DNA of 64,000 nt from Verrucomicrobiales bacterium (GTDB taxonomy: Bacteria > Verrucomicrobiota > Verrucomicrobiia > Verrucomicrobiales > DEV007), in the NCBI GenBank assembly GCA_002698785.1, contig PAAG01000032.1, positions 1 to 64,000 of the forward strand, read 5' to 3'. How positions within the stretch are numbered: the first letter of the stretch is position 1; the number at the start of each line of letters is the position of its first letter. The position numbers and the translations under genes are program-made. Below, in pieces: positions 1-64,000 of the stretch. The notes beneath the pieces are model-generated. The model saw nothing but the letters and a program-made list of their open reading frames with translations. It made no database searches and was not told the origin of the DNA.

Positions 1-3000
1 AATGGATTTGGACGTTTTATGAAGAGCGTTCCTTCTGTGGTGCCGTCTGTTTTCCAAAGGCTGTTACCATTGAAAAAAAAGAGGGAACTATCGCACGCAG
101 CAAACTCTATCGGCGAAGAAGATCTTTCGTAACTCACATCCTTCACCAAACTAGCTCCTTCTAGACTGTCGTCTATTATCCAAAGTTCCGTACCAGTTTG
201 AGAAGAATAATTTGCGAAGAAGATGTCGTCATTGAATACATATGGGTGGGAACGTAGGCTTAGATGCAGGTTTGTGATTGCGCCGGTTGCATTTCCGCGA
301 CTCCTCCATATTCCAGTTTGACCGGATTGTTGAGCACAGAAGTAAATCCCTCCTTCAAATTCAGTCATCATCATAAGGTATGGGGCTGTTCTTTCAAAGC
401 TCGCTAACGCCAAGGTATTCTCAGATAGCCCCCCGCTTTTCCAAAGGATTGGGTCGGAGCTTTCATTCACTGTGGTCAGATACAGGGTGCTTCCAACAGC
501 TTCTGCGTCGATGATCTCAAGCGTAGGCCCTTCCGTGCCTGACTCCGACTCTTCGGCTGCTATGAGGGCGGAAACGTGCAAGGTACCATCTACGGTCCCA
601 TCTGTTTTCCAGAGTTCCCAAAGTCCATTCGTGTTCTTTACCGTAAAATAAAGGAAGGATCCGGCAATTGTTAAGTGCGAAGGGTAAGAGGAGTTTGGTC
701 CGGGATTGAGATCTTTAAAGAGCCTTGTGCCCACCTCAGTCCCATCGCTGATCCAAAGCTCGGTTCCATGTTGTGAATCTGCGCCGCTGAAGAAAATCAG
801 TTCGTTGAATTCAGCGAATTCTGTTTGCGATACAGTATTGATATCGGCGACCAGCCTAGTTCCTTCCTCGGTTCCATCGGAGATCCATAATTCCTCTCCA
901 TGAATGCCATCATCGCCCAGAAAAAGGAATTTATCTCCGATGTGATTGAGAACCGAAGGGTAACTCGTTGCCGGCCCCGGATTGATATCTTTTAGAAGTC
1001 GTGTTCCCGCCTCAGTGCCATCAGTAATCCAATACTCAAAACCGTGAATTCCGTCGTTCGCCGGAATAAGCAGTTTATCTTCGAATTTCAGGAAGAGACT
1101 GTGAATGGGGCTATAAAAAGGGACTAGCTGGAATGATCCCGGCGGGCCGGGATTGATGTCTTTGACTAGAGCGGTTCCTTCATCTGTTCCGTCAGTGCTC
1201 CATATTTCTGGACCATGAACTCCGTCGTCAACAACAAAGAGAACATTTCCGTCATACGAACTCGTAGAAAGTGGAAAAAGATCACCATCAGCATTCAGCT
1301 TCTTGATTATCCCAGTTGTCTCTGGAGATCCTTCAGAATGCCATGGTTGATACCCATCCTCCACGGTAGAGTTCATAAAGAAGACTCCAGTTTCGGTGCG
1401 ACGAAACGAGGTAGGATCCGATGATGGGTTACCCGAGCGGTCGGTCAGTACTATTGTTTCGCCGGGTTCTCCCGTAGTTCGAAACAATTCAATGCCCCTT
1501 TCCGGATGTTCTGCCACGAAATACAAGAAGTTGTCGTCCGCGTAGAATGTAGAAGGCCATGAACTGGTCGATCCTGGCATGATATCCTCCACGAGTGCAG
1601 TCCCGTCAATCGTGCCGTCACTTTTGCATATCTCCCGACCGAGGCTTCCTCCCGTTATGGGTTTCACCGATCCGGTGAAATACAGTTCTTCTCCAAATTC
1701 CGTCAGATATTCGGGAGAATCTACCTCGTGACCATCGTAGGTCTCGTTGATAGGAAATGTACCTTCAGTCGTACCATCTGTGACCCAAAGTTCTTTAAAT
1801 TTGGGAGAGCCCGAATTCCCAACGAAATAAAATTTACCGCCAGCATCGACCAACCGCGTAAAAACATGATATCCATCCTCTGGACCGGGATAAATATCCT
1901 TGATCATTTTCGTGCCTTCCCGAGTTCCATCGGTCTGCCATAGCTCGCGACCTTCATCAGCTGTTTGCGCGTGGAATATTACCATGCCGTTGACCAATTC
2001 AGGGTAAACGGGGGAGGAGTAGTCCGGCCCTGGATTGATGTCCTTCAGCAAACTAGTACCTTCTGTCGTACCATCTGTGATCCAAAGTTCCGCCCCGTTT
2101 ACTCCATCATCTGCCCTGAATAACAATTTCCCTCCGAGACGAATAAAAGAACTTGGATTAGAACTTTTTGGGCCTGGGCGAATGTCTTTTACCAAGAAAG
2201 TTCCCTCCGGGGTTCCATCAGTTCGCCACAATTCCAACCCAGTGTCTTCCATGCCGCCTCCGAAGTAGATGACATCTCCAGAGTCTGAAAGTGTTGAGTT
2301 CCCGCGGTTACCGGGGAGTTCTGCGAGTGATGTGCTGATAAAAGGATCGATTGTAATCGGATATGTTGCACTGGTGTCGTCGAACACGAGAGAGATTACT
2401 GTTTCGGTATCTTTCTTGCGTTCGAACTGGAGGCTTGAAGGAAGTTTCTTTCCGTTATTATCGAATACTGTTAGGGTGTGATAGTAGAAGCTAGGTCTGT
2501 CTGATTCGCCGAAGAATGCGATGAGCCGTTCTCCCTCCGGTCCGACCATCATGCGAGCTTCCAAATTCGTCTCGAAGGAGAGATCTATCTTTGAAACCCC
2601 ATGATCTGATTTTGTCGTCAAAGGTGAATCGACGGTAAAACCATGCTCCATACCCTCGTGGGTATTTCGAAAAAATTCACATACTCCATCATTTCGATGA
2701 AAAACCACCTCGTTGTGTTGCGTAGAAGATTGTCTAAGGCAGGAAGTGAAAGAGCTACGCAGGCGACAATGCCAAAACGATTGAGACTTTTCATGTTGAG
2801 AACTAAAGGCAAGTCCACCTTCCTGGTCAAAGTGAAAGTCCAAGCTGTGATTTCGATTCCATGCGCTAACCTTTGAGCTGTTCTTGTGAATAGAAAAAGA
2901 GACATCTGGCTCAGTTGCTGACGAAGGTGTCGGTGGATGTGCTCTGTCCTCACTTTTATTGGAAAAGATAGCTTGATCTGATTCTTTATGATTCGCGCCG

Positions 3001-3152
3001 GTTTTCGTCGTCGAGTCTCCTGATAAGGCTGACTCGGCCGTGCGATAGGCGCTAGTTTTCCATGGAAAGCAATCTTTTGCGAGATAGGTAAGTATCGCAA
3101 AGAGGAAAAGTAAAAGGGGCAAGAACGAATGTGATTTATTCAATGGTTTCAA
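1..3152 (-). CDS. Giant secreted ELWxxDGT-repeat protein, 5' part (runs off left edge)
   Basis: One uninterrupted minus-strand frame of about 1050 codons continues past the window edge. It has no in-frame ATG near its 5' end. I chose the TTG at 3152 because it opens a short basic stretch followed by a hydrophobic signal/anchor segment (residues ~10-25); an in-frame GTG at 3188 is the alternative. Residues ~30-260 are a unique region ending in a YPITIDP motif (~268-275), which is common ahead of repeat domains in secreted bacterial proteins. From residue ~300 onward there are about 14 copies of the signature E-L-W-x-x-D-G-T-x-x-G-T, often followed by L-V-K-D-I-N-P-G-P, spaced 45-70 residues apart. 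Examples lie near 2230, 2080, 1935, 1787, 1030, 885, 755, 610 and 56. This matches the ELWxxDGT repeat family (TIGR04534 type), probably beta-propeller-like and extracellular; the ligand is unknown. Some copies are degenerate, for example near 183, 440 and 1345. Confidence 0.85.
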   Translation of the reverse strand, partial: MKPLNKSHSFLPLLLFLFAILTYLAKDCFPWKTSAYRTAESALSGDSTTKTGANHKESDQAIFSNKSEDRAHPPTPSSATEPDVSFSIHKNSSKVSAWNRNHSLDFHFDQEGGLAFSSQHEKSQSFWHCRLRSSFTSCLRQSSTQHNEVVFHRNDGVCEFFRNTHEGMEHGFTVDSPLTTKSDHGVSKIDLSFETNLEARMMVGPEGERLIAFFGESDRPSFYYHTLTVFDNNGKKLPSSLQFERKKDTETVISLVFDDTSATYPITIDPFISTSLAELPGNRGNSTLSDSGDVIYFGGGMEDTGLELWRTDGTPEGTFLVKDIRPGPKSSNPSSFIRLGGKLLFRADDGVNGAELWITDGTTEGTSLLKDINPGPDYSSPVYPELVNGMVIFHAQTADEGRELWQTDGTREGTKMIKDIYPGPEDGYHVFTRLVDAGGKFYFVGNSGSPKFKELWVTDGTTEGTFPINETYDGHEVDSPEYLTEFGEELYFTGSVKPITGGSLGREICKSDGTIDGTALVEDIMPGSTSSWPSTFYADDNFLYFVAEHPERGIELFRTTGEPGETIVLTDRSGNPSSDPTSFRRTETGVFFMNSTVEDGYQPWHSEGSPETTGIIKKLNADGDLFPLSTSSYDGNVLFVVDDGVHGPEIWSTDGTDEGTALVKDINPGPPGSFQLVPFYSPIHSLFLKFEDKLLIPANDGIHGFEYWITDGTEAGTRLLKDINPGPATSYPSVLNHIGDKFLFLGDDGIHGEELWISDGTEEGTRLVADINTVSQTEFAEFNELIFFSGADSQHGTELWISDGTEVGTRLFKDLNPGPNSSYPSHLTIAGSFLYFTVKNTNGLWELWKTDGTVDGTLHVSALIAAEESESGTEGPTLEIIDAEAVGSTLYLTTVNESSDPILWKSGGLSENTLALASFERTAPYLMMMTEFEGGIYFCAQQSGQTGIWRSRGNATGAITNLHLSLRSHPYVFNDDIFFANYSSQTGTELWIIDDSLEGASLVKDVSYERSSSPIEFAACDSSLFFFNGNSLWKTDGTTEGTLFIKRPNP

Positions 3153-3238
3153 AAAGAAGAGGGGGATTGTACAATTTAGGAATAGCACCCATTACTATCG
3201 ATATCAAATTTATCTAGCCGAGGAGGAATTACCTATTA

Positions 3239-4099
3239 TTATCCTGGCGAGAAGTCCATCCCAAACGCCGTCTCCACCACCCGGCGCACCTCCTCCTCCC
3301 GATCCCTCGGAACTGCGATGCGATGATCATTGTGCGCGCGACCATTTCCCGTTGATGTCGAAACACCCACCTGCAACACCGCGTAGGGTTGATCCTCCGC
3401 CGATGGCTCGACAGCGATTGATTCCAGCCTCGATCCAAAATGAGCCCAAGTGATAATCCGTTTATTGATCCTCACCCCATCCGGGCGAAGCCACACCGTG
3501 GCAGACCGCTCACCCTTCCGCAGAGATGCCGTTCGTTTTGAAGACCGCGACATCACGAACCATGAAACCATCGCAACAAACAGCCCCAGCCCAACTGCCC
3601 AGACAAAGACCAGCGGAACCCCCGCCGGCTTCCACGCGACGAACAGCGTGATGGCCGCGACGACCCCGCCCAGCAGCAGACTCGCAAACGGAGTATCATT
3701 CTTCGATTGCTCCAGTTCACGATCTGCGAAAACATTCCACGTCACCTCATCCACCTCCCATTGAGCCACGACTCCATCAGGCTCCGTGTCGAACTTCTCC
3801 GAATACCGATCGACCCACTGGCGATTCATCTTCAGCAAAAGCCAGAACAGCCAACCCGCCAGTACAAACCCACCCACACCACCGATAAGGATAAGCGGGG
3901 AGGGGGACCTCCCGTTCGACAGCATCACAAAAAACGAGATCGAACCTCCGATCCCAGCCGATAGCGCGAGGATCATCACAATAGAGATGCCGACCATTTT
4001 CAAAAACATCGCCTTGCCACTATGAGTAGACACATCAGCAGAGTCCAGCGGTTTCCCAATGCCTCCGCCTTCCCGAGAAACTGATTCTGAAACCACCAC
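3239..4099 (-). CDS. Multi-pass membrane protein of unknown function
   Basis: The 286-residue product is not recognised. After a polar N-terminus (~30 residues) it shows two closely spaced hydrophobic segments (~32-58 and ~68-90), a polar region (~92-142), then a second pair of hydrophobic segments (~143-160 and ~166-185) and a soluble C-terminal domain of about 100 residues. This resembles small integral-membrane proteins with a cytoplasmic PH-like or beta-rich tail, but that is only a shape comparison. The gene stands alone: its 3' end faces the large repeat-protein gene and its 5' end diverges from the membrane gene at 4175. The codon choice is GC-rich and typical of its neighbours. No catalytic motif is visible. 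Confidence 0.7.
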   Translation of the reverse strand: MVVSESVSREGGGIGKPLDSADVSTHSGKAMFLKMVGISIVMILALSAGIGGSISFFVMLSNGRSPSPLILIGGVGGFVLAGWLFWLLLKMNRQWVDRYSEKFDTEPDGVVAQWEVDEVTWNVFADRELEQSKNDTPFASLLLGGVVAAITLFVAWKPAGVPLVFVWAVGLGLFVAMVSWFVMSRSSKRTASLRKGERSATVWLRPDGVRINKRIITWAHFGSRLESIAVEPSAEDQPYAVLQVGVSTSTGNGRAHNDHRIAVPRDREEEVRRVVETAFGMDFSPG

Positions 4100-4174
4100 C
4101 CGGACCGCCCCTCATTCTGGCTGAAATCCGCGATTGTCACCCCTTCCGCCATTCCCTAAAATTCCCACTCACAC

Positions 4175-4822
4175 ATGCGCCACGTCGCCACAAAAGAGCA
4201 GCTCCGACACGTGCTCATATTCAGCTACAGCTTCCTCACCGTCGCTGCCGTCTGGATCCTCATACAGAGGAACTACGAATTCCTCCTCTACCTCGCCGTG
4301 ATGAGCCTCATCATCGTCGCCGTGCTTGGCGTCTACCGGCGTGCCGGGCTCAGCCGCGCACTCCTGTGGGGATTCAGCCTCTGGGGCCTTGCCCACATGA
4401 TCGGCGGACTCGCACCCATACCCGACACCTGGCATACCGCCGACACCACCGGCGTCTTCTACAACTGGCGCATCATTCCCGGCTATGTGAAATACGACCA
4501 GCTCGTCCACGGATGCGGCGTCGGCCTCGTCACCTGGCTGTGCTGGCAGGCCCTTGCCAGCCGCACCCGCAGCCGCGACGGAGGCCCCCTCCAGCCTACC
4601 TTGGGGATGCTCGGCATCTGCGCCACCGGCGGCATGGGCTTCGGCGCCCTCAACGAAGTCATAGAGTTCTTCGCCACCATGATCATCCCGCAAAACAACA
4701 TCGGTGATTATCAAAATACCGGCTGGGACCTCGTCGCCAACCTCATAGGAGCCGTCATCACCGCCATCCTCATCCGCCAAGTCTGGCACCACCAGACAAA
4801 AACCCACAACCAACCCACCTGA
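4175..4822 (+). CDS. DUF2238/YjdF-like inner-membrane protein
   Basis: The 215-residue protein has about five or six hydrophobic segments. The motifs YDQLVHG (~108-114), ALNEVIEF (~163-170) and YQNTGWDLVANLIG (~183-196) match, from memory of the family, the DUF2238 (E. coli YjdF-like) integral-membrane family, whose members carry conserved D/H/E residues in these positions. The molecular function of the family is not established. The ATG lies 5' of a strongly hydrophobic first segment and there is no clear Shine-Dalgarno sequence, as for most genes in this window. It diverges from the membrane gene at 4099 and is followed after about 105 bp by the RNA helicase gene in the same direction. No operon link is evident. 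Confidence 0.7.
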   Translation: MRHVATKEQLRHVLIFSYSFLTVAAVWILIQRNYEFLLYLAVMSLIIVAVLGVYRRAGLSRALLWGFSLWGLAHMIGGLAPIPDTWHTADTTGVFYNWRIIPGYVKYDQLVHGCGVGLVTWLCWQALASRTRSRDGGPLQPTLGMLGICATGGMGFGALNEVIEFFATMIIPQNNIGDYQNTGWDLVANLIGAVITAILIRQVWHHQTKTHNQPT

Positions 4823-4845
4823 CCAGAAGCCAGAAACCCTGAACC

Positions 4846-4912
4846 ATTTTAGCCTTCAGCCTAGCGCCATTTCAGCATTTCAAATTTTCAGCATTTCAGA
4901 TTTCCCCCAACC
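4846..4912. repeat. Short intergenic direct repeats
   Basis: The AT-rich gap before the helicase gene contains near-identical copies of a unit close to TTTCAGCATTTCA in tandem, with partial relatives just upstream. It is non-coding in every frame examined. It may be simple-sequence expansion or part of the helicase leader. Confidence 0.5.
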
Positions 4913-4927
4913 GTTGTATATCTCCCG

Positions 4928-6049
4928 ATGCCCTCTTTCAAAGAATTCACCCTCCGCTCCAGCCTTCTCCAGACCCTTGAGGAGAAAGAATTCACCACGC
5001 CCACCGAGATCCAGACCCTCGCCCTTCCTCCATTGTTAAAAGGCAAATCCGTTGCCGGCGTCGCCGAGACCGGCACCGGCAAGACCCTCGCTTACGCCCT
5101 TGCCGTCCTCAACACCCTCAAGCAGCTCGAAGACGACGGCGACTCCGTCACCGAAAAAGGCCTTCCTCGGGCAGTAGTCCTCGTACCCTCCAGCGACCTC
5201 GGCGAGCAGGTCTCCCGCGCCTTCAAAGACTTCACCCACCACACCCGCATCCGCGTCCGCACCGGCCTCGGCGGCACCCCCATGGCCCAGGCCCGCAGAA
5301 ACGTCGACGGCCCCTTTGAAGTCCTCGTCGCCACCCCTGGGCGCCTCGAGCAGCTCATCCAGCGCGACAGCCTCGCCCTCGACGACGTCCGCATCCTCGT
5401 CTTCGACGAAGCCGACCAGATGCTCGACGCCGGCTTCCTGCCCGTCATCAACCGCGTCCTCAAAAAGAGCCCATCCGACGCCCAGCTCGCCCTCTTCACC
5501 GCCACCGCAGCCGACGCCGTGCAGGACCTCATCCGCGAAAAATTCGAAGACGCCGAGATCCTCGAGACCGCCGGGCGCCACCGCCTCGTCTCCACCCTCA
5601 TCACCAACAACCTCAAAGTCCCTCGCGGCAAACGCTTCCCTTTGCTTGAAGAACTCTTAATCGAAGGATCCAGCCGCCCAACAGGAAACGAAGGCACCCT
5701 CATCTTCACCAACACCAAAGACCAGTGCGACGCCCTCGCCGAGCTCCTCGAAGAAGCCGGCTACGACTGCGCCATCTACCGGGGTGACATGGACAAAAAA
5801 GAGCGCCGCAAGAACCTCAAAGAATTCCGCGAAGGCACCACCGAGATCCTCATCTCCACCGACCTCGCCGCCCGCGGACTCGATGTTGAAAACGTAGACC
5901 GCGTCATCAACTACCACCTTCCCCGGGAGCTCAAGAACTACCTCCACCGCGCCGGCCGCACCGCCCGCGCCGGAAGAGAAGGCACCGTCATCAACTTCGT
6001 CACCGAACGCGACGAGAATCTGATAAAGCGCTTGGAGTCCATCGACTAG
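4928..6049 (+). CDS. DEAD-box ATP-dependent RNA helicase
   Basis: The 373-residue protein is a compact DEAD-box helicase core that unwinds short RNA duplexes, acting in RNA metabolism in the cytoplasm. Visible motifs in order are: a Q-motif region (F-x-x-P-T-E-I-Q, ~22-29), Walker A AETGTGKT (~46-53), a motif Ia variant PSSDL in place of PTREL (~87), GG (~115), TPGR (~136), DEAD (~160), TAT in place of SAT (~192), IFTNTK in the second RecA domain (~260), and STDLAARGLD followed by HRAGRTARAG (~311 and ~341). It lacks the long basic or RNA-binding C-terminal tail of RhlE or DeaD, so it is a minimal helicase. The start ATG at 4928 gives the normal N-terminus for the family. A decayed partial copy of its 3' end lies about 1 kb downstream. 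Confidence 0.93.
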   Translation: MPSFKEFTLRSSLLQTLEEKEFTTPTEIQTLALPPLLKGKSVAGVAETGTGKTLAYALAVLNTLKQLEDDGDSVTEKGLPRAVVLVPSSDLGEQVSRAFKDFTHHTRIRVRTGLGGTPMAQARRNVDGPFEVLVATPGRLEQLIQRDSLALDDVRILVFDEADQMLDAGFLPVINRVLKKSPSDAQLALFTATAADAVQDLIREKFEDAEILETAGRHRLVSTLITNNLKVPRGKRFPLLEELLIEGSSRPTGNEGTLIFTNTKDQCDALAELLEEAGYDCAIYRGDMDKKERRKNLKEFREGTTEILISTDLAARGLDVENVDRVINYHLPRELKNYLHRAGRTARAGREGTVINFVTERDENLIKRLESID

Positions 6050-6125
6050 CGGAAGCAAGATCGGCCAAAGCTCCCGCCAATTTCAAACCCACCCACAATT
6101 CGTGCCCATTCGTGGAGCGAAGCGA

Positions 6126-6212
6126 ATTCGTGTCCATTCGTGTTCCAAAAAGAACAGACTCGGAAACCATCCAAGGAGGGACGGCTTTCCAGGCGTCGTC
6201 ATCGAAAGCGAC
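6126..6212. repeat. Direct repeat copy A (~87 bp)
   Basis: This block begins with the phrase ATTCGTGTCCATTCGTG and ends in ATCGAAAGCGAC. It is about 85% identical by eye to the block at 6958-7042. The two copies flank the small nucleotidyltransferase module. The CATTCGTG(T) phrase resembles intergenic repeats seen widely in verrucomicrobial genomes (recollection, not searched). Confidence 0.75.
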
Positions 6213-6308
6213 AAAACCTCATCAAAATTTGAAGTACCTTGTGGCAAAAAGCGTGAGCCGAGAAACTCGTGATACCGGCGCTCCCCACATTCGAAATTAC
6301 CGGAAAAT

Positions 6309-6509
6309 GTGCTACCTTACCCAGTGGAACGGATCGTAAAAAAGCTTTCCTTGAAAGAGGAAAAACTCGCTCCCCTGATCGAGGACAGAGAAGAATCCAT
6401 GCGCGTATTCTTCGAACTCCTCAAGCGAGGCCGTTCATTCTATCCTGACAATGGAACTACAGAAGGATATCCGCGAGTTTGTCGAGTTGCTCCTCTCCGA
6501 GAAAGTTGA
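6309..6509 (+). CDS. Possible small partner protein of the nucleotidyltransferase
   Basis: This short frame (GTG start, 66 residues) overlaps the start of the nucleotidyltransferase gene by about 59 bp in another frame. The middle portion (~12-45) is charged and helix-like, with the motif REESMRVFFELLKRG, which looks protein-like, whereas the last 20 residues lie inside the overlap. Two-gene modules with a small helical protein upstream of a nucleotidyltransferase are common in toxin-antitoxin-like loci, and that is the reason for listing it. No family is recognised and the start is uncertain; an in-frame TTG or the internal ATG near 6399 are alternatives. Confidence 0.35.
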   Translation: MLPYPVERIVKKLSLKEEKLAPLIEDREESMRVFFELLKRGRSFYPDNGTTEGYPRVCRVAPLRES

Positions 6510-6897
6510 GTTTCTTTTGGTTGGGGGATACGCCCTCGCTGTCCATGGTGCACCGAGGTTTACAGAAGACATCGACTTCTTGATTCAGGTATCGCCCGAA
6601 AATGCTGATCGAATAATTGGGGTCATCGAAAAATTCGGATTCGGAGATCTGGAAATCGAGCGCGATGATTTCCTTAAAGCCGATTACATCATCCAACTTG
6701 GTATGGCTCCCAATCGAATTGACCTCCTGACCGGTATCGACGGAACAACTTGGAATGAGTCATGGAACTCCCGAATCCCTTTCGAACTGGATGGACTTCC
6801 AATTCAAGTCATCGGAAAAGACCAGTTGATTCGAAACAAGCTGGCGAGTGGCCGCAGTCAGGATTTGGCCGATGCAGAGCGGTTGCAGCAGTCGTGA
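6451..6897 (+). CDS. Small nucleotidyltransferase-fold protein (AbiEii/DUF6036-like)
   Basis: The 148-residue protein carries the characteristic nucleotidyltransferase segment FLLVGGYALAVHGAPR (~22-37) followed by T-E-D-I-D-F (~39-44), giving the G-G then D-x-D metal-binding signature of the polymerase-beta superfamily. The pattern KxDYIIQLGxxPxRIDLLTGI further on fits stand-alone nucleotidyltransferases such as DUF6036 or AbiEii-related proteins. Related proteins act as toxin or antitoxin components that transfer nucleotides to tRNA or protein; activity here is inferred only. The gene sits between two ~86-bp direct repeats and is followed by a decayed helicase fragment, suggesting insertion as a cassette. 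Confidence 0.75.
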   Translation: MELQKDIREFVELLLSEKVEFLLVGGYALAVHGAPRFTEDIDFLIQVSPENADRIIGVIEKFGFGDLEIERDDFLKADYIIQLGMAPNRIDLLTGIDGTTWNESWNSRIPFELDGLPIQVIGKDQLIRNKLASGRSQDLADAERLQQS

Positions 6898-7066
6898 AAT
6901 TTGGCGCCCGCGGATTGGAAATCGAAAACGTTGCCCGCGTCGCCAACACCCACCCGCATTCGTGTCCATTCGTGTTCCAAAAACCAAGCCCGGAAACCAC
7001 CCAAGGAGAGACGGCTTTCCAGCCGTCGTCATCGAAAGCGACGAGAATCTGATGGAGTGGCTGGAG
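6897..7066 (+). pseudogene. Decayed fragment of a DEAD-box helicase C-terminus
   Basis: Immediately after the nucleotidyltransferase stop, the reading FGARGLEIENVARVAN (6900-6947) mirrors AARGLDVENVDRVIN of the helicase at 4928-6049. About 90 bp later, ESDENLMEWLEG in a shifted frame mirrors the helicase C-terminal ERDENLIKRLES. There is a 16-base identical stretch between 6009-6024 and 7039-7054. The middle is occupied by repeat copy B, and no complete reading frame survives. This is best read as a remnant of a duplicated or rearranged helicase 3' end. Confidence 0.65.
6958..7042. repeat. Direct repeat copy B (~85 bp)
   Basis: This is the second copy of the block at 6126-6212, in the same orientation, with scattered substitutions and small indels. 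It interrupts the decayed helicase fragment. Together the copies bracket about 745 bp containing the nucleotidyltransferase module. Confidence 0.75.
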
Positions 7067-7082
7067 GGAGATGGAGCGGAAA

Positions 7083-9143
7083 TTACTCCTCCTCTGGTAT
7101 CATCACATCGGCAGTCCCTTCGCATCGATAGACCATCGCTCTCTCAATTGGATTCCGAGAAAGGAACTCTTTCGCTCCCGGAAAAGCGGTGTCATACACA
7201 TTCAGGAATTCACACCCTGTCAGGCCACTGATGGCGGAAAGGTTGGGTAGATCTTCCAGCCGCCTCAAGTCAACCCTCTTAAGAGTCGTGTTAGGATAAG
7301 CGATGCCGAGGGAAACCAAAGAGCGAAGAGTGAGTAGCGTCAGGCTCTCCAACGTAGGGTGGTTGGAGATATTTTCGATTTCGGTAAGTGCTCGATTCTC
7401 TCTAATTACGAGATCTTTCAGTTTGGGAAAATGAACGAGATCCAATGACTCATATGATTCAGCAACAGTTGAATAAATTTGATCGTCGAAAAACTTAAGG
7501 TTTCCGAAAACTGAGAAATACATGTCATCTACGATCTCGCTATTATCGATACACAGACTCTTGATCTTGTTGCTCTCTGGAAATGTGCACCTTTCGAGAG
7601 CTTCCTTCGAGAGTTGGGCAAGAGTCAGTGACTCAAGTGAATCAGGTATGACGCTTACTCTCTCATACTCCGCATCTGGAGAAATATCCTCATCGTATAC
7701 GGTCAAGTGGCGCAGCTTAGGAGTGTTTGAAAAATCAGGGAGATAAATGCCAGAAAGCATTCTCAATTCAGACATAGCACCCGAACCAAACCAATTATCG
7801 AGTAACTCCGAAGGTAGAAACCGGTCAGTCACCTGCAGTGTTCGTAGCCCGTTAATATTGACGAGATCTTCAAATGCGCTAGTTGCAGCCTGTGGGTGAA
7901 AAGTGTTGAGCGACAGATGTCGAAGTGCTGGAACCCTGGCAAGAATTTTCGAATCGAAATCACGAGGTAGGGGACAAGCCAGATACAGATACTCCAGCTT
8001 GGGACAATCCTCGAAAGTTGAAAGAATGACATCATCTTCAGATGACGTCCCTGATAGTGTGAGGGAACGAAGGGCGGGGAGGTTCTGCAGAGATGACTCC
8101 CAGTCTATCGTAGAGCAACCTTTGTTCACCACTAGGTGTTCCAAATTTGGTTGATACTGGAACACATAATCATTTCTGTTGTTGTTATCGTTGATGTAAA
8201 TGGACAGAAATTTCAGATCTGGGAGCACGTTGAGAGCCTCCAGGTCACTGGAGAATATTCGTAGTTCCAGCCCCACGACCTCCTTGCCCTGCAGACGTGC
8301 CAAATCATCCAAAGTTACCTCCGTCTGAATCTCCCTTCCGTCGGACTTGGAAATGCGGATCCCGACAGGTAGCGAGATCGAGAGTGAAACATCGAGGGAG
8401 AAATTCTCGATCGCTGAGAGATACTCAGGAGTTCCACAGTCAATAGCCAGCACCGAACCCATCTGATCCTGTGTTAGCGAAGAAAGATGCTTTTCTAGCG
8501 ACGTGACTCCACGACCAGCTACAAACGTCAGCTCCTTCTTGTCTCCGTCCCGTTGGAGAGAGAATTCGACCGAATTCCCATATTCAGTCTCCTGATGAGA
8601 GAACTCCCATTTCCCTTCACCTTGATAGGGTAGGTGGATATCGTGCCCCTTTAGTCGAAGCGGAATCCACGCTCCCTCATACACGGGCACGCGATATTGA
8701 TTATAGCGGTCTCGGATTCGGTGAACACCTGTGTAGCTGCTTGCCGACCTATTGTCCTTGTCGGGCTGACGAAATTTGTGGATGCTGTCCTCCACATCGT
8801 CTAGCACAACTGTTAGCATCGGAAAGTCCTCTTGCTCCGCCGTTGACGCCTGATCGATATAGCCTTTTACATAAGCTTGATCGTCGAGGCTTAACGACGA
8901 AATAGGAATCGTGAACTCCTGCCCATCACTCGCCCTTCGTATTTCGATCTGCGTTCCTTCGATCACCTGAACCAGAGATGCCTCAATCTCAACCCCGTCT
9001 TGATTTTTGAACACTCGAGCCTCTTCCGCTGCCGTCAGAACCGCACAACTCGCGAAGAGCATGAATAGGGAAAAGCCAATCCGCTGAAAAAGCGAAGCAA
9101 CAAAAGCAATAGATCTCAACAAAATACACACGCCGCATTCCAT
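7083..9143 (-). CDS. Secreted SHD1-domain plus leucine-rich-repeat protein
   Basis: The 686-residue protein starts with an N-terminal hydrophobic export signal (~10-38, cleavage probably after LTAAEE-type sequence). An SHD1-like domain follows (~41-97: ARVFKNQDGVEIEASLV ... FTIPISSLSLDDQAYVKGY), a small beta domain frequently seen in Verrucomicrobiota and Planctomycetota. Residues ~100-260 are not assigned. From ~285 to the C-terminus there are irregular leucine-rich repeats of the type L-x-x-L-x-L-x-x-x, including LRSLTLSG, LRHLSLN, LESLTLAQL and LESLTLLTL, which would form a solenoid for protein or glycan binding at the cell surface. The ATG at 9143 overlaps the end of the preceding small gene by 28 bp, suggesting translational coupling. 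No enzyme motif is visible. Confidence 0.8.
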   Translation of the reverse strand: MECGVCILLRSIAFVASLFQRIGFSLFMLFASCAVLTAAEEARVFKNQDGVEIEASLVQVIEGTQIEIRRASDGQEFTIPISSLSLDDQAYVKGYIDQASTAEQEDFPMLTVVLDDVEDSIHKFRQPDKDNRSASSYTGVHRIRDRYNQYRVPVYEGAWIPLRLKGHDIHLPYQGEGKWEFSHQETEYGNSVEFSLQRDGDKKELTFVAGRGVTSLEKHLSSLTQDQMGSVLAIDCGTPEYLSAIENFSLDVSLSISLPVGIRISKSDGREIQTEVTLDDLARLQGKEVVGLELRIFSSDLEALNVLPDLKFLSIYINDNNNRNDYVFQYQPNLEHLVVNKGCSTIDWESSLQNLPALRSLTLSGTSSEDDVILSTFEDCPKLEYLYLACPLPRDFDSKILARVPALRHLSLNTFHPQAATSAFEDLVNINGLRTLQVTDRFLPSELLDNWFGSGAMSELRMLSGIYLPDFSNTPKLRHLTVYDEDISPDAEYERVSVIPDSLESLTLAQLSKEALERCTFPESNKIKSLCIDNSEIVDDMYFSVFGNLKFFDDQIYSTVAESYESLDLVHFPKLKDLVIRENRALTEIENISNHPTLESLTLLTLRSLVSLGIAYPNTTLKRVDLRRLEDLPNLSAISGLTGCEFLNVYDTAFPGAKEFLSRNPIERAMVYRCEGTADVMIPEEE

Positions 9144-9385
9144 AACAGAAGGATCAATATTTGAAAACCCCGAGAAAGAAAGTGGGAAGCCTTCTTATGA
9201 AGCAGATAAGGATCTGCCGCAATATGCCAATCTTCGATCCAGTGTAAATCCGGGGGCAGCCGAAGATGTTCAAAGAAACAAACAACCCGGTTCACATGGG
9301 GTAAGGCTTCTCCCATTAAAGAGATTGAAAGTAGTGCGATTCTCAAGCCTCCACATATACCCAGCAACAAACGCGGCGTAATCAC
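9116..9385 (-). CDS. Small membrane-associated hypothetical protein
   Basis: An 89-residue frame opens with GTG at 9385 and ends inside the start of the leucine-rich-repeat gene (28-bp overlap). It has hydrophobic segments at ~5-24 and ~73-88 around a soluble middle with the phrase LHWIEDWHIAADPYLLHK, which looks like real coding sequence. No family is recognised. The overlap with the next gene argues for co-transcription. The start codon is uncertain because no Shine-Dalgarno is visible. Confidence 0.5.
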   Translation of the reverse strand: MITPRLLLGICGGLRIALLSISLMGEALPHVNRVVCFFEHLRLPPDLHWIEDWHIAADPYLLHKKASHFLSRGFQILILLLWNAACVFC

Positions 9386-9443
9386 TGCGGAGAATGAGTT
9401 GGTAGCGCCTTTTTTATTGGGCCTGCTTTCTACTTCCTAAGCT

Positions 9444-9932
9444 ATGAAAGTAATCTTCCTAGATTTTGACGGTGTGGTTCGAATTCCCGTTCCTTCGGGC
9501 GGGATGAAGCCCGAAGCAGAGTTCTGCTCGGAACGAATTCAGCGGGTCGTAAGACTGGCTGAAATATGCAACGCGCTGATCGTGATCTCATCGGATTGGC
9601 GTCTTCGGTACGATCAGTCCGAGATTACGAAAGTGTTAGGAAAGCGATTTCCCACAGAACTGCTGCACAAACATTGGGCGACCCCTGTGTTGGCCTACGA
9701 AGCAGAAGCTGGCGAAAAGTCTCGCATTGTTCCACGCGGCGCTGAGATTGTTGCGTGGTTGGCAGAGCATCCGGAATTCAAAGATTTCGTGATACTGGAC
9801 GACATGCACTCCCGCCTGTTCCCCACGATGACAGACCGATTGGTGAAATGCCAATTACTTGATGGGTTCACAAATGAACGCTTCACGACCGCGTGCAAAA
9901 TGCTTGTACGAAGCGGAGCGGAGGTCGAGTGA
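9444..9932 (+). CDS. HAD-like phosphatase (HAD_SAK-type)
   Basis: The 162-residue protein begins with the HAD motif I FLDFDGVV (~5-12; D7 and D9 are nucleophile and acid/base). Motif II lies in VISSDWR (~47-53; S49 or S50) and motif IV-like acidic residues in FVILDDM (~111-117). The short length, absence of a large cap and the ISSDWR signature fit the HAD domain found in the 'Swiss Army Knife' RNA-repair proteins and in many stand-alone bacterial proteins. The substrate is unknown; dephosphorylation of a nucleic-acid end or small phosphoester is plausible. It stands alone between minus-strand genes. Confidence 0.8.
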   Translation: MKVIFLDFDGVVRIPVPSGGMKPEAEFCSERIQRVVRLAEICNALIVISSDWRLRYDQSEITKVLGKRFPTELLHKHWATPVLAYEAEAGEKSRIVPRGAEIVAWLAEHPEFKDFVILDDMHSRLFPTMTDRLVKCQLLDGFTNERFTTACKMLVRSGAEVE

Positions 9933-9953
9933 TTCTTCCCTATACCCGCAAAC

Positions 9954-10380
9954 CTACCTCTCCGGCATATACCGCAGCAAATCATACCGCGTCATGAGAA
10001 AGTCCGCCAGGTGGTTGCCCCAGAACTCGATCTTCTTCGCATTCTTATGCCGCAGCACCAGGAGGGTGGGGGACTCACTGCCATCCTTCGGTCGCTCCAC
10101 CGCAAACTGCGAGATCAGCACATCGTCACCGACTGCGCACATCGGCTTCCAGTCCTTTGGCTGGTCCTCCACCAGCGTAAAAGTCACCATCGGCCCCCGT
10201 TCATCACTGGAGAACCGGGTCTTTTTCGCCCGGGGGGGTCACCACCGTGATGTCCTGGTTCTGAACCAACTGACCATCCAGCACAGCCGAGCCCTCCACC
10301 GTTTCAAAAAAATACATCTCCTGGGCACGGGTAACTCCAACGGCAACCACCGTGAGAAGCAGAGAAACAAGCAACTTCAT
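9954..10380 (-). pseudogene. Small secreted protein broken by a frameshift in a G/C homopolymer
   Basis: From ATG at 10380 a clear signal peptide (MKLLVSLLLTVVAVGVTRA, cleavage near residue 19) leads into a secreted polypeptide that meets a stop after about 58 codons. Removing one base from the seven-base G run at 10232-10238 (C run on the coding strand) restores an open frame that continues through KTRFSSDERGPMVTFTL to a stop at 9954, giving a protein of about 141 residues. Both halves read like genuine coding sequence and the join is exact, so this is a single gene with a frameshift. It could be a real inactivation, a phase-variable run, or an assembly error. The family is not recognised. 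The heptamer repeat at 10501-10584 lies upstream in its promoter region. Confidence 0.75.
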
Positions 10381-10500
10381 AGCAACGGAAGGGAGTAGGG
10401 ATACACTCCAACATCGTCGACAAAATTCACCGAACTACACCACTTTCAGTCGATATTTCACGGCAAACAGTGCCACCTCAGATAGCCGGAAAAATTTATC

Positions 10501-10584
10501 CTAACCGCTAACCGCTAACCGCTAACCGCTAACCGCTAACTCCTAACTCCTAACTCCTAACTCCTAACTCCTAACTCCTAACTC
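10501..10584. repeat. Heptanucleotide tandem repeat, 5 x CTAACCG + 7 x CTAACTC
   Basis: Twelve perfect 7-bp units form two homogeneous blocks (10501-10535 and 10536-10584). The blocks differ at two positions of the unit. The array ends 11 bp beyond the stop of the gene at 10596 and about 120 bp upstream of the start at 10380. A 7-bp period is not a multiple of three, and the array is non-coding. Confidence 0.97.
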
Positions 10585-10595
10585 CACCGATCCCT

Positions 10596-11186
10596 CTACT
10601 TCCTCAAAATCGTGAACGAATCACAAATCAGTGAGAAGATTTCCTGATTAACTTCGTTGCCTATGCTCACGCACCCTATCTGGTAGAGGTTGCCATCGAA
10701 GAGCATGATTCTCCACCGGAGGTTCTGCGTCGGCTCGCCAGGCTTCGTGAAAACCAGATCGCGTCCCTCGCAGCCGTCATGGACGATTTCCTTCTTCGAT
10801 TGCACTTCTCCAATCCCAACTGCTCCGCCGGCCGCATCGTCCAGGATTTGCTGGGTCGTTCGTTGCTCAAGAAGCGCCTTCGGATACTCCGTGCAAATCA
10901 CGAGGTAAACAGATGTGCCCAAGTCACCTTCCACGATGAAATTGTGGAGAATCAGCTTCCCCATCTTCGTATCGGCTTCATCCTTCTTGTATTGGACTTC
11001 TCCGGGTAACTGGACGGAAAAGTTCCCGATGTGGGAGGTCACCTCCTCCCAGTCGGCACCTTGGGAAAGAGTCGGGATCAGGCCAAGGCAGCCGAGAAGA
11101 AAACAGATCCCCAAAACTGGGAATCCCCGTCCGAGCCTCGCAAAAAAACATGGGCGAGACGAAAGGAGCAAAGGTTCGCGATTCAT
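10596..11186 (-). CDS. Secreted protein with PsbP/DcrB-like appearance, function unknown
   Basis: The 196-residue protein has an N-terminal export signal (hydrophobic ~22-41, cleavage near LSQGA). The mature part opens with NFSVQLPGEVQYKKDEA and ends with FSLICDSFTILRK, an arrangement seen in PsbP/DcrB-like alpha-beta domains, in which a 'FSVxxPxxP' strand comes first and a 'I..SF.' strand last. This is a structural guess rather than a family assignment. Two Cys in the mature region may pair. Its stop is followed directly by the heptamer tandem repeat. Confidence 0.7.
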   Translation of the reverse strand: MNREPLLLSSRPCFFARLGRGFPVLGICFLLGCLGLIPTLSQGADWEEVTSHIGNFSVQLPGEVQYKKDEADTKMGKLILHNFIVEGDLGTSVYLVICTEYPKALLEQRTTQQILDDAAGGAVGIGEVQSKKEIVHDGCEGRDLVFTKPGEPTQNLRWRIMLFDGNLYQIGCVSIGNEVNQEIFSLICDSFTILRK

Positions 11187-11458
11187 TTCCCTCTAGCTAT
11201 CACGATTCTCGATCAAGCACAAGAACAGAACTCGGCAACCCGGCCCGGAGCGAAGGCAAAACCATTCCCCACCGGATGCGATCTCGATGCCGAAATAGGA
11301 ATATGTTAGCAAGCAAATGACCCAGTCACTCATGTCAGAACGTAAGCCGCTCTCAACTGTGTCCCGTGTTCCCCTTGCGCTTCGGATCTACAATAAGCTA
11401 CTACGAAAACCTGGCATGCAACGAATAACCACTCAAACACCAGCCGCCTCGTTCCACG

Positions 11459-11938
11459 TCACTTCTGTCCGCGAAACGCCCCATTGATCCGGATGCCTCG
11501 TAGCTTGTAGGTGCCGGTGGTAGTCAGGATCGCAGTAGCATTAGCCCGTTCCGTGGCGACAGCCCGAAAGCGCCGCGCGGTCAAAGAACGACCTCGAAAG
11601 CGAAAGCGAACCACACCCTGATAAATGACGCGATTCCCGCGGCACTTCACCCGCCGGATTCTCCCCACCAGCCTGGCCCGTCCCGTTCCACCGATGGCGC
11701 GGTGATATCCACGAATCACGCCCCGTCCATTCGGAAGAACATACCGCGTGCTGAACTGCGACCTCTCCGTCTTGAAACCGGGAGCACGAAGCGTCGCGAC
11801 CTCTCGACCAAAATACGTCCCCTTCAGCCGAAGCAGAAGCGCCGCATCGCTGTCCGCAAAAGCAGTCGGAGACAATAGAAAGACGATGACGAGAGAAAGG
11901 AGTAGGGACAGCCGCAAAGACATAGTAGTCGATCCCAC
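11459..11938 (-). CDS. Small arginine-rich secreted protein
   Basis: The 159-residue frame has a signal peptide (hydrophobic ~9-27, cleavage after AFA), followed by a strongly basic, glycine- and arginine-rich mature region with alternating polar/hydrophobic residues consistent with an all-beta fold. Phrases such as RRFRAVATERANATAILTTT and the ending GAFRGQK are distinctive but not assigned. The basic nature recalls the basic C-terminal tails on other secreted proteins in this window (33125-34735, 38251-39339). The start could also be the second Met at residue 6. Confidence 0.6.
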   Translation of the reverse strand: MGSTTMSLRLSLLLSLVIVFLLSPTAFADSDAALLLRLKGTYFGREVATLRAPGFKTERSQFSTRYVLPNGRGVIRGYHRAIGGTGRARLVGRIRRVKCRGNRVIYQGVVRFRFRGRSLTARRFRAVATERANATAILTTTGTYKLRGIRINGAFRGQK

Positions 11939-12028
11939 CGTAAGCCCCTTGGCGCAAGCAGCCTTTTCCAGATTTTTCGATGTGAATACCGAATCGAAAC
12001 CACCGCGATCTCTATAGAGTTTCTCCGG

Positions 12029-12961
12029 CTACTCCCCACGCTCGATAGTCAGCAGCGCGCTGTCGATCAGGTCGAGAGCCGAGCCGAAACTCTCGTCGAT
12101 GTAGTAAAGCGACCACACCTCCTTGCCATCGTCATCATCTTCCTCCCGCTTCGGATAGCCGACCAGGTCCAGCAACTGAAACGTGCGTGGATCGATGTTG
12201 TCGATCTCGACCGCATAAACGAGAGACGCCTGCTCATCACCCGGCTGATTGATCTCCAGCAGCAGGCGATACGGCAGCGACTCCTCCGCATTCCCCGGCA
12301 GTATGTAATCACCCGGATCGAAAGAGCTGTTCTGAGTAGGCCCGGAGATCGCATCGATACCCGCCTCATCCGCCAGGGCAGTGCCCGACTTCTCTGCCTC
12401 GCGTTTCGCTTTCTCCCAACCCCGCAATTTGAAATCCCAGTAGGGCAGGGCAGTGCGCCCTTCCTCACCCGGCGGCGTATGCAGCGTCTTGATATGATAG
12501 TGCGAAGCATTCTCCAGCCAGATCGCAAAGTGCGGCGGCGCTTCCGTATCGAACCCCGATCCACTCCGCACCGTCAGCGCCATCTGGTATCCCGGATCCG
12601 GCGCATACCGATACGACATCCCCAGCTCATCGATCTCATACGCATCCAGCGACGGCCCGATATTCTTGCTCAACCCCAGCACACTTTTGATAGGCGACGG
12701 CTGCCAGAAAAACAAACCCGCCAGCACCACGACCGCACCCAGGCTCATCCTCACCGGCCCCCGTTTCAGATAGCGACCGAGATGCCCATTGTTGTTCACC
12801 ACATGCAGCACGATCAGTCCGATAAAGACAAACCCTATCAGCGCATGTAGCCCAACGATCTGAATCGAAAAAGGACGAACAAACGCAAGCACCCCCGTCA
12901 CCGACAGCACCAGAAAGCTGAACGCCGTGAGCAGGGAAACAAGGCTGCGTTTGCGACTCAT
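12029..12961 (-). CDS. DUF4405-like membrane protein with extracytoplasmic domain
   Basis: The ATG at 12961 is preferred over the in-frame ATG at 12994 because it lies 7 bp after the stop of the upstream FAD-oxidoreductase gene. The ~310-residue product has about four hydrophobic segments in the first ~125 residues, including GLHALIGFVFIGLIVLHVVNN with two histidines (~37 and ~50), a pattern of cytochrome-b-like DUF4405 proteins that ligate haem. The C-terminal ~200 residues are soluble and beta-rich, containing HFAIWLENASHYHIKTL (like DUF2271-type domains) and a run of acidic residues. Together with the oxidoreductase it may form an exported electron-transfer unit (inference). Confidence 0.7.
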   Translation of the reverse strand: MSRKRSLVSLLTAFSFLVLSVTGVLAFVRPFSIQIVGLHALIGFVFIGLIVLHVVNNNGHLGRYLKRGPVRMSLGAVVVLAGLFFWQPSPIKSVLGLSKNIGPSLDAYEIDELGMSYRYAPDPGYQMALTVRSGSGFDTEAPPHFAIWLENASHYHIKTLHTPPGEEGRTALPYWDFKLRGWEKAKREAEKSGTALADEAGIDAISGPTQNSSFDPGDYILPGNAEESLPYRLLLEINQPGDEQASLVYAVEIDNIDPRTFQLLDLVGYPKREEDDDDGKEVWSLYYIDESFGSALDLIDSALLTIERGE

Positions 12962-12968
12962 AAAACGG

Positions 12969-14246
12969 CTACGCCGTGGCAATGTCAGGAACAATCTGGC
13001 CGTGCTCCTTCAACAGCGCATGAATCTCTTTCAAAGAAACATCCAGCGGCGTAGTGCCCGCTTTCGCAGCAAGCGTCGCCGCCACACCGGCCGCCTGTCC
13101 CATGCCCATACACGGAGCCTGGACGCGCAGCCCCGAGTTCGCCAGCCGATCACTACTGATACAACGACCCGCAACAATGATGTTCTTGCTACCCTTCGGA
13201 ATCAGCGCACTCAGGGGAATCGTAGGCACCGTGCCAGGATCGAGCGGCTTCGGCTTCACCCCGGTCTTCGTATGCAGATCCACCGGATAAAACGCATAGC
13301 TGATCGCGTCGTCAAACACACGTCCCGTCCGATAGTCATTCACCGTCACCATTGTTTCCCCCTCAATACGATAGCTTTCCCGAAAGCCTGTCTCCGGCTG
13401 CAGATGCATCAGGCGTTTGCCTTCCTTCCGCACCTTTTCCAAAATCGATTTCCGCCCTGTCATGTTCGCCACCGTCACCGTGCGAGAGTTCGTCGAGTCC
13501 GCGCCGTGCACATAGAGCCGGTGGATCTGGTTGCGCCCCGGCTCATGTTCTTCACCCATCATGAAAAGATATGACCCCGGTTGCCGTTCCTCTTCTCGAA
13601 GACGGGGAAACCCCAACATACCCACCACCTCAGCACCACCCGTGCAGTCGATGATCTGTTTGCATGTCACCCTACGTCTCGTGCCAAAGCCGATGCAATC
13701 CACCGTCCATCCCGTGTCGGACTCCGTCACCTTCTCCGGAAACTCATAATAGGCGATCTCCACACCCGCCTCCGTGCATTTCTCCTCGGCGAGCAGCGCG
13801 TAGAGAAACTGATTCGTGAACACCTGGTTGTGCCAGTGCCGCTGAGGCACCTTCGAAAAATCAGGAATCGTCCCGCCATCCATCTCCACGCTTTCCTTGA
13901 CGATCTCCCAGCCAATCCCCGCGATCACCTGCTTACCCCACGCATCGAAAAGACCCGGAAACGCCACCCCGCCCGTAGTTGTCGTACCACCCAACTGAGC
14001 ACCGCGCTCGACCAGCAGCGTCTTCGCTCCCGCACGCGCCGCCTGGATCGCCGCCACATGGCCTGCCGTTCCACCGCCGACTACGAGCACGTCGACGTCG
14101 TTCGTTACTTCCGGCTCCAGCGCTTCCGCCGGTGCCTGGGCCGACGCATGAGAAGTCGACGCAATCGTCAGGCCCGCCGCTGCGGTTCCGAAAACAGACT
14201 TCTGGAGAAAATCGCGGCGATTGGTATCAGGTTTAGGAGGTTTCAT
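12969..14246 (-). CDS. Tat-exported FAD-dependent oxidoreductase
   Basis: The 425-residue protein has a twin-arginine signal (N-R-R-D-F-L-Q-K near residue 9-16, then AAAGLTIASTSHASA). A Rossmann FAD-binding motif V-V-G-G-G-T-A-G-H-V-A-A (~54-65) ends with acidic L-L-V-E-R, and the C-terminal motif GRCISSDRLANSGLRVQAPCMGMGQAAG closes the FAD site. This is the FAD_oxidored (pfam12831) architecture found repeatedly in Planctomycetota and Verrucomicrobiota, usually near polysaccharide catabolism. The substrate is unknown. It is the first gene of a two-gene operon with the DUF4405-like membrane protein, a possible electron acceptor. Confidence 0.85.
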   Translation of the reverse strand: MKPPKPDTNRRDFLQKSVFGTAAAGLTIASTSHASAQAPAEALEPEVTNDVDVLVVGGGTAGHVAAIQAARAGAKTLLVERGAQLGGTTTTGGVAFPGLFDAWGKQVIAGIGWEIVKESVEMDGGTIPDFSKVPQRHWHNQVFTNQFLYALLAEEKCTEAGVEIAYYEFPEKVTESDTGWTVDCIGFGTRRRVTCKQIIDCTGGAEVVGMLGFPRLREEERQPGSYLFMMGEEHEPGRNQIHRLYVHGADSTNSRTVTVANMTGRKSILEKVRKEGKRLMHLQPETGFRESYRIEGETMVTVNDYRTGRVFDDAISYAFYPVDLHTKTGVKPKPLDPGTVPTIPLSALIPKGSKNIIVAGRCISSDRLANSGLRVQAPCMGMGQAAGVAATLAAKAGTTPLDVSLKEIHALLKEHGQIVPDIATA

Positions 14247-14469
14247 AACAAAAGAATATCTGGGGTAGGGGAGGCAAGGCTAAGCGGGGCGGCGGCCATT
14301 GAAAGGGCTTCCACTAGGAAAGCAAAACCATTGCAACAGAACAAGTCGCGCGATCCCACCTATTGGACAACCAAACCCGCCTCGATCACGGGACCACTTC
14401 TTTATAGCGGGCCCGTTACCGCCGCAAAGCAAAACTCCAAGTCTGGAAAATGATTACAGCATGGGAAAC

Positions 14470-15753
14470 TCACGGTTCTTCCACTGCACGAGCCATCTCA
14501 TTCAGCCAGGCAGAAATATTGTCTTCAGGGATGTCGAGCTTTCGCTCAGTCGATTCGTGCTCTGGATACCCGCCGACCTCCTCTTGCGAGTCGATGATGC
14601 GTCCTTTTCCTTCAACCGTTTCCCGGATGATGCGAGCGTCAATGTCGTCTCGCTCCGCCGGGCGCGCTCCCGCATTCTTCGTGACATGGGCCACCGTTTC
14701 AGTGGAGGGAAGGGAAACGAGTTTCTGTGGCCAAATGGGCTTGTCAGGTAATTCCTCAATGTCACCTTGAGTAATCGGCCCTTCTTCCTCTTTCCGCGGC
14801 ACTACCGAGTTGTCATGTAGCCACACTGCCCCGCGATCGGCAACCAGGGCGAGACCCGTTCGAGTGTCCAGACCATGATGGAGCACATTTCCCGTGATAG
14901 ACGCGCGACCGGGAAGCGGATCAACAGGGGCGTCCTTCCACTCCTTTTCCGAGTAGTCCATCTGGATGGCTGCCGTTCCTGGATTGTAGATAAAATTATT
15001 AACGAAGACACAGGTCGTATGCGCCTTGAGAAAGGGGTTCCGGCGAGTGTTATTCGCATAAAGATTACCGATGATCGCGATGTCCTGACAATAGTCATGC
15101 ACCAGCGAACCCTTTGAATGTGGACCCTTCGAGTGGGAAGAGTCATTCAAGGCCTCCGCGATGATACAGTTGCTGAATGTGACTCGATGGGCCGTTTCCT
15201 CCGGCCCCTTCAACCGCTCTCCGGAGACAGACAGATTCTCGTCTACTGCCCAGGTAAGCGAACAATGATCGACGATGATGTCGTGTGCCTTGCCGCTGTA
15301 GGCCGAAATCCCGTCCGGCTCCCAGCCGCTGCGCTTCTCCCTGCCATTATCCCCGGGACGAACCCTGAGATGTTGAAGAATCACATCATGAGTGGCGACC
15401 CCGATACCTCCACGGATTATGGTAATGCCAGGCTCTGGGGCTGACTGTCCGGCTACGGTGACAAAAGGCTCGGAAATATTGAGCGAACGTCCTTTGAGAT
15501 TGATTACCCCTCCCACTTCGAAAACAACGATGCGTGGGCCTTTTTCCCACAAAGCATTTCGAAGGGATCCCTTCCCTTCGGACTCCAGAGTGGTCACTCG
15601 AATGATGCGGCCTCCCTCGCCTCCCCGTGTCGAGGTGAAGCCATCGTACATGTCGGGCCCGCTATCTTCTGAATAGGCAACGACACCGAAAAAAGACAAA
15701 ACGCAGATTGCAGTCGAAACCGTCCCCTGCGAATAGCGAAATTTCATACTCAT
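14470..15753 (-). CDS. Secreted pectate lyase (PL1-like parallel beta-helix)
   Basis: The 427-residue protein has a signal peptide (hydrophobic ~12-27). The mature enzyme follows the pectate-lyase layout: RRGGEGG-like N-terminus, SLRNALWEKGPRIVVFEVGG (~60-82), ITIIRGGIGVATHDVILQ, HLRVRPGD (~128-135), DGISAYSGKAHDIIVDHCSL (~147-166) and WAVDENLSVS with putative Ca-binding acids. It would cleave polygalacturonate-type or related uronate polymers by beta-elimination outside the cytoplasm. Similar proteins are common in Planctomycetota and Verrucomicrobiota. The C-terminal ~80 residues, rich in E and P, are not part of the helix. Confidence 0.85.
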   Translation of the reverse strand: MSMKFRYSQGTVSTAICVLSFFGVVAYSEDSGPDMYDGFTSTRGGEGGRIIRVTTLESEGKGSLRNALWEKGPRIVVFEVGGVINLKGRSLNISEPFVTVAGQSAPEPGITIIRGGIGVATHDVILQHLRVRPGDNGREKRSGWEPDGISAYSGKAHDIIVDHCSLTWAVDENLSVSGERLKGPEETAHRVTFSNCIIAEALNDSSHSKGPHSKGSLVHDYCQDIAIIGNLYANNTRRNPFLKAHTTCVFVNNFIYNPGTAAIQMDYSEKEWKDAPVDPLPGRASITGNVLHHGLDTRTGLALVADRGAVWLHDNSVVPRKEEEGPITQGDIEELPDKPIWPQKLVSLPSTETVAHVTKNAGARPAERDDIDARIIRETVEGKGRIIDSQEEVGGYPEHESTERKLDIPEDNISAWLNEMARAVEEP

Positions 15754-15839
15754 GAAATAGGCGGTTCAAGCATTCCTCGCAAGACCAGCAATATGCCCTC
15801 TTCGGGAGGCTCGTTGGAGTATTTCGACTGTCACTGCCA

Positions 15840-17117
15840 TCACTCAAACCCCAACCGCTTCACGATCTCGTCACTCAGCAACTGATACGCCTCGCCATGC
15901 CAATGGTATCCATCGCCCGAGGCCAGTTCGAGCCGCGGTGCGAAAAGGGCATACGCATCGATCACTTCGATACCTTCCTCCTCCATCACCTCATCCGACA
16001 GCGTATTCAGCCGGATCACGACATCGTTCTTGTCTCCCAGCTCTTTGACGGGCTCCTCCTTCGACGGACGCGCCGCCGTATGTGGCGTCGTCATCAGGTA
16101 AAACAACTTCGCCTGGGGAGCACCGTTTTTGAAACACCTCGCCAGCCTGCCCATGCGGTCTTTCACTTTCTCATCCGAGACCCTATCCGGCGTCCAGCTG
16201 AGCGAATGCAGTCCGTTGTTGAAAACAATCGCATCAAACGGGTAGCGCCCGGCCATCTCTGTCAGCGCTGCTTCCGGGACTTCGCCACCGACGAAGTGAA
16301 CACAGTGAAACACGTAGACCTTCCGCTTCAGCATCTCCTCGATAAAATGACGGCTATAGCCCACCGAAATCGAGTCCCCATAGATCAGCACCTTCGGCCA
16401 TTCCGGGTGATCGATCTGTGGCACATCCAGCGCCCAGCCTTTGCCCGCAACAGCCCCTCGGGGAAACTCACTTTTCGGCTCCCGCTTCGACACATACTCG
16501 TATTCCGGACCATAGACTTTCACCGAATGGATCGTCACCGGCAGCGTCTTCGCTTTCGGATCCGCATTGCGGCCTATCCACATAGGTTCCTTGTTAGGGA
16601 TCAGCTCCATGAAGCAAGTCTTCACCGGCACATCATCCACATAGAAAGTCGCCAGCCCCTCCCGCACAGCCACCGTGAAGGTATACGGATGATCCACCTC
16701 GGGCACCTTGTGACCATTCAGGCCGCGGCTCCGCATCAGGATCGCATTCACCTCCGAAGTGATCGCCCTCGCGTAATAGGGGTTGTCCTTGTAATTAAAA
16801 GAAATCGAAAACCCATCATCCGTCTCCTCACTTTCCTTCCGCATCACCGTAAAGACACCATCCTGCACCAGCTCCTCCAGCGACAGAGAGATCTGCACCG
16901 TGAAATTCCGCTGATCTGGAAACGCCTCCGCCGGCACGGCGAACGCAGCACCATCTTTCAGCGAAACCTCACCGTCCACCAACTCCACCGATCCCGACTG
17001 CCCATCCGCCGGAACCCCATCGACCGCCAGGTCCCAGAGAACATCATCAGCAGCCAAAGCAGCAGATCCAAACCAACCGGCCAACAGGCCAGTCAAAAGC
17101 ACAAGAGAGTATTTCAT
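15840..17117 (-). CDS. Secreted SGNH/GDSL-type hydrolase with N-terminal LamG-like domain
   Basis: The 425-residue protein has a signal peptide (MKYSLVLLTGLLAGWFGSAALA). Residues ~24-210 form a concanavalin/LamG-like beta-sandwich (FTVQISLSLEEL, FTVAVREGLATFYVDDVPV). The hydrolase domain then shows block I as V-L-I-Y-G-D-S-I-S-V-G-Y-S (~242-254, nucleophile Ser), block III N-N-G-L-H-S (~299-304) and block V D-G-Y-H-W-H (~408-413, catalytic Asp/His). It is probably a carbohydrate esterase removing acetyl or similar groups from polysaccharide, which fits the adjacent pectate lyase. No transmembrane anchor is seen. Confidence 0.87.
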   Translation of the reverse strand: MKYSLVLLTGLLAGWFGSAALAADDVLWDLAVDGVPADGQSGSVELVDGEVSLKDGAAFAVPAEAFPDQRNFTVQISLSLEELVQDGVFTVMRKESEETDDGFSISFNYKDNPYYARAITSEVNAILMRSRGLNGHKVPEVDHPYTFTVAVREGLATFYVDDVPVKTCFMELIPNKEPMWIGRNADPKAKTLPVTIHSVKVYGPEYEYVSKREPKSEFPRGAVAGKGWALDVPQIDHPEWPKVLIYGDSISVGYSRHFIEEMLKRKVYVFHCVHFVGGEVPEAALTEMAGRYPFDAIVFNNGLHSLSWTPDRVSDEKVKDRMGRLARCFKNGAPQAKLFYLMTTPHTAARPSKEEPVKELGDKNDVVIRLNTLSDEVMEEEGIEVIDAYALFAPRLELASGDGYHWHGEAYQLLSDEIVKRLGFE

Positions 17118-17169
17118 AACGGGGGTAAAAGCAGATCAACCAACATTCCTACCCAAACAACCCTCAACG

Positions 17170-17409
17170 TCAATACTTCTCGAAAAGGGAAGAGACGAAG
17201 CCTTCAGTTTTGTCTCGAAAATAAACGAAGAGAACAAATCCGAACACATTTCCAACCACCACGACAAAAACCCAGAACCAACCCCAAGAACTCGTGATAC
17301 CGATCTCGCGGTGAATGCGAATCAAACCGGCAATGACAAAGCACAGAGATATGACAACGGTCGCCCCACCCGTGACGTAGTTCCAAATATTACTCACTAC
17401 TGCGTTCAT
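17170..17409 (-). CDS. Small two-helix membrane protein
   Basis: The 79-residue product has two hydrophobic segments (~12-29 and ~41-63) with a conserved-looking W-G-W-F-W-V start to the second and a charged FRDKTEGF after it. This is similar in shape to the PLDc_N-type two-helix proteins. Its ATG lies within the last 20 bp of the VOC-protein gene, so the two are probably translationally coupled. Function is unknown. Confidence 0.65.
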   Translation of the reverse strand: MNAVVSNIWNYVTGGATVVISLCFVIAGLIRIHREIGITSSWGWFWVFVVVVGNVFGFVLFVYFRDKTEGFVSSLFEKY

Positions 17410-17854
17410 TATCTCCAGCGCTCATTCCATTAGGATTACTTCCCGTGACCAACCCCGTCGAAGTCTCATCTGATGCCGCAATAATGTCTCGGTTGGGCGG
17501 TGTGATCAATTCGATCGAATGGCCGTCGAGATCTCGCACGACTGCCCTGCGCCCCCACTCGGAGTTCTTCGGGGTTGAAACGATTTTCGCGCCTAGATTC
17601 TTGAGTGATGAAACAATCGCATCCACGTCATCAACCGAGAACCCGATCCGAGTCGATGTTGTCGGAGGCTGACCCTCACTCAACGGGTAGATCTCAAAAA
17701 CAAACCCGGAGACCTCAGACGCGTAGTGCTCAGGGCCTGAACCATGGCTATGTTTCTCAAAAACAAGCCCCATCATTTGATAAAACGTCACGGCCCGATC
17801 TATGTCTCCCGACCGAATGACGACAAGATTAAGGTGAGGCGGGGCGGCGAACAT
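17390..17854 (-). CDS. Glyoxalase/bleomycin-resistance (VOC) family protein
   Basis: I start the gene at ATG 17854 rather than the in-frame codon at 17923, because the latter overlaps the upstream gene and adds a basic non-homologous leader. The ~154-residue product opens PPHLNLVVIRSGDIDRAV, followed by F-Y-Q-M-M-G-L-V-F-E, the first beta-alpha-beta module of VOC proteins. The second module is T-R-I-G-F-S-V-D-D-V-D-A-I with G-R-R-A-V-V-R-D-L-D-G-H-S-I-E-L near the end; the terminal Glu and H residues are the usual metal ligands. Substrate cannot be inferred. Confidence 0.85.
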   Translation of the reverse strand: MFAAPPHLNLVVIRSGDIDRAVTFYQMMGLVFEKHSHGSGPEHYASEVSGFVFEIYPLSEGQPPTTSTRIGFSVDDVDAIVSSLKNLGAKIVSTPKNSEWGRRAVVRDLDGHSIELITPPNRDIIAASDETSTGLVTGSNPNGMSAGDNERSSE

Positions 17855-17906
17855 TGAACGAAATCTATTTGATGAGTAATACCGTCGTCTGAACGGGTTT
17901 TTCTGA

Positions 17907-18515
17907 TTATTTTGCCTTGTCACTTTGGACCGATTGTATCCGGTTGGAAAGAGATTGTAGGTCCCACTTAAATCGACTTGACCAGTTTATTGTGATCACG
18001 TCAGAAACATCGTCCAAAAGAATGACCTCAGAAGGAATATCGAGCGCTTCGAATTCGGCTTGATAGCTCACGAGCAAGCGTCGCTTTCCGGTAAACCAGT
18101 ATCGTTCAGGTGCCTTTAGCATCTCTCGGGCTCTATGGACGCCACATGCGAATACTTTGCGAAACGCCGAAATCTCGTGAAACGCTCTGCTACCAGTGCC
18201 ACCCGCCAGCACGTAATTTTTACCGTTTGCCACCTTGTCGTCACGACAGTCCTGGAGAATATCCAAAACGTCCTGTGCAGAGCCGGCGATTTCAAGGGCG
18301 CCCGTATCTGCATCGACGACATATCCGCCTTCGCCAACTGCGAGGCGCTGGTGATCACCGTCAACTAGATAGGCTTTCGAGTTGCCATGGATAACCCAGA
18401 AATCGCATTCTTCCGGCAGTTCCACTGAAGATGGATGGAACTCGTCACCGTCCTGAAGGATGCTCTTATTCCAGTGCTCAGCGACAATCGAGATCGCCTG
18501 TTTGCGAGTAATCAT
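17907..18515 (-). CDS. Protein with N-terminal Imm35/YrhB-like domain
   Basis: The first ~90 residues (FWVIHGNSKAYLVDGD ... GEGGYVVDADTGALEIAGSA) match the pattern of the immunity-protein-35/YrhB domain, in which a W-V-x-x-x-x-S-x-x-Y strand precedes G-x-x-x-x-x-V-D-x-x-T-G. That family is found as immunity proteins to polymorphic toxins and as orphan chaperone-like proteins. The C-terminal ~110 residues are unique and not recognised. No toxin gene is adjacent, so it is either an orphan immunity gene or a housekeeping relative. It sits upstream of the VOC gene in the same direction. Confidence 0.6.
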   Translation of the reverse strand: MITRKQAISIVAEHWNKSILQDGDEFHPSSVELPEECDFWVIHGNSKAYLVDGDHQRLAVGEGGYVVDADTGALEIAGSAQDVLDILQDCRDDKVANGKNYVLAGGTGSRAFHEISAFRKVFACGVHRAREMLKAPERYWFTGKRRLLVSYQAEFEALDIPSEVILLDDVSDVITINWSSRFKWDLQSLSNRIQSVQSDKAK

Positions 18516-18569
18516 ATGGCTCGTTACGAGGCCGGAGTCTACCGTCCTCGCCCGGTGACGTCGACTGGA

Positions 18570-18956
18570 TTATTTGAGTTCTAGGGCTCCGTTGGTTCGG
18601 TTTATTTTGATGGCGATTGGCTTATCCATTGCGGATCTTGAGGGCACGAAGGTGATCTCGTCTTCAAACCATTGCGGCGATTCATAGGCTTCACGTGCGT
18701 CAGAGAGCAGGTCTACTTCGTCAATCGTGATTTGTTCGTCGAGCGGCTTTCCGCTACGCGAGGAAATGGTTGCGAGAACATCGAATCCTTCAAACAGCCA
18801 GCTATTTCTTTTTGCGTGGATTTTGACAATTTTATTACCGTCTTCGCTTGAAGTATCGGAAATGTAGTGAGGTTTCTTATATGAATAGATAAACCACGAT
18901 CCGATAATCATGATGGGGAAAAGTAGAAGGAGGCATAGCCTGCAGCGAGTTCTCAT
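18570..18956 (-). CDS. Membrane-anchored hypothetical protein
   Basis: The 128-residue protein has a single N-terminal hydrophobic segment (~7-24) after an R-rich start, followed by a soluble domain of about 100 residues with beta-strand-like patterning (HAKRNSWLFEGFDVLATISS). No motif is recognised. It could be an anchored periplasmic protein or have a cleaved signal. Confidence 0.6.
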   Translation of the reverse strand: MRTRCRLCLLLLFPIMIIGSWFIYSYKKPHYISDTSSEDGNKIVKIHAKRNSWLFEGFDVLATISSRSGKPLDEQITIDEVDLLSDAREAYESPQWFEDEITFVPSRSAMDKPIAIKINRTNGALELK

Positions 18957-19084
18957 TGCCTGCGAATAAAGGCTATACGAAAGTGGTTTAGGAGTCTTTC
19001 AATTTTTGATGTCTGCTCCGTCAATTCAGATGATAGAATCAAAGTCTGCATTGCCGACGAATCGAGTTACGGGAACTGCGAAAC

Positions 19085-19513
19085 TCAGTGTCGCTTCTTC
19101 CATCCGCTAAGATCTTCTGGAAAGGAAAAGTCCGGGAACTGGCTCCAGTCGAAAAACCGTTCATCAACTTGATCATATCCGATAAATACGTGTGAGTCCG
19201 GGTCGGTGATCTGCGAATGTAAATCTTTCGCAGCATCGAAGGAAGAACTGTAGAAAGCGATTACTTCATTCCCAAGCTTTAGCAATACGCCTTCTTTTGT
19301 TGGGTGGGGCACTATCGATACCGTGCCAAAAGGCGTCTCAAGGGAGTAAGCCTCTCTTTGATGCTTCACTGGTTCGATGTCTCTCACTTGGCGAAATAAA
19401 TTCAACGGTTTTCTACCTCGGCAATATACCACATTAATTATCGAGTAGAGAGGGTTTGCGAAATTTGTACCCCTATTGCGGAGCAATCGCCTTCCGTGGG
19501 GCGGAAAACTCAA
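19085..19513 (-). CDS. Hypothetical cytoplasmic protein
   Basis: A 142-residue frame with credible coding character from about residue 45 onward (FGTVSIVPHPTKEGVLLK ... PDFSFPEDLSGWKKRH). The first ~40 residues are basic and less convincing, so the true start may be an internal non-ATG codon near 19398. No family is recognised. Confidence 0.5.
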   Translation of the reverse strand: MSFPPHGRRLLRNRGTNFANPLYSIINVVYCRGRKPLNLFRQVRDIEPVKHQREAYSLETPFGTVSIVPHPTKEGVLLKLGNEVIAFYSSSFDAAKDLHSQITDPDSHVFIGYDQVDERFFDWSQFPDFSFPEDLSGWKKRH

Positions 19514-19600
19514 CGTGGATGGTCTGGCTCACTTGACCATATCTTTCATCAACCCATGCAGTGCGGCAATGATGTCGGCTGTTCGGATGATAGACTACCT

Positions 19601-21985
19601 TCACTCCTCCTCCACCGTCCGATACAAAAACGCATCGGATGTCACCAGCGACTCGATCAGTGCCTTCATGCTTCCGTTGTTGTCGTGGTAAGCATGCCAG
19701 GCGGCCTGGAGAACTGGAGCGTCGTTAACGGTCTCGTTGCGACCGATCCAGTACCGGAAAGCATGACGAACGAATACCTGCTCGACTCGCTCGCTGGCGG
19801 CGAGCTTGCGGATCATTTCGTAGGGGCCTTTCACGGGACCATCGAGCTCCGGATCGCCGCTGAAAAAGATCTCACCGCGGGTGTTCACCGGCTTACCGTG
19901 CTCGGTCGTGCGATACAGACCGATGTGATTGAACTGCTCAAAGGGCAATCCGAGCGGGTCCATCTTCCGGTGACATCGCCAGCATTCCGCTTCCCGCGTT
20001 ACTCGCATACGATGGCGGAGCGTGTTGTTCGGCTCGTCGGGTAGCATCGCATCGACCGTTATAGGCACGTCAGGCGTGGCGTCGCCGAGTAAACGCTCGC
20101 GCACCCAGATGCCGCGGTGGATGGCGTGGTTGTCCATCGCATCGGTGTGAGATACGAGCCAACTCGGGTGAGTGAGAATGCCGAGGCGTTGACCTTTCGG
20201 TAGATGTGTCAGGACACGCTCGGATACCTTCGGGGAATTCTTCCGATAGCGAGCCACCTCTTCCGCGACACGCACGTGAACCGTCTCTCCGTTCGGAAGA
20301 ATCGTATGTCCCAGCTGTTGCGGGGTGGGGGGCTTACGCTTTTTCGGATCCTTGTCCGGCTTCGGCGGCTCCTTGAGATTTTCAAAAGTGGAATAGTAAA
20401 GCGTCTCCTTACCCGGATTCCACACCACGCGATCAGTTGTCAAAAGCTCACGCAGCACCTGCTTGTCTTCTTCCAGTATCAGCTCGACGAGACGGTCCGT
20501 ATTCGCCGTCATCTCATTCATCACTTCGGTGTAGTTCCGCTCACGGTATCCCGCTTTACGAAGAGCCCCGGTGTCCTTACAAATACGCCCCGCGCGATCG
20601 TAGTCGAAATACTCACGGAAAAACTGGAGAATGCGCGGTTTGCGAAAGGCGTCGTCGTCAAGGATGCGCTGCACCTCCCGCTCGACATCCTTACGCGTTT
20701 TCATTTTCCCGTCGAGCACCGCTTGTTTGAGTTCCTTGTCAGGAGGAAGGAAAGAAAAGGCCGCATTCACCGCGAGACCGAGTTCCCAGTCCTGCAGCAT
20801 CACGCGGCCATACTCATCGGGCTTTCCATAGTCGGCGAGCTCGGGGCGAAACAGTGCATCGGGATCGAGGAAAATCGGAACCAGCCCCAGGATCACACCA
20901 TCGTCTTTTCCTAGATTCTCGATCGAGTCGTTTGCGAGAGTCACATACTCATCCGTCTCGTCGTCGGTAGGAGGTCGCCCGGTGAGATTCTCAAAAAGAA
21001 AGACGACCGCCGCGCGAAGGTTTTCCTGCGAAACCGTTTCATCCTGCACCAGATCGTAGACAGGGGTGAGGGGACGCTTCGGGTCGGGACCATACTGCAG
21101 GCTCTGGACCGTCCCGCGTATGTCCATACCCTTGTATTTCGTCTGGAGCATCTGCTGCCGTTGCTTCGCATCAAATTGCCACGGCTCCGCAATCGGACCA
21201 TTCGCCATGAAGCGCACCACATCCTCCGCGAGCGCCGCGATCTGCGTCGCCTCGGCTCCGTTCACCGAATACATGATCGGGTAGTTCCGCAGCCCATGAT
21301 CGTTCGTAGTCGTCAGCACCGGGGGGAAACCGGTGATCGCAGCCGCATACGCCGCCGTTCCGCCGACCCACGCCTGCAGCCGATCGAGACCGTAGTAGAC
21401 CTTCACCTCGCCCTGTTCGTTCCACGGGATGCGGTCGCCCGCCGTCCGTTGTCCCGGCATCTCAGGATTATATTCCGGATCGATATTGATCAGCGCATTG
21501 AGCCGCACCAGATGCTCCTGTGGATGAATGCGCCAGATCCGTGCTGGGGTAGAAGCCGGCTCCAGATCCTTCGGGACCTCATCGCCGAAAAGCAGCTCGT
21601 GAGGGAGGTGATTCGCCTTCTTAGGTAGCTTGTGAGAGTAAAAGCCACCCACATCAGCCATCGCCACTTCCAGCTCACTCGTGATCCAGTTGGCCAGCTC
21701 CAGGCGCTCCATCGCCGTCGGCTGATTCTTCTTGTCCCGGGGCGGCATCTCCTTCAGTGATACCTGTTCCCACACACTCTTCCAGATCTCCGCATTCTCC
21801 GCTGTGACATCAAAAATGTCATCCAGTGCGACATCACCCTTCTCCGTATCGGCATCGTGACAATCGAGACAATACTTCACGAGAAAAGCATCGACGACAC
21901 TGTCAAAGGTCGGTCTTTCCTCGGCACGGGTGACAGTCGCGAACAGCATCGCGGTCAAACCGCACAATGTCGCGACCGTCTTCAT
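19601..21985 (-). CDS. PSCyt1/DUF1592-DUF1588-DUF1585-type cytochrome-like protein
   Basis: The 794-residue exported protein (signal ~1-21, cleavage after TRA) begins with a PSCyt1-like haem-binding segment YCLDCHD (~34-40, a CxxCH motif). The central region contains ARIWRIHPQEHLVRLNAL (DUF1587/DUF1595-like), FLFENLTGRPPTDDE and EVQRILDDDAFRKPRILQFFREYFDYD (DUF1592-like). A second CxxCH motif CWRCHRKMDPLGLPFEQF (~680) marks DUF1588, and the C-terminus with RYWIGRNETVNDAPVL to FLYRTVEEE is DUF1585. These families occur as partners of DUF1552 proteins in Planctomycetota and Verrucomicrobiota; the function is unestablished but periplasmic electron transfer in polymer breakdown is often suggested. 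The DUF1552 gene lies 21 bp upstream, in the same operon. Confidence 0.88.
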   Translation of the reverse strand: MKTVATLCGLTAMLFATVTRAEERPTFDSVVDAFLVKYCLDCHDADTEKGDVALDDIFDVTAENAEIWKSVWEQVSLKEMPPRDKKNQPTAMERLELANWITSELEVAMADVGGFYSHKLPKKANHLPHELLFGDEVPKDLEPASTPARIWRIHPQEHLVRLNALINIDPEYNPEMPGQRTAGDRIPWNEQGEVKVYYGLDRLQAWVGGTAAYAAAITGFPPVLTTTNDHGLRNYPIMYSVNGAEATQIAALAEDVVRFMANGPIAEPWQFDAKQRQQMLQTKYKGMDIRGTVQSLQYGPDPKRPLTPVYDLVQDETVSQENLRAAVVFLFENLTGRPPTDDETDEYVTLANDSIENLGKDDGVILGLVPIFLDPDALFRPELADYGKPDEYGRVMLQDWELGLAVNAAFSFLPPDKELKQAVLDGKMKTRKDVEREVQRILDDDAFRKPRILQFFREYFDYDRAGRICKDTGALRKAGYRERNYTEVMNEMTANTDRLVELILEEDKQVLRELLTTDRVVWNPGKETLYYSTFENLKEPPKPDKDPKKRKPPTPQQLGHTILPNGETVHVRVAEEVARYRKNSPKVSERVLTHLPKGQRLGILTHPSWLVSHTDAMDNHAIHRGIWVRERLLGDATPDVPITVDAMLPDEPNNTLRHRMRVTREAECWRCHRKMDPLGLPFEQFNHIGLYRTTEHGKPVNTRGEIFFSGDPELDGPVKGPYEMIRKLAASERVEQVFVRHAFRYWIGRNETVNDAPVLQAAWHAYHDNNGSMKALIESLVTSDAFLYRTVEEE

Positions 21986-22006
21986 ATCGAAAAGGGGAAA
22001 AGGAGA

Positions 22007-23347
22007 TCAGGCCAGCAGCTGTTCGATCGGGCCAACCCCGGAGTCGAACTTCGCGGCGAGCGATTCATCCATGTTAAAGCGGTCGCAAGGCGCACCGATC
22101 GCGTGCAGCAGAGTCGTGTAGAGAGCGTTCACCGGGCGCTTCCCGTCCAACTGAGTAAACTGACCCGTCTTCACCGCACCGCCACAGTTACCCAGTAGCA
22201 TGAACGGCCAGTTTTGACCCGCCGTGTGCTGCTTGTCCGCATTGTTACTCGTGTAAACGATCAACGTGTTATCCATCATCGTGCCGCCATCTTCTGGCAT
22301 CGACTCCAGTTGCTGGACCAGCTTCACCAGCATCTCGCTGTTGTATTGGCGAATCTTGATCCAGATATCGTTGTCCGGCTGATCCATGTGCCCGAGATTG
22401 TGACCCTGCTCCGTGACGCCGAGACCTTTCCAGGCACCAAAAATCTCACCACGACCTGATCCAATGGTGAGCGTGTTAGTGATGCCCGACTTCAGCGCCG
22501 CGATGCCGAGATCGAGAAGTGAATCATGCCAGTCCGTGTCGAACTCTGGCTTCGTGAACTTCTCACCAAACTCCGGCGCAAATCCCGCCAGGTGATCCGA
22601 AATATCCGAAAGCTGTTCCCGCAGATGATTGATATCGCGAAAGCCCTCCACATAGCTGCCATAGCGAGCCGCCTCCGCCGAGGGGAGAACACCGCCGCCC
22701 TGGCGCGCAATATTCTCCACCGCATTCAGCACATTCGAGCGCGCCTCATACCGGGCCCGCACCTCACCCTCCGAGATACTACCGAAAAGCATCTGGTAAA
22801 GGTCCACCGGGTTCGAGTGCATAAAGATCGGCTTACCAGCACCCGTCGCCGACAGCGTCGCCAGAGTAGGGCGCGACTTCATATTATCCAGCGAATCCAT
22901 CCCGATACAGAGATGAGGCAGCACCGTCTGCGGAAGGCGCTGGCTGATCACATGGTCGATCGTCTCCCCGCGTGGAGGAATCCCGATACCACCACGATAT
23001 CCACCGAGCGCGCCGAAATACGCACTGTGCGACGGGCTCGTGTGCTTTCCATGAATCCCGTTGATGATATGCAGCTTATCCTTCACCGCCTCCAGAGGGC
23101 GGATCGGCTCGGGTAGCTCGATACTGTCCAGAGACACATCCTCCTTCAGTCCCTTCGGAATCGCCGTCGCCGGATCGAAGCCCTGATTCTGCAGGAAGAA
23201 AATGATCCGCTTCGCCTTACCCGTCGCTGGCGCGATGGTCGGAGCCAGGCTACTGGCCGCCTGTCCGATACCCGGAAACAGCGAAGAGCCCATGGCTGCG
23301 CCAAAACCAGCCGTTACACTTTTGAGCAAACGTCTGCGATCAATCAT
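22007..23347 (-). CDS. DUF1552 protein, Tat-type signal
   Basis: I place the start at ATG 23347 because it yields [11 protein letters not shown], a twin-arginine-type signal; the in-frame ATG at 23374 adds only 9 residues. The ~446-residue product contains [46 protein letters not shown] and the C-terminal [23 protein letters not shown] and LLGNCGG, the pattern of DUF1552, a relative of the alkaline-phosphatase/sulfatase-like DUF1501 fold. It is the first gene of an operon with the DUF1592-type gene. Exported, function undetermined. Confidence 0.88.
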
Positions 23348-23643
23348 AATCCAAGAGAGGTGAGAGGTTGCCATCGAGAACCCACCGTACAGGCGGGATC
23401 CCTTTTCTCACCTACAGTAAACACCGTAGACCGCCCTACATCTGCGGCGGGATCGCGGGACATCGAGCCATCCTTTTCTGTAACGAAAATCAGAGGTGGT
23501 TCAGGAATATCGAAGGGTTGGGATACGGTCGAACGCCGTCGTTCGCATTTTCATTACGGACATTCTTGCCCCGTTTTACGCCATTTCGCAGATGCGGTGG
23601 AAAGGCTCAGACTCTGAACTTCAACGCCCTTAAAATCCTTGTC
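23348..23643. other. Intergenic region with GC-rich repeated phrase
   Basis: This divergent gap between the DUF1552 and heparinase genes contains two related phrases, TACAGGCGGGATC (near 23388) and GCGGCGGGATCGCGGGACAT (near 23443). They look like fragments of a dispersed intergenic repeat. An open frame continues upstream of the lyase start through this region, but its composition is not protein-like and it lacks a signal peptide, so it is treated as non-coding. Promoters for both genes must lie here. Confidence 0.4.
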
Positions 23644-26457
23644 ATGTTACGTTTTGGTTTGGTCGCTTTGTTAGGTGTTTTCGTCGTCCCTGCCGGGGCG
23701 CTTGAGGTAACAGTTCACTCTGGCCTATGGAAAGAGTCGCCCGTCGAAAGCGTTAATCCCTCCGCCGAATCCTTTTCCATGGAATTCCGCGTCGACCCGG
23801 TCGCCACCGAAGGGGGAGATCTGCAGGTCATCGCCGGAGCCATGGTCGGCCTGAAAGAAAACGAATCCGTGCAGAGTGGGGAAGGCGGACAACTGCGTGT
23901 CGATTTTCGCGAAGGCGGAGACCGTGCCGCCTTTACCCTTTGGCATCGCAAGACCAACCTCACCTTGCAGCAGCCCGATCCCAGGCCGCCCGGCTGGATG
24001 GACAATCGCGACTATCAGCATCCGCACGTGTTGCCGTTTCGCGAGGGGAAAGGGCATTGGGCAAAACTCATTGTCTGGCCCGAGGGGGAGGGTTCACGCG
24101 TACGGCTCTTCGTCGATTTCGAGGATCGACCCGTCGAGGAGCATCTCCTACCCGAGCGGGTTCAGGCAGGAAAGATCACACTTTTCACCATGCGCGGCGG
24201 TAACGAACCCGATCTCTCACGAACCACTCGATTCTCTGAAGTGCAGTTTTCAGAGCTGACTCCCGAGGCTGCGCGACGGCTCCCTTCCATGGCCGAGTCG
24301 GTGCTTGGCGCGATCGACCTTTCGACCCTTGCGATGAGACCGATTGCTCAGGCGCTGGAAAAGGGACAGCAACAACAAGCCCTCGCTCTCTTTCTCCACC
24401 ACATGCGCAATCGGCAACAGCCGAAGGGACCAGCAATCGAAGAAGTCGCCGACGTCGTCCTGCATCCCGACTGGCAGACGATCGCCGACAACGCCCTCGT
24501 CGGGAAATATGGAAGCATCGGCTACTTCACTAGCTTCGTCGAAGCCTGGACCGATACGAAAGGGGAAAGCCACCCATGGGTGCTCCAGAATGATCCTCTG
24601 CAGGTGAACTGGGCTCGTTGCAACGGTCACCTCAATCGGCATTTCCATTGGGTATCCCTCGCCCGTGCCTGGCAGGAAAATCACGATCCGAAATATGCCC
24701 GGCGGTTCAGCGCCGAAGTCCACGACTGGGTCAGTCGCGAGCCATTCTTCTGGGCACAGTGTCCAACCGTTGGTGGGGCCAATCTCATGGACGGCACGAC
24801 CTTTCGCTGGGGATATATGAATACCAGCAACATCGGTCGCCGTCTCGAACTCACCTGGTGGCCCGCCTACGAGACATTTCGCCATTCACCCGACTTCACC
24901 GACGAGGCCCACGTCGCGATTCTTCTCGGCATGCTGCGACAGGCCCGCCTCATCATGAACCCCAGCAGCTTTGCCGCCCACGACGACGGTGGGGCGCACA
25001 CCACCCTGGCATTGCTACAGACAGCCCTCATGCTTCCCGAATTTTCTGAAAGTCTCGAGTGGAAAGCCACCGCCATGAAACGCTGGGACATCATTTTGGA
25101 AAAGCAGTTTCATCCCGATGGCAGTCACGTCAGTCTCAGCACGGGCTACAACTGGGCCTCGCTCGTCGCGCTGGAAAACTACTTGCGTCTCTACAAGCGA
25201 TTCGGCGCCGAGTTGCCCGAGTCCGCCCTTTCCACTTTGGAGAAAGCGGCCGAACATCCCATGCTGCTCACCGCACCCAGCCAGGCACAGGTCGATCTCA
25301 ACGACGGAGGCTGGAGCACTATCGAGGATCGATACCAGTCCCTCTTTGAGTGGTTCCCCGACCGCACCGATTTCCAATGGATGGCATCCAGAGGGGCGAA
25401 GGGGTCACCTCCAGAAGAAACCTCCGTTTACTTCCCTAACGCCGGCCACTACGTCATGCGAACAGGGTGGGGGGCAGAGGAGAAATACCTCTTCTTTGGG
25501 GCAGGTCCCTGGGGCGCCAGCCATGGGAAATTTGACGCCCTAAATATCTACGCCCAGCTCGGAAACCATCTCCTCATTCGCAATGCCGGGCGGGGCAGCT
25601 ACAGCGGCGTCGGCAATACCAAGCACGCAGGCCGCTCCCTTTCTTTCAACACGCTCTCGCCCGACTGGGCGCAGGAGAACAGCATTCCTCAATGGAAGCA
25701 CGACATGGCCGTAGGATTCAATCCGCCCGAACGGCGCTGGCTCGACAATGACCGCTTCAGCTATGGTGAAGGCGCCTTCACCTACGGTTGGTATAATCCT
25801 GACGAACACATACAGGGTAAATGGCTGCGACAGGTCATCTTCGTAAAAGGCAATGATCCACGACGCGATGGGTATTACCTCGTCATCGACACCGTCGAGC
25901 CCGCCGATGACAAAGAGCGCACCTGGCGTCATCCCTGGCAACTCGGACTGAACGCTTCTGACATAGCCATAAATGAAACCGATAAATCCGCGACCGCCAT
26001 CGCATCCGTCGCTGCCCTGCAGATCCTTCCCGTTGATCCCGTTGGGGATATTCAGGTGAAAATGATACAAGGGCAGGAGAGTCCCGAACTCCTCGGTTGG
26101 AGAATCTACGACACAACCGCCAGCCCTTGGCCCGTGCCGACCTACGAGTGGAAATCGAGCGGCACCTTCAGTCGCGCCTGGGTCATCCAGATGCAGGCCG
26201 ACCCATCCCAATGGCCTGTCACAAAAGTGGAAACATCGCCCTCCAAAACGCCCGGCGAGCTCCGATTTCAAGTCCATCTCAAAAGCGGACAGACAGATCA
26301 CGTCCTGCGGCGTTTTCCTGAAGAACCTCCCGCCGTCCTCTTCGGAAAGACATTCCCCGGAGACATCGCCATTCTTTCCGCGGACGCGAAAGGAAACACC
26401 GTCGCGAAATTGGTAATGGAAAACGGAACCACCTCCGTGGCCAGGAGACGGGAGTAG
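23644..26457 (+). CDS. Heparinase II/III-type polysaccharide lyase with LamG-like domain
   Basis: I start at ATG 23644, which gives a clear signal peptide (MLRFGLVALLGVFVVPAGA); the open frame extends 92 codons further upstream without such a signal. The ~937-residue enzyme has an N-terminal LamG-like sandwich (~20-205). An alpha/alpha barrel follows with NWARCNGHLNRHFHWVSLA and the typical heparinase II/III N-terminal helices, then a C-terminal beta-sandwich opening with YFPNAGHYVMRTGWGAEE and FFGAGPWGASHGKFDALNIY. The H of A-S-H-G-K is the position of the family's conserved His; families often have H-x-H here. It would depolymerise uronate-containing polysaccharides by elimination, extracellularly. 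A terminator-like hairpin follows at 26483-26510. Confidence 0.85.
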   Translation: MLRFGLVALLGVFVVPAGALEVTVHSGLWKESPVESVNPSAESFSMEFRVDPVATEGGDLQVIAGAMVGLKENESVQSGEGGQLRVDFREGGDRAAFTLWHRKTNLTLQQPDPRPPGWMDNRDYQHPHVLPFREGKGHWAKLIVWPEGEGSRVRLFVDFEDRPVEEHLLPERVQAGKITLFTMRGGNEPDLSRTTRFSEVQFSELTPEAARRLPSMAESVLGAIDLSTLAMRPIAQALEKGQQQQALALFLHHMRNRQQPKGPAIEEVADVVLHPDWQTIADNALVGKYGSIGYFTSFVEAWTDTKGESHPWVLQNDPLQVNWARCNGHLNRHFHWVSLARAWQENHDPKYARRFSAEVHDWVSREPFFWAQCPTVGGANLMDGTTFRWGYMNTSNIGRRLELTWWPAYETFRHSPDFTDEAHVAILLGMLRQARLIMNPSSFAAHDDGGAHTTLALLQTALMLPEFSESLEWKATAMKRWDIILEKQFHPDGSHVSLSTGYNWASLVALENYLRLYKRFGAELPESALSTLEKAAEHPMLLTAPSQAQVDLNDGGWSTIEDRYQSLFEWFPDRTDFQWMASRGAKGSPPEETSVYFPNAGHYVMRTGWGAEEKYLFFGAGPWGASHGKFDALNIYAQLGNHLLIRNAGRGSYSGVGNTKHAGRSLSFNTLSPDWAQENSIPQWKHDMAVGFNPPERRWLDNDRFSYGEGAFTYGWYNPDEHIQGKWLRQVIFVKGNDPRRDGYYLVIDTVEPADDKERTWRHPWQLGLNASDIAINETDKSATAIASVAALQILPVDPVGDIQVKMIQGQESPELLGWRIYDTTASPWPVPTYEWKSSGTFSRAWVIQMQADPSQWPVTKVETSPSKTPGELRFQVHLKSGQTDHVLRRFPEEPPAVLFGKTFPGDIAILSADAKGNTVAKLVMENGTTSVARRRE

Positions 26458-26474
26458 AGAACACAAGGTTTCGT

Positions 26475-26510
26475 AAACAAAACGAACCGGACCCATTCGG
26501 ATCCGGTTCG
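26475..26510 (-). terminator. Rho-independent terminator for the minus-strand CpxP/Spy-like gene
   Basis: Perfect 9-bp stem CGAACCGGA (26483-26491) / TCCGGTTCG (26502-26510) with a 10-nt loop, followed on the minus strand by a T-rich tract (TTTTGTTTA). It lies 46 bp beyond the stop at 26557. On the plus strand it could also slow transcription from the lyase gene, but no T-run follows there. Confidence 0.8.
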
Positions 26511-26556
26511 CATAGCCGGGCGCATCTCGCTTCGCGCCAATTGTCGGAGTGAGTAA

Positions 26557-27006
26557 TTACTTCGCTGCTTTCTTCTCTTCTTTTTTGAAGTCCTTCACAT
26601 CGCGAGAGCTGCCGACCATTTCGTCACGCTCCTTCAGATACTCTTCATATTTCTCCGTCTGCTCTGGGGTCAGGAGAGCGCGAATCTGCTCTTCTTCCTT
26701 CGCGAAGATCTTGGCGAGCTCCTCTTGAAGTGGTTCGATGGCTTTTTCCTGCTTTGCGATCGCCTCTACGTCGTTGTCGATCTTCGCACGACGGAGAGCA
26801 CGCTCTTCGCGGTGCAGGTCGCCACGCACAGGCCGGACTGCATCACGTGCTTCCTTCTGGATCTCCGCGACTTTCGCCGCTTGATCGATGTCCAGATCAA
26901 GAGTCGACTTCAAAGGAGCATCTGCGAAAGCAGCACTGGTAATGAGACAAAGGCCAGCAGCTACTGCGGCCAGGGTTGTTTTTACGAGGTTGGTTTTGTT
27001 CTTCAT
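26557..27006 (-). CDS. CpxP/Spy-like periplasmic LTxxQ-type protein
   Basis: The ATG at 27006 gives a standard signal peptide (MKNKTNLVKTTLAAVAAG...AFA), so the longer frame from 27240 is rejected. The mature ~120-residue protein is an all-helical, highly charged coiled-coil type with a repeat of LDLDIDQAAKVAEIQKEARD and the motif LTPEQTEKYEEYL near the C-terminus, resembling the LTxxQ motif of Spy/CpxP-like periplasmic chaperones. It ends in a Lys-rich tail (EEKKAAK). Periplasmic, probably stress related; a terminator follows at 26475. Confidence 0.75.
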   Translation of the reverse strand: MKNKTNLVKTTLAAVAAGLCLITSAAFADAPLKSTLDLDIDQAAKVAEIQKEARDAVRPVRGDLHREERALRRAKIDNDVEAIAKQEKAIEPLQEELAKIFAKEEEQIRALLTPEQTEKYEEYLKERDEMVGSSRDVKDFKKEEKKAAK

Positions 27007-27252
27007 TTCGGGGTGTTGGTTGTGGTTTGTTGCAAATAGTAAGCTTCGACGGTCGTGGCAGAAAACCTCGCCGTTCACCCTATTCTTGGGGAAGGGGAGA
27101 TCCTGGTTACAGAACCGTGAAATTTTTTTGACACAGTTCCAACTGGCAATGGCCGGGAATAGTCTTGACGGCGCATGCATGCTTATATGGAATCGGAACC
27201 AGGGTTTCCCTGTCGGAAGTTCTCTATACTGCAATCTCAATCATGTGACGTA

Positions 27253-28119
27253 ATGACTCCCAACTCGAAATTCCATTCGATCCGTCAGAAACTCTTACTG
27301 ACTGGTTTGTCGGTAGTGGGCCTGGCTATCTTAAAAGCCACCACGATTGCTGCCGATTCCCGAGGGAGTGTGGCGCAAGTAAAGCACATCAGCCTCGATG
27401 CCATGTGCCAAAGCAGAAACGGTACGAGTCTGGAGGATTTGTTAGGGGTAGGCGGCAGTGGAAAAGTGACCACAATCGAAGCGCTGACACAGATTCGAGA
27501 CAAGATTACCGACCTGGTATTGGAGTTTGATATCGAAGAGGGTGTCGTTGTAGGCGGCAAAGCAGAAGGCGAGGGGATGAAATGGGAGCCTCTCAAATTG
27601 GAGGTGCTCTTTGGGCCACCACCCCCGGAGTCTGATGACGATGAGGCGGAAGTTCTGAGCGCTGGTGAACAAAAGAGAAAACCGATTGCTCCGGCAGAAA
27701 TCAATGACCCCGAGGTCGAGCCTTTCGATGAACCCACTCCCGATACGTTGAGCGACATCGAGGAAACCATTTCAGAACTCAGGGACCTGCAGGAATTCCG
27801 CTCTTCATCTCAGGAGGGTGTCAAGACCATCACCGATCGGGCGAAAGAAGATCCCAGCGAAGACAATCGACGCGACGCAGCCCTCGCCAGGAAATCGAAC
27901 CAGACGTTCAACTACCAGCGAGCAGTGATCGACACTTACATTCGCGAGCTCATAGGCCTTCAGCGTGAGCTAGATGAGCAGGAGACTCCCATCAGTTTCG
28001 GAGACGAAGAACCTCAGCTCCCCGAGACAAACGAGGAAGCCTGGGCAAAAAATCGACGCACCACGGCAGCCCAGATTGCCCTGATCAGGTGGGAGCAGGT
28101 GCGAAAGGAAACGGAGTAG
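27253..28119 (+). CDS. Secreted acidic hypothetical protein
   Basis: The start is placed at ATG 27253 (product ~288 residues) because it precedes a plausible signal peptide (basic start, hydrophobic ~14-30, ending near TTIAA); the longer frame from 27175 is less likely. The mature region is acidic with an unusual P-rich stretch FGPPPPESDDDEAEV (~118-132), then helical heptad-like segments (ETISELRDLQEF ... YIRELIGLQRELDEQ). No family is recognised. It diverges from the CpxP/Spy-like gene with a 246-bp promoter region. Confidence 0.65.
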   Translation: MTPNSKFHSIRQKLLLTGLSVVGLAILKATTIAADSRGSVAQVKHISLDAMCQSRNGTSLEDLLGVGGSGKVTTIEALTQIRDKITDLVLEFDIEEGVVVGGKAEGEGMKWEPLKLEVLFGPPPPESDDDEAEVLSAGEQKRKPIAPAEINDPEVEPFDEPTPDTLSDIEETISELRDLQEFRSSSQEGVKTITDRAKEDPSEDNRRDAALARKSNQTFNYQRAVIDTYIRELIGLQRELDEQETPISFGDEEPQLPETNEEAWAKNRRTTAAQIALIRWEQVRKETE

Positions 28120-28348
28120 GAAGCAATCTCAATTCACTTGATAGATCGTTTCTACGAGGGCGGGCTCGTACACGACTCCCCTAGTGGATTCGAGGCAAAG
28201 TTCATCGCGAGATTCATTTCGAGAACAGCAGGTTGGATCGTCAGAAATTTCTAGGCATAGAAATTAGTCGGCGAGTAGAGTGAGGTCTTCACCGGCACGA
28301 TATCTGCAACTGGCGCCTCCGTATCCCTATTCTACCAGACCGTTCGTG

Positions 28349-28378
28349 TTTCTCACCTCGAACGATCGAGGTGAGAAA
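28349..28378. terminator. Strong hairpin between convergent genes
   Basis: Perfect 12-bp stem TTTCTCACCTCG (28349-28360) / CGAGGTGAGAAA (28367-28378) with a 6-nt loop. It lies in the 287-bp gap between the acidic secreted protein and the haloperoxidase, 29 bp beyond the latter's stop. No T-run follows on either strand, so it is terminator-like but not canonical. Confidence 0.6.
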
Positions 28379-28406
28379 AGATTTCACGGGGCATCTGGGA
28401 AGGCTT

Positions 28407-30791
28407 TTACCGATTCCACCAATCCTTAAATACCTGATCGGTTGTTTTCGATTCACCCTCCGGCCAAACGAAGACTTTGGCATCATCGAGGCCACGGCTT
28501 CCCCCAGAGCCAACGATAAGGATGCGGTCTCCATCAAAGGAAGTGAAACGCATAGAAACAGGTTCGCGATACGTAAGCATCTGTTCCTGCAGGATGCCAA
28601 CAGCGACTCGCTCTCCCATGCGAAGAGATTCATAATAGTCGGTGTAATAATGCACTCCTGCAAAATTTCGGCCGATGGAAATATTGGCGGCTAGTTTGTC
28701 GAGTTCGCCCTGTATGGAAAGGCCGCTTTCCTTTGCCTTTACCAAAATTTGGCCAACCTCCCATTGCTGGCCGCTGCAATCGCAGGAAGCGCCGGGATCA
28801 GCCTGATATGCCGTATCAATCGTTGCCTTCGGGGCGGAACTTTCAGGGTCCTTGTTTTTAAGAATGATTTCGTCACCGAACAACGATTCAGGACAATTGT
28901 AAGGTCCTGTGGTTTCAATATATTCTTTCAGGTTCAGTTTTCCCCGTTCTACTTTTCCTTCCTCAAAGAGACTACCATCGGTCACTTTGTTCATTTCGAA
29001 GAAAGCTTTCAAAATAGTGACACATGCGCCAGCTACGGTGGCATGTCCCGCCCCATAGGAAGGGTGCAACGGTGAACCTTCCGGAAAAGCCATTGGAAGA
29101 AGCCCATTCTTTTCTTCCTGTATCCACCTGTTGTCTAGCAACTCCTCCAGATCGGGATTTCCTTGCAAATCATCCCTCCACTTACTGTTTTGTTCTCCGT
29201 TGTGTTTGGAAATCTGGTCCAGAAACTCTGTTGCATTGAGATCTGTGAACATCTTTCCTACCTCATCTTGCACATGGCCAAGGGCGGCCTCCCCATTCCA
29301 TGCGAGAGTAACCGCTTCGGCTAGCGCTTCCGGCCGTGAGCGGAGATGTATATTGTATTTTTGTCTCCGTACCGCTTTTAATGCGCGCGTCGCCACTTCG
29401 CATACAAGGGTGAGAATGTGCGGGCCACCAAAAGTCGCAAAGCCATCTCGAGTGGGATGTCCTTTACCTTCGGGCATGCCGATATCGGTTGCGGCATCCT
29501 GACCGAGTAGAATGAGGCAAGCGTTCAGGTAAGCCTGATAGAGCTGGTCAAAATGCACGTATGTTGCCAAATCTCGGGGAGTGGTGATGAACCGCGATTT
29601 ACCACCTCCATCACCATCTTTAAGGAACAAGTCGAAGTTTTTACGGTTTGATCCATTTTGCACATCTAGCCACGAAACCAGATTCGTCATGTGATCCCTG
29701 AATGGTTGATGAGGAATGACACGTTGGTTGATTACTTGGACTCCATATCGTATCAAACCATCAGTGTGAATCGCCGGACCATCGTGCGCTATTTTATCCG
29801 GGTGTTCCGAATCCGAATCTCGCAATGTCTTCAGGGTCTTACTATCGCAGAATTGCCCCGCACGGTTGAGGGCGTCTTCGCTAAGGCTCTCGATTGCACT
29901 TATTGCTTCCTTCCCCGCAAGTGAAGATGGAGAGAGTGCATCTTTTACGGATTGTCCCTTGATCTCTTCGTTCCCTATCAGCATGAATTGGGAAAGGTAA
30001 GGACCGTTATGTGCTCCCGGTGTCGACCCTCGAAACAAATTCTTGCGGGTAAGCTTTTCTTCGCCCATCAACCGAGCTCTACGGCGACGTTTTGCCCGCT
30101 CGTCGAGCCCTTCTTCACTCTTAAAGAACGGGAGTTCGTTCAGTGCGTTGATAACCGCATCAATCTTCGAAAGATCATAGTCTGCCTCTTCCGAACTGAT
30201 TCCATTGAACTTCTCCGGGTCTTCCTCCCATAGAGCAAATGGAACATCCCTCAAGTAAGCTTGTGCATAGACCTCAGCGATTTCGGCAATTAACTCAGCC
30301 GAACCGAGTTTTGGAGCGGGTGGCATGGCGACCTGATCCGGGTCCGGGCCTTCGAGCTCTAACGTGTGTCCGCAGAGTGGGCTTTCGTAGTTGCGGGCTT
30401 CATTTCCAGTCTGAGGCCAATGAAATTCTCCCGAGAATTTTTCCACTGCAAAAGGCGCGGGAAGTCGCGAACTGTAAGTACCTGGTAGAGGGGTCTCACC
30501 GAGTGAACTTCCTGGTTTATCCTGATTGATTTCGCTGATGAAAGTGCGGAGGTCCTCCTGTTTTACTCGACCGAAATCGTCGTGCTCCAGACTTTTCGAG
30601 AAAGTACCGAATGCCGAAACCCAGCCATCTCCATCGGGTGGAGTGGCCAGTGCTTGTTTTGCTTCGCCATTGTTCTCCTGCGTGCGAGCAGATACGCGTT
30701 CGCGAGAGGTATCAGATGCTTCGTCACGGACTCGACTAGCCATCAAGGCACGGACGGTTTCGGAAGGGATGGGATCGAGATCTTCAGTCAT
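28407..30791 (-). CDS. Vanadium-dependent haloperoxidase (PAP2 superfamily)
   Basis: The 794-residue protein matches algal/cyanobacterial-type vanadium bromo- or iodoperoxidases. HPSYGAGHATVAGACVTI lies at ~575-592 and ISIGRNFAGVHYYTDYYES at ~699-717, providing the vanadate-ligand Arg and catalytic His of G-R-N-x-A-G-V-H. Upstream, QKYNIHLRSRPEALAEAV (~478-495) supplies the K/H/RPE signature. In Corallina-type enzymes the first block reads S-x-P-S-G-H; here Ala replaces the Ser before G-H. No signal peptide is visible, so cytoplasmic or non-classically exported. Function: peroxide-driven halide oxidation, with possible roles in chemical defence, biofilm control or peroxide detoxification. It stands alone. 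Confidence 0.9.
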   Translation of the reverse strand: MTEDLDPIPSETVRALMASRVRDEASDTSRERVSARTQENNGEAKQALATPPDGDGWVSAFGTFSKSLEHDDFGRVKQEDLRTFISEINQDKPGSSLGETPLPGTYSSRLPAPFAVEKFSGEFHWPQTGNEARNYESPLCGHTLELEGPDPDQVAMPPAPKLGSAELIAEIAEVYAQAYLRDVPFALWEEDPEKFNGISSEEADYDLSKIDAVINALNELPFFKSEEGLDERAKRRRRARLMGEEKLTRKNLFRGSTPGAHNGPYLSQFMLIGNEEIKGQSVKDALSPSSLAGKEAISAIESLSEDALNRAGQFCDSKTLKTLRDSDSEHPDKIAHDGPAIHTDGLIRYGVQVINQRVIPHQPFRDHMTNLVSWLDVQNGSNRKNFDLFLKDGDGGGKSRFITTPRDLATYVHFDQLYQAYLNACLILLGQDAATDIGMPEGKGHPTRDGFATFGGPHILTLVCEVATRALKAVRRQKYNIHLRSRPEALAEAVTLAWNGEAALGHVQDEVGKMFTDLNATEFLDQISKHNGEQNSKWRDDLQGNPDLEELLDNRWIQEEKNGLLPMAFPEGSPLHPSYGAGHATVAGACVTILKAFFEMNKVTDGSLFEEGKVERGKLNLKEYIETTGPYNCPESLFGDEIILKNKDPESSAPKATIDTAYQADPGASCDCSGQQWEVGQILVKAKESGLSIQGELDKLAANISIGRNFAGVHYYTDYYESLRMGERVAVGILQEQMLTYREPVSMRFTSFDGDRILIVGSGGSRGLDDAKVFVWPEGESKTTDQVFKDWWNR

Positions 30792-31285
30792 TCGATTTCT
30801 TTCGTTTAGATTTCAAAAGCAGAATTAATGTGCCGCTTACTTCACTAGTCGGTTTAGTGAATGTTAAATACAAGAGGTGGAATAGATGAGTGTAGTTAAC
30901 GAGATGTGAAAGCTCTTGGTCAACTAAATTTGAGAGAAATATATATAGTTCGTTTATCGGGGTATCTGACTCTATGGGTTATGGTAGTTATTTGTGAAGA
31001 GATAGGGTTCGGTAAATTGTTTTCTTTACCTGTAATTATCAATGGAGCAGATTTTCTGGAAAGTGTAGTTAACTTCGTTCGAATGGATTTTGTTATTCGA
31101 TTACCAGGCCCAAGGTTATCGTTGTTGCAATCGAGAGGCTGCGATGCTGATGTCCGTGAATCGCCAGGAGGAGGAAATCGGCGGCAGTTAGAATGAAACT
31201 CCAGAGGTGGCTTTTTCCAAAAAACAAATTTCTCGGTAAGATTTTTCGCCAAGCGGGAAAACCGTAAGGAAGACCCATTTTCCTT
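30792..31285. other. AT-rich intergenic region upstream of haloperoxidase
   Basis: About 490 bp without a convincing gene. It contains two copies of GTGTAGTTAAC (near 30891 and 31062) and is notably AT-rich in 30830-31090, consistent with the haloperoxidase promoter. Short open frames on both strands here lack protein-like composition. Confidence 0.5.
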
Positions 31286-31778
31286 TTGAGGAAGACGACA
31301 GCCTCAGGCTATGTCCGCAGCCCCTTTCTGACCACGCTGCTGGGCCTACCCCTGCTCGCATGCAGTCACGTATTATCCGCACCGATCACCATCGATTCGT
31401 TTTCTGAAACGCTCGCACCTACGACCACCATCACTTTTCATGACGGCAGCATGATCGGTGGAGAGCTCGACCTTGGGCTCTCCGTGGCAAATGCCGAAGC
31501 CACCGTCGACACCACCAAGCCTGCCGTAAAAATCCACACTCAGAAAAACACGGCACAGCCATACCGTAAAAGGAACGGCCAGCGTCGCCGAGGGCCTACT
31601 CAAAGTCGAAGTGAAGGTGACTGGGAAGTCCTACAAAAAGGTGAAGCTCAAGCCCAGCGGTCGATTCACCTTCCGCGCCCGCAACCTCCGCTCCGGGAAA
31701 AACCGCATCAAGGTCCGTGCCCTCGACCTCGCCGGAAACAGATCGAAAGTGAAGAAAGCGAAGCCGAAAGGGAAGTGA
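31286..31778 (+). pseudogene. Secreted protein with Ig-like C-terminal module, frameshifted
   Basis: A frame opening at TTG 31286 encodes a signal-like N-terminus (LLGLPLLACSHVLSA) and the region ITIDSFSETLAPTTTITF ... D-T-T-K-P-A-V-K-I, the lead-in of an Ig-like module common in secreted verrucomicrobial proteins. Near 31555 the coding shifts frame: in another frame SHTVKGTASVAEGLLKVEVK ... RIKVRALDLAGNRSKVKKAK continues to the stop at 31776-31778. The two parts make one coherent ~165-residue protein only if a frameshift is assumed, so this is a broken gene or a sequence error. The C-terminus is Lys-rich. Confidence 0.65.
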
Positions 31779-31807
31779 CGAGAATTCTAGTGCCGCTATA
31801 TCGCGGC

Positions 31808-32854
31808 CTACTCTTCCCCTGGTGCAGGTCCGGTGGGGCCTGTGTAGCGATTGATCATCTCTGCATTATCCCTGCCTCCATCACCAGTCAGGCGAAAACG
31901 GATCGTATCGTCGCGGTCACCGTTGCGAAGGACGCCGGCAAAGTAGCGGTTAGTGCGAAGACGATACACAACGCGAACGGACTCGCCCGGTGCCATCGTG
32001 GCTTTGAAACGCCCGCGCTGGATCGCACCAGAGACATTGCGCCCCTGGGAGCGGGCAATCACTTTCATACGGGGAAGGCGATCACCGATGCTGCGCAGTT
32101 TGAAATTGCCAGCCGCCCCACCATCGTTCTGCATCTCGAGGTGCGCTTTCGACGTGTTGGTTTTGAAGATGCGATTGCGGTTCACGATCGTCTGACGATT
32201 TGAGGCGCGACGTCGATTGTAGATGTTGTTTCCTCTCAGCTTACTCGCCGTTTTACCGATGAGGAGATCGGCGCGGGCGGGACCGGTCAGTTCCAGTTCG
32301 TCGTCTTCTTCCTCGACGATGGGAGGCATTTCGAACATATGAATGGTCGTGTTGCCGTCCGTCAGTTGATAGGTGAAAGGCGTGGGGTCGACGCCCAAGC
32401 TGGCGAACGTCTCGCCGGAAAACGTCATCGACCCGCTGAGGACCTGTCCTGTCGCGTAGTCGGGGGGAAGAACTAGACGGTTGAAGCCTGAACCTAAGGT
32501 GGCGGTCGCGATAAGCAGAAAGTCTCCCGTCGCGATAGGCGTGGTCGTTCGCGAGCCGGACCCGTATGACAACATCTCCGGGACAGCATCATTGTAGTAA
32601 TCTGCCGCTGGATAGCTGCCAGCAGGCGCAACGGAGAATTCATTGGGATTTGGCTGGACGAAATTTGGCGCCGCGTAAGAAGATTGGAAGCTCAGTGTCA
32701 GCCCGCTCACATCGAAGGAACCCTGAAACTGAAACACTACATCCCCGCCCGTTTCTTCGGCCCAGATGTAGAAATCGTCTGCTCGTGTGGAAACGGTGAG
32801 AGTGAAAGATGCAACGAGAATGCCGATGGTGAGGGAGAAGAGTCGTGTAGTCAT
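31808..32854 (-). CDS. Secreted protein with Arg-rich C-terminal beta module
   Basis: The 348-residue protein has a signal peptide (hydrophobic ~8-25, cleavage after TRA). The N-terminal half (DVVFQFQGSFDVSGLTLSF) is beta-rich and looks like a PEP-CTERM-type secreted domain, but no PEP-CTERM sorting signal follows. After an acidic E/D spacer (~181-187) the C-terminal ~150 residues carry a basic module: ADLLIGKTASKLRGNNIYN ... MQNDGGAAGNFKLRSIGD ... VTGA-like NVSGAIQRGRFKATMAPGES. Similar modules recur in secreted planctomycete/verrucomicrobial proteins (from memory). Function unknown. Confidence 0.7.
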   Translation of the reverse strand: MTTRLFSLTIGILVASFTLTVSTRADDFYIWAEETGGDVVFQFQGSFDVSGLTLSFQSSYAAPNFVQPNPNEFSVAPAGSYPAADYYNDAVPEMLSYGSGSRTTTPIATGDFLLIATATLGSGFNRLVLPPDYATGQVLSGSMTFSGETFASLGVDPTPFTYQLTDGNTTIHMFEMPPIVEEEDDELELTGPARADLLIGKTASKLRGNNIYNRRRASNRQTIVNRNRIFKTNTSKAHLEMQNDGGAAGNFKLRSIGDRLPRMKVIARSQGRNVSGAIQRGRFKATMAPGESVRVVYRLRTNRYFAGVLRNGDRDDTIRFRLTGDGGRDNAEMINRYTGPTGPAPGEE

Positions 32855-33124
32855 GGTGTTGGCTGGCTACTACAGCGGTAAAGGACACTTCGACACGATC
32901 AAGTGAAAAACCTGAATGAACTGCGTTACATATATTGATATATGAATGTTAGTGCTCTCGGCGGTGCATTACAGTTGCCATTCGAAGCCAGTGTTTAGAC
33001 AGATGTGTTGTATTTCCGGAGAATACATAGGCATGTCGCCCGCCTGTCTGTGGATTAGAGAGGGGGGGCTGCTCTCTCGGAAAGGCTGTCGAAATTCGAA
33101 GCCTATGTAGCTGATGCGGCAGAC

Positions 33125-34735
33125 TTACAGCCTCCGAACGCGCTTCCCTAGCTTCCGGATCTTTTTGCGCAATTTCTTTACCTTCGCCACTTTCCCGTTC
33201 CGGCGGAAACGCTTCACTTTCTTGACGAGCTTCTTGATCTTTTTCAGGAGTCTGGCCCGCAGGAGAGAATTGTCTACTACGGCGACTCTCGTCAAGGTAT
33301 CCACCGACTCATAGCCCGAAGAGGTGGCGCCCAATCCTCCTCCGTGCCCGATGTAACCGGAGGCACGAACCATGAAGTCACCCAGAGGAAGACTCAGCCC
33401 GCCCAGCTCCCAGGTGCTCGTCGCACCCACGCGACTCGCGAAGCCCAGCGGCGTCCATATCGTTCCGCCGTCGGTGGAAATCTCGAACCGCACTCGGTGC
33501 ACCACGGCGTTGTTTCCGCTGCGCGTCCAGAAAAGTTTGGTTCCATTGGGAGAATGCGAGAGTTCATCCGTCGTCGCTTCGTATTCGACCTCTGCGGCAC
33601 GATTCCGAGTCGTCCCATTGATCTCCGCAAAAAAGCCACCGAGGAACAGATTGCCATTGTCTTTGACGATCGCGTCGCGTCCTCCCCCTGGAGTCAGGAG
33701 GTAATCAAAGGTGGTATCGAGAGTCCCGTCGCCGTTGATCCGGTTGAATAGCTCCACATCGATGTCGTCGATTTTCGACAGATTGCTGGCGAGGATGATT
33801 TTACCGTTTACCTGAGGTACCGCCGAGAATACCCCGCCCCCGGTCAGATTGGGGGTGAACGTAGTATCGAGAGTTCCGTCTGCGTTGAGGCGCACGAGAA
33901 ACTCGGGTGCCATCGCAGCAAAGGCTCCGTTTGAGGTGCCAAATATACCACACACCAAAAACTTCCCGTCTGGCAGCTTGTTGATGCTGAATACATTGGT
34001 GCCGTCGAAACCCGGGTCGTAAGTAGTATCGAGAGAACCATTTGCATTCAGTCTGGCGAAGCCAGTGCGAGCCGTGCCATCGATATTCGCGAACTCTCCC
34101 ATCACGAGAATCTTTCCGTCGTCCTGGAAGGCCAGCGCATCCACTTCACCGTCCGCTCCCATACCTACATTGAACGTGGCGTCGAGCGATCCGTCGGTAT
34201 CGAGCCGGGCGATCCGATTTACCATCTGCCCGTCGATTGAGGTGAATCTTCCCGCCACGATCAGTTTCCCGTCGTCCTGCTGCAAGATGGAGTTGATATC
34301 GTCATTGGGTGAAGGATTGAAAGACGTATCGTGATTGCCGTCGGCATCGATCCGCACGATCCGCTCGAATGACTGGCCCTCCCAGGTAGTGAAAAAACCG
34401 GCAATAAGAACCTGATTGTCGGACTGCACATAGACTCTCTCGCAGATATTGCTGTTGTTCGGGTTGAACGATGCATCGAATGTCCCATTCGGTAAAAAAC
34501 GAGCAATACCAGTCCGGTTCGCCATTCCCACCGTGGAAAACTGACCGGTTAGGTAGAGGGTGCCGTCCGGAAGAATAGCCGACGAAGAAACGAAGCCATT
34601 CAGGTCGGGATTAAATGCGTTCACGTCGCCCGGAGCGGCTTCGGACGTGTGCAAAGGCAGCGCGAAGGATGCGACGGCAAGAATAGAAAGAACAAGTGGA
34701 GAGGAGGTGAAACGGTGTTTCATCGGTTGGGACAC
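33125..34735 (-). CDS. Secreted delta-60-repeat beta-propeller protein with basic tail
   Basis: The 536-residue protein has a signal peptide (hydrophobic ~13-29). It then has about seven repeats of ~50 residues of the delta-60 type, with G-x-x-x-R-I-A-R-L-x-x-D-G-S-L-D-x-T-F-x-x-x and paired Q-x-D-G-K-I-x-V-x-G-x-F strands (~50-370), forecasting a beta-propeller. After a fibronectin-like region (~380-480), the last ~45 residues are extremely basic and helix-like (KKIKKLVKKVKRF ... RKKIRKLGKRVRRL). A very similar tail ends the protein at 38251-39339. The role of the tail is unknown: DNA or polyanion binding, or a surface-retention signal. Confidence 0.8.
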   Translation of the reverse strand: MSQPMKHRFTSSPLVLSILAVASFALPLHTSEAAPGDVNAFNPDLNGFVSSSAILPDGTLYLTGQFSTVGMANRTGIARFLPNGTFDASFNPNNSNICERVYVQSDNQVLIAGFFTTWEGQSFERIVRIDADGNHDTSFNPSPNDDINSILQQDDGKLIVAGRFTSIDGQMVNRIARLDTDGSLDATFNVGMGADGEVDALAFQDDGKILVMGEFANIDGTARTGFARLNANGSLDTTYDPGFDGTNVFSINKLPDGKFLVCGIFGTSNGAFAAMAPEFLVRLNADGTLDTTFTPNLTGGGVFSAVPQVNGKIILASNLSKIDDIDVELFNRINGDGTLDTTFDYLLTPGGGRDAIVKDNGNLFLGGFFAEINGTTRNRAAEVEYEATTDELSHSPNGTKLFWTRSGNNAVVHRVRFEISTDGGTIWTPLGFASRVGATSTWELGGLSLPLGDFMVRASGYIGHGGGLGATSSGYESVDTLTRVAVVDNSLLRARLLKKIKKLVKKVKRFRRNGKVAKVKKLRKKIRKLGKRVRRL

Positions 34736-34873
34736 AAGGAGATAGAGAAGCGCCGGTTTTCGTACACAGCGCGACGGTCCCGACAGTGGTTTTCGTGCAT
34801 ATATTGCACAACCACAGGTGAACCAGCTTATTCACTCAATGCAAGTGAAATTCACCACGAATCAAGAATTACG

Positions 34874-35398
34874 CTATAGATAAATACCGTCGATTAACCG
34901 CTGATGTAGTGCACGGGGATGAGATAGCTTCTTTGAGAGAGGGGACCGACAAAACGGTCGATCATGGGGCGCTACGTGAGAGCAATATCTACCAGAAGGT
35001 GAACACCTTACCCTTCGAGGCACTGTCTGACTGAGTGAGATGTTAACCGTCGCTTCCTTACCATCGACGAAAACTTTTAGCATCCCAGGGCCGAGCGCTG
35101 TTTTCCCATCACATTCGCCAATCCTAAATTGGTGGAAGATTGATTTCCGATAGCCCGCAACGAAAAGCGAACCCATCGCAATCCATCGCGAGTTTGGTAT
35201 TCTCACAACGCGGTTCCTGAAGGTGCTTTCGGCCCTTCGGGAGTTTTCCGACCCCGTTACCACATCTGTCTCATGAATGGGACCCTGCTCCGAGGAAACC
35301 TCTTCGATACGAATAGGTTCAAGGGGATTTTGTAAATAATTGAAATACAGAGAGTAGTGTGATTTTCTGTCCTTCAAAACGCACACAAAAACCACCAA
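34874..35398 (-). CDS. Doubtful ORF, possibly decayed gene
   Basis: A 174-residue frame on the minus strand. The central part (VVRIPNSRWIAMGSLFVAGY ... MLKVFVDGKEATVNISLSQ) reads like a real protein, but the last ~50 residues are rich in Arg, Ser, His and Cys and look out of frame. It may be the remnant of a secreted protein frameshifted near 35045. No family is recognised. Listed because it fills an otherwise empty 700-bp gap. Confidence 0.3.
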   Translation of the reverse strand: MVVFVCVLKDRKSHYSLYFNYLQNPLEPIRIEEVSSEQGPIHETDVVTGSENSRRAESTFRNRVVRIPNSRWIAMGSLFVAGYRKSIFHQFRIGECDGKTALGPGMLKVFVDGKEATVNISLSQTVPRRVRCSPSGRYCSHVAPHDRPFCRSPLSKKLSHPRALHQRLIDGIYL

Positions 35399-35413
35399 TT
35401 TGCCAAAAAAATC

Positions 35414-35436
35414 TTGCTATTGAGATTCGTTAGCAA
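35414..35436. promoter_or_regulatory. Fur-box-like operator upstream of siderophore receptor
   Basis: A 23-bp imperfect palindrome with arms TTGCTA and TAGCAA around TTGAGATTCGT. It matches 8 of 11 positions on the two sides and resembles the Fur consensus (GATAATGATAATCATTATC) in spacing and A/T pattern. It is 38 bp upstream of the ATG at 35474, where a ferric-iron repressor would block the promoter. The resemblance is by eye. Confidence 0.5.
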
Positions 35437-35473
35437 TAAGGCTGTGTTCTATCTGACTCACTCAGAAAGATCA

Positions 35474-37861
35474 ATGACACCTAAATCCCTAACCCATCGT
35501 TTTGTGGCAAATCTGCGTTCACTCGCAGGCCTTCATCTTTCCATCATTTTCCTGTTCGGCCTGAACAATCTGGCATCAGCACAGGATGCTGAGACTTCTG
35601 AATCCTCAGAACCGGCGGAAAGTCCGGCAGTGGATACCGAAGCCCCTGCGCCTGAAGCTGAAGTGGCAGCCGATGCAGAGGTCAAGACACTCGATACCAT
35701 CAATGTGGAAAGCACGGCCGCGCCAGAGCCTGCCCCGCGTCCCGCTCCGCGACCCGTACCTGCTCCCGCGCCAGTGCCAGTGCCCGCACCCGTTGTCGAG
35801 CCCGCTCCTGAAATTGAGCCCCTCGTGATTGACGATCAGGTGAACGCCCTCAAGACGGGCACCCCACTCGTCGACATCCCTCGCAGCATCACCATCTTTC
35901 AGGAAGAGCGAATCGAAGATCAGGGAATCATCAACATCTCCGAGATCGTCGACTACACACCAGGTGTTACCAACACACAGGGTGAAGGACACCGTGACGC
36001 TGTTGTTTTCCGCGGCGTTCGTTCTACCGCAGATTTCTACATCGACGGTCTGCGTGACGACGTTCAGTACTACCGTTCACTCTACAATGTCGAGCAGGTC
36101 GAGATCCTCCGTGGTGCGAGTGCCCTCCACTTTGGCCGCGGTGGCACAGGTGGTATCCTGAACCGTTCACTCAAGCGCCCCGTCATCGGCGAGACCTTCG
36201 GCGAATACGGAGTCACTGTCGATACATTCGGAGCGACCTACGAAGAGTTCGACTACAACATGCCGCTCTTCTTCCGCGACGGATACGGCGAAGGAAAAGG
36301 TGGAAAAATGGTCTACCAGGAGCCTTGGGCTGCCGCTCGCATCAATGTCTTCCACGAGTACCTCAGCAACCACCGCGATTTCTACGATGGCAATCGCTAC
36401 GGAGTAAATCCTACCGTCGCATTTGAGCTGGGGCCAGACACTCGCCTCGACCTTTCCTACGAGTTCAACGACCACGAGCGCTTCATCGATCGTGGTATCC
36501 CGACTGGCCTCAACGGTCGTCCAGTCCGCTCGCTCGTCGACACAGTCTTTGGTGATCCGGATCTCAACACCGCGACCTTCCGCTCCCACACTTTCCGTGC
36601 GGATTTGAATCACAAGTTCAATGACAATTGGAAAGGCCGCCTCACTGGTTTCTACGGCGACTACGAGAAGAGCTACCAGAACTTCTACGCATCGGGCTAC
36701 GACCAGGTGAGAAACCTCGTCACCCTCGACGGATACCAGGATAACACCGTCCGCACAAACATGATCTTCTCCGGTGACTTGATCGGTGAGTTCGACACCG
36801 GCGCCATCGGCCACACTGTTATCCTCGGCGCAGAATACGTCCAGACATCCTCCGACCAGAATCGCTTCAACACATTCTGGAATACCACACGCGATGACAA
36901 CGAAGTCTTCAACGCATCGAATTTCCGCCTCAACTGGGGTAGCGGAATCAACGCAGCCGGCGTTCGTGCGACCAACAACTTCAACGCCGATCTCGCCGAC
37001 GACACCCGCGTCGATATCGATGCGCACTCCTTCTACATGCAGGATGAAATCGCGATGACCGAGTGGCTCGACGTCGTTCTCGGAGCGCGCTACGACGCCT
37101 TCTACATCGACGTCTTCAATCCGGTAAATGGAGAAAGAAGAACACGTAGAGACGAAGACGTCACACCTCGCCTCGGCGTTATCCTGAAGCCCATCGAAGA
37201 ACTCTCCTTCTACGGTAGCTACAGCGAATCTTTCCTTCCCCGCAGCGGAGAGCAGTTCGCCAACATCAACGGCACGACCAACGCACTCGATCCTAACACC
37301 TATTCAAACCTCGAAGCCGGCGTAAACTGGAATATCCAGCCCGACCTCGCTCTTCGCCTCTCCATCTTCGAGGCCGAGGAAAGCTCACCTCAAGTCGCCG
37401 ACGCCGACCCGAGCACGCTCGAAGTCGTCGACACCAAGACCACAGGCTTCGAAGCACAGCTGACCGGACAGATCACCGACAACTGGTATATCGCACCCGG
37501 CTACAGCTACCTCGACGGCGAGCAGGTTGACCGCATGGGTTCCACCGGCCTTCGTCCACGCGAGCTTCCCGAGCATACCTTCTCCATCTGGAACAAATTC
37601 CAGCTGACAGAAAAGACCGGCTTCGGACTCGGTGTTGTCTATCAGGATGAGTCCTTCATCGACAACGCGAACACCGCCGTTCTCCCGAGCTACACCCGAG
37701 TCGATGCAGCCGTTTACCACCAGCTCTGCGATCGCCTCCGTCTCCAGGTGAACATCGAAAACCTCTTCGACACCGAATACTTCCCGAGCTCACACAGCAC
37801 CCACCAGGTCACCGTGGGCCGTCCCATCAACGCATCGTTCTCCATTCGGGGAACATTCTAA
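35474..37861 (+). CDS. TonB-dependent siderophore receptor
   Basis: ATG 35474 (not the upstream in-frame start at 35414, which lies in the operator) gives a ~795-residue protein with a signal peptide ending near LNNLASA. Residues ~30-120 are Pro/Ala/Glu-rich with repeated P-A-P-x-P-V-P units, an unusual spacer before the plug. The plug (~130-250) begins with TGTPLVDIPRSITIFQEERI, with D-Y-T-P-G-V-T and G-V-R-S-T-A-D-F-Y-I-D-G-L-R-D, and ends in V-E-I-L-R-G-A-S-A-L-H-F-G-R. The beta-barrel shows alternating aromatic strands and a final NLFDTEYFPSSHSTHQVTVG ... FSIRGTF ending in Phe, as expected. It imports ferric siderophores across the outer membrane using TonB. A terminator follows. Confidence 0.92.
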   Translation: MTPKSLTHRFVANLRSLAGLHLSIIFLFGLNNLASAQDAETSESSEPAESPAVDTEAPAPEAEVAADAEVKTLDTINVESTAAPEPAPRPAPRPVPAPAPVPVPAPVVEPAPEIEPLVIDDQVNALKTGTPLVDIPRSITIFQEERIEDQGIINISEIVDYTPGVTNTQGEGHRDAVVFRGVRSTADFYIDGLRDDVQYYRSLYNVEQVEILRGASALHFGRGGTGGILNRSLKRPVIGETFGEYGVTVDTFGATYEEFDYNMPLFFRDGYGEGKGGKMVYQEPWAAARINVFHEYLSNHRDFYDGNRYGVNPTVAFELGPDTRLDLSYEFNDHERFIDRGIPTGLNGRPVRSLVDTVFGDPDLNTATFRSHTFRADLNHKFNDNWKGRLTGFYGDYEKSYQNFYASGYDQVRNLVTLDGYQDNTVRTNMIFSGDLIGEFDTGAIGHTVILGAEYVQTSSDQNRFNTFWNTTRDDNEVFNASNFRLNWGSGINAAGVRATNNFNADLADDTRVDIDAHSFYMQDEIAMTEWLDVVLGARYDAFYIDVFNPVNGERRTRRDEDVTPRLGVILKPIEELSFYGSYSESFLPRSGEQFANINGTTNALDPNTYSNLEAGVNWNIQPDLALRLSIFEAEESSPQVADADPSTLEVVDTKTTGFEAQLTGQITDNWYIAPGYSYLDGEQVDRMGSTGLRPRELPEHTFSIWNKFQLTEKTGFGLGVVYQDESFIDNANTAVLPSYTRVDAAVYHQLCDRLRLQVNIENLFDTEYFPSSHSTHQVTVGRPINASFSIRGTF

Positions 37862-37897
37862 GACGAGACACCTTCGAGATACTGTTTTCAAAGAAAA

Positions 37898-37927
37898 GGC
37901 CCGCCAGGAATCTGGTGGGCCCTTTTT
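37898..37927 (+). terminator. Rho-independent terminator of the TonB-receptor gene
   Basis: Ten-base-pair stem GGCCCGCCAG (37898-37907) / CTGGTGGGCC (37912-37921) with loop GAAT and one G-U pair, followed by TTTTT. It begins 37 bp after the receptor stop. A close relative occurs at 40893-40921. Confidence 0.92.
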
Positions 37928-38250
37928 GTGTCTAGCGCGACCTATGAAAAATCGCAATCTTTCCACTGGGTCTAAAGTGATTGATTTCGATGGAGAATAC
38001 GGAGCGTGGCATCTTGGCTCCAATTCCCCTGAGTGTTAGGAACATGCAATGTTGGTAGTGGGATATTGTTCTTAGGTATGAGAACCGTAAGTATCCTGTC
38101 GCTTGACATCTATTTCCTTGGAGAACACTTTCCTTTATTCAGTGGGTAGAGCCGAATTCTTGAGATTCAGACCTTGTTAGACAGATTTCTATACTTCTCT
38201 AGTTGATAATGAATAGGTTGGATAGCTGTAAATTGGAGGCGTTTGCCAGA
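37928..38250. other. Intergenic gap
   Basis: About 320 bp between the receptor terminator and the beta-propeller gene. AT-rich in the last 150 bp, consistent with a promoter; no gene, repeat or further hairpin was recognised. Confidence 0.5.
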
Positions 38251-39339
38251 ATGATATCCGGAGTGGCAACGAGAGGGTGGTTAATGTCCGCCTTCGTCAG
38301 CCTGATGTTTGTCGCTTCTGCCCGTGCTGGCACCTGGCCGGGCGCCAATGGTCTCATCACTTTCGAGCTGAATGGCAATATCTGGGTCATTGACCCGGAC
38401 ACTTTGGATAGTCTCCCGATCGCAGTCGGCGGCGATCCTGCGTTTTCACCAGACGGAAATTGGATCGTCTTCACCTCCGAGCGCATGGGAGAGTGGGATC
38501 TCTACATTATACGCCCGGACGGTGCTGACGAAAAGCAAGTCACCAGCAACACGTCGGTGGACGAGTATTTTCCCAGTTGGGTGGACAACGACACGATCAT
38601 CTTCAAATCGCGCGACGATTCTCACAGCGATCCTACGGATCGGCAGTTTGTCACCGTTGATGTCGGCGAGACGCCATCCAGCAACTATACAATAGTAAGA
38701 GGTCCACAGGAAATGGGTGATAACAGCCTCGCTTTTCCAGAAATATCCAGCTTTGGAACCCTTACGTTCACCGAGAACTACCTGCTGCAGGAGTTTTCAT
38801 ACAAAACCGGTATCTGGACAGCCAACGGAGGCGGTACTCCAAAAATGGCGAGCACGTTTGGGGAGACAGCCAATAGCAGTGGTTGGTCTCCTAACGGTCA
38901 AAAGATCGTCTATCCAGAAGCGATCCCTGGCGAGTTCAACATTGATGTCTTCATCAACAACCCTAATGGGGGAGCGCCCTTTAACGTGACCAACTCACCA
39001 TCCCGTTACGAATTTGCACCACGCTTCTCTCCCGATGGTAAGAAGATCGTCTTCAGCGATCAGGAAGACCTGTACATCATCGACACAGATGGCGAGAACG
39101 AGCAAAAAATAGTGAATGCCTCCGGCTTCGGTGCCAACAATCCAGACTGGGGTATCATTCCCGGGACAGAATACACACCTACAGATCCCGCGGCGGCCGC
39201 AATCCGAGCCGCTATCAATCGTAAAATCAAGAAGCTGGTCAGGGCCCTGAAGAAAGCAAAACGCGCGAAAAAGAAACCAAAGATCAAGCGCTTCAGAAAA
39301 AGAATCAGAAAGGCGAAGCAGACCCTTCGCAATGTTTGA
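38251..39339 (+). CDS. Secreted TolB/PD40-like beta-propeller protein with basic tail
   Basis: The ATG at 38251 follows a Shine-Dalgarno-like GGAGG (38236-38240), 10 nt upstream, and precedes the signal peptide (ending near ASARA). The in-frame ATGs at 38203 (upstream) and 38284 are alternatives. The mature part has WD40-like TolB repeats with characteristic D-P-A-F-S-P-D-G-N-W-I-V-F-T-S, W-S-P-N-G-Q-K-I-V-Y-P and R-F-S-P-D-G-K-K-I-V-F-S blades, about five or six. The last ~40 residues form a Lys/Arg-rich amphipathic tail (RKIKKLVRALKKAKRA ... KRFRKRIRKAKQTLRNV) very like that at the end of 33125-34735. Extracellular or periplasmic; ligand unknown. Confidence 0.85.
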   Translation: MISGVATRGWLMSAFVSLMFVASARAGTWPGANGLITFELNGNIWVIDPDTLDSLPIAVGGDPAFSPDGNWIVFTSERMGEWDLYIIRPDGADEKQVTSNTSVDEYFPSWVDNDTIIFKSRDDSHSDPTDRQFVTVDVGETPSSNYTIVRGPQEMGDNSLAFPEISSFGTLTFTENYLLQEFSYKTGIWTANGGGTPKMASTFGETANSSGWSPNGQKIVYPEAIPGEFNIDVFINNPNGGAPFNVTNSPSRYEFAPRFSPDGKKIVFSDQEDLYIIDTDGENEQKIVNASGFGANNPDWGIIPGTEYTPTDPAAAAIRAAINRKIKKLVRALKKAKRAKKKPKIKRFRKRIRKAKQTLRNV

Positions 39340-39411
39340 TCAGGGATTTACTTATTTCAAACCACACTGAATCCCTTCCGCAAGGCACTTGTGGCTCACA
39401 AGGATTGCCGC

Positions 39412-40557
39412 TCACTGTAACCCCTTCAAAAACGCCTGATCTTCTTCTGACAGGTCCGCAATATCATACGTGAACTCCTGGCCGCTCGTGGTGAATTTCA
39501 CCTTCGTCGCAGAGACCTCGGTAATCACCGCCGTAATTGTTTTCCCTTCCTTGTTTGTTAGCTCACGAAACACCGGAAACTTCGACGTCTCATTACTCTT
39601 CGGCGCTGGATCTCCATTCCCTTCGGCTACAGCGTCCTCACCACCAACATACTCGACAGAGCGAAACGAGAACTGCGCAATCATCTCGATATCCTTGCGA
39701 GCGCCTGACAGTTCCATCAGCCATTCTTCCTGACCGCGGACCAGGGACAGAATAAAATTCGACCGTCCATTCGGCTCTATCACCAAGTCATCGAGAGCAA
39801 CTCGCTTTAGTTGCGCCGTGATCGAATCATCCGCCACCTCATAGTCCGTGCGTGCATCCAGCACATACGTTTCATTGTGCATTTCCAGATACTGAGAGAT
39901 CGGCGCCTTCATGGATTCCTCTGGCATCGGGGAATAGCCATCCTTGTAATGCCAGTAGAGCACTCGCATATGAGCCTTTCCGGAATCGTACTCCTGCCTG
40001 ATCTTGTTTACATACTTCCGAGACTCACCGTAGACACTCTCGTCGACCAGCTCCATCGACTTGGGAAAATCCATCGAGAGGTATGTGATCTCATTAGGCA
40101 TCCACTTCGGATCCCGATACGTTTCAAAATTCACATAATCCTGGCTCGGCCTTTCCCAAAGCGTGAGAATCTCGTGCATCTTGTCCGTATCACCCACAAG
40201 CATAAAACCCAGTACCACCGCTATCCCGAACTTCGCACCCGCATACACCAACGCGACAAAAAAACCGGTGATGAAGGGAATGTGAAAAGCAATACGACAG
40301 ATCAAGACTGTGACGAACACCACCGCACCAAAGACCATTCCCATGATCGCTACTGTCTCAATAGTCGGCAAGTAACCCCTCACAAAATCCGGGGCGAAAA
40401 AGTTCAAAGCCAGCTCCAGTGCATACAGCACCATCGCAGCGATCATGATCTGCCAGAAAGCAGCCTCCTCATACTCTCTCCCCAGGAGCTTGACCGCTCC
40501 AAGGAGAACTACATACCCCAGTATCAGGGTCAAAAAAGCGGGTCCAAAAGATGTCAT
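39412..40557 (-). CDS. Membrane protein with C-terminal SHD1-like domain
   Basis: The 381-residue protein has four hydrophobic segments in the first ~125 residues (~5-24, ~35-54, ~68-90, ~95-122), a soluble central region (~130-320), and a C-terminal SHD1-like domain (~330-381: FRELTNKEGKTITAVITEV ... EFTYDIADLSEEDQAFLKGL). The final domain closely resembles the N-terminal one of the 7083-9143 protein, showing a mobile domain used in different architectures. Function unknown; an envelope role is inferred from topology. Confidence 0.75.
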   Translation of the reverse strand: MTSFGPAFLTLILGYVVLLGAVKLLGREYEEAAFWQIMIAAMVLYALELALNFFAPDFVRGYLPTIETVAIMGMVFGAVVFVTVLICRIAFHIPFITGFFVALVYAGAKFGIAVVLGFMLVGDTDKMHEILTLWERPSQDYVNFETYRDPKWMPNEITYLSMDFPKSMELVDESVYGESRKYVNKIRQEYDSGKAHMRVLYWHYKDGYSPMPEESMKAPISQYLEMHNETYVLDARTDYEVADDSITAQLKRVALDDLVIEPNGRSNFILSLVRGQEEWLMELSGARKDIEMIAQFSFRSVEYVGGEDAVAEGNGDPAPKSNETSKFPVFRELTNKEGKTITAVITEVSATKVKFTTSGQEFTYDIADLSEEDQAFLKGLQ

Positions 40558-40718
40558 CGGCGCTGACTATGGAAAACAAACGTAACCAGTGGCAAGAAAA
40601 AGATCGCTACAAATGAGTGTATCTCCTTTTGTTGAGAGGGATCTTCTGGAAAACTCAATACAAACACGCCGAACACCAATCGGAAATCATGAGGTGTTTT
40701 GTTGTGCAACCGGGATTT

Positions 40719-40892
40719 TCTCCTTCTATCCGGCTTGGTATTTCAAGATCAGTTATCGAATCTAGTCAGTGTCCGGGCAGACCGTTCGGGTTCGATAATT
40801 CGTGAGCTGCCGCCCTCCAAAGAGATAACGCATGATACCGTAGTGGAAACTCGGATTCACGCCCCGGAGTTTACCGTTCGCCGTCATCAAGA
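40719..40892 (-). pseudogene. Decayed 3' copy of the trypsin-like protease gene
   Basis: About 170 bp matches 41999-42181 of the neighbouring protease gene at high identity. On the minus strand it reads GGLLMTANGKLRGVNPSFHY and IMRYLFGGRQLTNYRTRTVC, paralleling GGPLMTANGELLGVNVSSHF and IMRYLFGGRKLTNHRTRTVC of the intact gene. The Trp after CPDTD is a stop (TAG). Only the segment downstream of the catalytic Ser remains, so it is non-functional. Confidence 0.85.
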
Positions 40893-40921
40893 GCCCGCCA
40901 GGATTATGGTGGGCCTTTTTT
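40893..40921 (+). terminator. Terminator-like hairpin, relative of the one at 37898
   Basis: Stem GCCCGCCA (40893-40900) / TGGTGGGC (40907-40914), loop GGATTA, followed by C then TTTTTT and GTG. Nearly the same sequence as the TonB-receptor terminator. No plus-strand gene lies immediately upstream; it adjoins the decayed protease fragment, so it was probably brought along by rearrangement. Confidence 0.75.
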
Positions 40922-40951
40922 GTGCTGAAAAAGCAAAACATAACGGAACCT

Positions 40952-41941
40952 TCAGTTGACATAGATAACATCAGAAACCAGTGAAGTTGGCGTGTCTGAT
41001 AGGAACACCACAATGGGAATCGATTTGGATTCGTGACTCTTTGAGAACGTCGTGAATGAAATCGTGAGAACACCATCTTTCAAGGACCCTGAGAAACCGT
41101 TCGTGTTCGCCTCGGAACCGACCGGGACCTTCACAGAACACAGGTAAGGCTGGATTTTCGACTCATTTACTTGAAGCTCAGAAATCATACTTCCTATTTC
41201 GTTAAGCTCGGTCTCTATGCTGGTTTTCTCAGGAAATGACTCGGCCAATTCGAGAAGTTCCTTTCTTCGTGAATGAAGGGTTTTCTTTGCAGCTGCTACG
41301 TGTACGTCCGCTGATGCTCGACGAAAACTGAGAAGGGTCTTCAAAGAGGAGGAATCGAGCGGTAGTAGCTCGAATTTCCCCAGTAGAGAAGTGGCTTGAT
41401 CCGTTCGTCTAGCGGGAACTATTTCAAACATCTCTGTCCTGATCGGATTTTCCACTTTCAGAGGCGCGGCATTAATTGAACATGTGAGAAATGCGCCAGA
41501 GACGAAAAGCAGGGAAACAAAGAGGAACATGCCAACGGTTCTCGGAGCGATGCTTCTATCACTACTGTTTCTGGATGCGCTCAATACTCTCGCCCATAAG
41601 CAAGTGAACAGAGCGAACACCGGGAGAACCAGAATCGCTAACCAGAGGCAATGAAACTTCACTGTGAACAAATATTCTGCCAGCGAAAAAGGCTTGGCGG
41701 CGGCGAAATGCAAATAGAAGCCAGGAATCTCCTCGCTCTCGTAGTCGAGATCAGCGGAGAACCTCATTTTCTTCGGTTGAGCAGCGATACGAAAATAGTG
41801 ATTTGATAGACTAACGCGTACATCCGACCTGGAGAGCGAGAGTTTTGCCTTTTGCCTCGGATTGGTGGCGAGGATAAGCCCTATTACAATCAGGAGAAAA
41901 CTGGTCAAAACGATCATTGGAAAGACGGGGTATCGTTTCAT
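40952..41941 (-). CDS. Membrane protein of unknown function
   Basis: The 329-residue protein has hydrophobic segments at ~8-26, ~93-114 and ~136-156, with a beta-like stretch between the first two and a helical/beta C-terminal domain (~165-329) outside. The segment HSRRKELLELAESFPEKTSI ... ELNEIGSMISELQ suggests a short coiled coil. No family is recognised. It is upstream of the decayed protease fragment and downstream of the intact protease gene, all on the minus strand, and may be co-transcribed with the protease (32-bp gap). Confidence 0.65.
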   Translation of the reverse strand: MKRYPVFPMIVLTSFLLIVIGLILATNPRQKAKLSLSRSDVRVSLSNHYFRIAAQPKKMRFSADLDYESEEIPGFYLHFAAAKPFSLAEYLFTVKFHCLWLAILVLPVFALFTCLWARVLSASRNSSDRSIAPRTVGMFLFVSLLFVSGAFLTCSINAAPLKVENPIRTEMFEIVPARRTDQATSLLGKFELLPLDSSSLKTLLSFRRASADVHVAAAKKTLHSRRKELLELAESFPEKTSIETELNEIGSMISELQVNESKIQPYLCSVKVPVGSEANTNGFSGSLKDGVLTISFTTFSKSHESKSIPIVVFLSDTPTSLVSDVIYVN

Positions 41942-41973
41942 CCTAATAATTCAATAGTGGTAGGGGGAATCAG

Positions 41974-42948
41974 TCAACGTATCGCGACCTCCTGCCGTTG
42001 GTCCTCCTTCTGTTCCGCCCGGTCTTTCAGGATCAATTTCCGAATCCAGTCAGTGTCCGGACAGACCGTCCTGGTACGATGATTAGTGAGTTTTCGTCCC
42101 CCGAAGAGATAGCGCATGATACCGAAGTGGGAACTCACATTCACGCCCAGCAGTTCACCGTTCGCCGTCATCAAGGGGCCGCCACTATCGCCAGCAATTA
42201 TGGGTGCATCACTCAGATAGACTACATGGTGCGCACCTGATATTGGTTTCTTGAAACCTCCACGGTGCAAAATTGCACCGCTGGATTGCGCAGGCTTTCC
42301 TCCACCATATCCAGCAGTAACGACCTCCGCGCCCGGCGACAGTACCGGAGGGCGGAGAAGAGAGAAATGTTTATCGGGACGCAGCGCTGAGTGGATAAGG
42401 GCCATGTCAGGAAGGTTCGGGTCCTTCAGCGTGCCTTTCCAGATCACCCTAACCGGGTGAAGGGTCGTAGCTTCGAGCTCCTGTGTATAATCATCTTGCG
42501 CCACCTCCGTCAGATAGACATGATCGAAATCAACCACGTGTGCCGCTGTGAGAAAATAACCGTCACTCGTGATTGCCGTCGCCGTTCCATTCCCGATAGG
42601 CGGGCGATCCGGGCTGTCGGCCTCCGTATTTCCTGAATCCTCACCACTCGATGACTCTGAAGAAATGCTCAAAGGAAATTCGCACATGAGAATGATCCTC
42701 GTTCGATCCAATGCATAACTCAGAGCACTTTTCTCACCGATTTGCCGAGACTCCCAGCCCTTCATGCTCGCTGACTTGCGAGGGGTTAAAATTTCCCATC
42801 CGGTTTGCTGGTATTCCTCCGCACTCAACGGGTGATGAGAAATCCATCCGAGAAACAGAAGCTGAGTCAGGCCAGCGAGAGCCCCCACGACGAGTAACCA
42901 GCCAACGATTTTTCCACGTGTAGTTCGGAAAAAAGCAGGCATTCTCAT
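41974..42948 (-). CDS. Membrane-anchored trypsin-like serine protease (S1 family)
   Basis: I start at ATG 42948 (MRMPAFFRTTRGKIVGWLL), which places a hydrophobic anchor at ~13-33; the longer frame to 43068 is less likely. The ~324-residue product has H in FLTAAHVVDF (~150), an Asp in NLPDMALIHS (~200), and the nucleophile Ser in IIAGDSGGPLMTANGELLG (~260), the full catalytic triad of a DegP/HtrA-like or general trypsin-like protease. There is no PDZ domain. It probably acts in the periplasm as a quality-control or regulatory protease. A decayed 3' copy lies 1.1 kb away. Confidence 0.87.
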   Translation of the reverse strand: MRMPAFFRTTRGKIVGWLLVVGALAGLTQLLFLGWISHHPLSAEEYQQTGWEILTPRKSASMKGWESRQIGEKSALSYALDRTRIILMCEFPLSISSESSSGEDSGNTEADSPDRPPIGNGTATAITSDGYFLTAAHVVDFDHVYLTEVAQDDYTQELEATTLHPVRVIWKGTLKDPNLPDMALIHSALRPDKHFSLLRPPVLSPGAEVVTAGYGGGKPAQSSGAILHRGGFKKPISGAHHVVYLSDAPIIAGDSGGPLMTANGELLGVNVSSHFGIMRYLFGGRKLTNHRTRTVCPDTDWIRKLILKDRAEQKEDQRQEVAIR

Positions 42949-43090
42949 CGGTCGATGGTGAGTAGGGAAATCTCCTGAAAAAGAACCTACTTGGTTTCGC
43001 TGACACAGAAAAGAAGAAACGGTCGCAGAAATCGTAAAGGGGGGACCGAAAAGCAAATCCAGCGGCATTTTTGAAGTTCAGCGCACACCC

Positions 43091-43372
43091 TTACGGCCCA
43101 AACATCTGCAACAGCAGAAACGAAACCACAGCCCCCGCCGCGCAGAACAGGGGAATTCGAAGCGCTTCCTTGGACTGCACCTTCACTGCGCGAGCAATTC
43201 CGAAAACACCAAAACCAACCATCCCCACGCCATACCACAATGCGGCCGCCTGCTCACCCGGGCTCACATCCGACTGCGATCCAAAAATTGCGATGGGAAT
43301 CCCAACAATGATACTGGCCAGGAAGAGTAGAATCAAAAGAGCAAGCGCCGCTCGATATCGCTTCGCCATCAC
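43091..43372 (-). CDS. Small three-helix membrane protein
   Basis: The 93-residue product has hydrophobic segments at ~8-30, ~45-62 and ~73-90. It starts 3 bp after the stop of the upstream gene (43375), so the two are co-transcribed. No family is recognised. Confidence 0.65.
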   Translation of the reverse strand: MMAKRYRAALALLILLFLASIIVGIPIAIFGSQSDVSPGEQAAALWYGVGMVGFGVFGIARAVKVQSKEALRIPLFCAAGAVVSFLLLQMFGP

Positions 43373-43374
43373 TT

Positions 43375-44028
43375 CTATTCAACCTTTCCGCCACCTCCAT
43401 CGACGGGCTCATTCGCTATCATCACGAATGCTCGTCCCGTTAGCGCAATATCGTCGTATTCACTCTCCGCTGCTTGTTCGGCGAGCACTAGCCCGGCCTC
43501 CTTGTCATACTTTAAGAGAACGTTGAAACATCCTGTCAAAAAATCACAAGTAAACCGAAGGCGCCGCTCTCTGGCAATCTCCTCCGGGCTCGATAGTATG
43601 GGTTCACCCGTCAATGGGTGACCAACATAAACCTTGCGTTCCACCGCCACGACCGCCGGCCCTTGCGGTAAAGCCAGCAATGCCTCGACCAGAGCCTTCG
43701 TCTTGGACACCGTGTATTCCGTTGCAATGTCTTCCGCTGAGATCGTTTGAAAGAGACTTTGGTAATAGTAGTCTCGATAGTTTCTCCCTTCATCATCCAC
43801 GAGGAAATCCACCAGCACCCAGAGTTTTCTCTCAAGAGAGAGTTCACCATCAGGAGACAAAAACCTCCTTTGGATTTGCACCTTCGCATGACTTGTCAGA
43901 GGAGCTAGCGCCTGCTTCTCTATCTCGTGATCCTGACCCTCCCACGGATCGGCAAACTCTGGAGACGCCACGGAAAAGCTTTGAAATACAACGAGAAGTG
44001 AAAGAATCAGAACGTGGCGGGATTTCAT
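43375..44028 (-). CDS. Secreted hypothetical protein
   Basis: The 217-residue protein has a signal peptide (hydrophobic ~6-20, cleavage after SVAS or nearby), then a mostly helical, acidic mature chain with phrases such as SLERKLWVLVDFLVDDEGRN and RERRLRFTCDFLTGCFNVLL. Two Cys (~177, ~182) may form a disulfide. It forms an operon with the small membrane protein downstream. No family is recognised. Confidence 0.6.
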   Translation of the reverse strand: MKSRHVLILSLLVVFQSFSVASPEFADPWEGQDHEIEKQALAPLTSHAKVQIQRRFLSPDGELSLERKLWVLVDFLVDDEGRNYRDYYYQSLFQTISAEDIATEYTVSKTKALVEALLALPQGPAVVAVERKVYVGHPLTGEPILSSPEEIARERRLRFTCDFLTGCFNVLLKYDKEAGLVLAEQAAESEYDDIALTGRAFVMIANEPVDGGGGKVE

Positions 44029-44075
44029 TCGAAACAGAGCGTATCAGGCCAAGGTGAAATTTCTCCAGTTATAGG

Positions 44076-44303
44076 TCATGTAATCGGTTTTGGCTTCTTA
44101 ACGCACGCCAGAGTCGTAATGGCGCCCAGATACGGAACCAGAAAGACAAGCAGGATCCAAAGAGGAGTCGCCGATCCAGAGGTGAACTTGGCAGCCTTAC
44201 GAATCGCCAATACCGCTAGGACTAACCAGACCAGAAAGGTGGATATCTGGATGATAATAAACAGAGGCGTTACCCCAAACGAATAGTCAATTTCTTCCTC
44301 CAT
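44076..44303 (-). CDS. Small PLDc_N-like two-helix membrane protein
   Basis: The 75-residue product has two hydrophobic helices (~10-30 and ~46-66) with the phrase PLWILLVFLVPYLGAI, resembling the PLDc_N (phospholipase D nuclease N-terminal) two-helix family, which is often an accessory membrane protein. Similar in design to 17170-17409. Function unknown. Confidence 0.6.
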   Translation of the reverse strand: MEEEIDYSFGVTPLFIIIQISTFLVWLVLAVLAIRKAAKFTSGSATPLWILLVFLVPYLGAITTLACVKKPKPIT

Positions 44304-44444
44304 ACCTCCAGCAGCCTACAGAGCAAAGAAACGCCTTTCAATTCCAAACACGTAATCTGTTTGTAAAACACTGCTCGACCGACCGCGGTGATTAGCGGCT
44401 GTCTAACAAGCTAGGTTTCACCGAGGGAGCATTAACTATCCGAA

Positions 44445-44759
44445 TCAAACCGGCCCTCGTGATTTGAACGTCACCCAGCACGAGAGCAATGCTGACAGTC
44501 CTGAAACAAGCGAGCTTCCAATTCCATAGAGGACGGTAATGCCCAGTGCAGAGCCAACCGAATCAGCCAAACTCTCCGAACGGGGAGATACCTCGAAGAA
44601 CGCGATCAGGAAAACAATGCTGCCCGTTACCAGGATCGCGACAAACAGTGCGGCAACCAACCCACTAAAGAGGCTCCTGCTTCGGCTTGCAGAAACGAAG
44701 CCCGAAGCAATCCCGATAAGGATGAGAACCGCAAATATCGCGGCTTCATTTGGACTCAT
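44445..44759 (-). CDS. Small three-helix membrane protein
   Basis: The 104-residue product has hydrophobic segments at ~6-24, ~30-54 and ~70-95. It lies 53 bp downstream of the helical protein gene at 44813-45298, in the same direction, and so may be the last gene of the putative conflict-system cluster. No family is recognised. Confidence 0.5.
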   Translation of the reverse strand: MSPNEAAIFAVLILIGIASGFVSASRSRSLFSGLVAALFVAILVTGSIVFLIAFFEVSPRSESLADSVGSALGITVLYGIGSSLVSGLSALLSCWVTFKSRGPV

Positions 44760-44812
44760 TGCTCACTTCCTTGCGGATTTGCTCGATGAAGGAAATTTCG
44801 ATGCGGAACGTT

Positions 44813-45298
44813 TCACTCCCCATCCTTTTCTGCCTCCAATTTCGTCAAATCTTCCACATGGGCCATTGCGGCGAGTGCCTGGGTGTATTGGCGGAGCTTT
44901 TCCTGGAGTTCTTCCAGTTCGTCGCGGAACTCCTGATTGAGTTGGTCGTCTTCAAAACAATTCTGCAGCGAAAGGCGATGCCACTTCGCCGTAAACGGTC
45001 GCACAATTTGATTCAAAACTGGGATGGCGATTTTAGCGAACTCACCACAGCCTGATCCCCTTGCTCTGAGGATTCCACGTGTCTCCGCAAACATGGAGTA
45101 AATACTGTCGAGGGCTGCTTTTTCATCTCCGTCTCCGGGAGTAAGACGTTGCGTAGTAATGCGAGTTAGCAATTCGACATACAAATCCCAGGCGGCTTCA
45201 CGGTCTGCATCGCTTGGAGCGAATTCTGCTTCGAGGAACCGAAGATTCAGTTTTAGATTGCTGAGCTTCCAGTTCTCCAGAAAATCACGAAGTTTCAT
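44813..45298 (-). CDS. Helical companion protein of the TIR cluster
   Basis: The 161-residue product is predicted almost entirely helical with no signal peptide. Well-marked phrases are KLSNLKLNLRFLEAEF, AAWDLYVELLTRITTQRL, SGCGEFAKIAIPVLNQIVRP and FTAKWHRLSLQNCFEDDQLN, then a C-terminal coiled-coil-like stretch (EELEELQEKLRQYTQALAAM). From memory this type of protein recurs beside TIR or other effector genes in bacteria, which suggests a sensor or adaptor in a conflict system. That association needs a search to confirm. It is 88 bp downstream of the TIR gene in the same orientation. Confidence 0.6.
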   Translation of the reverse strand: MKLRDFLENWKLSNLKLNLRFLEAEFAPSDADREAAWDLYVELLTRITTQRLTPGDGDEKAALDSIYSMFAETRGILRARGSGCGEFAKIAIPVLNQIVRPFTAKWHRLSLQNCFEDDQLNQEFRDELEELQEKLRQYTQALAAMAHVEDLTKLEAEKDGE

Positions 45299-45385
45299 AG
45301 GGAAACACTAGAATGGTCAACTAGGACTGCAATGGGTTTCTAGTTGTGATTTTCGCCTTACGAAGAAGGTAAGCATCCCCAATAC

Positions 45386-46237
45386 TTAGGGAGCAGATCG
45401 GCGGAGTTGGAAATTGTCGGAGAATCGAAGTTTCGAGGCTGTATTCGCAGTACATTCGTAGACCTGCGCCTGGTTCAACCGCTCGCGTAGTCTCGAAAAT
45501 ACATCGTGCCAGATGGTTTGGCAGCGGGGAGGAATTTCCTCTCTTGTTCCCTGTAAATATTCTTTCACCTCTCGAACTTCTGTATCGTCAACATTGAGCA
45601 CGTAGTAGGTCTCTTTCGCTTCAGTGCCTGAATTTTGAGCAGCGAATTGCTCGAAACACCAGGCCTCTTTTCCGGTCCAGGTCGACTGCAGTGAAGCCCG
45701 GGTTACGAGAACCAGGCACTCATTCGCTTGCCGAAGGGCAGAGATGATCTCCCCGTTAATCGGTCTCTGCTTCTCAATCATCATTTCTGCCAGCCAGGGG
45801 CGCCGATCTTCTCGAAGCGCTATCGATAGGTCTCTCGCCATCTCGAAATCACGATGAGAATGAGAGAGAAAGATCGATGACTTGTCTTCAGTGTCAGTTT
45901 CCAGGAGTTCGGGGATTCTCACCGCAATGTTCGTATTGAGAAGGGGGTCCAATTGGCGGTCACCTACATGCTGAGTAGCGCCCCAGAGTACTTCAAGGCT
46001 GGACTTACTCGGAAGGGAAGAATAGCGCAGGCTCGGGATAGTATTCTGCTCTACGGAACCAGAGTAGTAATCCAGAAGAATACGCTCCAGCTGTTTCTCT
46101 GATTGTTTTCTGTTAAGAACTCGGTCGGCGAGCGTTCGAACGGTAAACCAGGGTTTCTCAGATCGTCTGCTTCTAACTTCTCCGGTTTCTCCTTCAAGAA
46201 AACGAATCACCTTTTCGATAGTGTTAGAGCTACTCAT
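45386..46237 (-). CDS. TIR-domain protein
   Basis: The 283-residue protein has a TIR domain at ~119-255. It shows SIFLSHSHRDFEMARDLS (first strand and helix), RRPWLAEMMI (second strand/BB-loop region), CLVLVTRASLQSTWTGKEAW (fourth strand and the W-x-x-x-E helix start). Trp187 and Glu191 are spaced as in TIR NADases, whose catalytic residue is the Glu. The N-terminal ~110 residues are helical with winged-helix-like composition (ADRVLNRKQSEKQLERILLD). Such proteins degrade NAD+ or make cyclic-ADP-ribose-type signals in defence. It lies between the TIR-SLOG gene and the helical companion in one minus-strand run. Confidence 0.85.
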   Translation of the reverse strand: MSSSNTIEKVIRFLEGETGEVRSRRSEKPWFTVRTLADRVLNRKQSEKQLERILLDYYSGSVEQNTIPSLRYSSLPSKSSLEVLWGATQHVGDRQLDPLLNTNIAVRIPELLETDTEDKSSIFLSHSHRDFEMARDLSIALREDRRPWLAEMMIEKQRPINGEIISALRQANECLVLVTRASLQSTWTGKEAWCFEQFAAQNSGTEAKETYYVLNVDDTEVREVKEYLQGTREEIPPRCQTIWHDVFSRLRERLNQAQVYECTANTASKLRFSDNFQLRRSAP

Positions 46238-46284
46238 CTCCTAGCCAGAGGGTTTGTGTTGGCGTTCAGAAATAATTCCGCTAT

Positions 46285-48552
46285 TCAGCGATTCTCTAGG
46301 GCGGCAACCAATCGCGAGAGTCCCGTCTGCACATACTCTCGGACTTCATCGATCGTCAGAGCGCGAAATAGCCCGAGGTTCTCCTCCTTCGTAAGCCCAT
46401 TGTTTTCCGCAAGCCTCTCTACTCCGTAGTCCTTGAAAAATTGGATCAACTCTTCCGATTCGATCGGGCCGTCGTATCCCTTTTCTTTAATGTCAGGATT
46501 CGAAGAACCAAAGTTCTCTTCATAGCACGCACGAACATCCTCGGGCAGTTGGAATTGAAACCTGGCTTCTTCTTTCCCTAGCATGGCATCCACGACCTGC
46601 CCGATCACTCCTCCGAAAATGGCGGAGATGTATAGGGGCTTGTCATACAAACAACTGAAGAAAGCTTCTTCCACCACTCCGGGGCACCGTCCTTTTGGCC
46701 CTGCGTCAGGATTTTGGAGGTCCATGTCACGACCTCCAAAGCAAACCCTGGCAAAACACTTTTCTGTCATGGTTCTCCGCATTACAGTGAGAGATCGGGC
46801 AAAAGCATATCCACTCTCTTCCTTGGGTAGTTGGAAAAGAAATCTTTCTTCCCCCGAGTATTCCTTCGGTGGATCGCAAGGGAAGATATCCAGAATGCCT
46901 TTCATCTGGTTTCGCTCCCTTTCCGTAAGGGATGCCGGTAAACCCCAGAAAGCATAGTTTTTGATCAAACCGGGGCGGTCGACCTCTTCCAGAACTACCT
47001 CTTGTCGTTCTTCGGCGAATTTATACATCTCGTGCATCACGCCGTCGTTTCGCCAGTCATGTCCGAGGGCGACAATTCCTTCGTTCGCAATGATTGCCTG
47101 GGACAGAAGAGTGACGGCGTTGTTGATCTCTGTCATGCCGATTCCCAGTTTTGGAAAATCATCTACGTGTTCCGAGACAGAGATGTTAATTTCTAGCTTA
47201 GGGCGAGGTTCGAGATCCTCCTTCCGCGAACTGGTTTTTGGCATCAAACTGTAGCTCGCGATATTTTCGTCAGTCTCAGAAAACTTGTGCCCCTCCCAGA
47301 AGGGCAAGAGGGTAGGGGTAAGCAAATATGTTTTCCCACAACGGCTCTCCAGGTATTCACGGCAAGCCACATACATCTCTGTTTCCAGTGGAGGATCGGC
47401 GTAGAGAGCGATTTGATAGTCCTTCTTGTCGTTCAGGTCACCCTCTTCCGCATTTTTCTCCATCGCCTTACCGGCATAGATCAAATGTTTCAAGGTGGGA
47501 GTATAGGGGATAAGCTCTACCCCTTTCGCTTGTTTGAATCCCGGATGATTCTCTTCCAGCTCTAACTGCAATCGGCGAAGACGAAGAATGCGCAGGCTTT
47601 CCTTAAGCGCAGGAAAAAGAATCCGAAACAGATTGCCGTCTGGAATTCGCACGTTAGGTACCCTGTTAGTGCTCAGCGGGTCGGCTTCGAACTCGAGGTG
47701 CAGCCGTGCTTCCACGCAAACAATCGGGACGCAGCATTGTTCCGCCCAGAGGAACTCCTGACGACACCACGGGCGTTTGTCATACTCGCCGGTTCGTAAG
47801 ACGACCACAACTGAAGTCTCCACACCCTTCCTGATCTCCTCTCTCCAATCGTCAACTCCGTTTAGATCTTCCGCATCGTACCAGGAAGAGAAATATGACT
47901 TTTCATGGAGGGCCAAACGCACAGAATTCGCCAACGACAAGCTGTCCTTCTTCGCATGGCTGATGAAAAGCTTCAGACTACACCTTTTCTCGTCGTCTGG
48001 GAAAATCGCTTTTGTGAGAATTTTGCGGCAGATTTGTAACACATACAACGCAAACCATGTAGCTCTCTCCGCATACTCACCGAAAATGCTTGTATCCTTG
48101 GACTTGGCAGCTGCAGGTCCCGGAATTGGATCGACCTCTTGGTATCCGCGCTTGTCGGAATAGTCAGAGTCTTCGATCGTATGGTAACGTTTATGGATCT
48201 CGTCCGAGAGACAGAGCGCCAAGAGAAAATGTCGCCCTCCACATTCTTTTCCATATTGCTCGGCCGCCTTGAGCCATTGACTCCAGTCCTCGTCGGTCTC
48301 CAGTTTTGAATCAACAACCACGACAACCAACGTGTGTAACGCTCCATCCAGCATATCCCTTGCTTCAATTTCCGGCGGACCGTTGCGAAACTCACGCATA
48401 GGCACATCAAGATTGCTCAGCGTCGCGATGTAGGGAGTGTCTTCTCCCAAATTACCTCGGAAGGCAGTTTTTACTGCCGAGACCAACTCCGAGCTCGTTT
48501 TATCGCTCGCAGTTGAGCAGAGGATGATTTGGATTGGTGGTTTCGTGATCAT
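46285..48552 (-). CDS. TIR-SLOG protein with additional N-terminal domain
   Basis: The 755-residue protein is cytoplasmic (no signal). Residues ~1-175 form an alpha/beta domain of uncertain type (IQIILCSTASDKTSSELV; LHTLVVVVVDSKL) that could be a degenerate TIR or related fold. A TIR domain lies at ~191-325: L-K-L-F-I-S-H-A-K-K-D (193-203), S-S-W-Y-D-A-E-D-L, and R-P-W-C-R-Q-E with candidate catalytic Glu266. A SLOG-like Rossmannoid domain follows at ~460-660: GIVALGHDWRNDG (492-504), ARVCFGGRDM (601-610), G-R-C-P-G-V-V-E-E-A (621-630) and LYISAIFGG (640-648). SLOG domains bind nucleotide signals, so this is a likely sensor-effector. The C-terminal ~95 residues are helical. A terminator-like hairpin ends 10 bp upstream of the start. 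Confidence 0.82.
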   Translation of the reverse strand: MITKPPIQIILCSTASDKTSSELVSAVKTAFRGNLGEDTPYIATLSNLDVPMREFRNGPPEIEARDMLDGALHTLVVVVVDSKLETDEDWSQWLKAAEQYGKECGGRHFLLALCLSDEIHKRYHTIEDSDYSDKRGYQEVDPIPGPAAAKSKDTSIFGEYAERATWFALYVLQICRKILTKAIFPDDEKRCSLKLFISHAKKDSLSLANSVRLALHEKSYFSSWYDAEDLNGVDDWREEIRKGVETSVVVVLRTGEYDKRPWCRQEFLWAEQCCVPIVCVEARLHLEFEADPLSTNRVPNVRIPDGNLFRILFPALKESLRILRLRRLQLELEENHPGFKQAKGVELIPYTPTLKHLIYAGKAMEKNAEEGDLNDKKDYQIALYADPPLETEMYVACREYLESRCGKTYLLTPTLLPFWEGHKFSETDENIASYSLMPKTSSRKEDLEPRPKLEINISVSEHVDDFPKLGIGMTEINNAVTLLSQAIIANEGIVALGHDWRNDGVMHEMYKFAEERQEVVLEEVDRPGLIKNYAFWGLPASLTERERNQMKGILDIFPCDPPKEYSGEERFLFQLPKEESGYAFARSLTVMRRTMTEKCFARVCFGGRDMDLQNPDAGPKGRCPGVVEEAFFSCLYDKPLYISAIFGGVIGQVVDAMLGKEEARFQFQLPEDVRACYEENFGSSNPDIKEKGYDGPIESEELIQFFKDYGVERLAENNGLTKEENLGLFRALTIDEVREYVQTGLSRLVAALENR

Positions 48553-48561
48553 GGAATGGCG

Positions 48562-48602
48562 AAAAAAATCGAAGGCAGAGTACCATCAATCTGCCTTCGA
48601 TT
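48562..48602 (-). terminator. Intrinsic terminator upstream of the TIR-SLOG start codon
   Basis: Perfect 13-bp stem (48567-48579 with 48590-48602, 10-nt loop) followed on the minus strand by a T-run (48562-48568, partly in the stem). It lies 231 bp beyond the metalloprotease stop and its T-run ends 9 bp before the TIR-SLOG ATG at 48552. It can terminate the upstream gene, or act as an attenuator that controls TIR-SLOG. Confidence 0.9.
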
Positions 48603-48832
48603 CACTTTTATATTCTGCCTGTTCCGTTAGGTGAGGACCAGGTCCTCAGCGATTAGGGATTTCCCCAACCTGCCATACTCAAGGCACCACTCTATCTGAG
48701 TTTCTCTGCCAGCTCTTATCTATTCATTTGATCGAAATGAATATCTCATACCAGATACCGCGGACTTGGGTGCAGTGATATCGTAAATCGCATCCGCTGC
48801 ACCCTGCTATGTGACCTGGAGCTGAGAGCTTG

Positions 48833-50002
48833 TTAATTCTTGCGGTAGCCTTCCCATCCTTCGGTTGAGATCTTCTCGGCAGTTTCTTTTGCCGACTTGG
48901 AAACCTCTCTCAGAGTCTCTGACGATGAAGAAGACCGGCCCAAAGTCTCAAGTGCGTCATTCGCTGCTGGTGTAGCGACGAGTCCAAGACCCAGGGCGGC
49001 CGATGCCGTCAGGTCCTCCATTATCTCGTTGGTATCGGGAGCGACTACTCCCTCTTCTTCGACGGACTCGACAGCGTTACTCTGAGCTATTGCCAAGTCT
49101 TTCTCCGCGGAATCTTCAGTAGCCAGTGTCTTGAGAAAATCAAAAGCATTTCCATCATCGGTTTGTTGAATAAAGTCTCCGAGGTGCAGAATTGCAGCAA
49201 GCTTAGCCTCAAAAGCATCATCGGTGTTAAAAGCTGTGTTCTTGATGAAATTGACGATAGCATCGCGAGATGCAGGGTCGCCAATATAGCAGAGGGTAGT
49301 CACGATCTGGGTGAAGAACTCTTCATTTCTCGGGTCTTTGAGAAGTTCTTCAAGATAGCGAGCTTCTTCCTCACCATATTGAGAGGCTTCCTCAAAAGGA
49401 ATGCCATGGATATACTCGGTGAAAACAAAATCATCGATCCGTCTCGCGCTATCGGGTACTTCGCTTGTGACTTCGGGCAGTTCTCCCTCAAGAGTCTCGA
49501 GGGGGCCATTGAGATATTTACTCGCTTCTCTTTGATCGACAAATTTCATCCCCGATCTCACAGCGCCGAACATGATGAACTGAGAGTTGTCCCGGCGATC
49601 TGGAAGGCCACAATTATGACCAAACTCATGAGGGAGGATGATATCGAGCGAACGTGACGTTCCTTTGATAGTCATATCAAGACGATTCACTCCTACAGGC
49701 GCACACCCGGCAAACGTTCCGGTATGGGTTCCACATGATTGAATACCTCGGACCAGCTTCAGAGACGTTCGCGCTATGTTGAATACTTCATTGTAATCAC
49801 TCCTGCTTCGCATCACACCGGGAACGTTGTTCGGGAGGACATTCACATTACCTTTCCGGACAAATTGGATATCGACAGGGACATCTCTCATTCCGTCTTT
49901 TCGTTGCAGACGTTTTGAGGCGTCAGCGAAGATTCTATCTGCTTTGCTATTGGAAAATCGTACAGATGGATGTCTCCAGATTTCTACATCTACGGTTCTC
50001 AT
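48833..50002 (-). CDS. Metzincin-like zinc metalloprotease with helical C-terminal region
   Basis: The 389-residue protein has a zinc-binding motif H-E-F-G-H-N-C-G-L-P-D (~125-135), which fits H-E-x-x-H-x-x-G-x-x-D; Asp135 replaces the usual third His, as in snapalysin-type metzincins. A Met-turn candidate is Q-F-I-M-F-G (~141-146). The N-terminal ~120 residues are alpha/beta with DVPVDIQFVRKGNVNVL and the phrase HTGTFAGCAP. The C-terminal ~200 residues are helical with repeats resembling HEAT-like pairs (FFTQIVTTLCYIGDPASRDA; FEAKLAAILHLGDFIQQTDD), a likely partner-binding region. No signal peptide: an intracellular protease. It sits between the terminator and the trypsin-like protease. Confidence 0.75.
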   Translation of the reverse strand: MRTVDVEIWRHPSVRFSNSKADRIFADASKRLQRKDGMRDVPVDIQFVRKGNVNVLPNNVPGVMRSRSDYNEVFNIARTSLKLVRGIQSCGTHTGTFAGCAPVGVNRLDMTIKGTSRSLDIILPHEFGHNCGLPDRRDNSQFIMFGAVRSGMKFVDQREASKYLNGPLETLEGELPEVTSEVPDSARRIDDFVFTEYIHGIPFEEASQYGEEEARYLEELLKDPRNEEFFTQIVTTLCYIGDPASRDAIVNFIKNTAFNTDDAFEAKLAAILHLGDFIQQTDDGNAFDFLKTLATEDSAEKDLAIAQSNAVESVEEEGVVAPDTNEIMEDLTASAALGLGLVATPAANDALETLGRSSSSSETLREVSKSAKETAEKISTEGWEGYRKN

Positions 50003-50096
50003 GATTGTATTTACTAACTGTTCTCTTACGGATTTCTCTTCTATTGACTAGTGGTCGACAAAACTGATTTGAACGATTTGTTCAGAGGTCTCTTAA

Positions 50097-50990
50097 TTAG
50101 GCGATCCCGAGTTCCGTAAGGATCTCTGACGAATTCTGGAACGTCTCTCGAAGGTCTTCAACGATTCGGTCTATGCGAATTCCCTCGTTGTTGACAAAGT
50201 CGCCTTCGGCATTCGTTTCTCCTCCTGCATGATGAAGCGCCACTAGTTGCCAAACGTTGTCAAATACCGGAGAACCCGAGGATCCCGGTTCTGTATCACC
50301 CTTGTAGAGGACGATGTTCCGAAACAGCTTTGCGATTTCATTGTCCTGCAGAGCAACTTCCTTTCTACGACCATTCGGGTGTTGAATGATATTGAAATGT
50401 TGTTCCTCTCTAAACTGAACGAATGGTTCGAGTTGAATTGACCCCCAACGATTTCCGGGCGGGATGGGAGTGCCGTCGTTCTGGATAGGGCCGGGGTTAA
50501 GGCGAACCAAAGTGTAATCCAGATCAACATTGGTATGGAGAAAGCCATCCGCCGCTGCGAGATAGCTCTCAGGTATCGTCTCGAAGCCGTCTAGAGTAAC
50601 TTGATAGTTGAATTCGAAACGAATTTTTCGCAGGAATCCGGCTTCCCTGATGACATGGTTGTTAGTCAAGAAGAGACTTGGGCTGACGAGAAAACCAGTG
50701 CCCCAGCCACTTCCTGCATTCAATCCTCTATGCGGCTCACGAAGAGTGACACGAGCGATGCTGCGCTGGCGGCTTGCTCCTGATTCGAGAAAGGCAACCG
50801 GAAGGAGATCGTTCTCATCGATAATGCGCTCGAGCTGACCAGTCGGTCCGAGTTGATCTCCAGAGGAGAAGCTCACTTCTTCACCTCGCTGGGATTCAGA
50901 AAGATGGTTTCCGTTTGCGGCGGTTGCACTCGATTCTAGTGGGAATGTTCCCTCTGTGCGTATGTCTGCGATTCGGTGGTCGTTACTCAT
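50097..50990 (-). CDS. Trypsin-like serine protease, no signal peptide
   Basis: The 297-residue protein has a polar ~75-residue N-terminus followed by an S1 protease domain. H112 lies in FLTNNHVIRE (the family's T-N-x-H), D158 in DLDYTLVRL, and S238 in G-S-S-G-S-P-V, the G-x-S-G-x-P nucleophile. It is similar to V8/glutamyl-endopeptidase-like or trypsin-type stand-alone proteases. No export signal or PDZ domain is present, so intracellular action is inferred. It is the first gene of the minus-strand run and diverges from the 51614 gene. Confidence 0.85.
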   Translation of the reverse strand: MSNDHRIADIRTEGTFPLESSATAANGNHLSESQRGEEVSFSSGDQLGPTGQLERIIDENDLLPVAFLESGASRQRSIARVTLREPHRGLNAGSGWGTGFLVSPSLFLTNNHVIREAGFLRKIRFEFNYQVTLDGFETIPESYLAAADGFLHTNVDLDYTLVRLNPGPIQNDGTPIPPGNRWGSIQLEPFVQFREEQHFNIIQHPNGRRKEVALQDNEIAKLFRNIVLYKGDTEPGSSGSPVFDNVWQLVALHHAGGETNAEGDFVNNEGIRIDRIVEDLRETFQNSSEILTELGIA

Positions 50991-51613
50991 TTCGTATCTT
51001 TTTGTTGCGATTGGTTAATTATTCTCGATTCGGATGAAAGGGTGAAATGTTCTGGAATGAACGTTAGGGAGAAATGCGATCGTATCTTGATGGAATAGAG
51101 CGGAGTAAGAGTGCTTTTAAAAAGAGCGGTGGCATAAGGAAAAGAGCATAGCAATGATGATCGTAATCGTTATGGAAATTTTCCAGGTATGGGTAGGGGA
51201 TTCTTTTCTCTAATTCTAGAAATAACCTGGTGAGAAGAGCTTACTTTTGAATGCTAGTTGAGAAACCTTATCTCCGACACTTCGTAGCATATGACTAGGT
51301 AGATTCCCGCTAAGTGTCCAGTGTAGAATTAAAAAAAACCTTCAAACAAGGTAACGTGACAATCTTTGTCTCAAGGGGAGCGATCGCAATAGCAGCGGGT
51401 GTCTGAGGCGACACACACTCCTCACAATTTTCTAAAACAGTACAATATGCTTGCCAACATTCTTTCAGGTTGGTATCGAAAACGCTACACCCGCTTTGAA
51501 TACACGAGAAGAGGTTTTGTTGCTCGACTAGGCGAAGACTTGAGACGAGATGCTAAACCTCCTCATGTCACTTCTACACGTTTCATTTGTTCCCATTTCA
51601 TAATTATAATAAA
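50991..51613. other. Divergent regulatory region of the candidate conflict system
   Basis: About 620 bp, AT-rich, between the start of the trypsin-like protease gene (minus) and the 51614 gene (plus). Any promoters and operators for both arms of the cluster should lie here. A 72-codon open frame from 51399 ends in low-complexity sequence and is not believed. No known operator was recognised. Confidence 0.5.
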
Positions 51614-52273
51614 ATGAGTTACATTCCAGAACCCGACGTTGTTTATAGACCTATTCTCGAATCACTTTCCGCGGGCAAGACTCCGGTCGAAGAGGCACTG
51701 CCTCCGAGTGTCAAAAATGTCCGGATGAGCCTGAACGATGTGTTCATCAAGAAAAATCGCGCTTTCGGAAGAGCAGAAATCTATGTGGCCAGCGTTGTCA
51801 CAGATGATATTTCGGAAGAACCGATCGTCACCTCGATCAAGACCTTTGAAAACGTCAAGAACAACGAGGCTCTACCGCTCGGTCCATCCGGCGTCGCAAT
51901 GTACAGGAATCCCGTGGAAGGAAAGATTCCGCGTTTTATCGATTATCGAATCCTTATCATGGAATCGGACGAAGGGGTGCGACAAGCGGGGACTGTGCTT
52001 GAAGAAATTAGATCGGATTCGGAATACAAATCCGTGAGCGGGAAGTTGAAGGCGGCCATTGCCGCAGGAAATCCTACTGCTGCACTGGCAATGGAAATAG
52101 GTGGAGTTGTCCTGGGAATTGTTGCTCGAGTTCTGAAAATGAATCGGGACGATCAGATTATTTACGTCGCAGGTTCATTCGACAATGCATTCGAAAACCT
52201 TGGTGTGAACCACGGCGTAGTGGTTCAGGATACCAAATTTGCCACCATTTCTTACCAGGTGATGGCGGTGTAG
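51614..52273 (+). CDS. Unknown protein, possible C2-like or immunity-like partner
   Basis: ATG 51614 follows a short AT-rich leader; the product has 219 residues and no signal peptide. The first ~125 residues have alternating beta-strand patterning (MSLNDVFIKKNRAFGRAEIY; FIDYRILIMESDEG). Then come a helix pair with a small glycine/alanine-rich segment (AAIAAGNPTAALAMEIGGVV) and a final beta hairpin (QIIYVAGSFDNAF; FATISYQVMAV). I recognise no family. Its position directly before the protease-lipase gene, 47 bp away, suggests a regulator, substrate or inhibitor of that enzyme. Confidence 0.65.
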   Translation: MSYIPEPDVVYRPILESLSAGKTPVEEALPPSVKNVRMSLNDVFIKKNRAFGRAEIYVASVVTDDISEEPIVTSIKTFENVKNNEALPLGPSGVAMYRNPVEGKIPRFIDYRILIMESDEGVRQAGTVLEEIRSDSEYKSVSGKLKAAIAAGNPTAALAMEIGGVVLGIVARVLKMNRDDQIIYVAGSFDNAFENLGVNHGVVVQDTKFATISYQVMAV

Positions 52274-52320
52274 CCACATCGGTGACTCATATTTCATAAA
52301 ATTGTTCAGGAGGGCTAACC

Positions 52321-54762
52321 ATGAACGAAGCGCAGCGGACCAAACAGAATCTCGAATACCTGGAGTCACTCGGAGTATCACTGGATACACCGGTTGCAGA
52401 AGAGATGGTAGAATCGGCGGCCAGAAGGACCACAAGTTTTGAGAGTCTGGAGGCATCACCCGATGATACGTTGGAAACCTTTCACGGCGTCCAGGAGACC
52501 ATATCGAGAGGAGATTCCCTCTCGTTGAGTCAGAACGATTTCCTCGAAGCCATTATCTTTCCGACCAAGCGACCTGTCGCATACGTTACCGAAACGGGTT
52601 ACAACGACTTCGATCAGCCTGACTGGCTCTTTCTGAATGGGAGCGGCCCGAAAGAAATATTGGGAGCCGCATTTCCCTCGATTGGCCGGATCGAGTGTGC
52701 CGACAAGAGTTCTAAATACTGCGGTACTGGGTTTTTCGTAGGAGAAGACATACTCCTGACAAATCGACATGTTGCCCAGATGTTCGTGTCTGGAGTCGGA
52801 AAGCGGCTCAGGTTCATGGACTTCCGTGGACCCTTTATTGACACAGAGAAGTATGTCTACCCGACGCCTGGGAAAATTCTCAAGATAGAGGAAGCTCTCA
52901 TGATCCATCCCTATTGGGATGCCGCATTTCTTCGGGTGTCGGGAGATCTGGAGCTATTTACTCCGTTGACTATGCTGGCCGAACAACCCGAGGGACTCAT
53001 TGGGAAATCCGTTGCTACGGTTGGTTATCCCGCAAAAGACACGCGAAACGATTCGGCGGCGCAGAGCCTTGTTTTTGAGGGTGTCTATGATCGCAAACGA
53101 CTACAGCCGGGCAAGGTTTCCCACGAGAAACTTTCGATCAACTCATTTCAAAAAACGGTCGATGCCATGGGGCACGATTGCTCCACTCTCGGTGGCAACT
53201 CTGGATCATGCGTATTGGATATTGAGAGCGGCAATGTGCTAGGGCTGCACTTCGCAGGAATATACAAAAAGCACAACTTTGCTGTCCCTGCTTGGGAATT
53301 ATTGAGCGACAAGCAAGTCCGGGATTTGGGGGTCAAATACACAGGCTCTCCCGCTCAGGAACGGGAATGGGTCACTATCTGGGATAACCCTCTATATAAG
53401 GCGAGACCCGTCCCCGCTGAGGAAACACTGGTACCTACCGGTTCTCCAACAGGAATCGTCTCGGCCATGACTTGGTTCGAAACGATCGACGACTCAGGCA
53501 TTGCCAGCGGGTTTGAAAGGGACAGGGTCCAGACTGAGGACGCATTGATCAATGCTCTGGGGCCCGAAGAAGCCTACGAATACATACAGGATCTCGAAGC
53601 CGAACTGGGTAGCGGCGCAGGAGAAGAAGGGCTCTTCACAAAACCAGATCCAGAACTCCCTCACATTATCCTCCTTCACGGAATCATGGGGGCACATCTG
53701 GCGAACTTTGGAGTATTCAAAAACCGATACTGGCTCGATTTCGCAGAGCTCTTGAAAGGCAATCTTGCGGAGCGTCTAAGCCTCAGTCCAGATGGCCTCA
53801 AGGATTTGGTCGATGGAGTTACGCTCTTTCCTGACGGCCATATCAAACTATCCTACCACAAAGCTGCCCGCCGCTGGCGAAAGAAAGGCTTCGTTGTGCA
53901 CGAATTCTCCTACGACTGGCGAAAGAGCGTTTCTCTCGCCGCCGAAGAGTTGAATGCTAGGATCCGTCAGGTGAAAAATGGTAGTGGGAAGAAAGTCTGC
54001 CTTGTTGGCAACTCGATGGGAGGGCTTGTCATTAGCACCTATGGGAACAAGTTCGACGACTGGTCCGACTATGTTGAAAAAGTCGTTCTCGTCGGCAGCC
54101 CACTGGGAGGCAGCTATGCTGTCCCCATGGCAGTGACAGGTCAGAACAAGACACTCGCAAAACTCTCTCGATTCTCTCGCAGCGACACTTTGGACGAGTT
54201 TCGTCAGTTTGCTGCCGGAATACCTGGCTTGATTGAGATGCTGCCTCATCCCGATCTGTTTCCGGATGCCAACGCATTTTATGCCGAGGCAAACTGGCCC
54301 GACGAAATCTTTCCCAAACAGAAGTGGCTCGACCATAGTCGCAGTCTCAAAGACCCACTCCGCACTTCACCCATCCTGAAGGGCGCAACGTCACTTTTTG
54401 TATCTCTTCATCATCCCACCGCCGACCTGTGGACTGCCGAAGGAAAGCCCGGTGGAAATCCCTCGCTTGGCGACGGAACCGTCCCAACCCGGTCATCCTT
54501 AATCGATGGAGTGCCCGCTTTCAAAGTCGACAGAGTACACGGAGACATGTTGAACGATCCTCTCGTAATCTCGGGGGTGGTCGACCTCATCAAAACGGGG
54601 AACCCAAACCTCGCAAAAGTAACCGACCAGGATCTGAAGGGGCGGAATCCCGCACCAGAAACAGTCGAAGAGATTCCATCTGAGACACTGGAAGCCACTG
54701 CAGAAAAAATCGAACTTGGCGAGTTCGACCGAGTCGACTGGCTCGACTTGATGCAGCCTTGA
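52321..54762 (+). CDS. Trypsin-like protease fused to an LCAT-type alpha/beta-hydrolase
   Basis: The 813-residue protein follows a good Shine-Dalgarno GGAGG (52309-52313). Residues ~1-100 are helical and polar. The S1 protease domain (~118-330) shows H150 in LLTNRHVAQM, D200 in HPYWDAAFLRVS, and S294 in LGGNSGSCVL. The second half is an LCAT/PGAP1-like lipase or acyltransferase: H-G-I-M-G-A-H (453-459), YDWRKSV (531-537), nucleophile elbow G-N-S-M-G-G (563-568, Ser565), LGDGTVPTRSS (716-726, Asp718) and V-H-G-D (739-742, His740). A helical tail with an acidic end follows. No signal peptide. Likely a cytoplasmic membrane-lipid-directed effector that may be activated by proteolysis (inference). 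Confidence 0.88.
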   Translation: MNEAQRTKQNLEYLESLGVSLDTPVAEEMVESAARRTTSFESLEASPDDTLETFHGVQETISRGDSLSLSQNDFLEAIIFPTKRPVAYVTETGYNDFDQPDWLFLNGSGPKEILGAAFPSIGRIECADKSSKYCGTGFFVGEDILLTNRHVAQMFVSGVGKRLRFMDFRGPFIDTEKYVYPTPGKILKIEEALMIHPYWDAAFLRVSGDLELFTPLTMLAEQPEGLIGKSVATVGYPAKDTRNDSAAQSLVFEGVYDRKRLQPGKVSHEKLSINSFQKTVDAMGHDCSTLGGNSGSCVLDIESGNVLGLHFAGIYKKHNFAVPAWELLSDKQVRDLGVKYTGSPAQEREWVTIWDNPLYKARPVPAEETLVPTGSPTGIVSAMTWFETIDDSGIASGFERDRVQTEDALINALGPEEAYEYIQDLEAELGSGAGEEGLFTKPDPELPHIILLHGIMGAHLANFGVFKNRYWLDFAELLKGNLAERLSLSPDGLKDLVDGVTLFPDGHIKLSYHKAARRWRKKGFVVHEFSYDWRKSVSLAAEELNARIRQVKNGSGKKVCLVGNSMGGLVISTYGNKFDDWSDYVEKVVLVGSPLGGSYAVPMAVTGQNKTLAKLSRFSRSDTLDEFRQFAAGIPGLIEMLPHPDLFPDANAFYAEANWPDEIFPKQKWLDHSRSLKDPLRTSPILKGATSLFVSLHHPTADLWTAEGKPGGNPSLGDGTVPTRSSLIDGVPAFKVDRVHGDMLNDPLVISGVVDLIKTGNPNLAKVTDQDLKGRNPAPETVEEIPSETLEATAEKIELGEFDRVDWLDLMQP

Positions 54763-54978
54763 TGGCCGGGAGCAAATATTTGTTCGATTGACGCATCCTG
54801 TTTCGACAGCGTATTGCGCCAAATGAGCTACAGGAAGGGAAGGCAGAAGTCATACCTGCTAATATCTTCTCAGCTCGACCTCTTATGTGGATGTGTTAGT
54901 GTTTGTTGAGGCGAAGCTATCCCGTTGGCGGGCGCTGCTTCCAGCACTGTCAGATCCGCTTATGAGGGAAAAGCAGCA

Positions 54979-55073
54979 AAATGATGGTCCGAAAAACATC
55001 GCAACTCGCACAAAATCAGGGACATCACGCGAAAATGATGGAAAAACGAAACCCCCATCATTTCCCATCATTT
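54979..55073. promoter_or_regulatory. AAAATGATGG repeats and long-loop hairpin before FGE gene
   Basis: AAAATGATGG occurs near 54979 and 55033, and its inverse CCATCATTT(T) near 55056 and 55064. The copies at ~55032 and ~55064 can pair (10 bp, about 22-nt loop). They lie in the 385-bp gap before the FGE gene, which otherwise holds nothing recognisable. Confidence 0.5.
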
Positions 55074-55147
55074 TGTTTTTCACCATTTTTGAAAGCACTC
55101 GTAGACTCTTTCCTGAAAACAATTGTTTCATCCCTCTCCTCGTCCTG

Positions 55148-56359
55148 ATGCCCCCATACACACAACATTCCTACGAAAGCAGATTGGTGACTTCTGTCTT
55201 CGGACTTCTGACCTCTCTCTCCCTTCTCATCTCCTGCTCAGAGGCCCCACCCAAGACATCTCCTGACGAAACCACCACCTCGACTCCCGCCAACGCTCCG
55301 GATGGAATGGTCCTCATCCCCGGCGGCACCTACCAACGCGGTGGAGATGATGAAGAAAGGGAAGGGGAGTCCTTCTCGCACCAGACTGCCTATCCGGTTC
55401 ATGAGGTGCAAGTCGACGCATTCTGGATCGACGAGACCGAGGTCACGAATCGCCAGTTCATGGAATTCGTCGAGGCCACCGGCTACAAAACATTCGCCGA
55501 GCGCCCTTTGCCTGAGGAACGTGCTAGTGAACTCGATCAGGAAACAAAGCGAAACCTCCTGCGCTTGGAGCTTCTAGCAAACAATGCCACGGGACAGCAG
55601 CGCGAGGAAATCCTCGATTCTATCGACCGCATTCTGGAGGCATCAGAGGAGGGGCATTTCGCAGGAGCGATCATCTTCGCGTTGCCAGAAGGCGAACTAT
55701 CCGATCCGCAGGATATCTCCCAGTGGTGGAAGATCGTCCCCGAAGCAACCTGGCGCACTCCCGGTGGTCCGGGCACCACTCTTGAAGGCCTCGACGATCA
55801 TCCCGTTGTGAACGTCACCTACGAAGATGCTGCTGCCTACGCCGAGTGGGCCGGAAAGCGACTCCCTACCGAGGCGGAGTGGGAAAAGGCTGCTCGCGGT
55901 GGCCTCGATCATCAACCTTATGTCTGGGGAAAAGAGATGTTTCCCGAAGGCGAAGATGTCTGGATGGCGAACATTTGGCAGGGAAAATGGCCGCACGAAA
56001 ACTCCGAGGCCGACGGCTATTTCACCACCTCACCTGTAAAGAGTTTCCCACCAAACGACTACGGACTCTACGACATGGCGGGCAACGTCTGGGAGATTGT
56101 CGCCGACTACTACCACCCGAACGCCTACCAACTCGCCTCCGCAACCGAGCCAAATTCATCCGGACCAACAAAGGAAGATGCAACCCCTTCAGAAGAGGAA
56201 ATCGAGGCCCACGTCACCAAGGGCGGATCGTTTCTCTGTTCCGATGTCTGGTGCAAGGGCTATCAGCCTGGCGCCCGCGAACGAATCGATAACGAATCAC
56301 CCTCCAATCACACCGGTTTTCGCTGCGCCATGGATGTTTCCACTGCACCGTCTGAATAG
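55148..56359 (+). CDS. Formylglycine-generating enzyme (lipoprotein)
   Basis: The ATG at 55148 gives a lipoprotein signal ending L-I-S-C (~27-30); the upstream open frame from 54887 is rejected. The ~403-residue FGE-sulfatase domain begins GMVLIPGGTYQRGGDD (~54-69), with P-V-H-E-V-Q-V and D-E-T-E-V-T-N-R-Q-F. It continues to RLPTEAEWEKAARGG (~237-251), Y-D-M-A-G-N-V-W-E (~305), and G-G-S-F-L-C-S-D-V-W-C-K-G-Y (~359-372). The Cys pair spaced CxxxxC is that of genuine FGE, which oxidises a sulfatase Cys/Ser to formylglycine using copper; many FGE-domain proteins lack it. Exported, so it presumably acts on exported sulfatases. None is encoded in this window. Confidence 0.87.
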   Translation: MPPYTQHSYESRLVTSVFGLLTSLSLLISCSEAPPKTSPDETTTSTPANAPDGMVLIPGGTYQRGGDDEEREGESFSHQTAYPVHEVQVDAFWIDETEVTNRQFMEFVEATGYKTFAERPLPEERASELDQETKRNLLRLELLANNATGQQREEILDSIDRILEASEEGHFAGAIIFALPEGELSDPQDISQWWKIVPEATWRTPGGPGTTLEGLDDHPVVNVTYEDAAAYAEWAGKRLPTEAEWEKAARGGLDHQPYVWGKEMFPEGEDVWMANIWQGKWPHENSEADGYFTTSPVKSFPPNDYGLYDMAGNVWEIVADYYHPNAYQLASATEPNSSGPTKEDATPSEEEIEAHVTKGGSFLCSDVWCKGYQPGARERIDNESPSNHTGFRCAMDVSTAPSE

Positions 56360-56549
56360 CCTGTTGTGGCACTGGTGTAGACGGCTGATTTCGAACGAGT
56401 TAGAAGGGGGGGGGCAGAATCGCGCCACCCTGAAAGTGGTACTGCATCCCGATGCCATCGCCGGGATTAAGGGCCTATCCTTAGCGTGGGAGATTCGATA
56501 CCGTTCACGAAAATGGGAAATCGACTTTCCTCGCACCCCCCTAGAAAGA

Positions 56550-59500
56550 ATGATGCTTCGCAAAATCCGATCCATGACTTCCCATCACGGGCTTTTCGGT
56601 TTCTCCGTCGGCGCTGGCTTGCTATGTTCATTGCTGATCCCTGCCTCACAGGCAGAAGAAGCTCTGTCTGGTGAAGCGCTGAAGTTTTTCGAAAACAAGA
56701 TTCGTCCAGTCCTCGCGGAGAATTGCTACGGATGTCACGGCGAGGAGAAAGCCAAGGGTGGTCTTCGCGTCGATCACATCGATGCCATTCTCAAAGGCGG
56801 CGATACAGGCCCTGCATTAGTAAAGGGCGACTCCGAGGCTTCACTCATCATCGAAGTCGTTCGCCGCGACGACCCCGACTTCGCGATGCCGCCGAAAGAA
56901 AAGGATGCTCTCTCCGAAGAGCAGGTGGCCGATCTTGCAAAGTGGATCGCGATGGGCGCCCCGTGGCCCGCGACAGATACTTTCACCGAAGTCGAACGCG
57001 ACGAGCACGGATTCACCGCAGAGGACAAGGCGTGGTGGGCAGTGCAGCCCCTGGCAGATGTGAAGGTGCCGGATGCAGGAAGAGAGTGGGCGAAAAACGA
57101 GATTGATCCATTTATCTACCGCAGCCTCAAGGCAAAAGGCCTGGAACCGTCCGAGCCCGCGTCGGCAGAGGAGATGGTGCGCCGCATGCACTTCGATCTC
57201 ATTGGCCTTCCGCCTTCCACCGAAGTGGTCGCAGCCTTCTCCGCAGCCTATGCGAAAGATCCTGACAAAGCCGTTGCCGAAGAGGTTGATCGCCTGCTTG
57301 CCGACCCTCGATACGGAGAGCGCTGGGGGCAGCACTGGCTCGACGTGGTGCGTTATTCCGACAGCGACGGTTACAACGCAGACGGATACCGCCCCGACGC
57401 GTGGCGCTATCGCGACTATGTCATCAATTCCCTGAACGACGACAAGCCGTATGACCAGTTCGTGCGGGAGCAACTCGCTGCCGACGAATTCGCCGCAGAC
57501 GATCCTGACAAGCTCATCGCCACCGCATTTCTCCGCCACGGCGTTTACGAATGGAACCAGCGCAACGCCGAGATGCAGTGGGACCTCATCATCACGGAAA
57601 TGACCAACGTCACAGGCGAAGTCTTCCTCGGCGTCGGAGTCGGTTGTGCCCAGTGCCACGATCACAAGTTCGACCCCATACTTCAGAAGGACTACTTCGC
57701 CCTTCAGTCATTTCTCAATGCCACATGGTGGCCCGAGGATCGCACTCTTGCTACACCGGAGCAGAGAGCCGAATACAACAAGCAGCTCGCCAAGTGGGAA
57801 GAGGCAACGAAAGACGTCCGAGCCGAACTCGATAAGCTGACAAAGACCTACTATGAGAACTCCCGCGATGGGGCCTCCAAGGTCTTTCCTGATCCGGTCA
57901 AAGAAATGTATGCCAAGGATCCCGAGGAGCGGACCGCCTACGAAGAGCAGATTTCCCAACTGGTGCAGCGACAGGTCGACCACGCGAAGAACCGCCTCGA
58001 TTTCAAAAAGAAGTTCGAGAAAGACGAGAAAAAGCTGGCCCTCTACAACGAACTCCAGGAGAAGCTGAAGAAGTTCGACGACATCAAGCCCGAGCCTCTC
58101 CCTGTGGCATTCATTTCCACTGACGTCGGCACCGAGCCGGCCGTTACGAAGTTCAGCCAGCGCGGCGGAAAAGTTGCTGTTGAGCCTGCCTTTTTTACAC
58201 TGCTCGATCAGCCAGCGCCAAAGATCACACCTACAGAAACCACTACTGGCCGACGCACCGCTTTGGCCAATTGGATCACGCGCGAGGACAACCCTCTTTC
58301 CACCCGCGTCATTGTGAACCGTCTCTGGCAGCACCATTTTGCCAAGGGCCTCGTCCCCACTCCCAATGACTTTGGTCGCCTTGGCGAAGAGCCCAGCCAC
58401 CCTGAACTGCTTGACTGGCTCACCCGTGACTTCCTCAACGGAGGTTGGAAGATGAAGCGCGTGCATCGCCTCATCATGACGAGCGCTACATACCGTCAGA
58501 CAGCACGGAGAAAGATGTCAGAAAAAGAATCGGTAGCCGATTCTGGAAACAGGCTCCTCTGGCGTTACCCGCCGAAGCGTCTCGATGCCGAACAGATCCG
58601 CGATGCGATGCTCTTCGTATCCGGCGAATTGCAGCAACGCGATGGGGGAGCCTCCATCGACGGCTCTGCGACCAACCGGAGCGTCTATGTGAAGCGTCGC
58701 CGCAACTCCCGCGATGCCTTGATCGGAAACTTCGACGCACCGCTTGGCTTTGCCTCTGCCCCTGACCGCCTCTCCACGACAACGCCTAACCAATCACTCA
58801 TGATGGTGAACGGCGATTTCTCCCGTAAGAGAGCCACCGCCTTTGCCAAGCGCATCCTCGATGGAAAAACGAAGATCGAGGCCGAAGACATTCGCGAAGC
58901 CTATCTATTGGCCTATGGTCGTGAGGCTCAGCCTTCTGAGGTCGAGTCGGCCCTTTACTTCCTCGGTGCCCACGAAGAATTCGTCGAAGGCCCCGCAGAG
59001 GCCCCTCGCAAGTTCCCCAACGAAACCGGTCTTCGCCCCACCTCCCAGGTGTTCGGCGATGGAAAGGCACTTGGGCTTGGTGAGAACTCTCTCTGGATTC
59101 AGCCCGGTAGCCGTTTCGAGCGCCTCGCCGTGAAAGATGTCGAACTCCCCAGCGAGGAGTTTACCATCGAGGCGGTTGCGAACCTCGACCGTCTCTATCC
59201 TGATGCATCTGTAAACACGCTCGTCAGTAGGTGGAATGGCAGCACCAAGACTCCTGGTTGGAACCTCGGGGTGACCAGTGAAAAGTCCGGCTTCAAGCCG
59301 CGAAATTTCATCGTGCAGCTGACTGGCGAGACCTTCCAGCACGAGCCGTTTTACGAGGTCGTCGCTTCCAACCTGCGCTTTCCTCTTCAGACTCCAACGT
59401 ACATTGCCGCGGCCATTTCGGCGAAGCCTGCCAAGGACGATGTCACTAAGGGCAGTGTCACTTTCTACATGAAAGAGCTCGGCAAACCCGACGCACCATT

Positions 59501-59867
59501 GCAGGTCCAGACGGTGGAGCATCAGGTCGTAGGTGGACTCGATGCATCGTCCGCCTTCCGCACTCTTATCGGTGGGCGCGACCGGGCGAAAGGTCATCTT
59601 TGGGATGGTCAACTCGGTCGTCTCATTGTCAGCAACGGCATCCTTTCTCCTGACCAACTCATTATCAATGGCGGCAAAGGAAGCCCGGAAGGGAAGCGCA
59701 TCATTGACTGGAACTTTTCTGGAAAAGACGGCGAGCACCCTGCACCGAACACGGCCTGGCTGCGCGAGGCTGCCGATCCGTCAGGTATCCCACTGCGCCT
59801 CCTCGGCTCGACCACAGATTTCTGCCAGGTGCTCCTCAATTCCAACGAATTTCTCTATCTTCACTGA
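56550..59867 (+). CDS. PSCyt1/DUF1549/DUF1553 protein with LamG-like domain
   Basis: I start at ATG 56550 (the upstream open frame to 56097 overlaps the FGE gene and is not used). The ~1105-residue exported protein has a signal region, PSCyt1 haem motif C-Y-G-C-H-G (~58-63), and a DUF1549 region with D-P-R-Y-G-E-R-W-G-Q-H-W-L-D-V-V-R-Y and a second CxxCH C-A-Q-C-H-D-H-K-F-D-P (~370). A coiled-coil spacer follows (~420-530), then DUF1553 with R-V-I-V-N-R-L-W-Q-H-H-F and P-K-R-L-D-A-E-Q-I-R-D-A. A LamG-like sandwich near the C-terminus (~845-1060) follows. With the DUF1501 partner 42 bp downstream it forms the common planctomycete/verrucomicrobial pair. Function undetermined, probably cell-envelope redox or polymer-related. 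Confidence 0.9.
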   Translation: MMLRKIRSMTSHHGLFGFSVGAGLLCSLLIPASQAEEALSGEALKFFENKIRPVLAENCYGCHGEEKAKGGLRVDHIDAILKGGDTGPALVKGDSEASLIIEVVRRDDPDFAMPPKEKDALSEEQVADLAKWIAMGAPWPATDTFTEVERDEHGFTAEDKAWWAVQPLADVKVPDAGREWAKNEIDPFIYRSLKAKGLEPSEPASAEEMVRRMHFDLIGLPPSTEVVAAFSAAYAKDPDKAVAEEVDRLLADPRYGERWGQHWLDVVRYSDSDGYNADGYRPDAWRYRDYVINSLNDDKPYDQFVREQLAADEFAADDPDKLIATAFLRHGVYEWNQRNAEMQWDLIITEMTNVTGEVFLGVGVGCAQCHDHKFDPILQKDYFALQSFLNATWWPEDRTLATPEQRAEYNKQLAKWEEATKDVRAELDKLTKTYYENSRDGASKVFPDPVKEMYAKDPEERTAYEEQISQLVQRQVDHAKNRLDFKKKFEKDEKKLALYNELQEKLKKFDDIKPEPLPVAFISTDVGTEPAVTKFSQRGGKVAVEPAFFTLLDQPAPKITPTETTTGRRTALANWITREDNPLSTRVIVNRLWQHHFAKGLVPTPNDFGRLGEEPSHPELLDWLTRDFLNGGWKMKRVHRLIMTSATYRQTARRKMSEKESVADSGNRLLWRYPPKRLDAEQIRDAMLFVSGELQQRDGGASIDGSATNRSVYVKRRRNSRDALIGNFDAPLGFASAPDRLSTTTPNQSLMMVNGDFSRKRATAFAKRILDGKTKIEAEDIREAYLLAYGREAQPSEVESALYFLGAHEEFVEGPAEAPRKFPNETGLRPTSQVFGDGKALGLGENSLWIQPGSRFERLAVKDVELPSEEFTIEAVANLDRLYPDASVNTLVSRWNGSTKTPGWNLGVTSEKSGFKPRNFIVQLTGETFQHEPFYEVVASNLRFPLQTPTYIAAAISAKPAKDDVTKGSVTFYMKELGKPDAPLQVQTVEHQVVGGLDASSAFRTLIGGRDRAKGHLWDGQLGRLIVSNGILSPDQLIINGGKGSPEGKRIIDWNFSGKDGEHPAPNTAWLREAADPSGIPLRLLGSTTDFCQVLLNSNEFLYLH

Positions 59868-59908
59868 GGTCCATCTCAAGTTCTAACATTTACACGTTTT
59901 ACGAAGCC

Positions 59909-61339
59909 ATGTCCTGCAATCGAATCGATCACCCTCACAGTCGCCGCGAATTCCTCGGGCGTGCCGGAGCCGGTTTTGGCGCTGTCGCTCTGTCCGCTCT
60001 TACCGGTGAAAAGCTGCTCGCTTCTACCGGAGCACCCAATCCTGCGGCTGCGAAAATTCCTCACCAGCTCGGGCGTGCCAAGAATGTGATCTGGCTCTTC
60101 ATGGAAGGTGGCCCAAGTCACCTCGACCTTTTCGATCCCAAGCCGGAACTCAACAAACTCCACGGCCAGCAACTGCCTGACAGCTTCGAGGTTCCCGTTC
60201 TTCCTATGGGGGAAACCACCGCGCCGTTGATGAAGTCCAACCGCACGTTCAAACAACACGGTGAGAGCGGCCTCTGGGTTTCTGACTGGTTTCCGCACCA
60301 GGCAAAAGTGGCTGACGAACTCTGCGTCATCCGCTCCTGCGTGTCGGACGGTATCAACCACGCCGGCGGTGTCTGCCAGATGAATACCGGCTCTGTCTTT
60401 GGCGGTCGTCCTTCACTAGGCTCGTGGATTTCCTACGGTCTCGGCACGGAAAATCGCAGCCTTCCCGGTTTCGTCGTCATTAAGGATTCGAATTCCATGG
60501 TCGTGAACGGTGCCCGTGCCTGGGGCTCGGGATTTATCCCGGCCGTCCACCAGGGTGTCCTCTTCGAGCAGGGGAATGAGCCTATCAAATTCCTCAATAA
60601 CCCAAAGGATACCACCAGCCGCCGCCAGGAGAGCAAGCTGAGCTTCCTCGAGCAGGTGAACCAGCGCCACTACCAGAACCGCGAAGACAATACCGATCTT
60701 GAGGCTCGCATCCGCAGTTATGAATTGGCCTTCCGTATGCAGGCCGAGGCTCCCGAAGCCATCGATCTGGACAGCGAACCAAAACACATCAAGGAACTCT
60801 ACGGTCTCGAAGACAAAGAAACCGAGACCTACGGTCGCCAGTGTCTCATGGCTCGGCGTCTCATCGAGCGCGGTGTTCGCTTCATCCAGCTTTACCACGG
60901 AGCCGGCAGCAAATGGGACAGCCACACCAAGATGGAACAGAATCACGGCCGCCTCACCAACAACGTCGACAAGCCCATTGCTGGCCTGATCCAGGACCTG
61001 AAGCAGCGCGGTCTCCTCGACGAAACTCTCGTCATCTGGGGCGGCGAATTTGGCCGGACTCCGATGAGTGAAAAAGGCGACGGCCGCGATCACAACCCCA
61101 CCGGCTTCACCATGTGGATGGCCGGAGGCGGTGTGAAAGGTGGCCAGACCATCGGCTCTACCGACGAACTCGGCCTTTACGCTGTCGAAGACAAAATGCA
61201 CGTGCACGACATCCACGCCACCGTAATGGGGCTACTCGGTCTCGACCACACCGAGGTCGTCTACATGCACAAAGGTCGCCCTGAGCGAGTCGACCTGAAC
61301 GAGGGTCACGTCAATCCGCGTCTCGTAACCGGTGTGTGA
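59909..61339 (+). CDS. DUF1501 protein, Tat-exported
   Basis: The 476-residue protein carries a twin-arginine signal ([10 protein letters not shown], ~11-20). The DUF1501 domain has the start [20 protein letters not shown], then [41 protein letters not shown], and [17 protein letters not shown]. The fold is alkaline-phosphatase/sulfatase-like, but the family's activity is not established. It is the partner of the DUF1549/DUF1553 protein and follows it by 42 bp. The next gene starts 59 bp later. Confidence 0.93.
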
Positions 61340-61397
61340 TTTGAAGTGTTTGCGCTGTAGTTGCCAAAACACTATTCCGACCTTCCTTCTTTCTGTA

Positions 61398-63527
61398 ATG
61401 AGACAGATAGCAATCCTCACTGTACTGGCATGTTTTCTCCTGACGAATGCACCAGCCGATGACGACTCAGCCACGCTGACGCTCCAGTTCGAGAATGAGC
61501 AGCATCCCACCGCCGACGCAGGGATCGGCCCGGGCATGGACGTCGTGCGCGATGGGGAACACCTCTTCATTCTGCAGGAGAGAAATCTCGTCATCGTTTC
61601 CGTCGAGGATCCAGCTCACCCCGTCGAAGTGGGGAGAATGGAAAAGGTGGGCAATTTGCGGCAGATCGTCGTTCGGGATGGCATCGCCTACATTACCGCG
61701 CGTGAGGATGGAATGTTTGTCGTGGATGTGTCAGACCCGAGCGCGCCGACGCTGCTATCTCACTACGACTCGATCGAGTTCGCAACCGGTATCGCGATTG
61801 AGGGTGACTACGCCTTCGTTGCCCAGCGATGGTTCGGGGTCGAGATACTCGATATTTCTGATCCAACGAAACTGAAACACGTCTCCGTAGTTCGCGTCGG
61901 TGAAGCCCAGTCGTGTGTCGTGTCCGACGGATACCTCTATGCCGGTGCGTGGGCAGAATGTCGCGTTGCCATCTGCGACGTTCGGGATCCCGCCAATCCG
62001 AAGCACGTTTCCACGGTAAAGCTCAATGGCCGGGGCGACGGGCTCTGCGTGGAAGACGGGGTGCTCTACGCTGCCTACGGACACCATCAGCCGGGAGCTG
62101 AGCATTCGCTCGATGATCCCCGCTACGGAAATGGAAATGGCATGGACATCTACGATGTCTCAAACCCCACCGAACCGAAGCGCCTTTCCCGCGTGCAGTT
62201 TGCCTGGCGATACTACTACGGCTGGCCGGATACATGGAGGGTGAAGCTGTCATTTCCCTATGCCTATCTCTATCACACCCACAACGGAGTCTTTATCCTC
62301 GACGTATCCGATCCAAAACAGCCGAAAGAAATGGCCCAGATTCGTGTCCCTCGATATCCGGGGGAGGATGGGTTTCGGAAACTGAAGAAAGAAGACAAAT
62401 CCGGAGTCCGACCCGTGGCCATTCCCTTCGATCCGGAAGAAGTCTGCTACAGCCCCGTTTGCGGATTGGAAACGGTGGATGGCTACATGTATTTCACGGG
62501 GCTCTTCACTGACCTGCACATTTACAAAAATGAAGAGCTTGTCAGCGCGATTCCACCAGACGGCACCGATGATGTCGAATTAAAATCCGGTGGAGACTTC
62601 CATGACTTTTCGTCTCTCGAATCAGTTGGCCTCAAGAATCTTTCAACGTATCACTCAGGCGGGCAGGTCTACGCCGCTGTAGAAGAAAATGGCTACGTTT
62701 ACGCCGCCTGCGGATCGGAGGGAATCCAGGTGCTCAACAAAGACCTCGAATTGCTGAAGACCTACCCGACCACGGGGTTTGCCATGGACGTCCAGGTCGA
62801 TGGGCAGAAACTCTACGCTGCCCAGGGCGCGGAAGGCCTTGTTTGCTACACAGTTGAAGGATCCGAGTTGGAGAGAGGGGCTGCCTACGAATCGAGTTCC
62901 GCAATACGGCAGGTGCGCGTCACTCCTGACGGTAGATTTGCAGTCGTCCATTCCGGTGGCAAGGGCTACGAAGTGGTGGATGTGTCAGACTGGTCGCAGA
63001 TCACCAAAGTCGAAGATGTGCATGGCTGGGGCGGGCTCGTGTATTATCGACAACTCTGCAACGGATTCATCGATGATCGATATATCTGCGGAACCTGGTG
63101 TGCCGGACGCACCTTTATGACAGACTTGAACGGTGAAGGGCCAAAATCGTTACCTGATCCCATCGACCTCCTCCCTGATATGGAAAAAGGCGGCTACTGC
63201 GCTGCTGGCGAGTATGCGCTCCTCACACGCAACGGAGGCTACTCCTACTACAAGCCCAAAACGGAAGGCGAATACGACACCGAGATTCCGGTCATCAAGA
63301 TCTCCGGCGGACCCGAGATCCACGGGAAACCGACCGTTCGCGGAAACACACTCGTGACTTGCGACCGAATCGACGGAGAGATCAGCGTGGTCGATATCAC
63401 CGATCTGGAGAATCCAAAACTGATCCACCAGTTCGAAGTCAGCGGAAATCCCGATGTAGCCTTCATCGGAGAAGGTTTTGTGCTTGTCCCTGTTGGTTAC
63501 CAGGGCCTGATCAAGTTCGATCTCTGA
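61398..63527 (+). CDS. Secreted LVIVD-repeat beta-propeller protein
   Basis: ATG 61398 gives a signal peptide ([20 protein letters not shown]). The ~709-residue protein contains about ten LVIVD repeats, with signature strands such as [75 protein letters not shown] and [18 protein letters not shown]. This forms one or two beta-propellers on the cell surface or in the periplasm. It is the last gene of the DUF1549-DUF1501 operon. Its partner or substrate is unknown. Confidence 0.88.
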
Positions 63528-63530
63528 CGA

Positions 63531-64000
63531 TTAGAACTTCCAAAACAGAGGGATCAAAACCGTCGCCGCGATCCACAGGAGAATGTTGAGCGGTAGCCCC
63601 ACTTTGACAAAGTCGGCGAAGCGATAGCCACCGGCACCGTAGACATACGTGTTAGTCTGATATCCTATCGGTGTGATAAAGCTGGCGCTGGCACCAAACA
63701 TCACCGCCACAATGAAGGGGCGGGGATCGATATCGAGCGTAGCCGCAATTGAGATAACAATCGGCGTCAGAAGAATCGCGACAGCATTGTTCGTCACCAT
63801 CTCGGTGAGCAGGGAAGCCAGCAGATAGATTGCTGCCAGAATTGCGATCGGCCCGAAGGATTCCATCACGCTCACCACTTGATTGGCGAGCAACTCAGCG
63901 CCTCCCGAATTTTCCATCGCTTTTCCAATGCCGAGCATTCCATAGATCAGGAAAAGGATACTCCACTCGATGCTCTTATACGCGTCACGAACATCCACAC
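63531..64000 (-). CDS. SLC13-type anion transporter, C-terminal part (runs off right edge)
   Basis: A partial frame of at least 155 residues ending at 63531, with its 5' part off the window. It has the C-terminal layout of divalent-anion:sodium symporters (SLC13/DASS): YKSIEWSILFLIYGML, a long helix with SLLTEMVTNNAVAILLTPIV (the conserved TNNA motif that lines the anion/Na site), FGASASFITPIGYQTNTYVY and a final hydrophobic segment. It imports dicarboxylates, sulfate or citrate across the inner membrane. It converges with the LVIVD gene, whose stop is 3 bp away. Confidence 0.88.
   Translation of the reverse strand, partial: VDVRDAYKSIEWSILFLIYGMLGIGKAMENSGGAELLANQVVSVMESFGPIAILAAIYLLASLLTEMVTNNAVAILLTPIVISIAATLDIDPRPFIVAVMFGASASFITPIGYQTNTYVYGAGGYRFADFVKVGLPLNILLWIAATVLIPLFWKF

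Follow-up and report, generated by a model that had tools for sequence, protein, structure and literature searches.

The 64,000-nucleotide stretch of Verrucomicrobiales DNA analysed in this work, hereafter the window, encodes next to a TIR-SLOG gene a protein that joins a metzincin-type catalytic domain to a HEAT-like helical tail and that starts without an export leader. Our preferred reading, which we hold tentatively, is that this protein is a cytosolic zinc endopeptidase with Asp as its third zinc ligand, and that together with the adjacent trypsin it makes up a variable proteolytic arm of a TIR-SLOG conflict cassette. The parts are of known kinds; their combination appears to be new. The open reading frame, its motif, the absence of a leader, the domain calls and the identities of the neighbours can all be read from the sequence.

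The metzincin gene and its product

The gene and its zinc site are placed as follows.

48833..50002, minus strand: leaderless metzincin with HEAT-like tail; 389 amino acids, ATG start, frame intact; metzincin catalytic domain from residue 1 to about 165, HEAT-like helical tail from about 184 to 388
49598..49630, minus strand: zinc site with the motif HEFGHNCGLPD (residues 125-135, from whose numbering the nucleotide positions are derived)

A sequence-only reading had drawn attention to this motif and to its Asp as third ligand, and we confirm it as the single occurrence of HE..H..G..[DH] in the 306 window ORFs of at least 60 amino acids, where 300 residue shuffles of the same ORFs give an expectation of 0.027 per shuffle. 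H125, H129 and D135 are the presumed zinc ligands, E126 and G132 are present as well, and the Met-turn methionine, M144 (in IMFG), lies 9 residues past D135; the protein therefore has both the HEXXHXXGXX[HD] motif and the Met-turn by which metzincins, clan MA(M), are recognized. The same reading had found no signal peptide and had named a leader missed because of a wrong start as the possible flaw. An in-frame TAG stands 16 codons upstream of the ATG, with no ATG, GTG or TTG between the two, and the N-terminus is hydrophilic, with a maximal Kyte-Doolittle value of 0.25 (13-residue window, first 60 amino acids), against 1.89 for a homologue in genome G430 and 1.38-2.67 for six export-like window ORFs, the latter hand-picked and the leader being judged by hydropathy. 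This excludes a wrong start as the cause of a missed leader; a frameshift in the assembly could in principle hide one. Since neither Kyte-Doolittle hydropathy nor inspection of the upstream frame finds a signal peptide, the intracellular location proposed earlier is well supported by the predicted N-terminus and by the alignment to the G430 homologue.

The window protein itself lies below every metzincin cut-off of Pfam, where all its matches are sub-threshold (HEAT_2 at 19.1 of 27.7 bits, M6 at E 0.062, PC_rep at E 0.22), and NCBIfam adds a sub-threshold M6-type domain only. Neither the snapalysin (M7, PF02031) nor the matrixin (M10, PF00413) profile of Pfam matches it at E up to 1, and searching the PDB with the single sequence gave nothing useful. 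Three other routes nevertheless lead to its classification as a metzincin by profile and model. The G430 homologue scores 24.7 bits with the matrixin profile (PF00413), just over its cut-off of 24. A two-sequence profile made of the window protein and this homologue, searched against PDB sequences, has 65 distinct matches to E 10, and the titles of the best 60 name matrix metalloproteinases, karilysins or enzymes of reprolysin/ADAM type, the best at E 0.017. Finally, VIA-align of a catalytic-domain model lists 50 matches, all of metzincin fold by title, at Z 5.6-7.6, values which by the tool's own warning (Z below 8) may mean a common arrangement only. This model was built from 15 aligned metzincins, a wider alignment used after a structure from the two full-length members only had given pLDDT below 50 nearly throughout the catalytic part; it is weak (mean pLDDT 50, pTM 0.49), finds no Foldseek match at E 0.001 or better and, being made on an alignment chosen for metzincins, is not independent proof of the fold.

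The tail of about 200 residues is helical in an AlphaFold model, with residues 211-388 mostly at pLDDT 62-75 and residues 184-208 and 311-321 below 50. Most entries of its Foldseek list are alphaRep, HEAT or armadillo proteins, and a few are 14-3-3 or further helical proteins (best E 0.027, no match at E 0.001).

Of the family placements, likeness to snapalysin, as first suggested, had to be given up. The snapalysin motif reads GLPD, and agreement is limited to this Asp motif and the position of the methionine. In the part of PMC3890501 available to us, snapalysin has HEXXHXXGXXD, Asp being accepted as third zinc ligand, and a methionine about 10 residues past that ligand. The window protein, unlike snapalysin, leaves the M7 profile unmatched, has a HEAT tail and lacks the leader expected of a secreted enzyme, and its nearest full-length relative is matrixin-type, with a His ligand and a lipoprotein-like leader. 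In fold and order of motifs it resembles, by profile and model, the matrixins (M10, PF00413) and the reprolysin- and astacin-type metzincins, from which it differs by the lack of a leader or long N-terminal pro-region, by the Asp ligand and by falling short of the Pfam cut-offs.

Relatives and the third zinc ligand

The sole full-length relative found is the G430 homologue, from the same order (L115:9492-10757; 25-27% identity over residues 7-386). It is co-linear over the full length, with a C-terminal region alignable to the end, and shares the HEFGHNCGL core, the cysteines C90, C100 and C131 and a trypsin-like gene nearby; unlike the window protein it reads HEFGHNCGLNH, with His as third ligand, and has a lipoprotein-like leader (lipobox-like as read by eye, in line with its hydropathy). 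By this alignment the window protein looks like the one without a leader in a metzincin-HEAT family that is otherwise exported, and we infer that its leader was lost rather than never present. The leaderless metzincin-HEAT architecture pointed out earlier is real, but the same architecture exists with an export leader, and since the exported homologue has the same tail, this tail is no adaptation to the island in which the window gene lies. Within 6.4 kb of G430 (L115:4428-10757) stand genes for a Sel1-CHAT protein, a trypsin with a lipoprotein-like leader and the metzincin-HEAT protein. The G430 trypsin has no BLAST match to the window trypsin, and the window TIR-SLOG protein has none in the 20-kb stretch round the homologue.

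Beyond its own copy, the protein has this one full-length relative in 386 order-level genomes, where matches at E up to 0.1 occur in 13 genomes, own included, the other 11 being partial only. The class-level sample (384 genomes, 5 matches with its own) holds no further full-length relative, the phylum-level sample (387 genomes, 2 matches with its own, the other tail-only) holds none, and 33 genus-level genomes hold the own copy only; these samples overlap. No full-length relatives were found in plasmids or viral contigs. One match, in G044 (L002/L022, 31% over the tail), was put down to chance or helical similarity, as the protein has the look of a phage-type nuclease (a reading without a family call), terminase-like neighbours and no metzincin part. 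An order-wide profile of the catalytic domain gave matches in 60 of 189 genomes, all of them weak except in the own genome and G430, and the metzincin motif is present in 25 of 28 loci from this search (30 returned, minus the own and G430 copies).

In the 15-row alignment of catalytic domains D135 stands opposite His in 14 of the 14 other rows, these being a chosen set (11 order-wide motif loci, L115, L111 and L120, aligned with the window) from which L105, L026, L015 and 14 other motif rows were left out on grounds of layout. Counted over 38 motif rows from 36 sources, with the G430 copy in twice (L115, L125), the third ligand is His in 33, Asp in 3 (own copy, L026 and L105) and another residue in 2. 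The L105 protein, from G434 of the same order, has its Asp-ligand metzincin part, HEMGHSLGLPDRYD, inside a giant ORF of 5824 amino acids and is alignable round the zinc site only; there it has the GLPDR and IMxG core in common with the window protein (35% over 57 residues), and it is the second-best local match to the window catalytic domain, after G430. With two further Asp-ligand proteins at hand, one of them this second-best match, the idea that Asp was derived from His was dropped. Judged from these alignments, Asp is a minority form of the third ligand among related metzincins, yet not unique.

The TIR-SLOG neighbourhood

On the minus strand the genes are transcribed in the order trypsin-like, metzincin, TIR-SLOG, second TIR and p161, with gaps of 94, 280, 47 and 87 bp, so that the metzincin gene does lie between signalling and protease genes, as had been noticed at first. 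The surrounding features are these.

50097..50990, minus strand: trypsin-like protease (Trypsin_2) with H, D and S motifs and without a signal peptide; precedes the metzincin gene at a distance of 94 bp
48562..48602, minus strand: likely intrinsic terminator; 13-bp perfect hairpin at 48567-48602 with a loop of 10, then a seven-T stretch
46285..48552, minus strand: TIR-SLOG fusion (TIR_2, SLOG cluster 2/PF18163); WCRQE and PGVVEE motifs present; 50% identity to L016/L023
45386..46237, minus strand: second TIR protein, extended at its N-terminus; 34% to L016_7019
44813..45298, minus strand: p161, stand-alone copy of a domain fused elsewhere to phospholipases beside TIR-SLOG
51587..52273, plus strand: 228-amino-acid protein of uncertain cassette membership, divergent from the trypsin gene
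52321..54762, plus strand: fusion of Trypsin_2 and an LCAT-type hydrolase; catalytic motifs present, leaderless

The residues taken as catalytic in the trypsin, LCAT, TIR (WCRQE) and SLOG (PGVVEE) parts are assigned from general knowledge of these families. The window trypsin is 34% and 29% identical to trypsins that directly follow TIR-SLOG in L029 and L053. The Trypsin_2-LCAT fusion, possibly a further effector of the island, is related by its LCAT half to L015 and by its trypsin half to L096 (39% each). Pfam matches of the eight neighbours scanned include no secretion-system family, no vWA or MoxR family and no SIR2 family. G+C is 0.47-0.50 at positions 44001-52000 of the window against 0.54-0.58 at 54-62 kb, which may be the mark of an acquired island, though low values occur elsewhere in the window as well. 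Elsewhere in the window, positions 28407-30791 encode a protein of 794 amino acids which we take, by motif, to be akin to vanadium haloperoxidases or PAP2-type phosphatases, and which has no match in PADLOC or NCBIfam at E 0.1.

The terminator-like hairpin stops 14 bases short of the TIR-SLOG ATG. It is the last of four perfect inverted repeats of 8-13 bp in the intergenic region (48553-48832), and a 311-nt stretch made of this region and its flanks folds better than 100 of 100 shuffles (z -3.9). A pattern scan for promoters and terminators gave matches near the shuffle level only, and its loop limit of 8 keeps this hairpin, with a loop of 10 bases, out of the scan; Rfam has no match over 43000-56000. 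The 94-bp gap between the trypsin and metzincin genes holds no hairpin. The hairpin and the folding argue for a separate transcript of trypsin and metzincin, or else for read-through into the TIR-SLOG gene, and on account of the hairpin simple co-transcription of the metzincin and TIR-SLOG genes is improbable; attenuation in the intergenic region is conceivable.

Of 374 phylum-level genomes, 8 have SLOG cluster 2 (PF18163), the own genome being one of them. A TIR-SLOG alignment scan of the genomes of 84,980 species returned 162 stretches with 91 confirmed relatives, 80 of which were kept and, together with six earlier stretches, make up the 86 loci profiled. Contig ends truncate many of these, L016 and L023 represent a single locus, and 84 have a TIR-SLOG profile match (L093 and L100 have none by the ORF calling used). 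A motif scan of the 86 loci finds the metzincin motif in three ORFs, of which the one in L015 alone belongs to the same run of genes as TIR-SLOG. There, in G066 of the same order, a leaderless astacin-like metzincin of 277 amino acids (Astacin, 26.0 of 22.5 bits), not orthologous to that of the window, belongs to a same-strand run of LCAT-lipase, metzincin, HEVGH protein and TIR-SLOG, whose ends overlap or lie 47 bp apart. The other two were rejected as cassette members: the L026 protein is 8.6 kb from the TIR-SLOG gene and has an N-terminal motif of export type, presumably of the kind found in exported proteins of this phylum, and the L044 motif lies inside an ORF of 2473 amino acids on the other strand. 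In L096, from a Planctomycetota genome, the row is TIR-SLOG, trypsin, subtilase and a HEVGH protein, and this last is homologous (8e-24) to that of L015; both, at L015:11696-13609 and L096:7394-9286, have 630-637 amino acids and are termed zincin-like by motif only, the one of L015 having no Pfam match at E 0.01. The cassette closest to that of the window, L016/L023, carries lipases and, by motif and profile, neither metzincin nor trypsin.

A count of neighbours over the named loci L024-L102 (same strand, up to two a side, gap below 200 bp, at least 100 amino acids) gave 115 adjacent ORFs, 58 of which were dropped as matching TIR profiles. Among the 57 left, Trypsin_2 and Nmad2 are the joint most frequent Pfam families with 3 each, patatin has 2, and restriction and metabolic families occur as well. 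On these domain calls proteases recur beside TIR-SLOG genes, as a minority. The window's own genome has a second TIR-SLOG gene (L017, G000:C58:3248-7902), beside another TIR protein and a protein readable as DUF4062-like with an amidase-like part; no protease profile matches near it.

The p161 domain, of about 150 amino acids and without a Pfam match over the cut-off, is found in 16 ORFs from 14 sources among the loci profiled and the window (window, L025, L029, L030, L032, L034, L036, L050, L051, L081, L099, L101 and L016/L023). It stands alone or makes up the N- or C-terminal part of patatins (five ORFs by Pfam: L023, L050, L034, L081 and L036) and of Tle1-like phospholipases (L016 and L101 by Pfam, L051 by our own profile), and by that same profile it is present in 7 of the 57 adjacent ORFs. 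It occurs in 11 of 141 relatives, own included, with a single copy in the own genome. Ten stretches round p161 copies of relatives hold a TIR-SLOG gene in two cases (L165, L172) and no metzincin motif; L167 and L168 have p161 and no TIR match in the stretch read. It may be an unnamed adaptor domain.

A proposed proteolytic arm and its alternatives

TIR chemistry is cleavage of NAD+, SLOG domains sense nucleotides, and both work inside cells. On invasion, the TIR proteins of the cassette would convert NAD+ into a nucleotide signal, which they might make or consume and which the SLOG part would bind and read, and the activated TIR-SLOG complex would then unleash proteases and lipases. The metzincin, presumably held back by its HEAT tail or by a partner protein, might be freed from that tail and switched on by the adjacent trypsin-like enzyme, and would then cleave host or invader proteins or mature a lipase effector. 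Trypsin, metzincin, subtilase, HExxH proteins, patatin, Tle1 and LCAT could all be interchangeable effectors or activators of this kind. For the metzincin we infer activity, trigger, order of events and substrate alike. A precedent is the bacterial nuclease proenzyme activated by a partner trypsin-like protease (in the accessible part of PMC12799240); Kaur et al. 2020 list metallopeptidases as rare effectors and propose proteolytic effector release (PMC7159879, accessible part), and trypsin and HEAT are among the parts of related conflict systems described in the portion of PMC8195603 at hand.

It is because proteases recur beside TIR-SLOG genes in a few loci that we read the metzincin as a variable proteolytic arm, and its TIR-SLOG, TIR and trypsin neighbours on the same strand speak for it. 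This context, together with the recurring proteases, also makes the regulatory or suicide role first suggested for the protein a plausible one. Against the reading as an arm stand the rarity of such metzincins in TIR-SLOG loci, of which they are not a core part, the lack of one in the cassette of the closest relative, the hairpin before the TIR-SLOG gene and the occurrence of p161 without TIR-SLOG (L167, L168). A more elaborate version is a protease-armed TIR-SLOG immune system with a bacterial two-step cascade set off by TIR signalling: an initiator of trypsin type would activate a cytosolic executioner akin to matrix metalloproteases, the second protease would be exchangeable from host to host (metzincin, subtilase or HExxH protein), and p161 would be the shared adaptor that plugs in phospholipases. 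As a whole this version is in our estimate rather improbable.

A rival explanation is a chance neighbour, a cytosolic metzincin-HEAT protease with an ordinary regulatory or quality-control role in a gene-dense variable island, where trypsin and metzincin would be a separate unit of two genes. The hairpin on one side and the hairpin-free 94-bp gap on the other fit such a unit, as does the G430 homologue, which is also near trypsin-like and Sel1-CHAT genes and has no TIR-SLOG match within its 20 kb; the closest TIR-SLOG cassette, being without a metzincin, fits it too, and the stand-alone copies of p161 led us to give this explanation more weight. We still think it unlikely, though it is to be taken seriously: trypsins of the same kind come directly after TIR-SLOG in L029 and L053, L015 has a metzincin without a leader next to its TIR-SLOG gene, and the lack of a BLAST match between the G430 and window trypsins means that the trypsin-metzincin pairing need not be inherited.

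Metzincins are mainly known as secreted enzymes, and the protein could also leave the cell without a leader, for instance through a contact-dependent secretion system, and act on other cells. The fusion of p161 relatives to Tle1-type phospholipases, a family named for type VI effectors, would fit this, and so would the three cysteines common to the window and G430 proteins. The neighbours scanned, however, hold no secretion-system family, the trypsin and trypsin-LCAT proteins on its flanks have no leader either, and the TIR and SLOG domains would act in the cytosol, which makes export of this sort a quite improbable explanation. Least probable of all is a catalytically dead or decaying relic, at most peptide-binding, as the Asp opposite His in all the chosen relatives and the orphan distribution might suggest, since L105 (same order, GLPDR context) and the metzincin-type protein of L026 also have Asp, both His, the Glu, Gly and Met are kept, the frame is intact over 389 codons and HEXXHXXGXXD is an accepted zinc motif (PMC3890501, accessible part).

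Several systems already described come close to the cassette. The conflict systems of Kaur et al. also combine trypsin and other peptidases with TIR, SLOG or related nucleotide-signal domains but, unlike the window's, are built round vWA-MoxR, iSTAND, EAD or NucA parts, and the accessible part of PMC7159879 describes neither a metzincin-HEAT protein nor a TIR-SLOG cassette. In EAD-type systems a shared adaptor is fused to several effectors; p161, elsewhere fused to patatin and Tle1-like proteins but with a single copy in the own genome, is at most a candidate for such a part. Thoeris has a TIR signal maker and a SLOG sensor as building blocks too, and a caspase-like protease branch (Rousset et al. 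2025, as cited in the accessible part of PMC12799240). In the window, unlike in Thoeris, SLOG is fused to TIR and not to SIR2, the proteases are a trypsin and a metzincin, and the Thoeris models match weakly (NF058526 at 26.1 of 220 bits, PADLOC ThsB weak). We found no published metzincin-HEAT protein, nor a TIR-SLOG cassette with a metzincin, in a literature search that covered mostly open-access papers, so that a prior description is possible.

The p161 domain could serve as a handle to find further TIR-SLOG cassettes. As for the protease, the leaderless metzincin of the window and the second, unrelated one beside TIR-SLOG in L015 suggest that bacteria may have put a fold known mainly from secreted enzymes to intracellular use more than once, where it would perhaps be an immune executioner comparable with the caspases.
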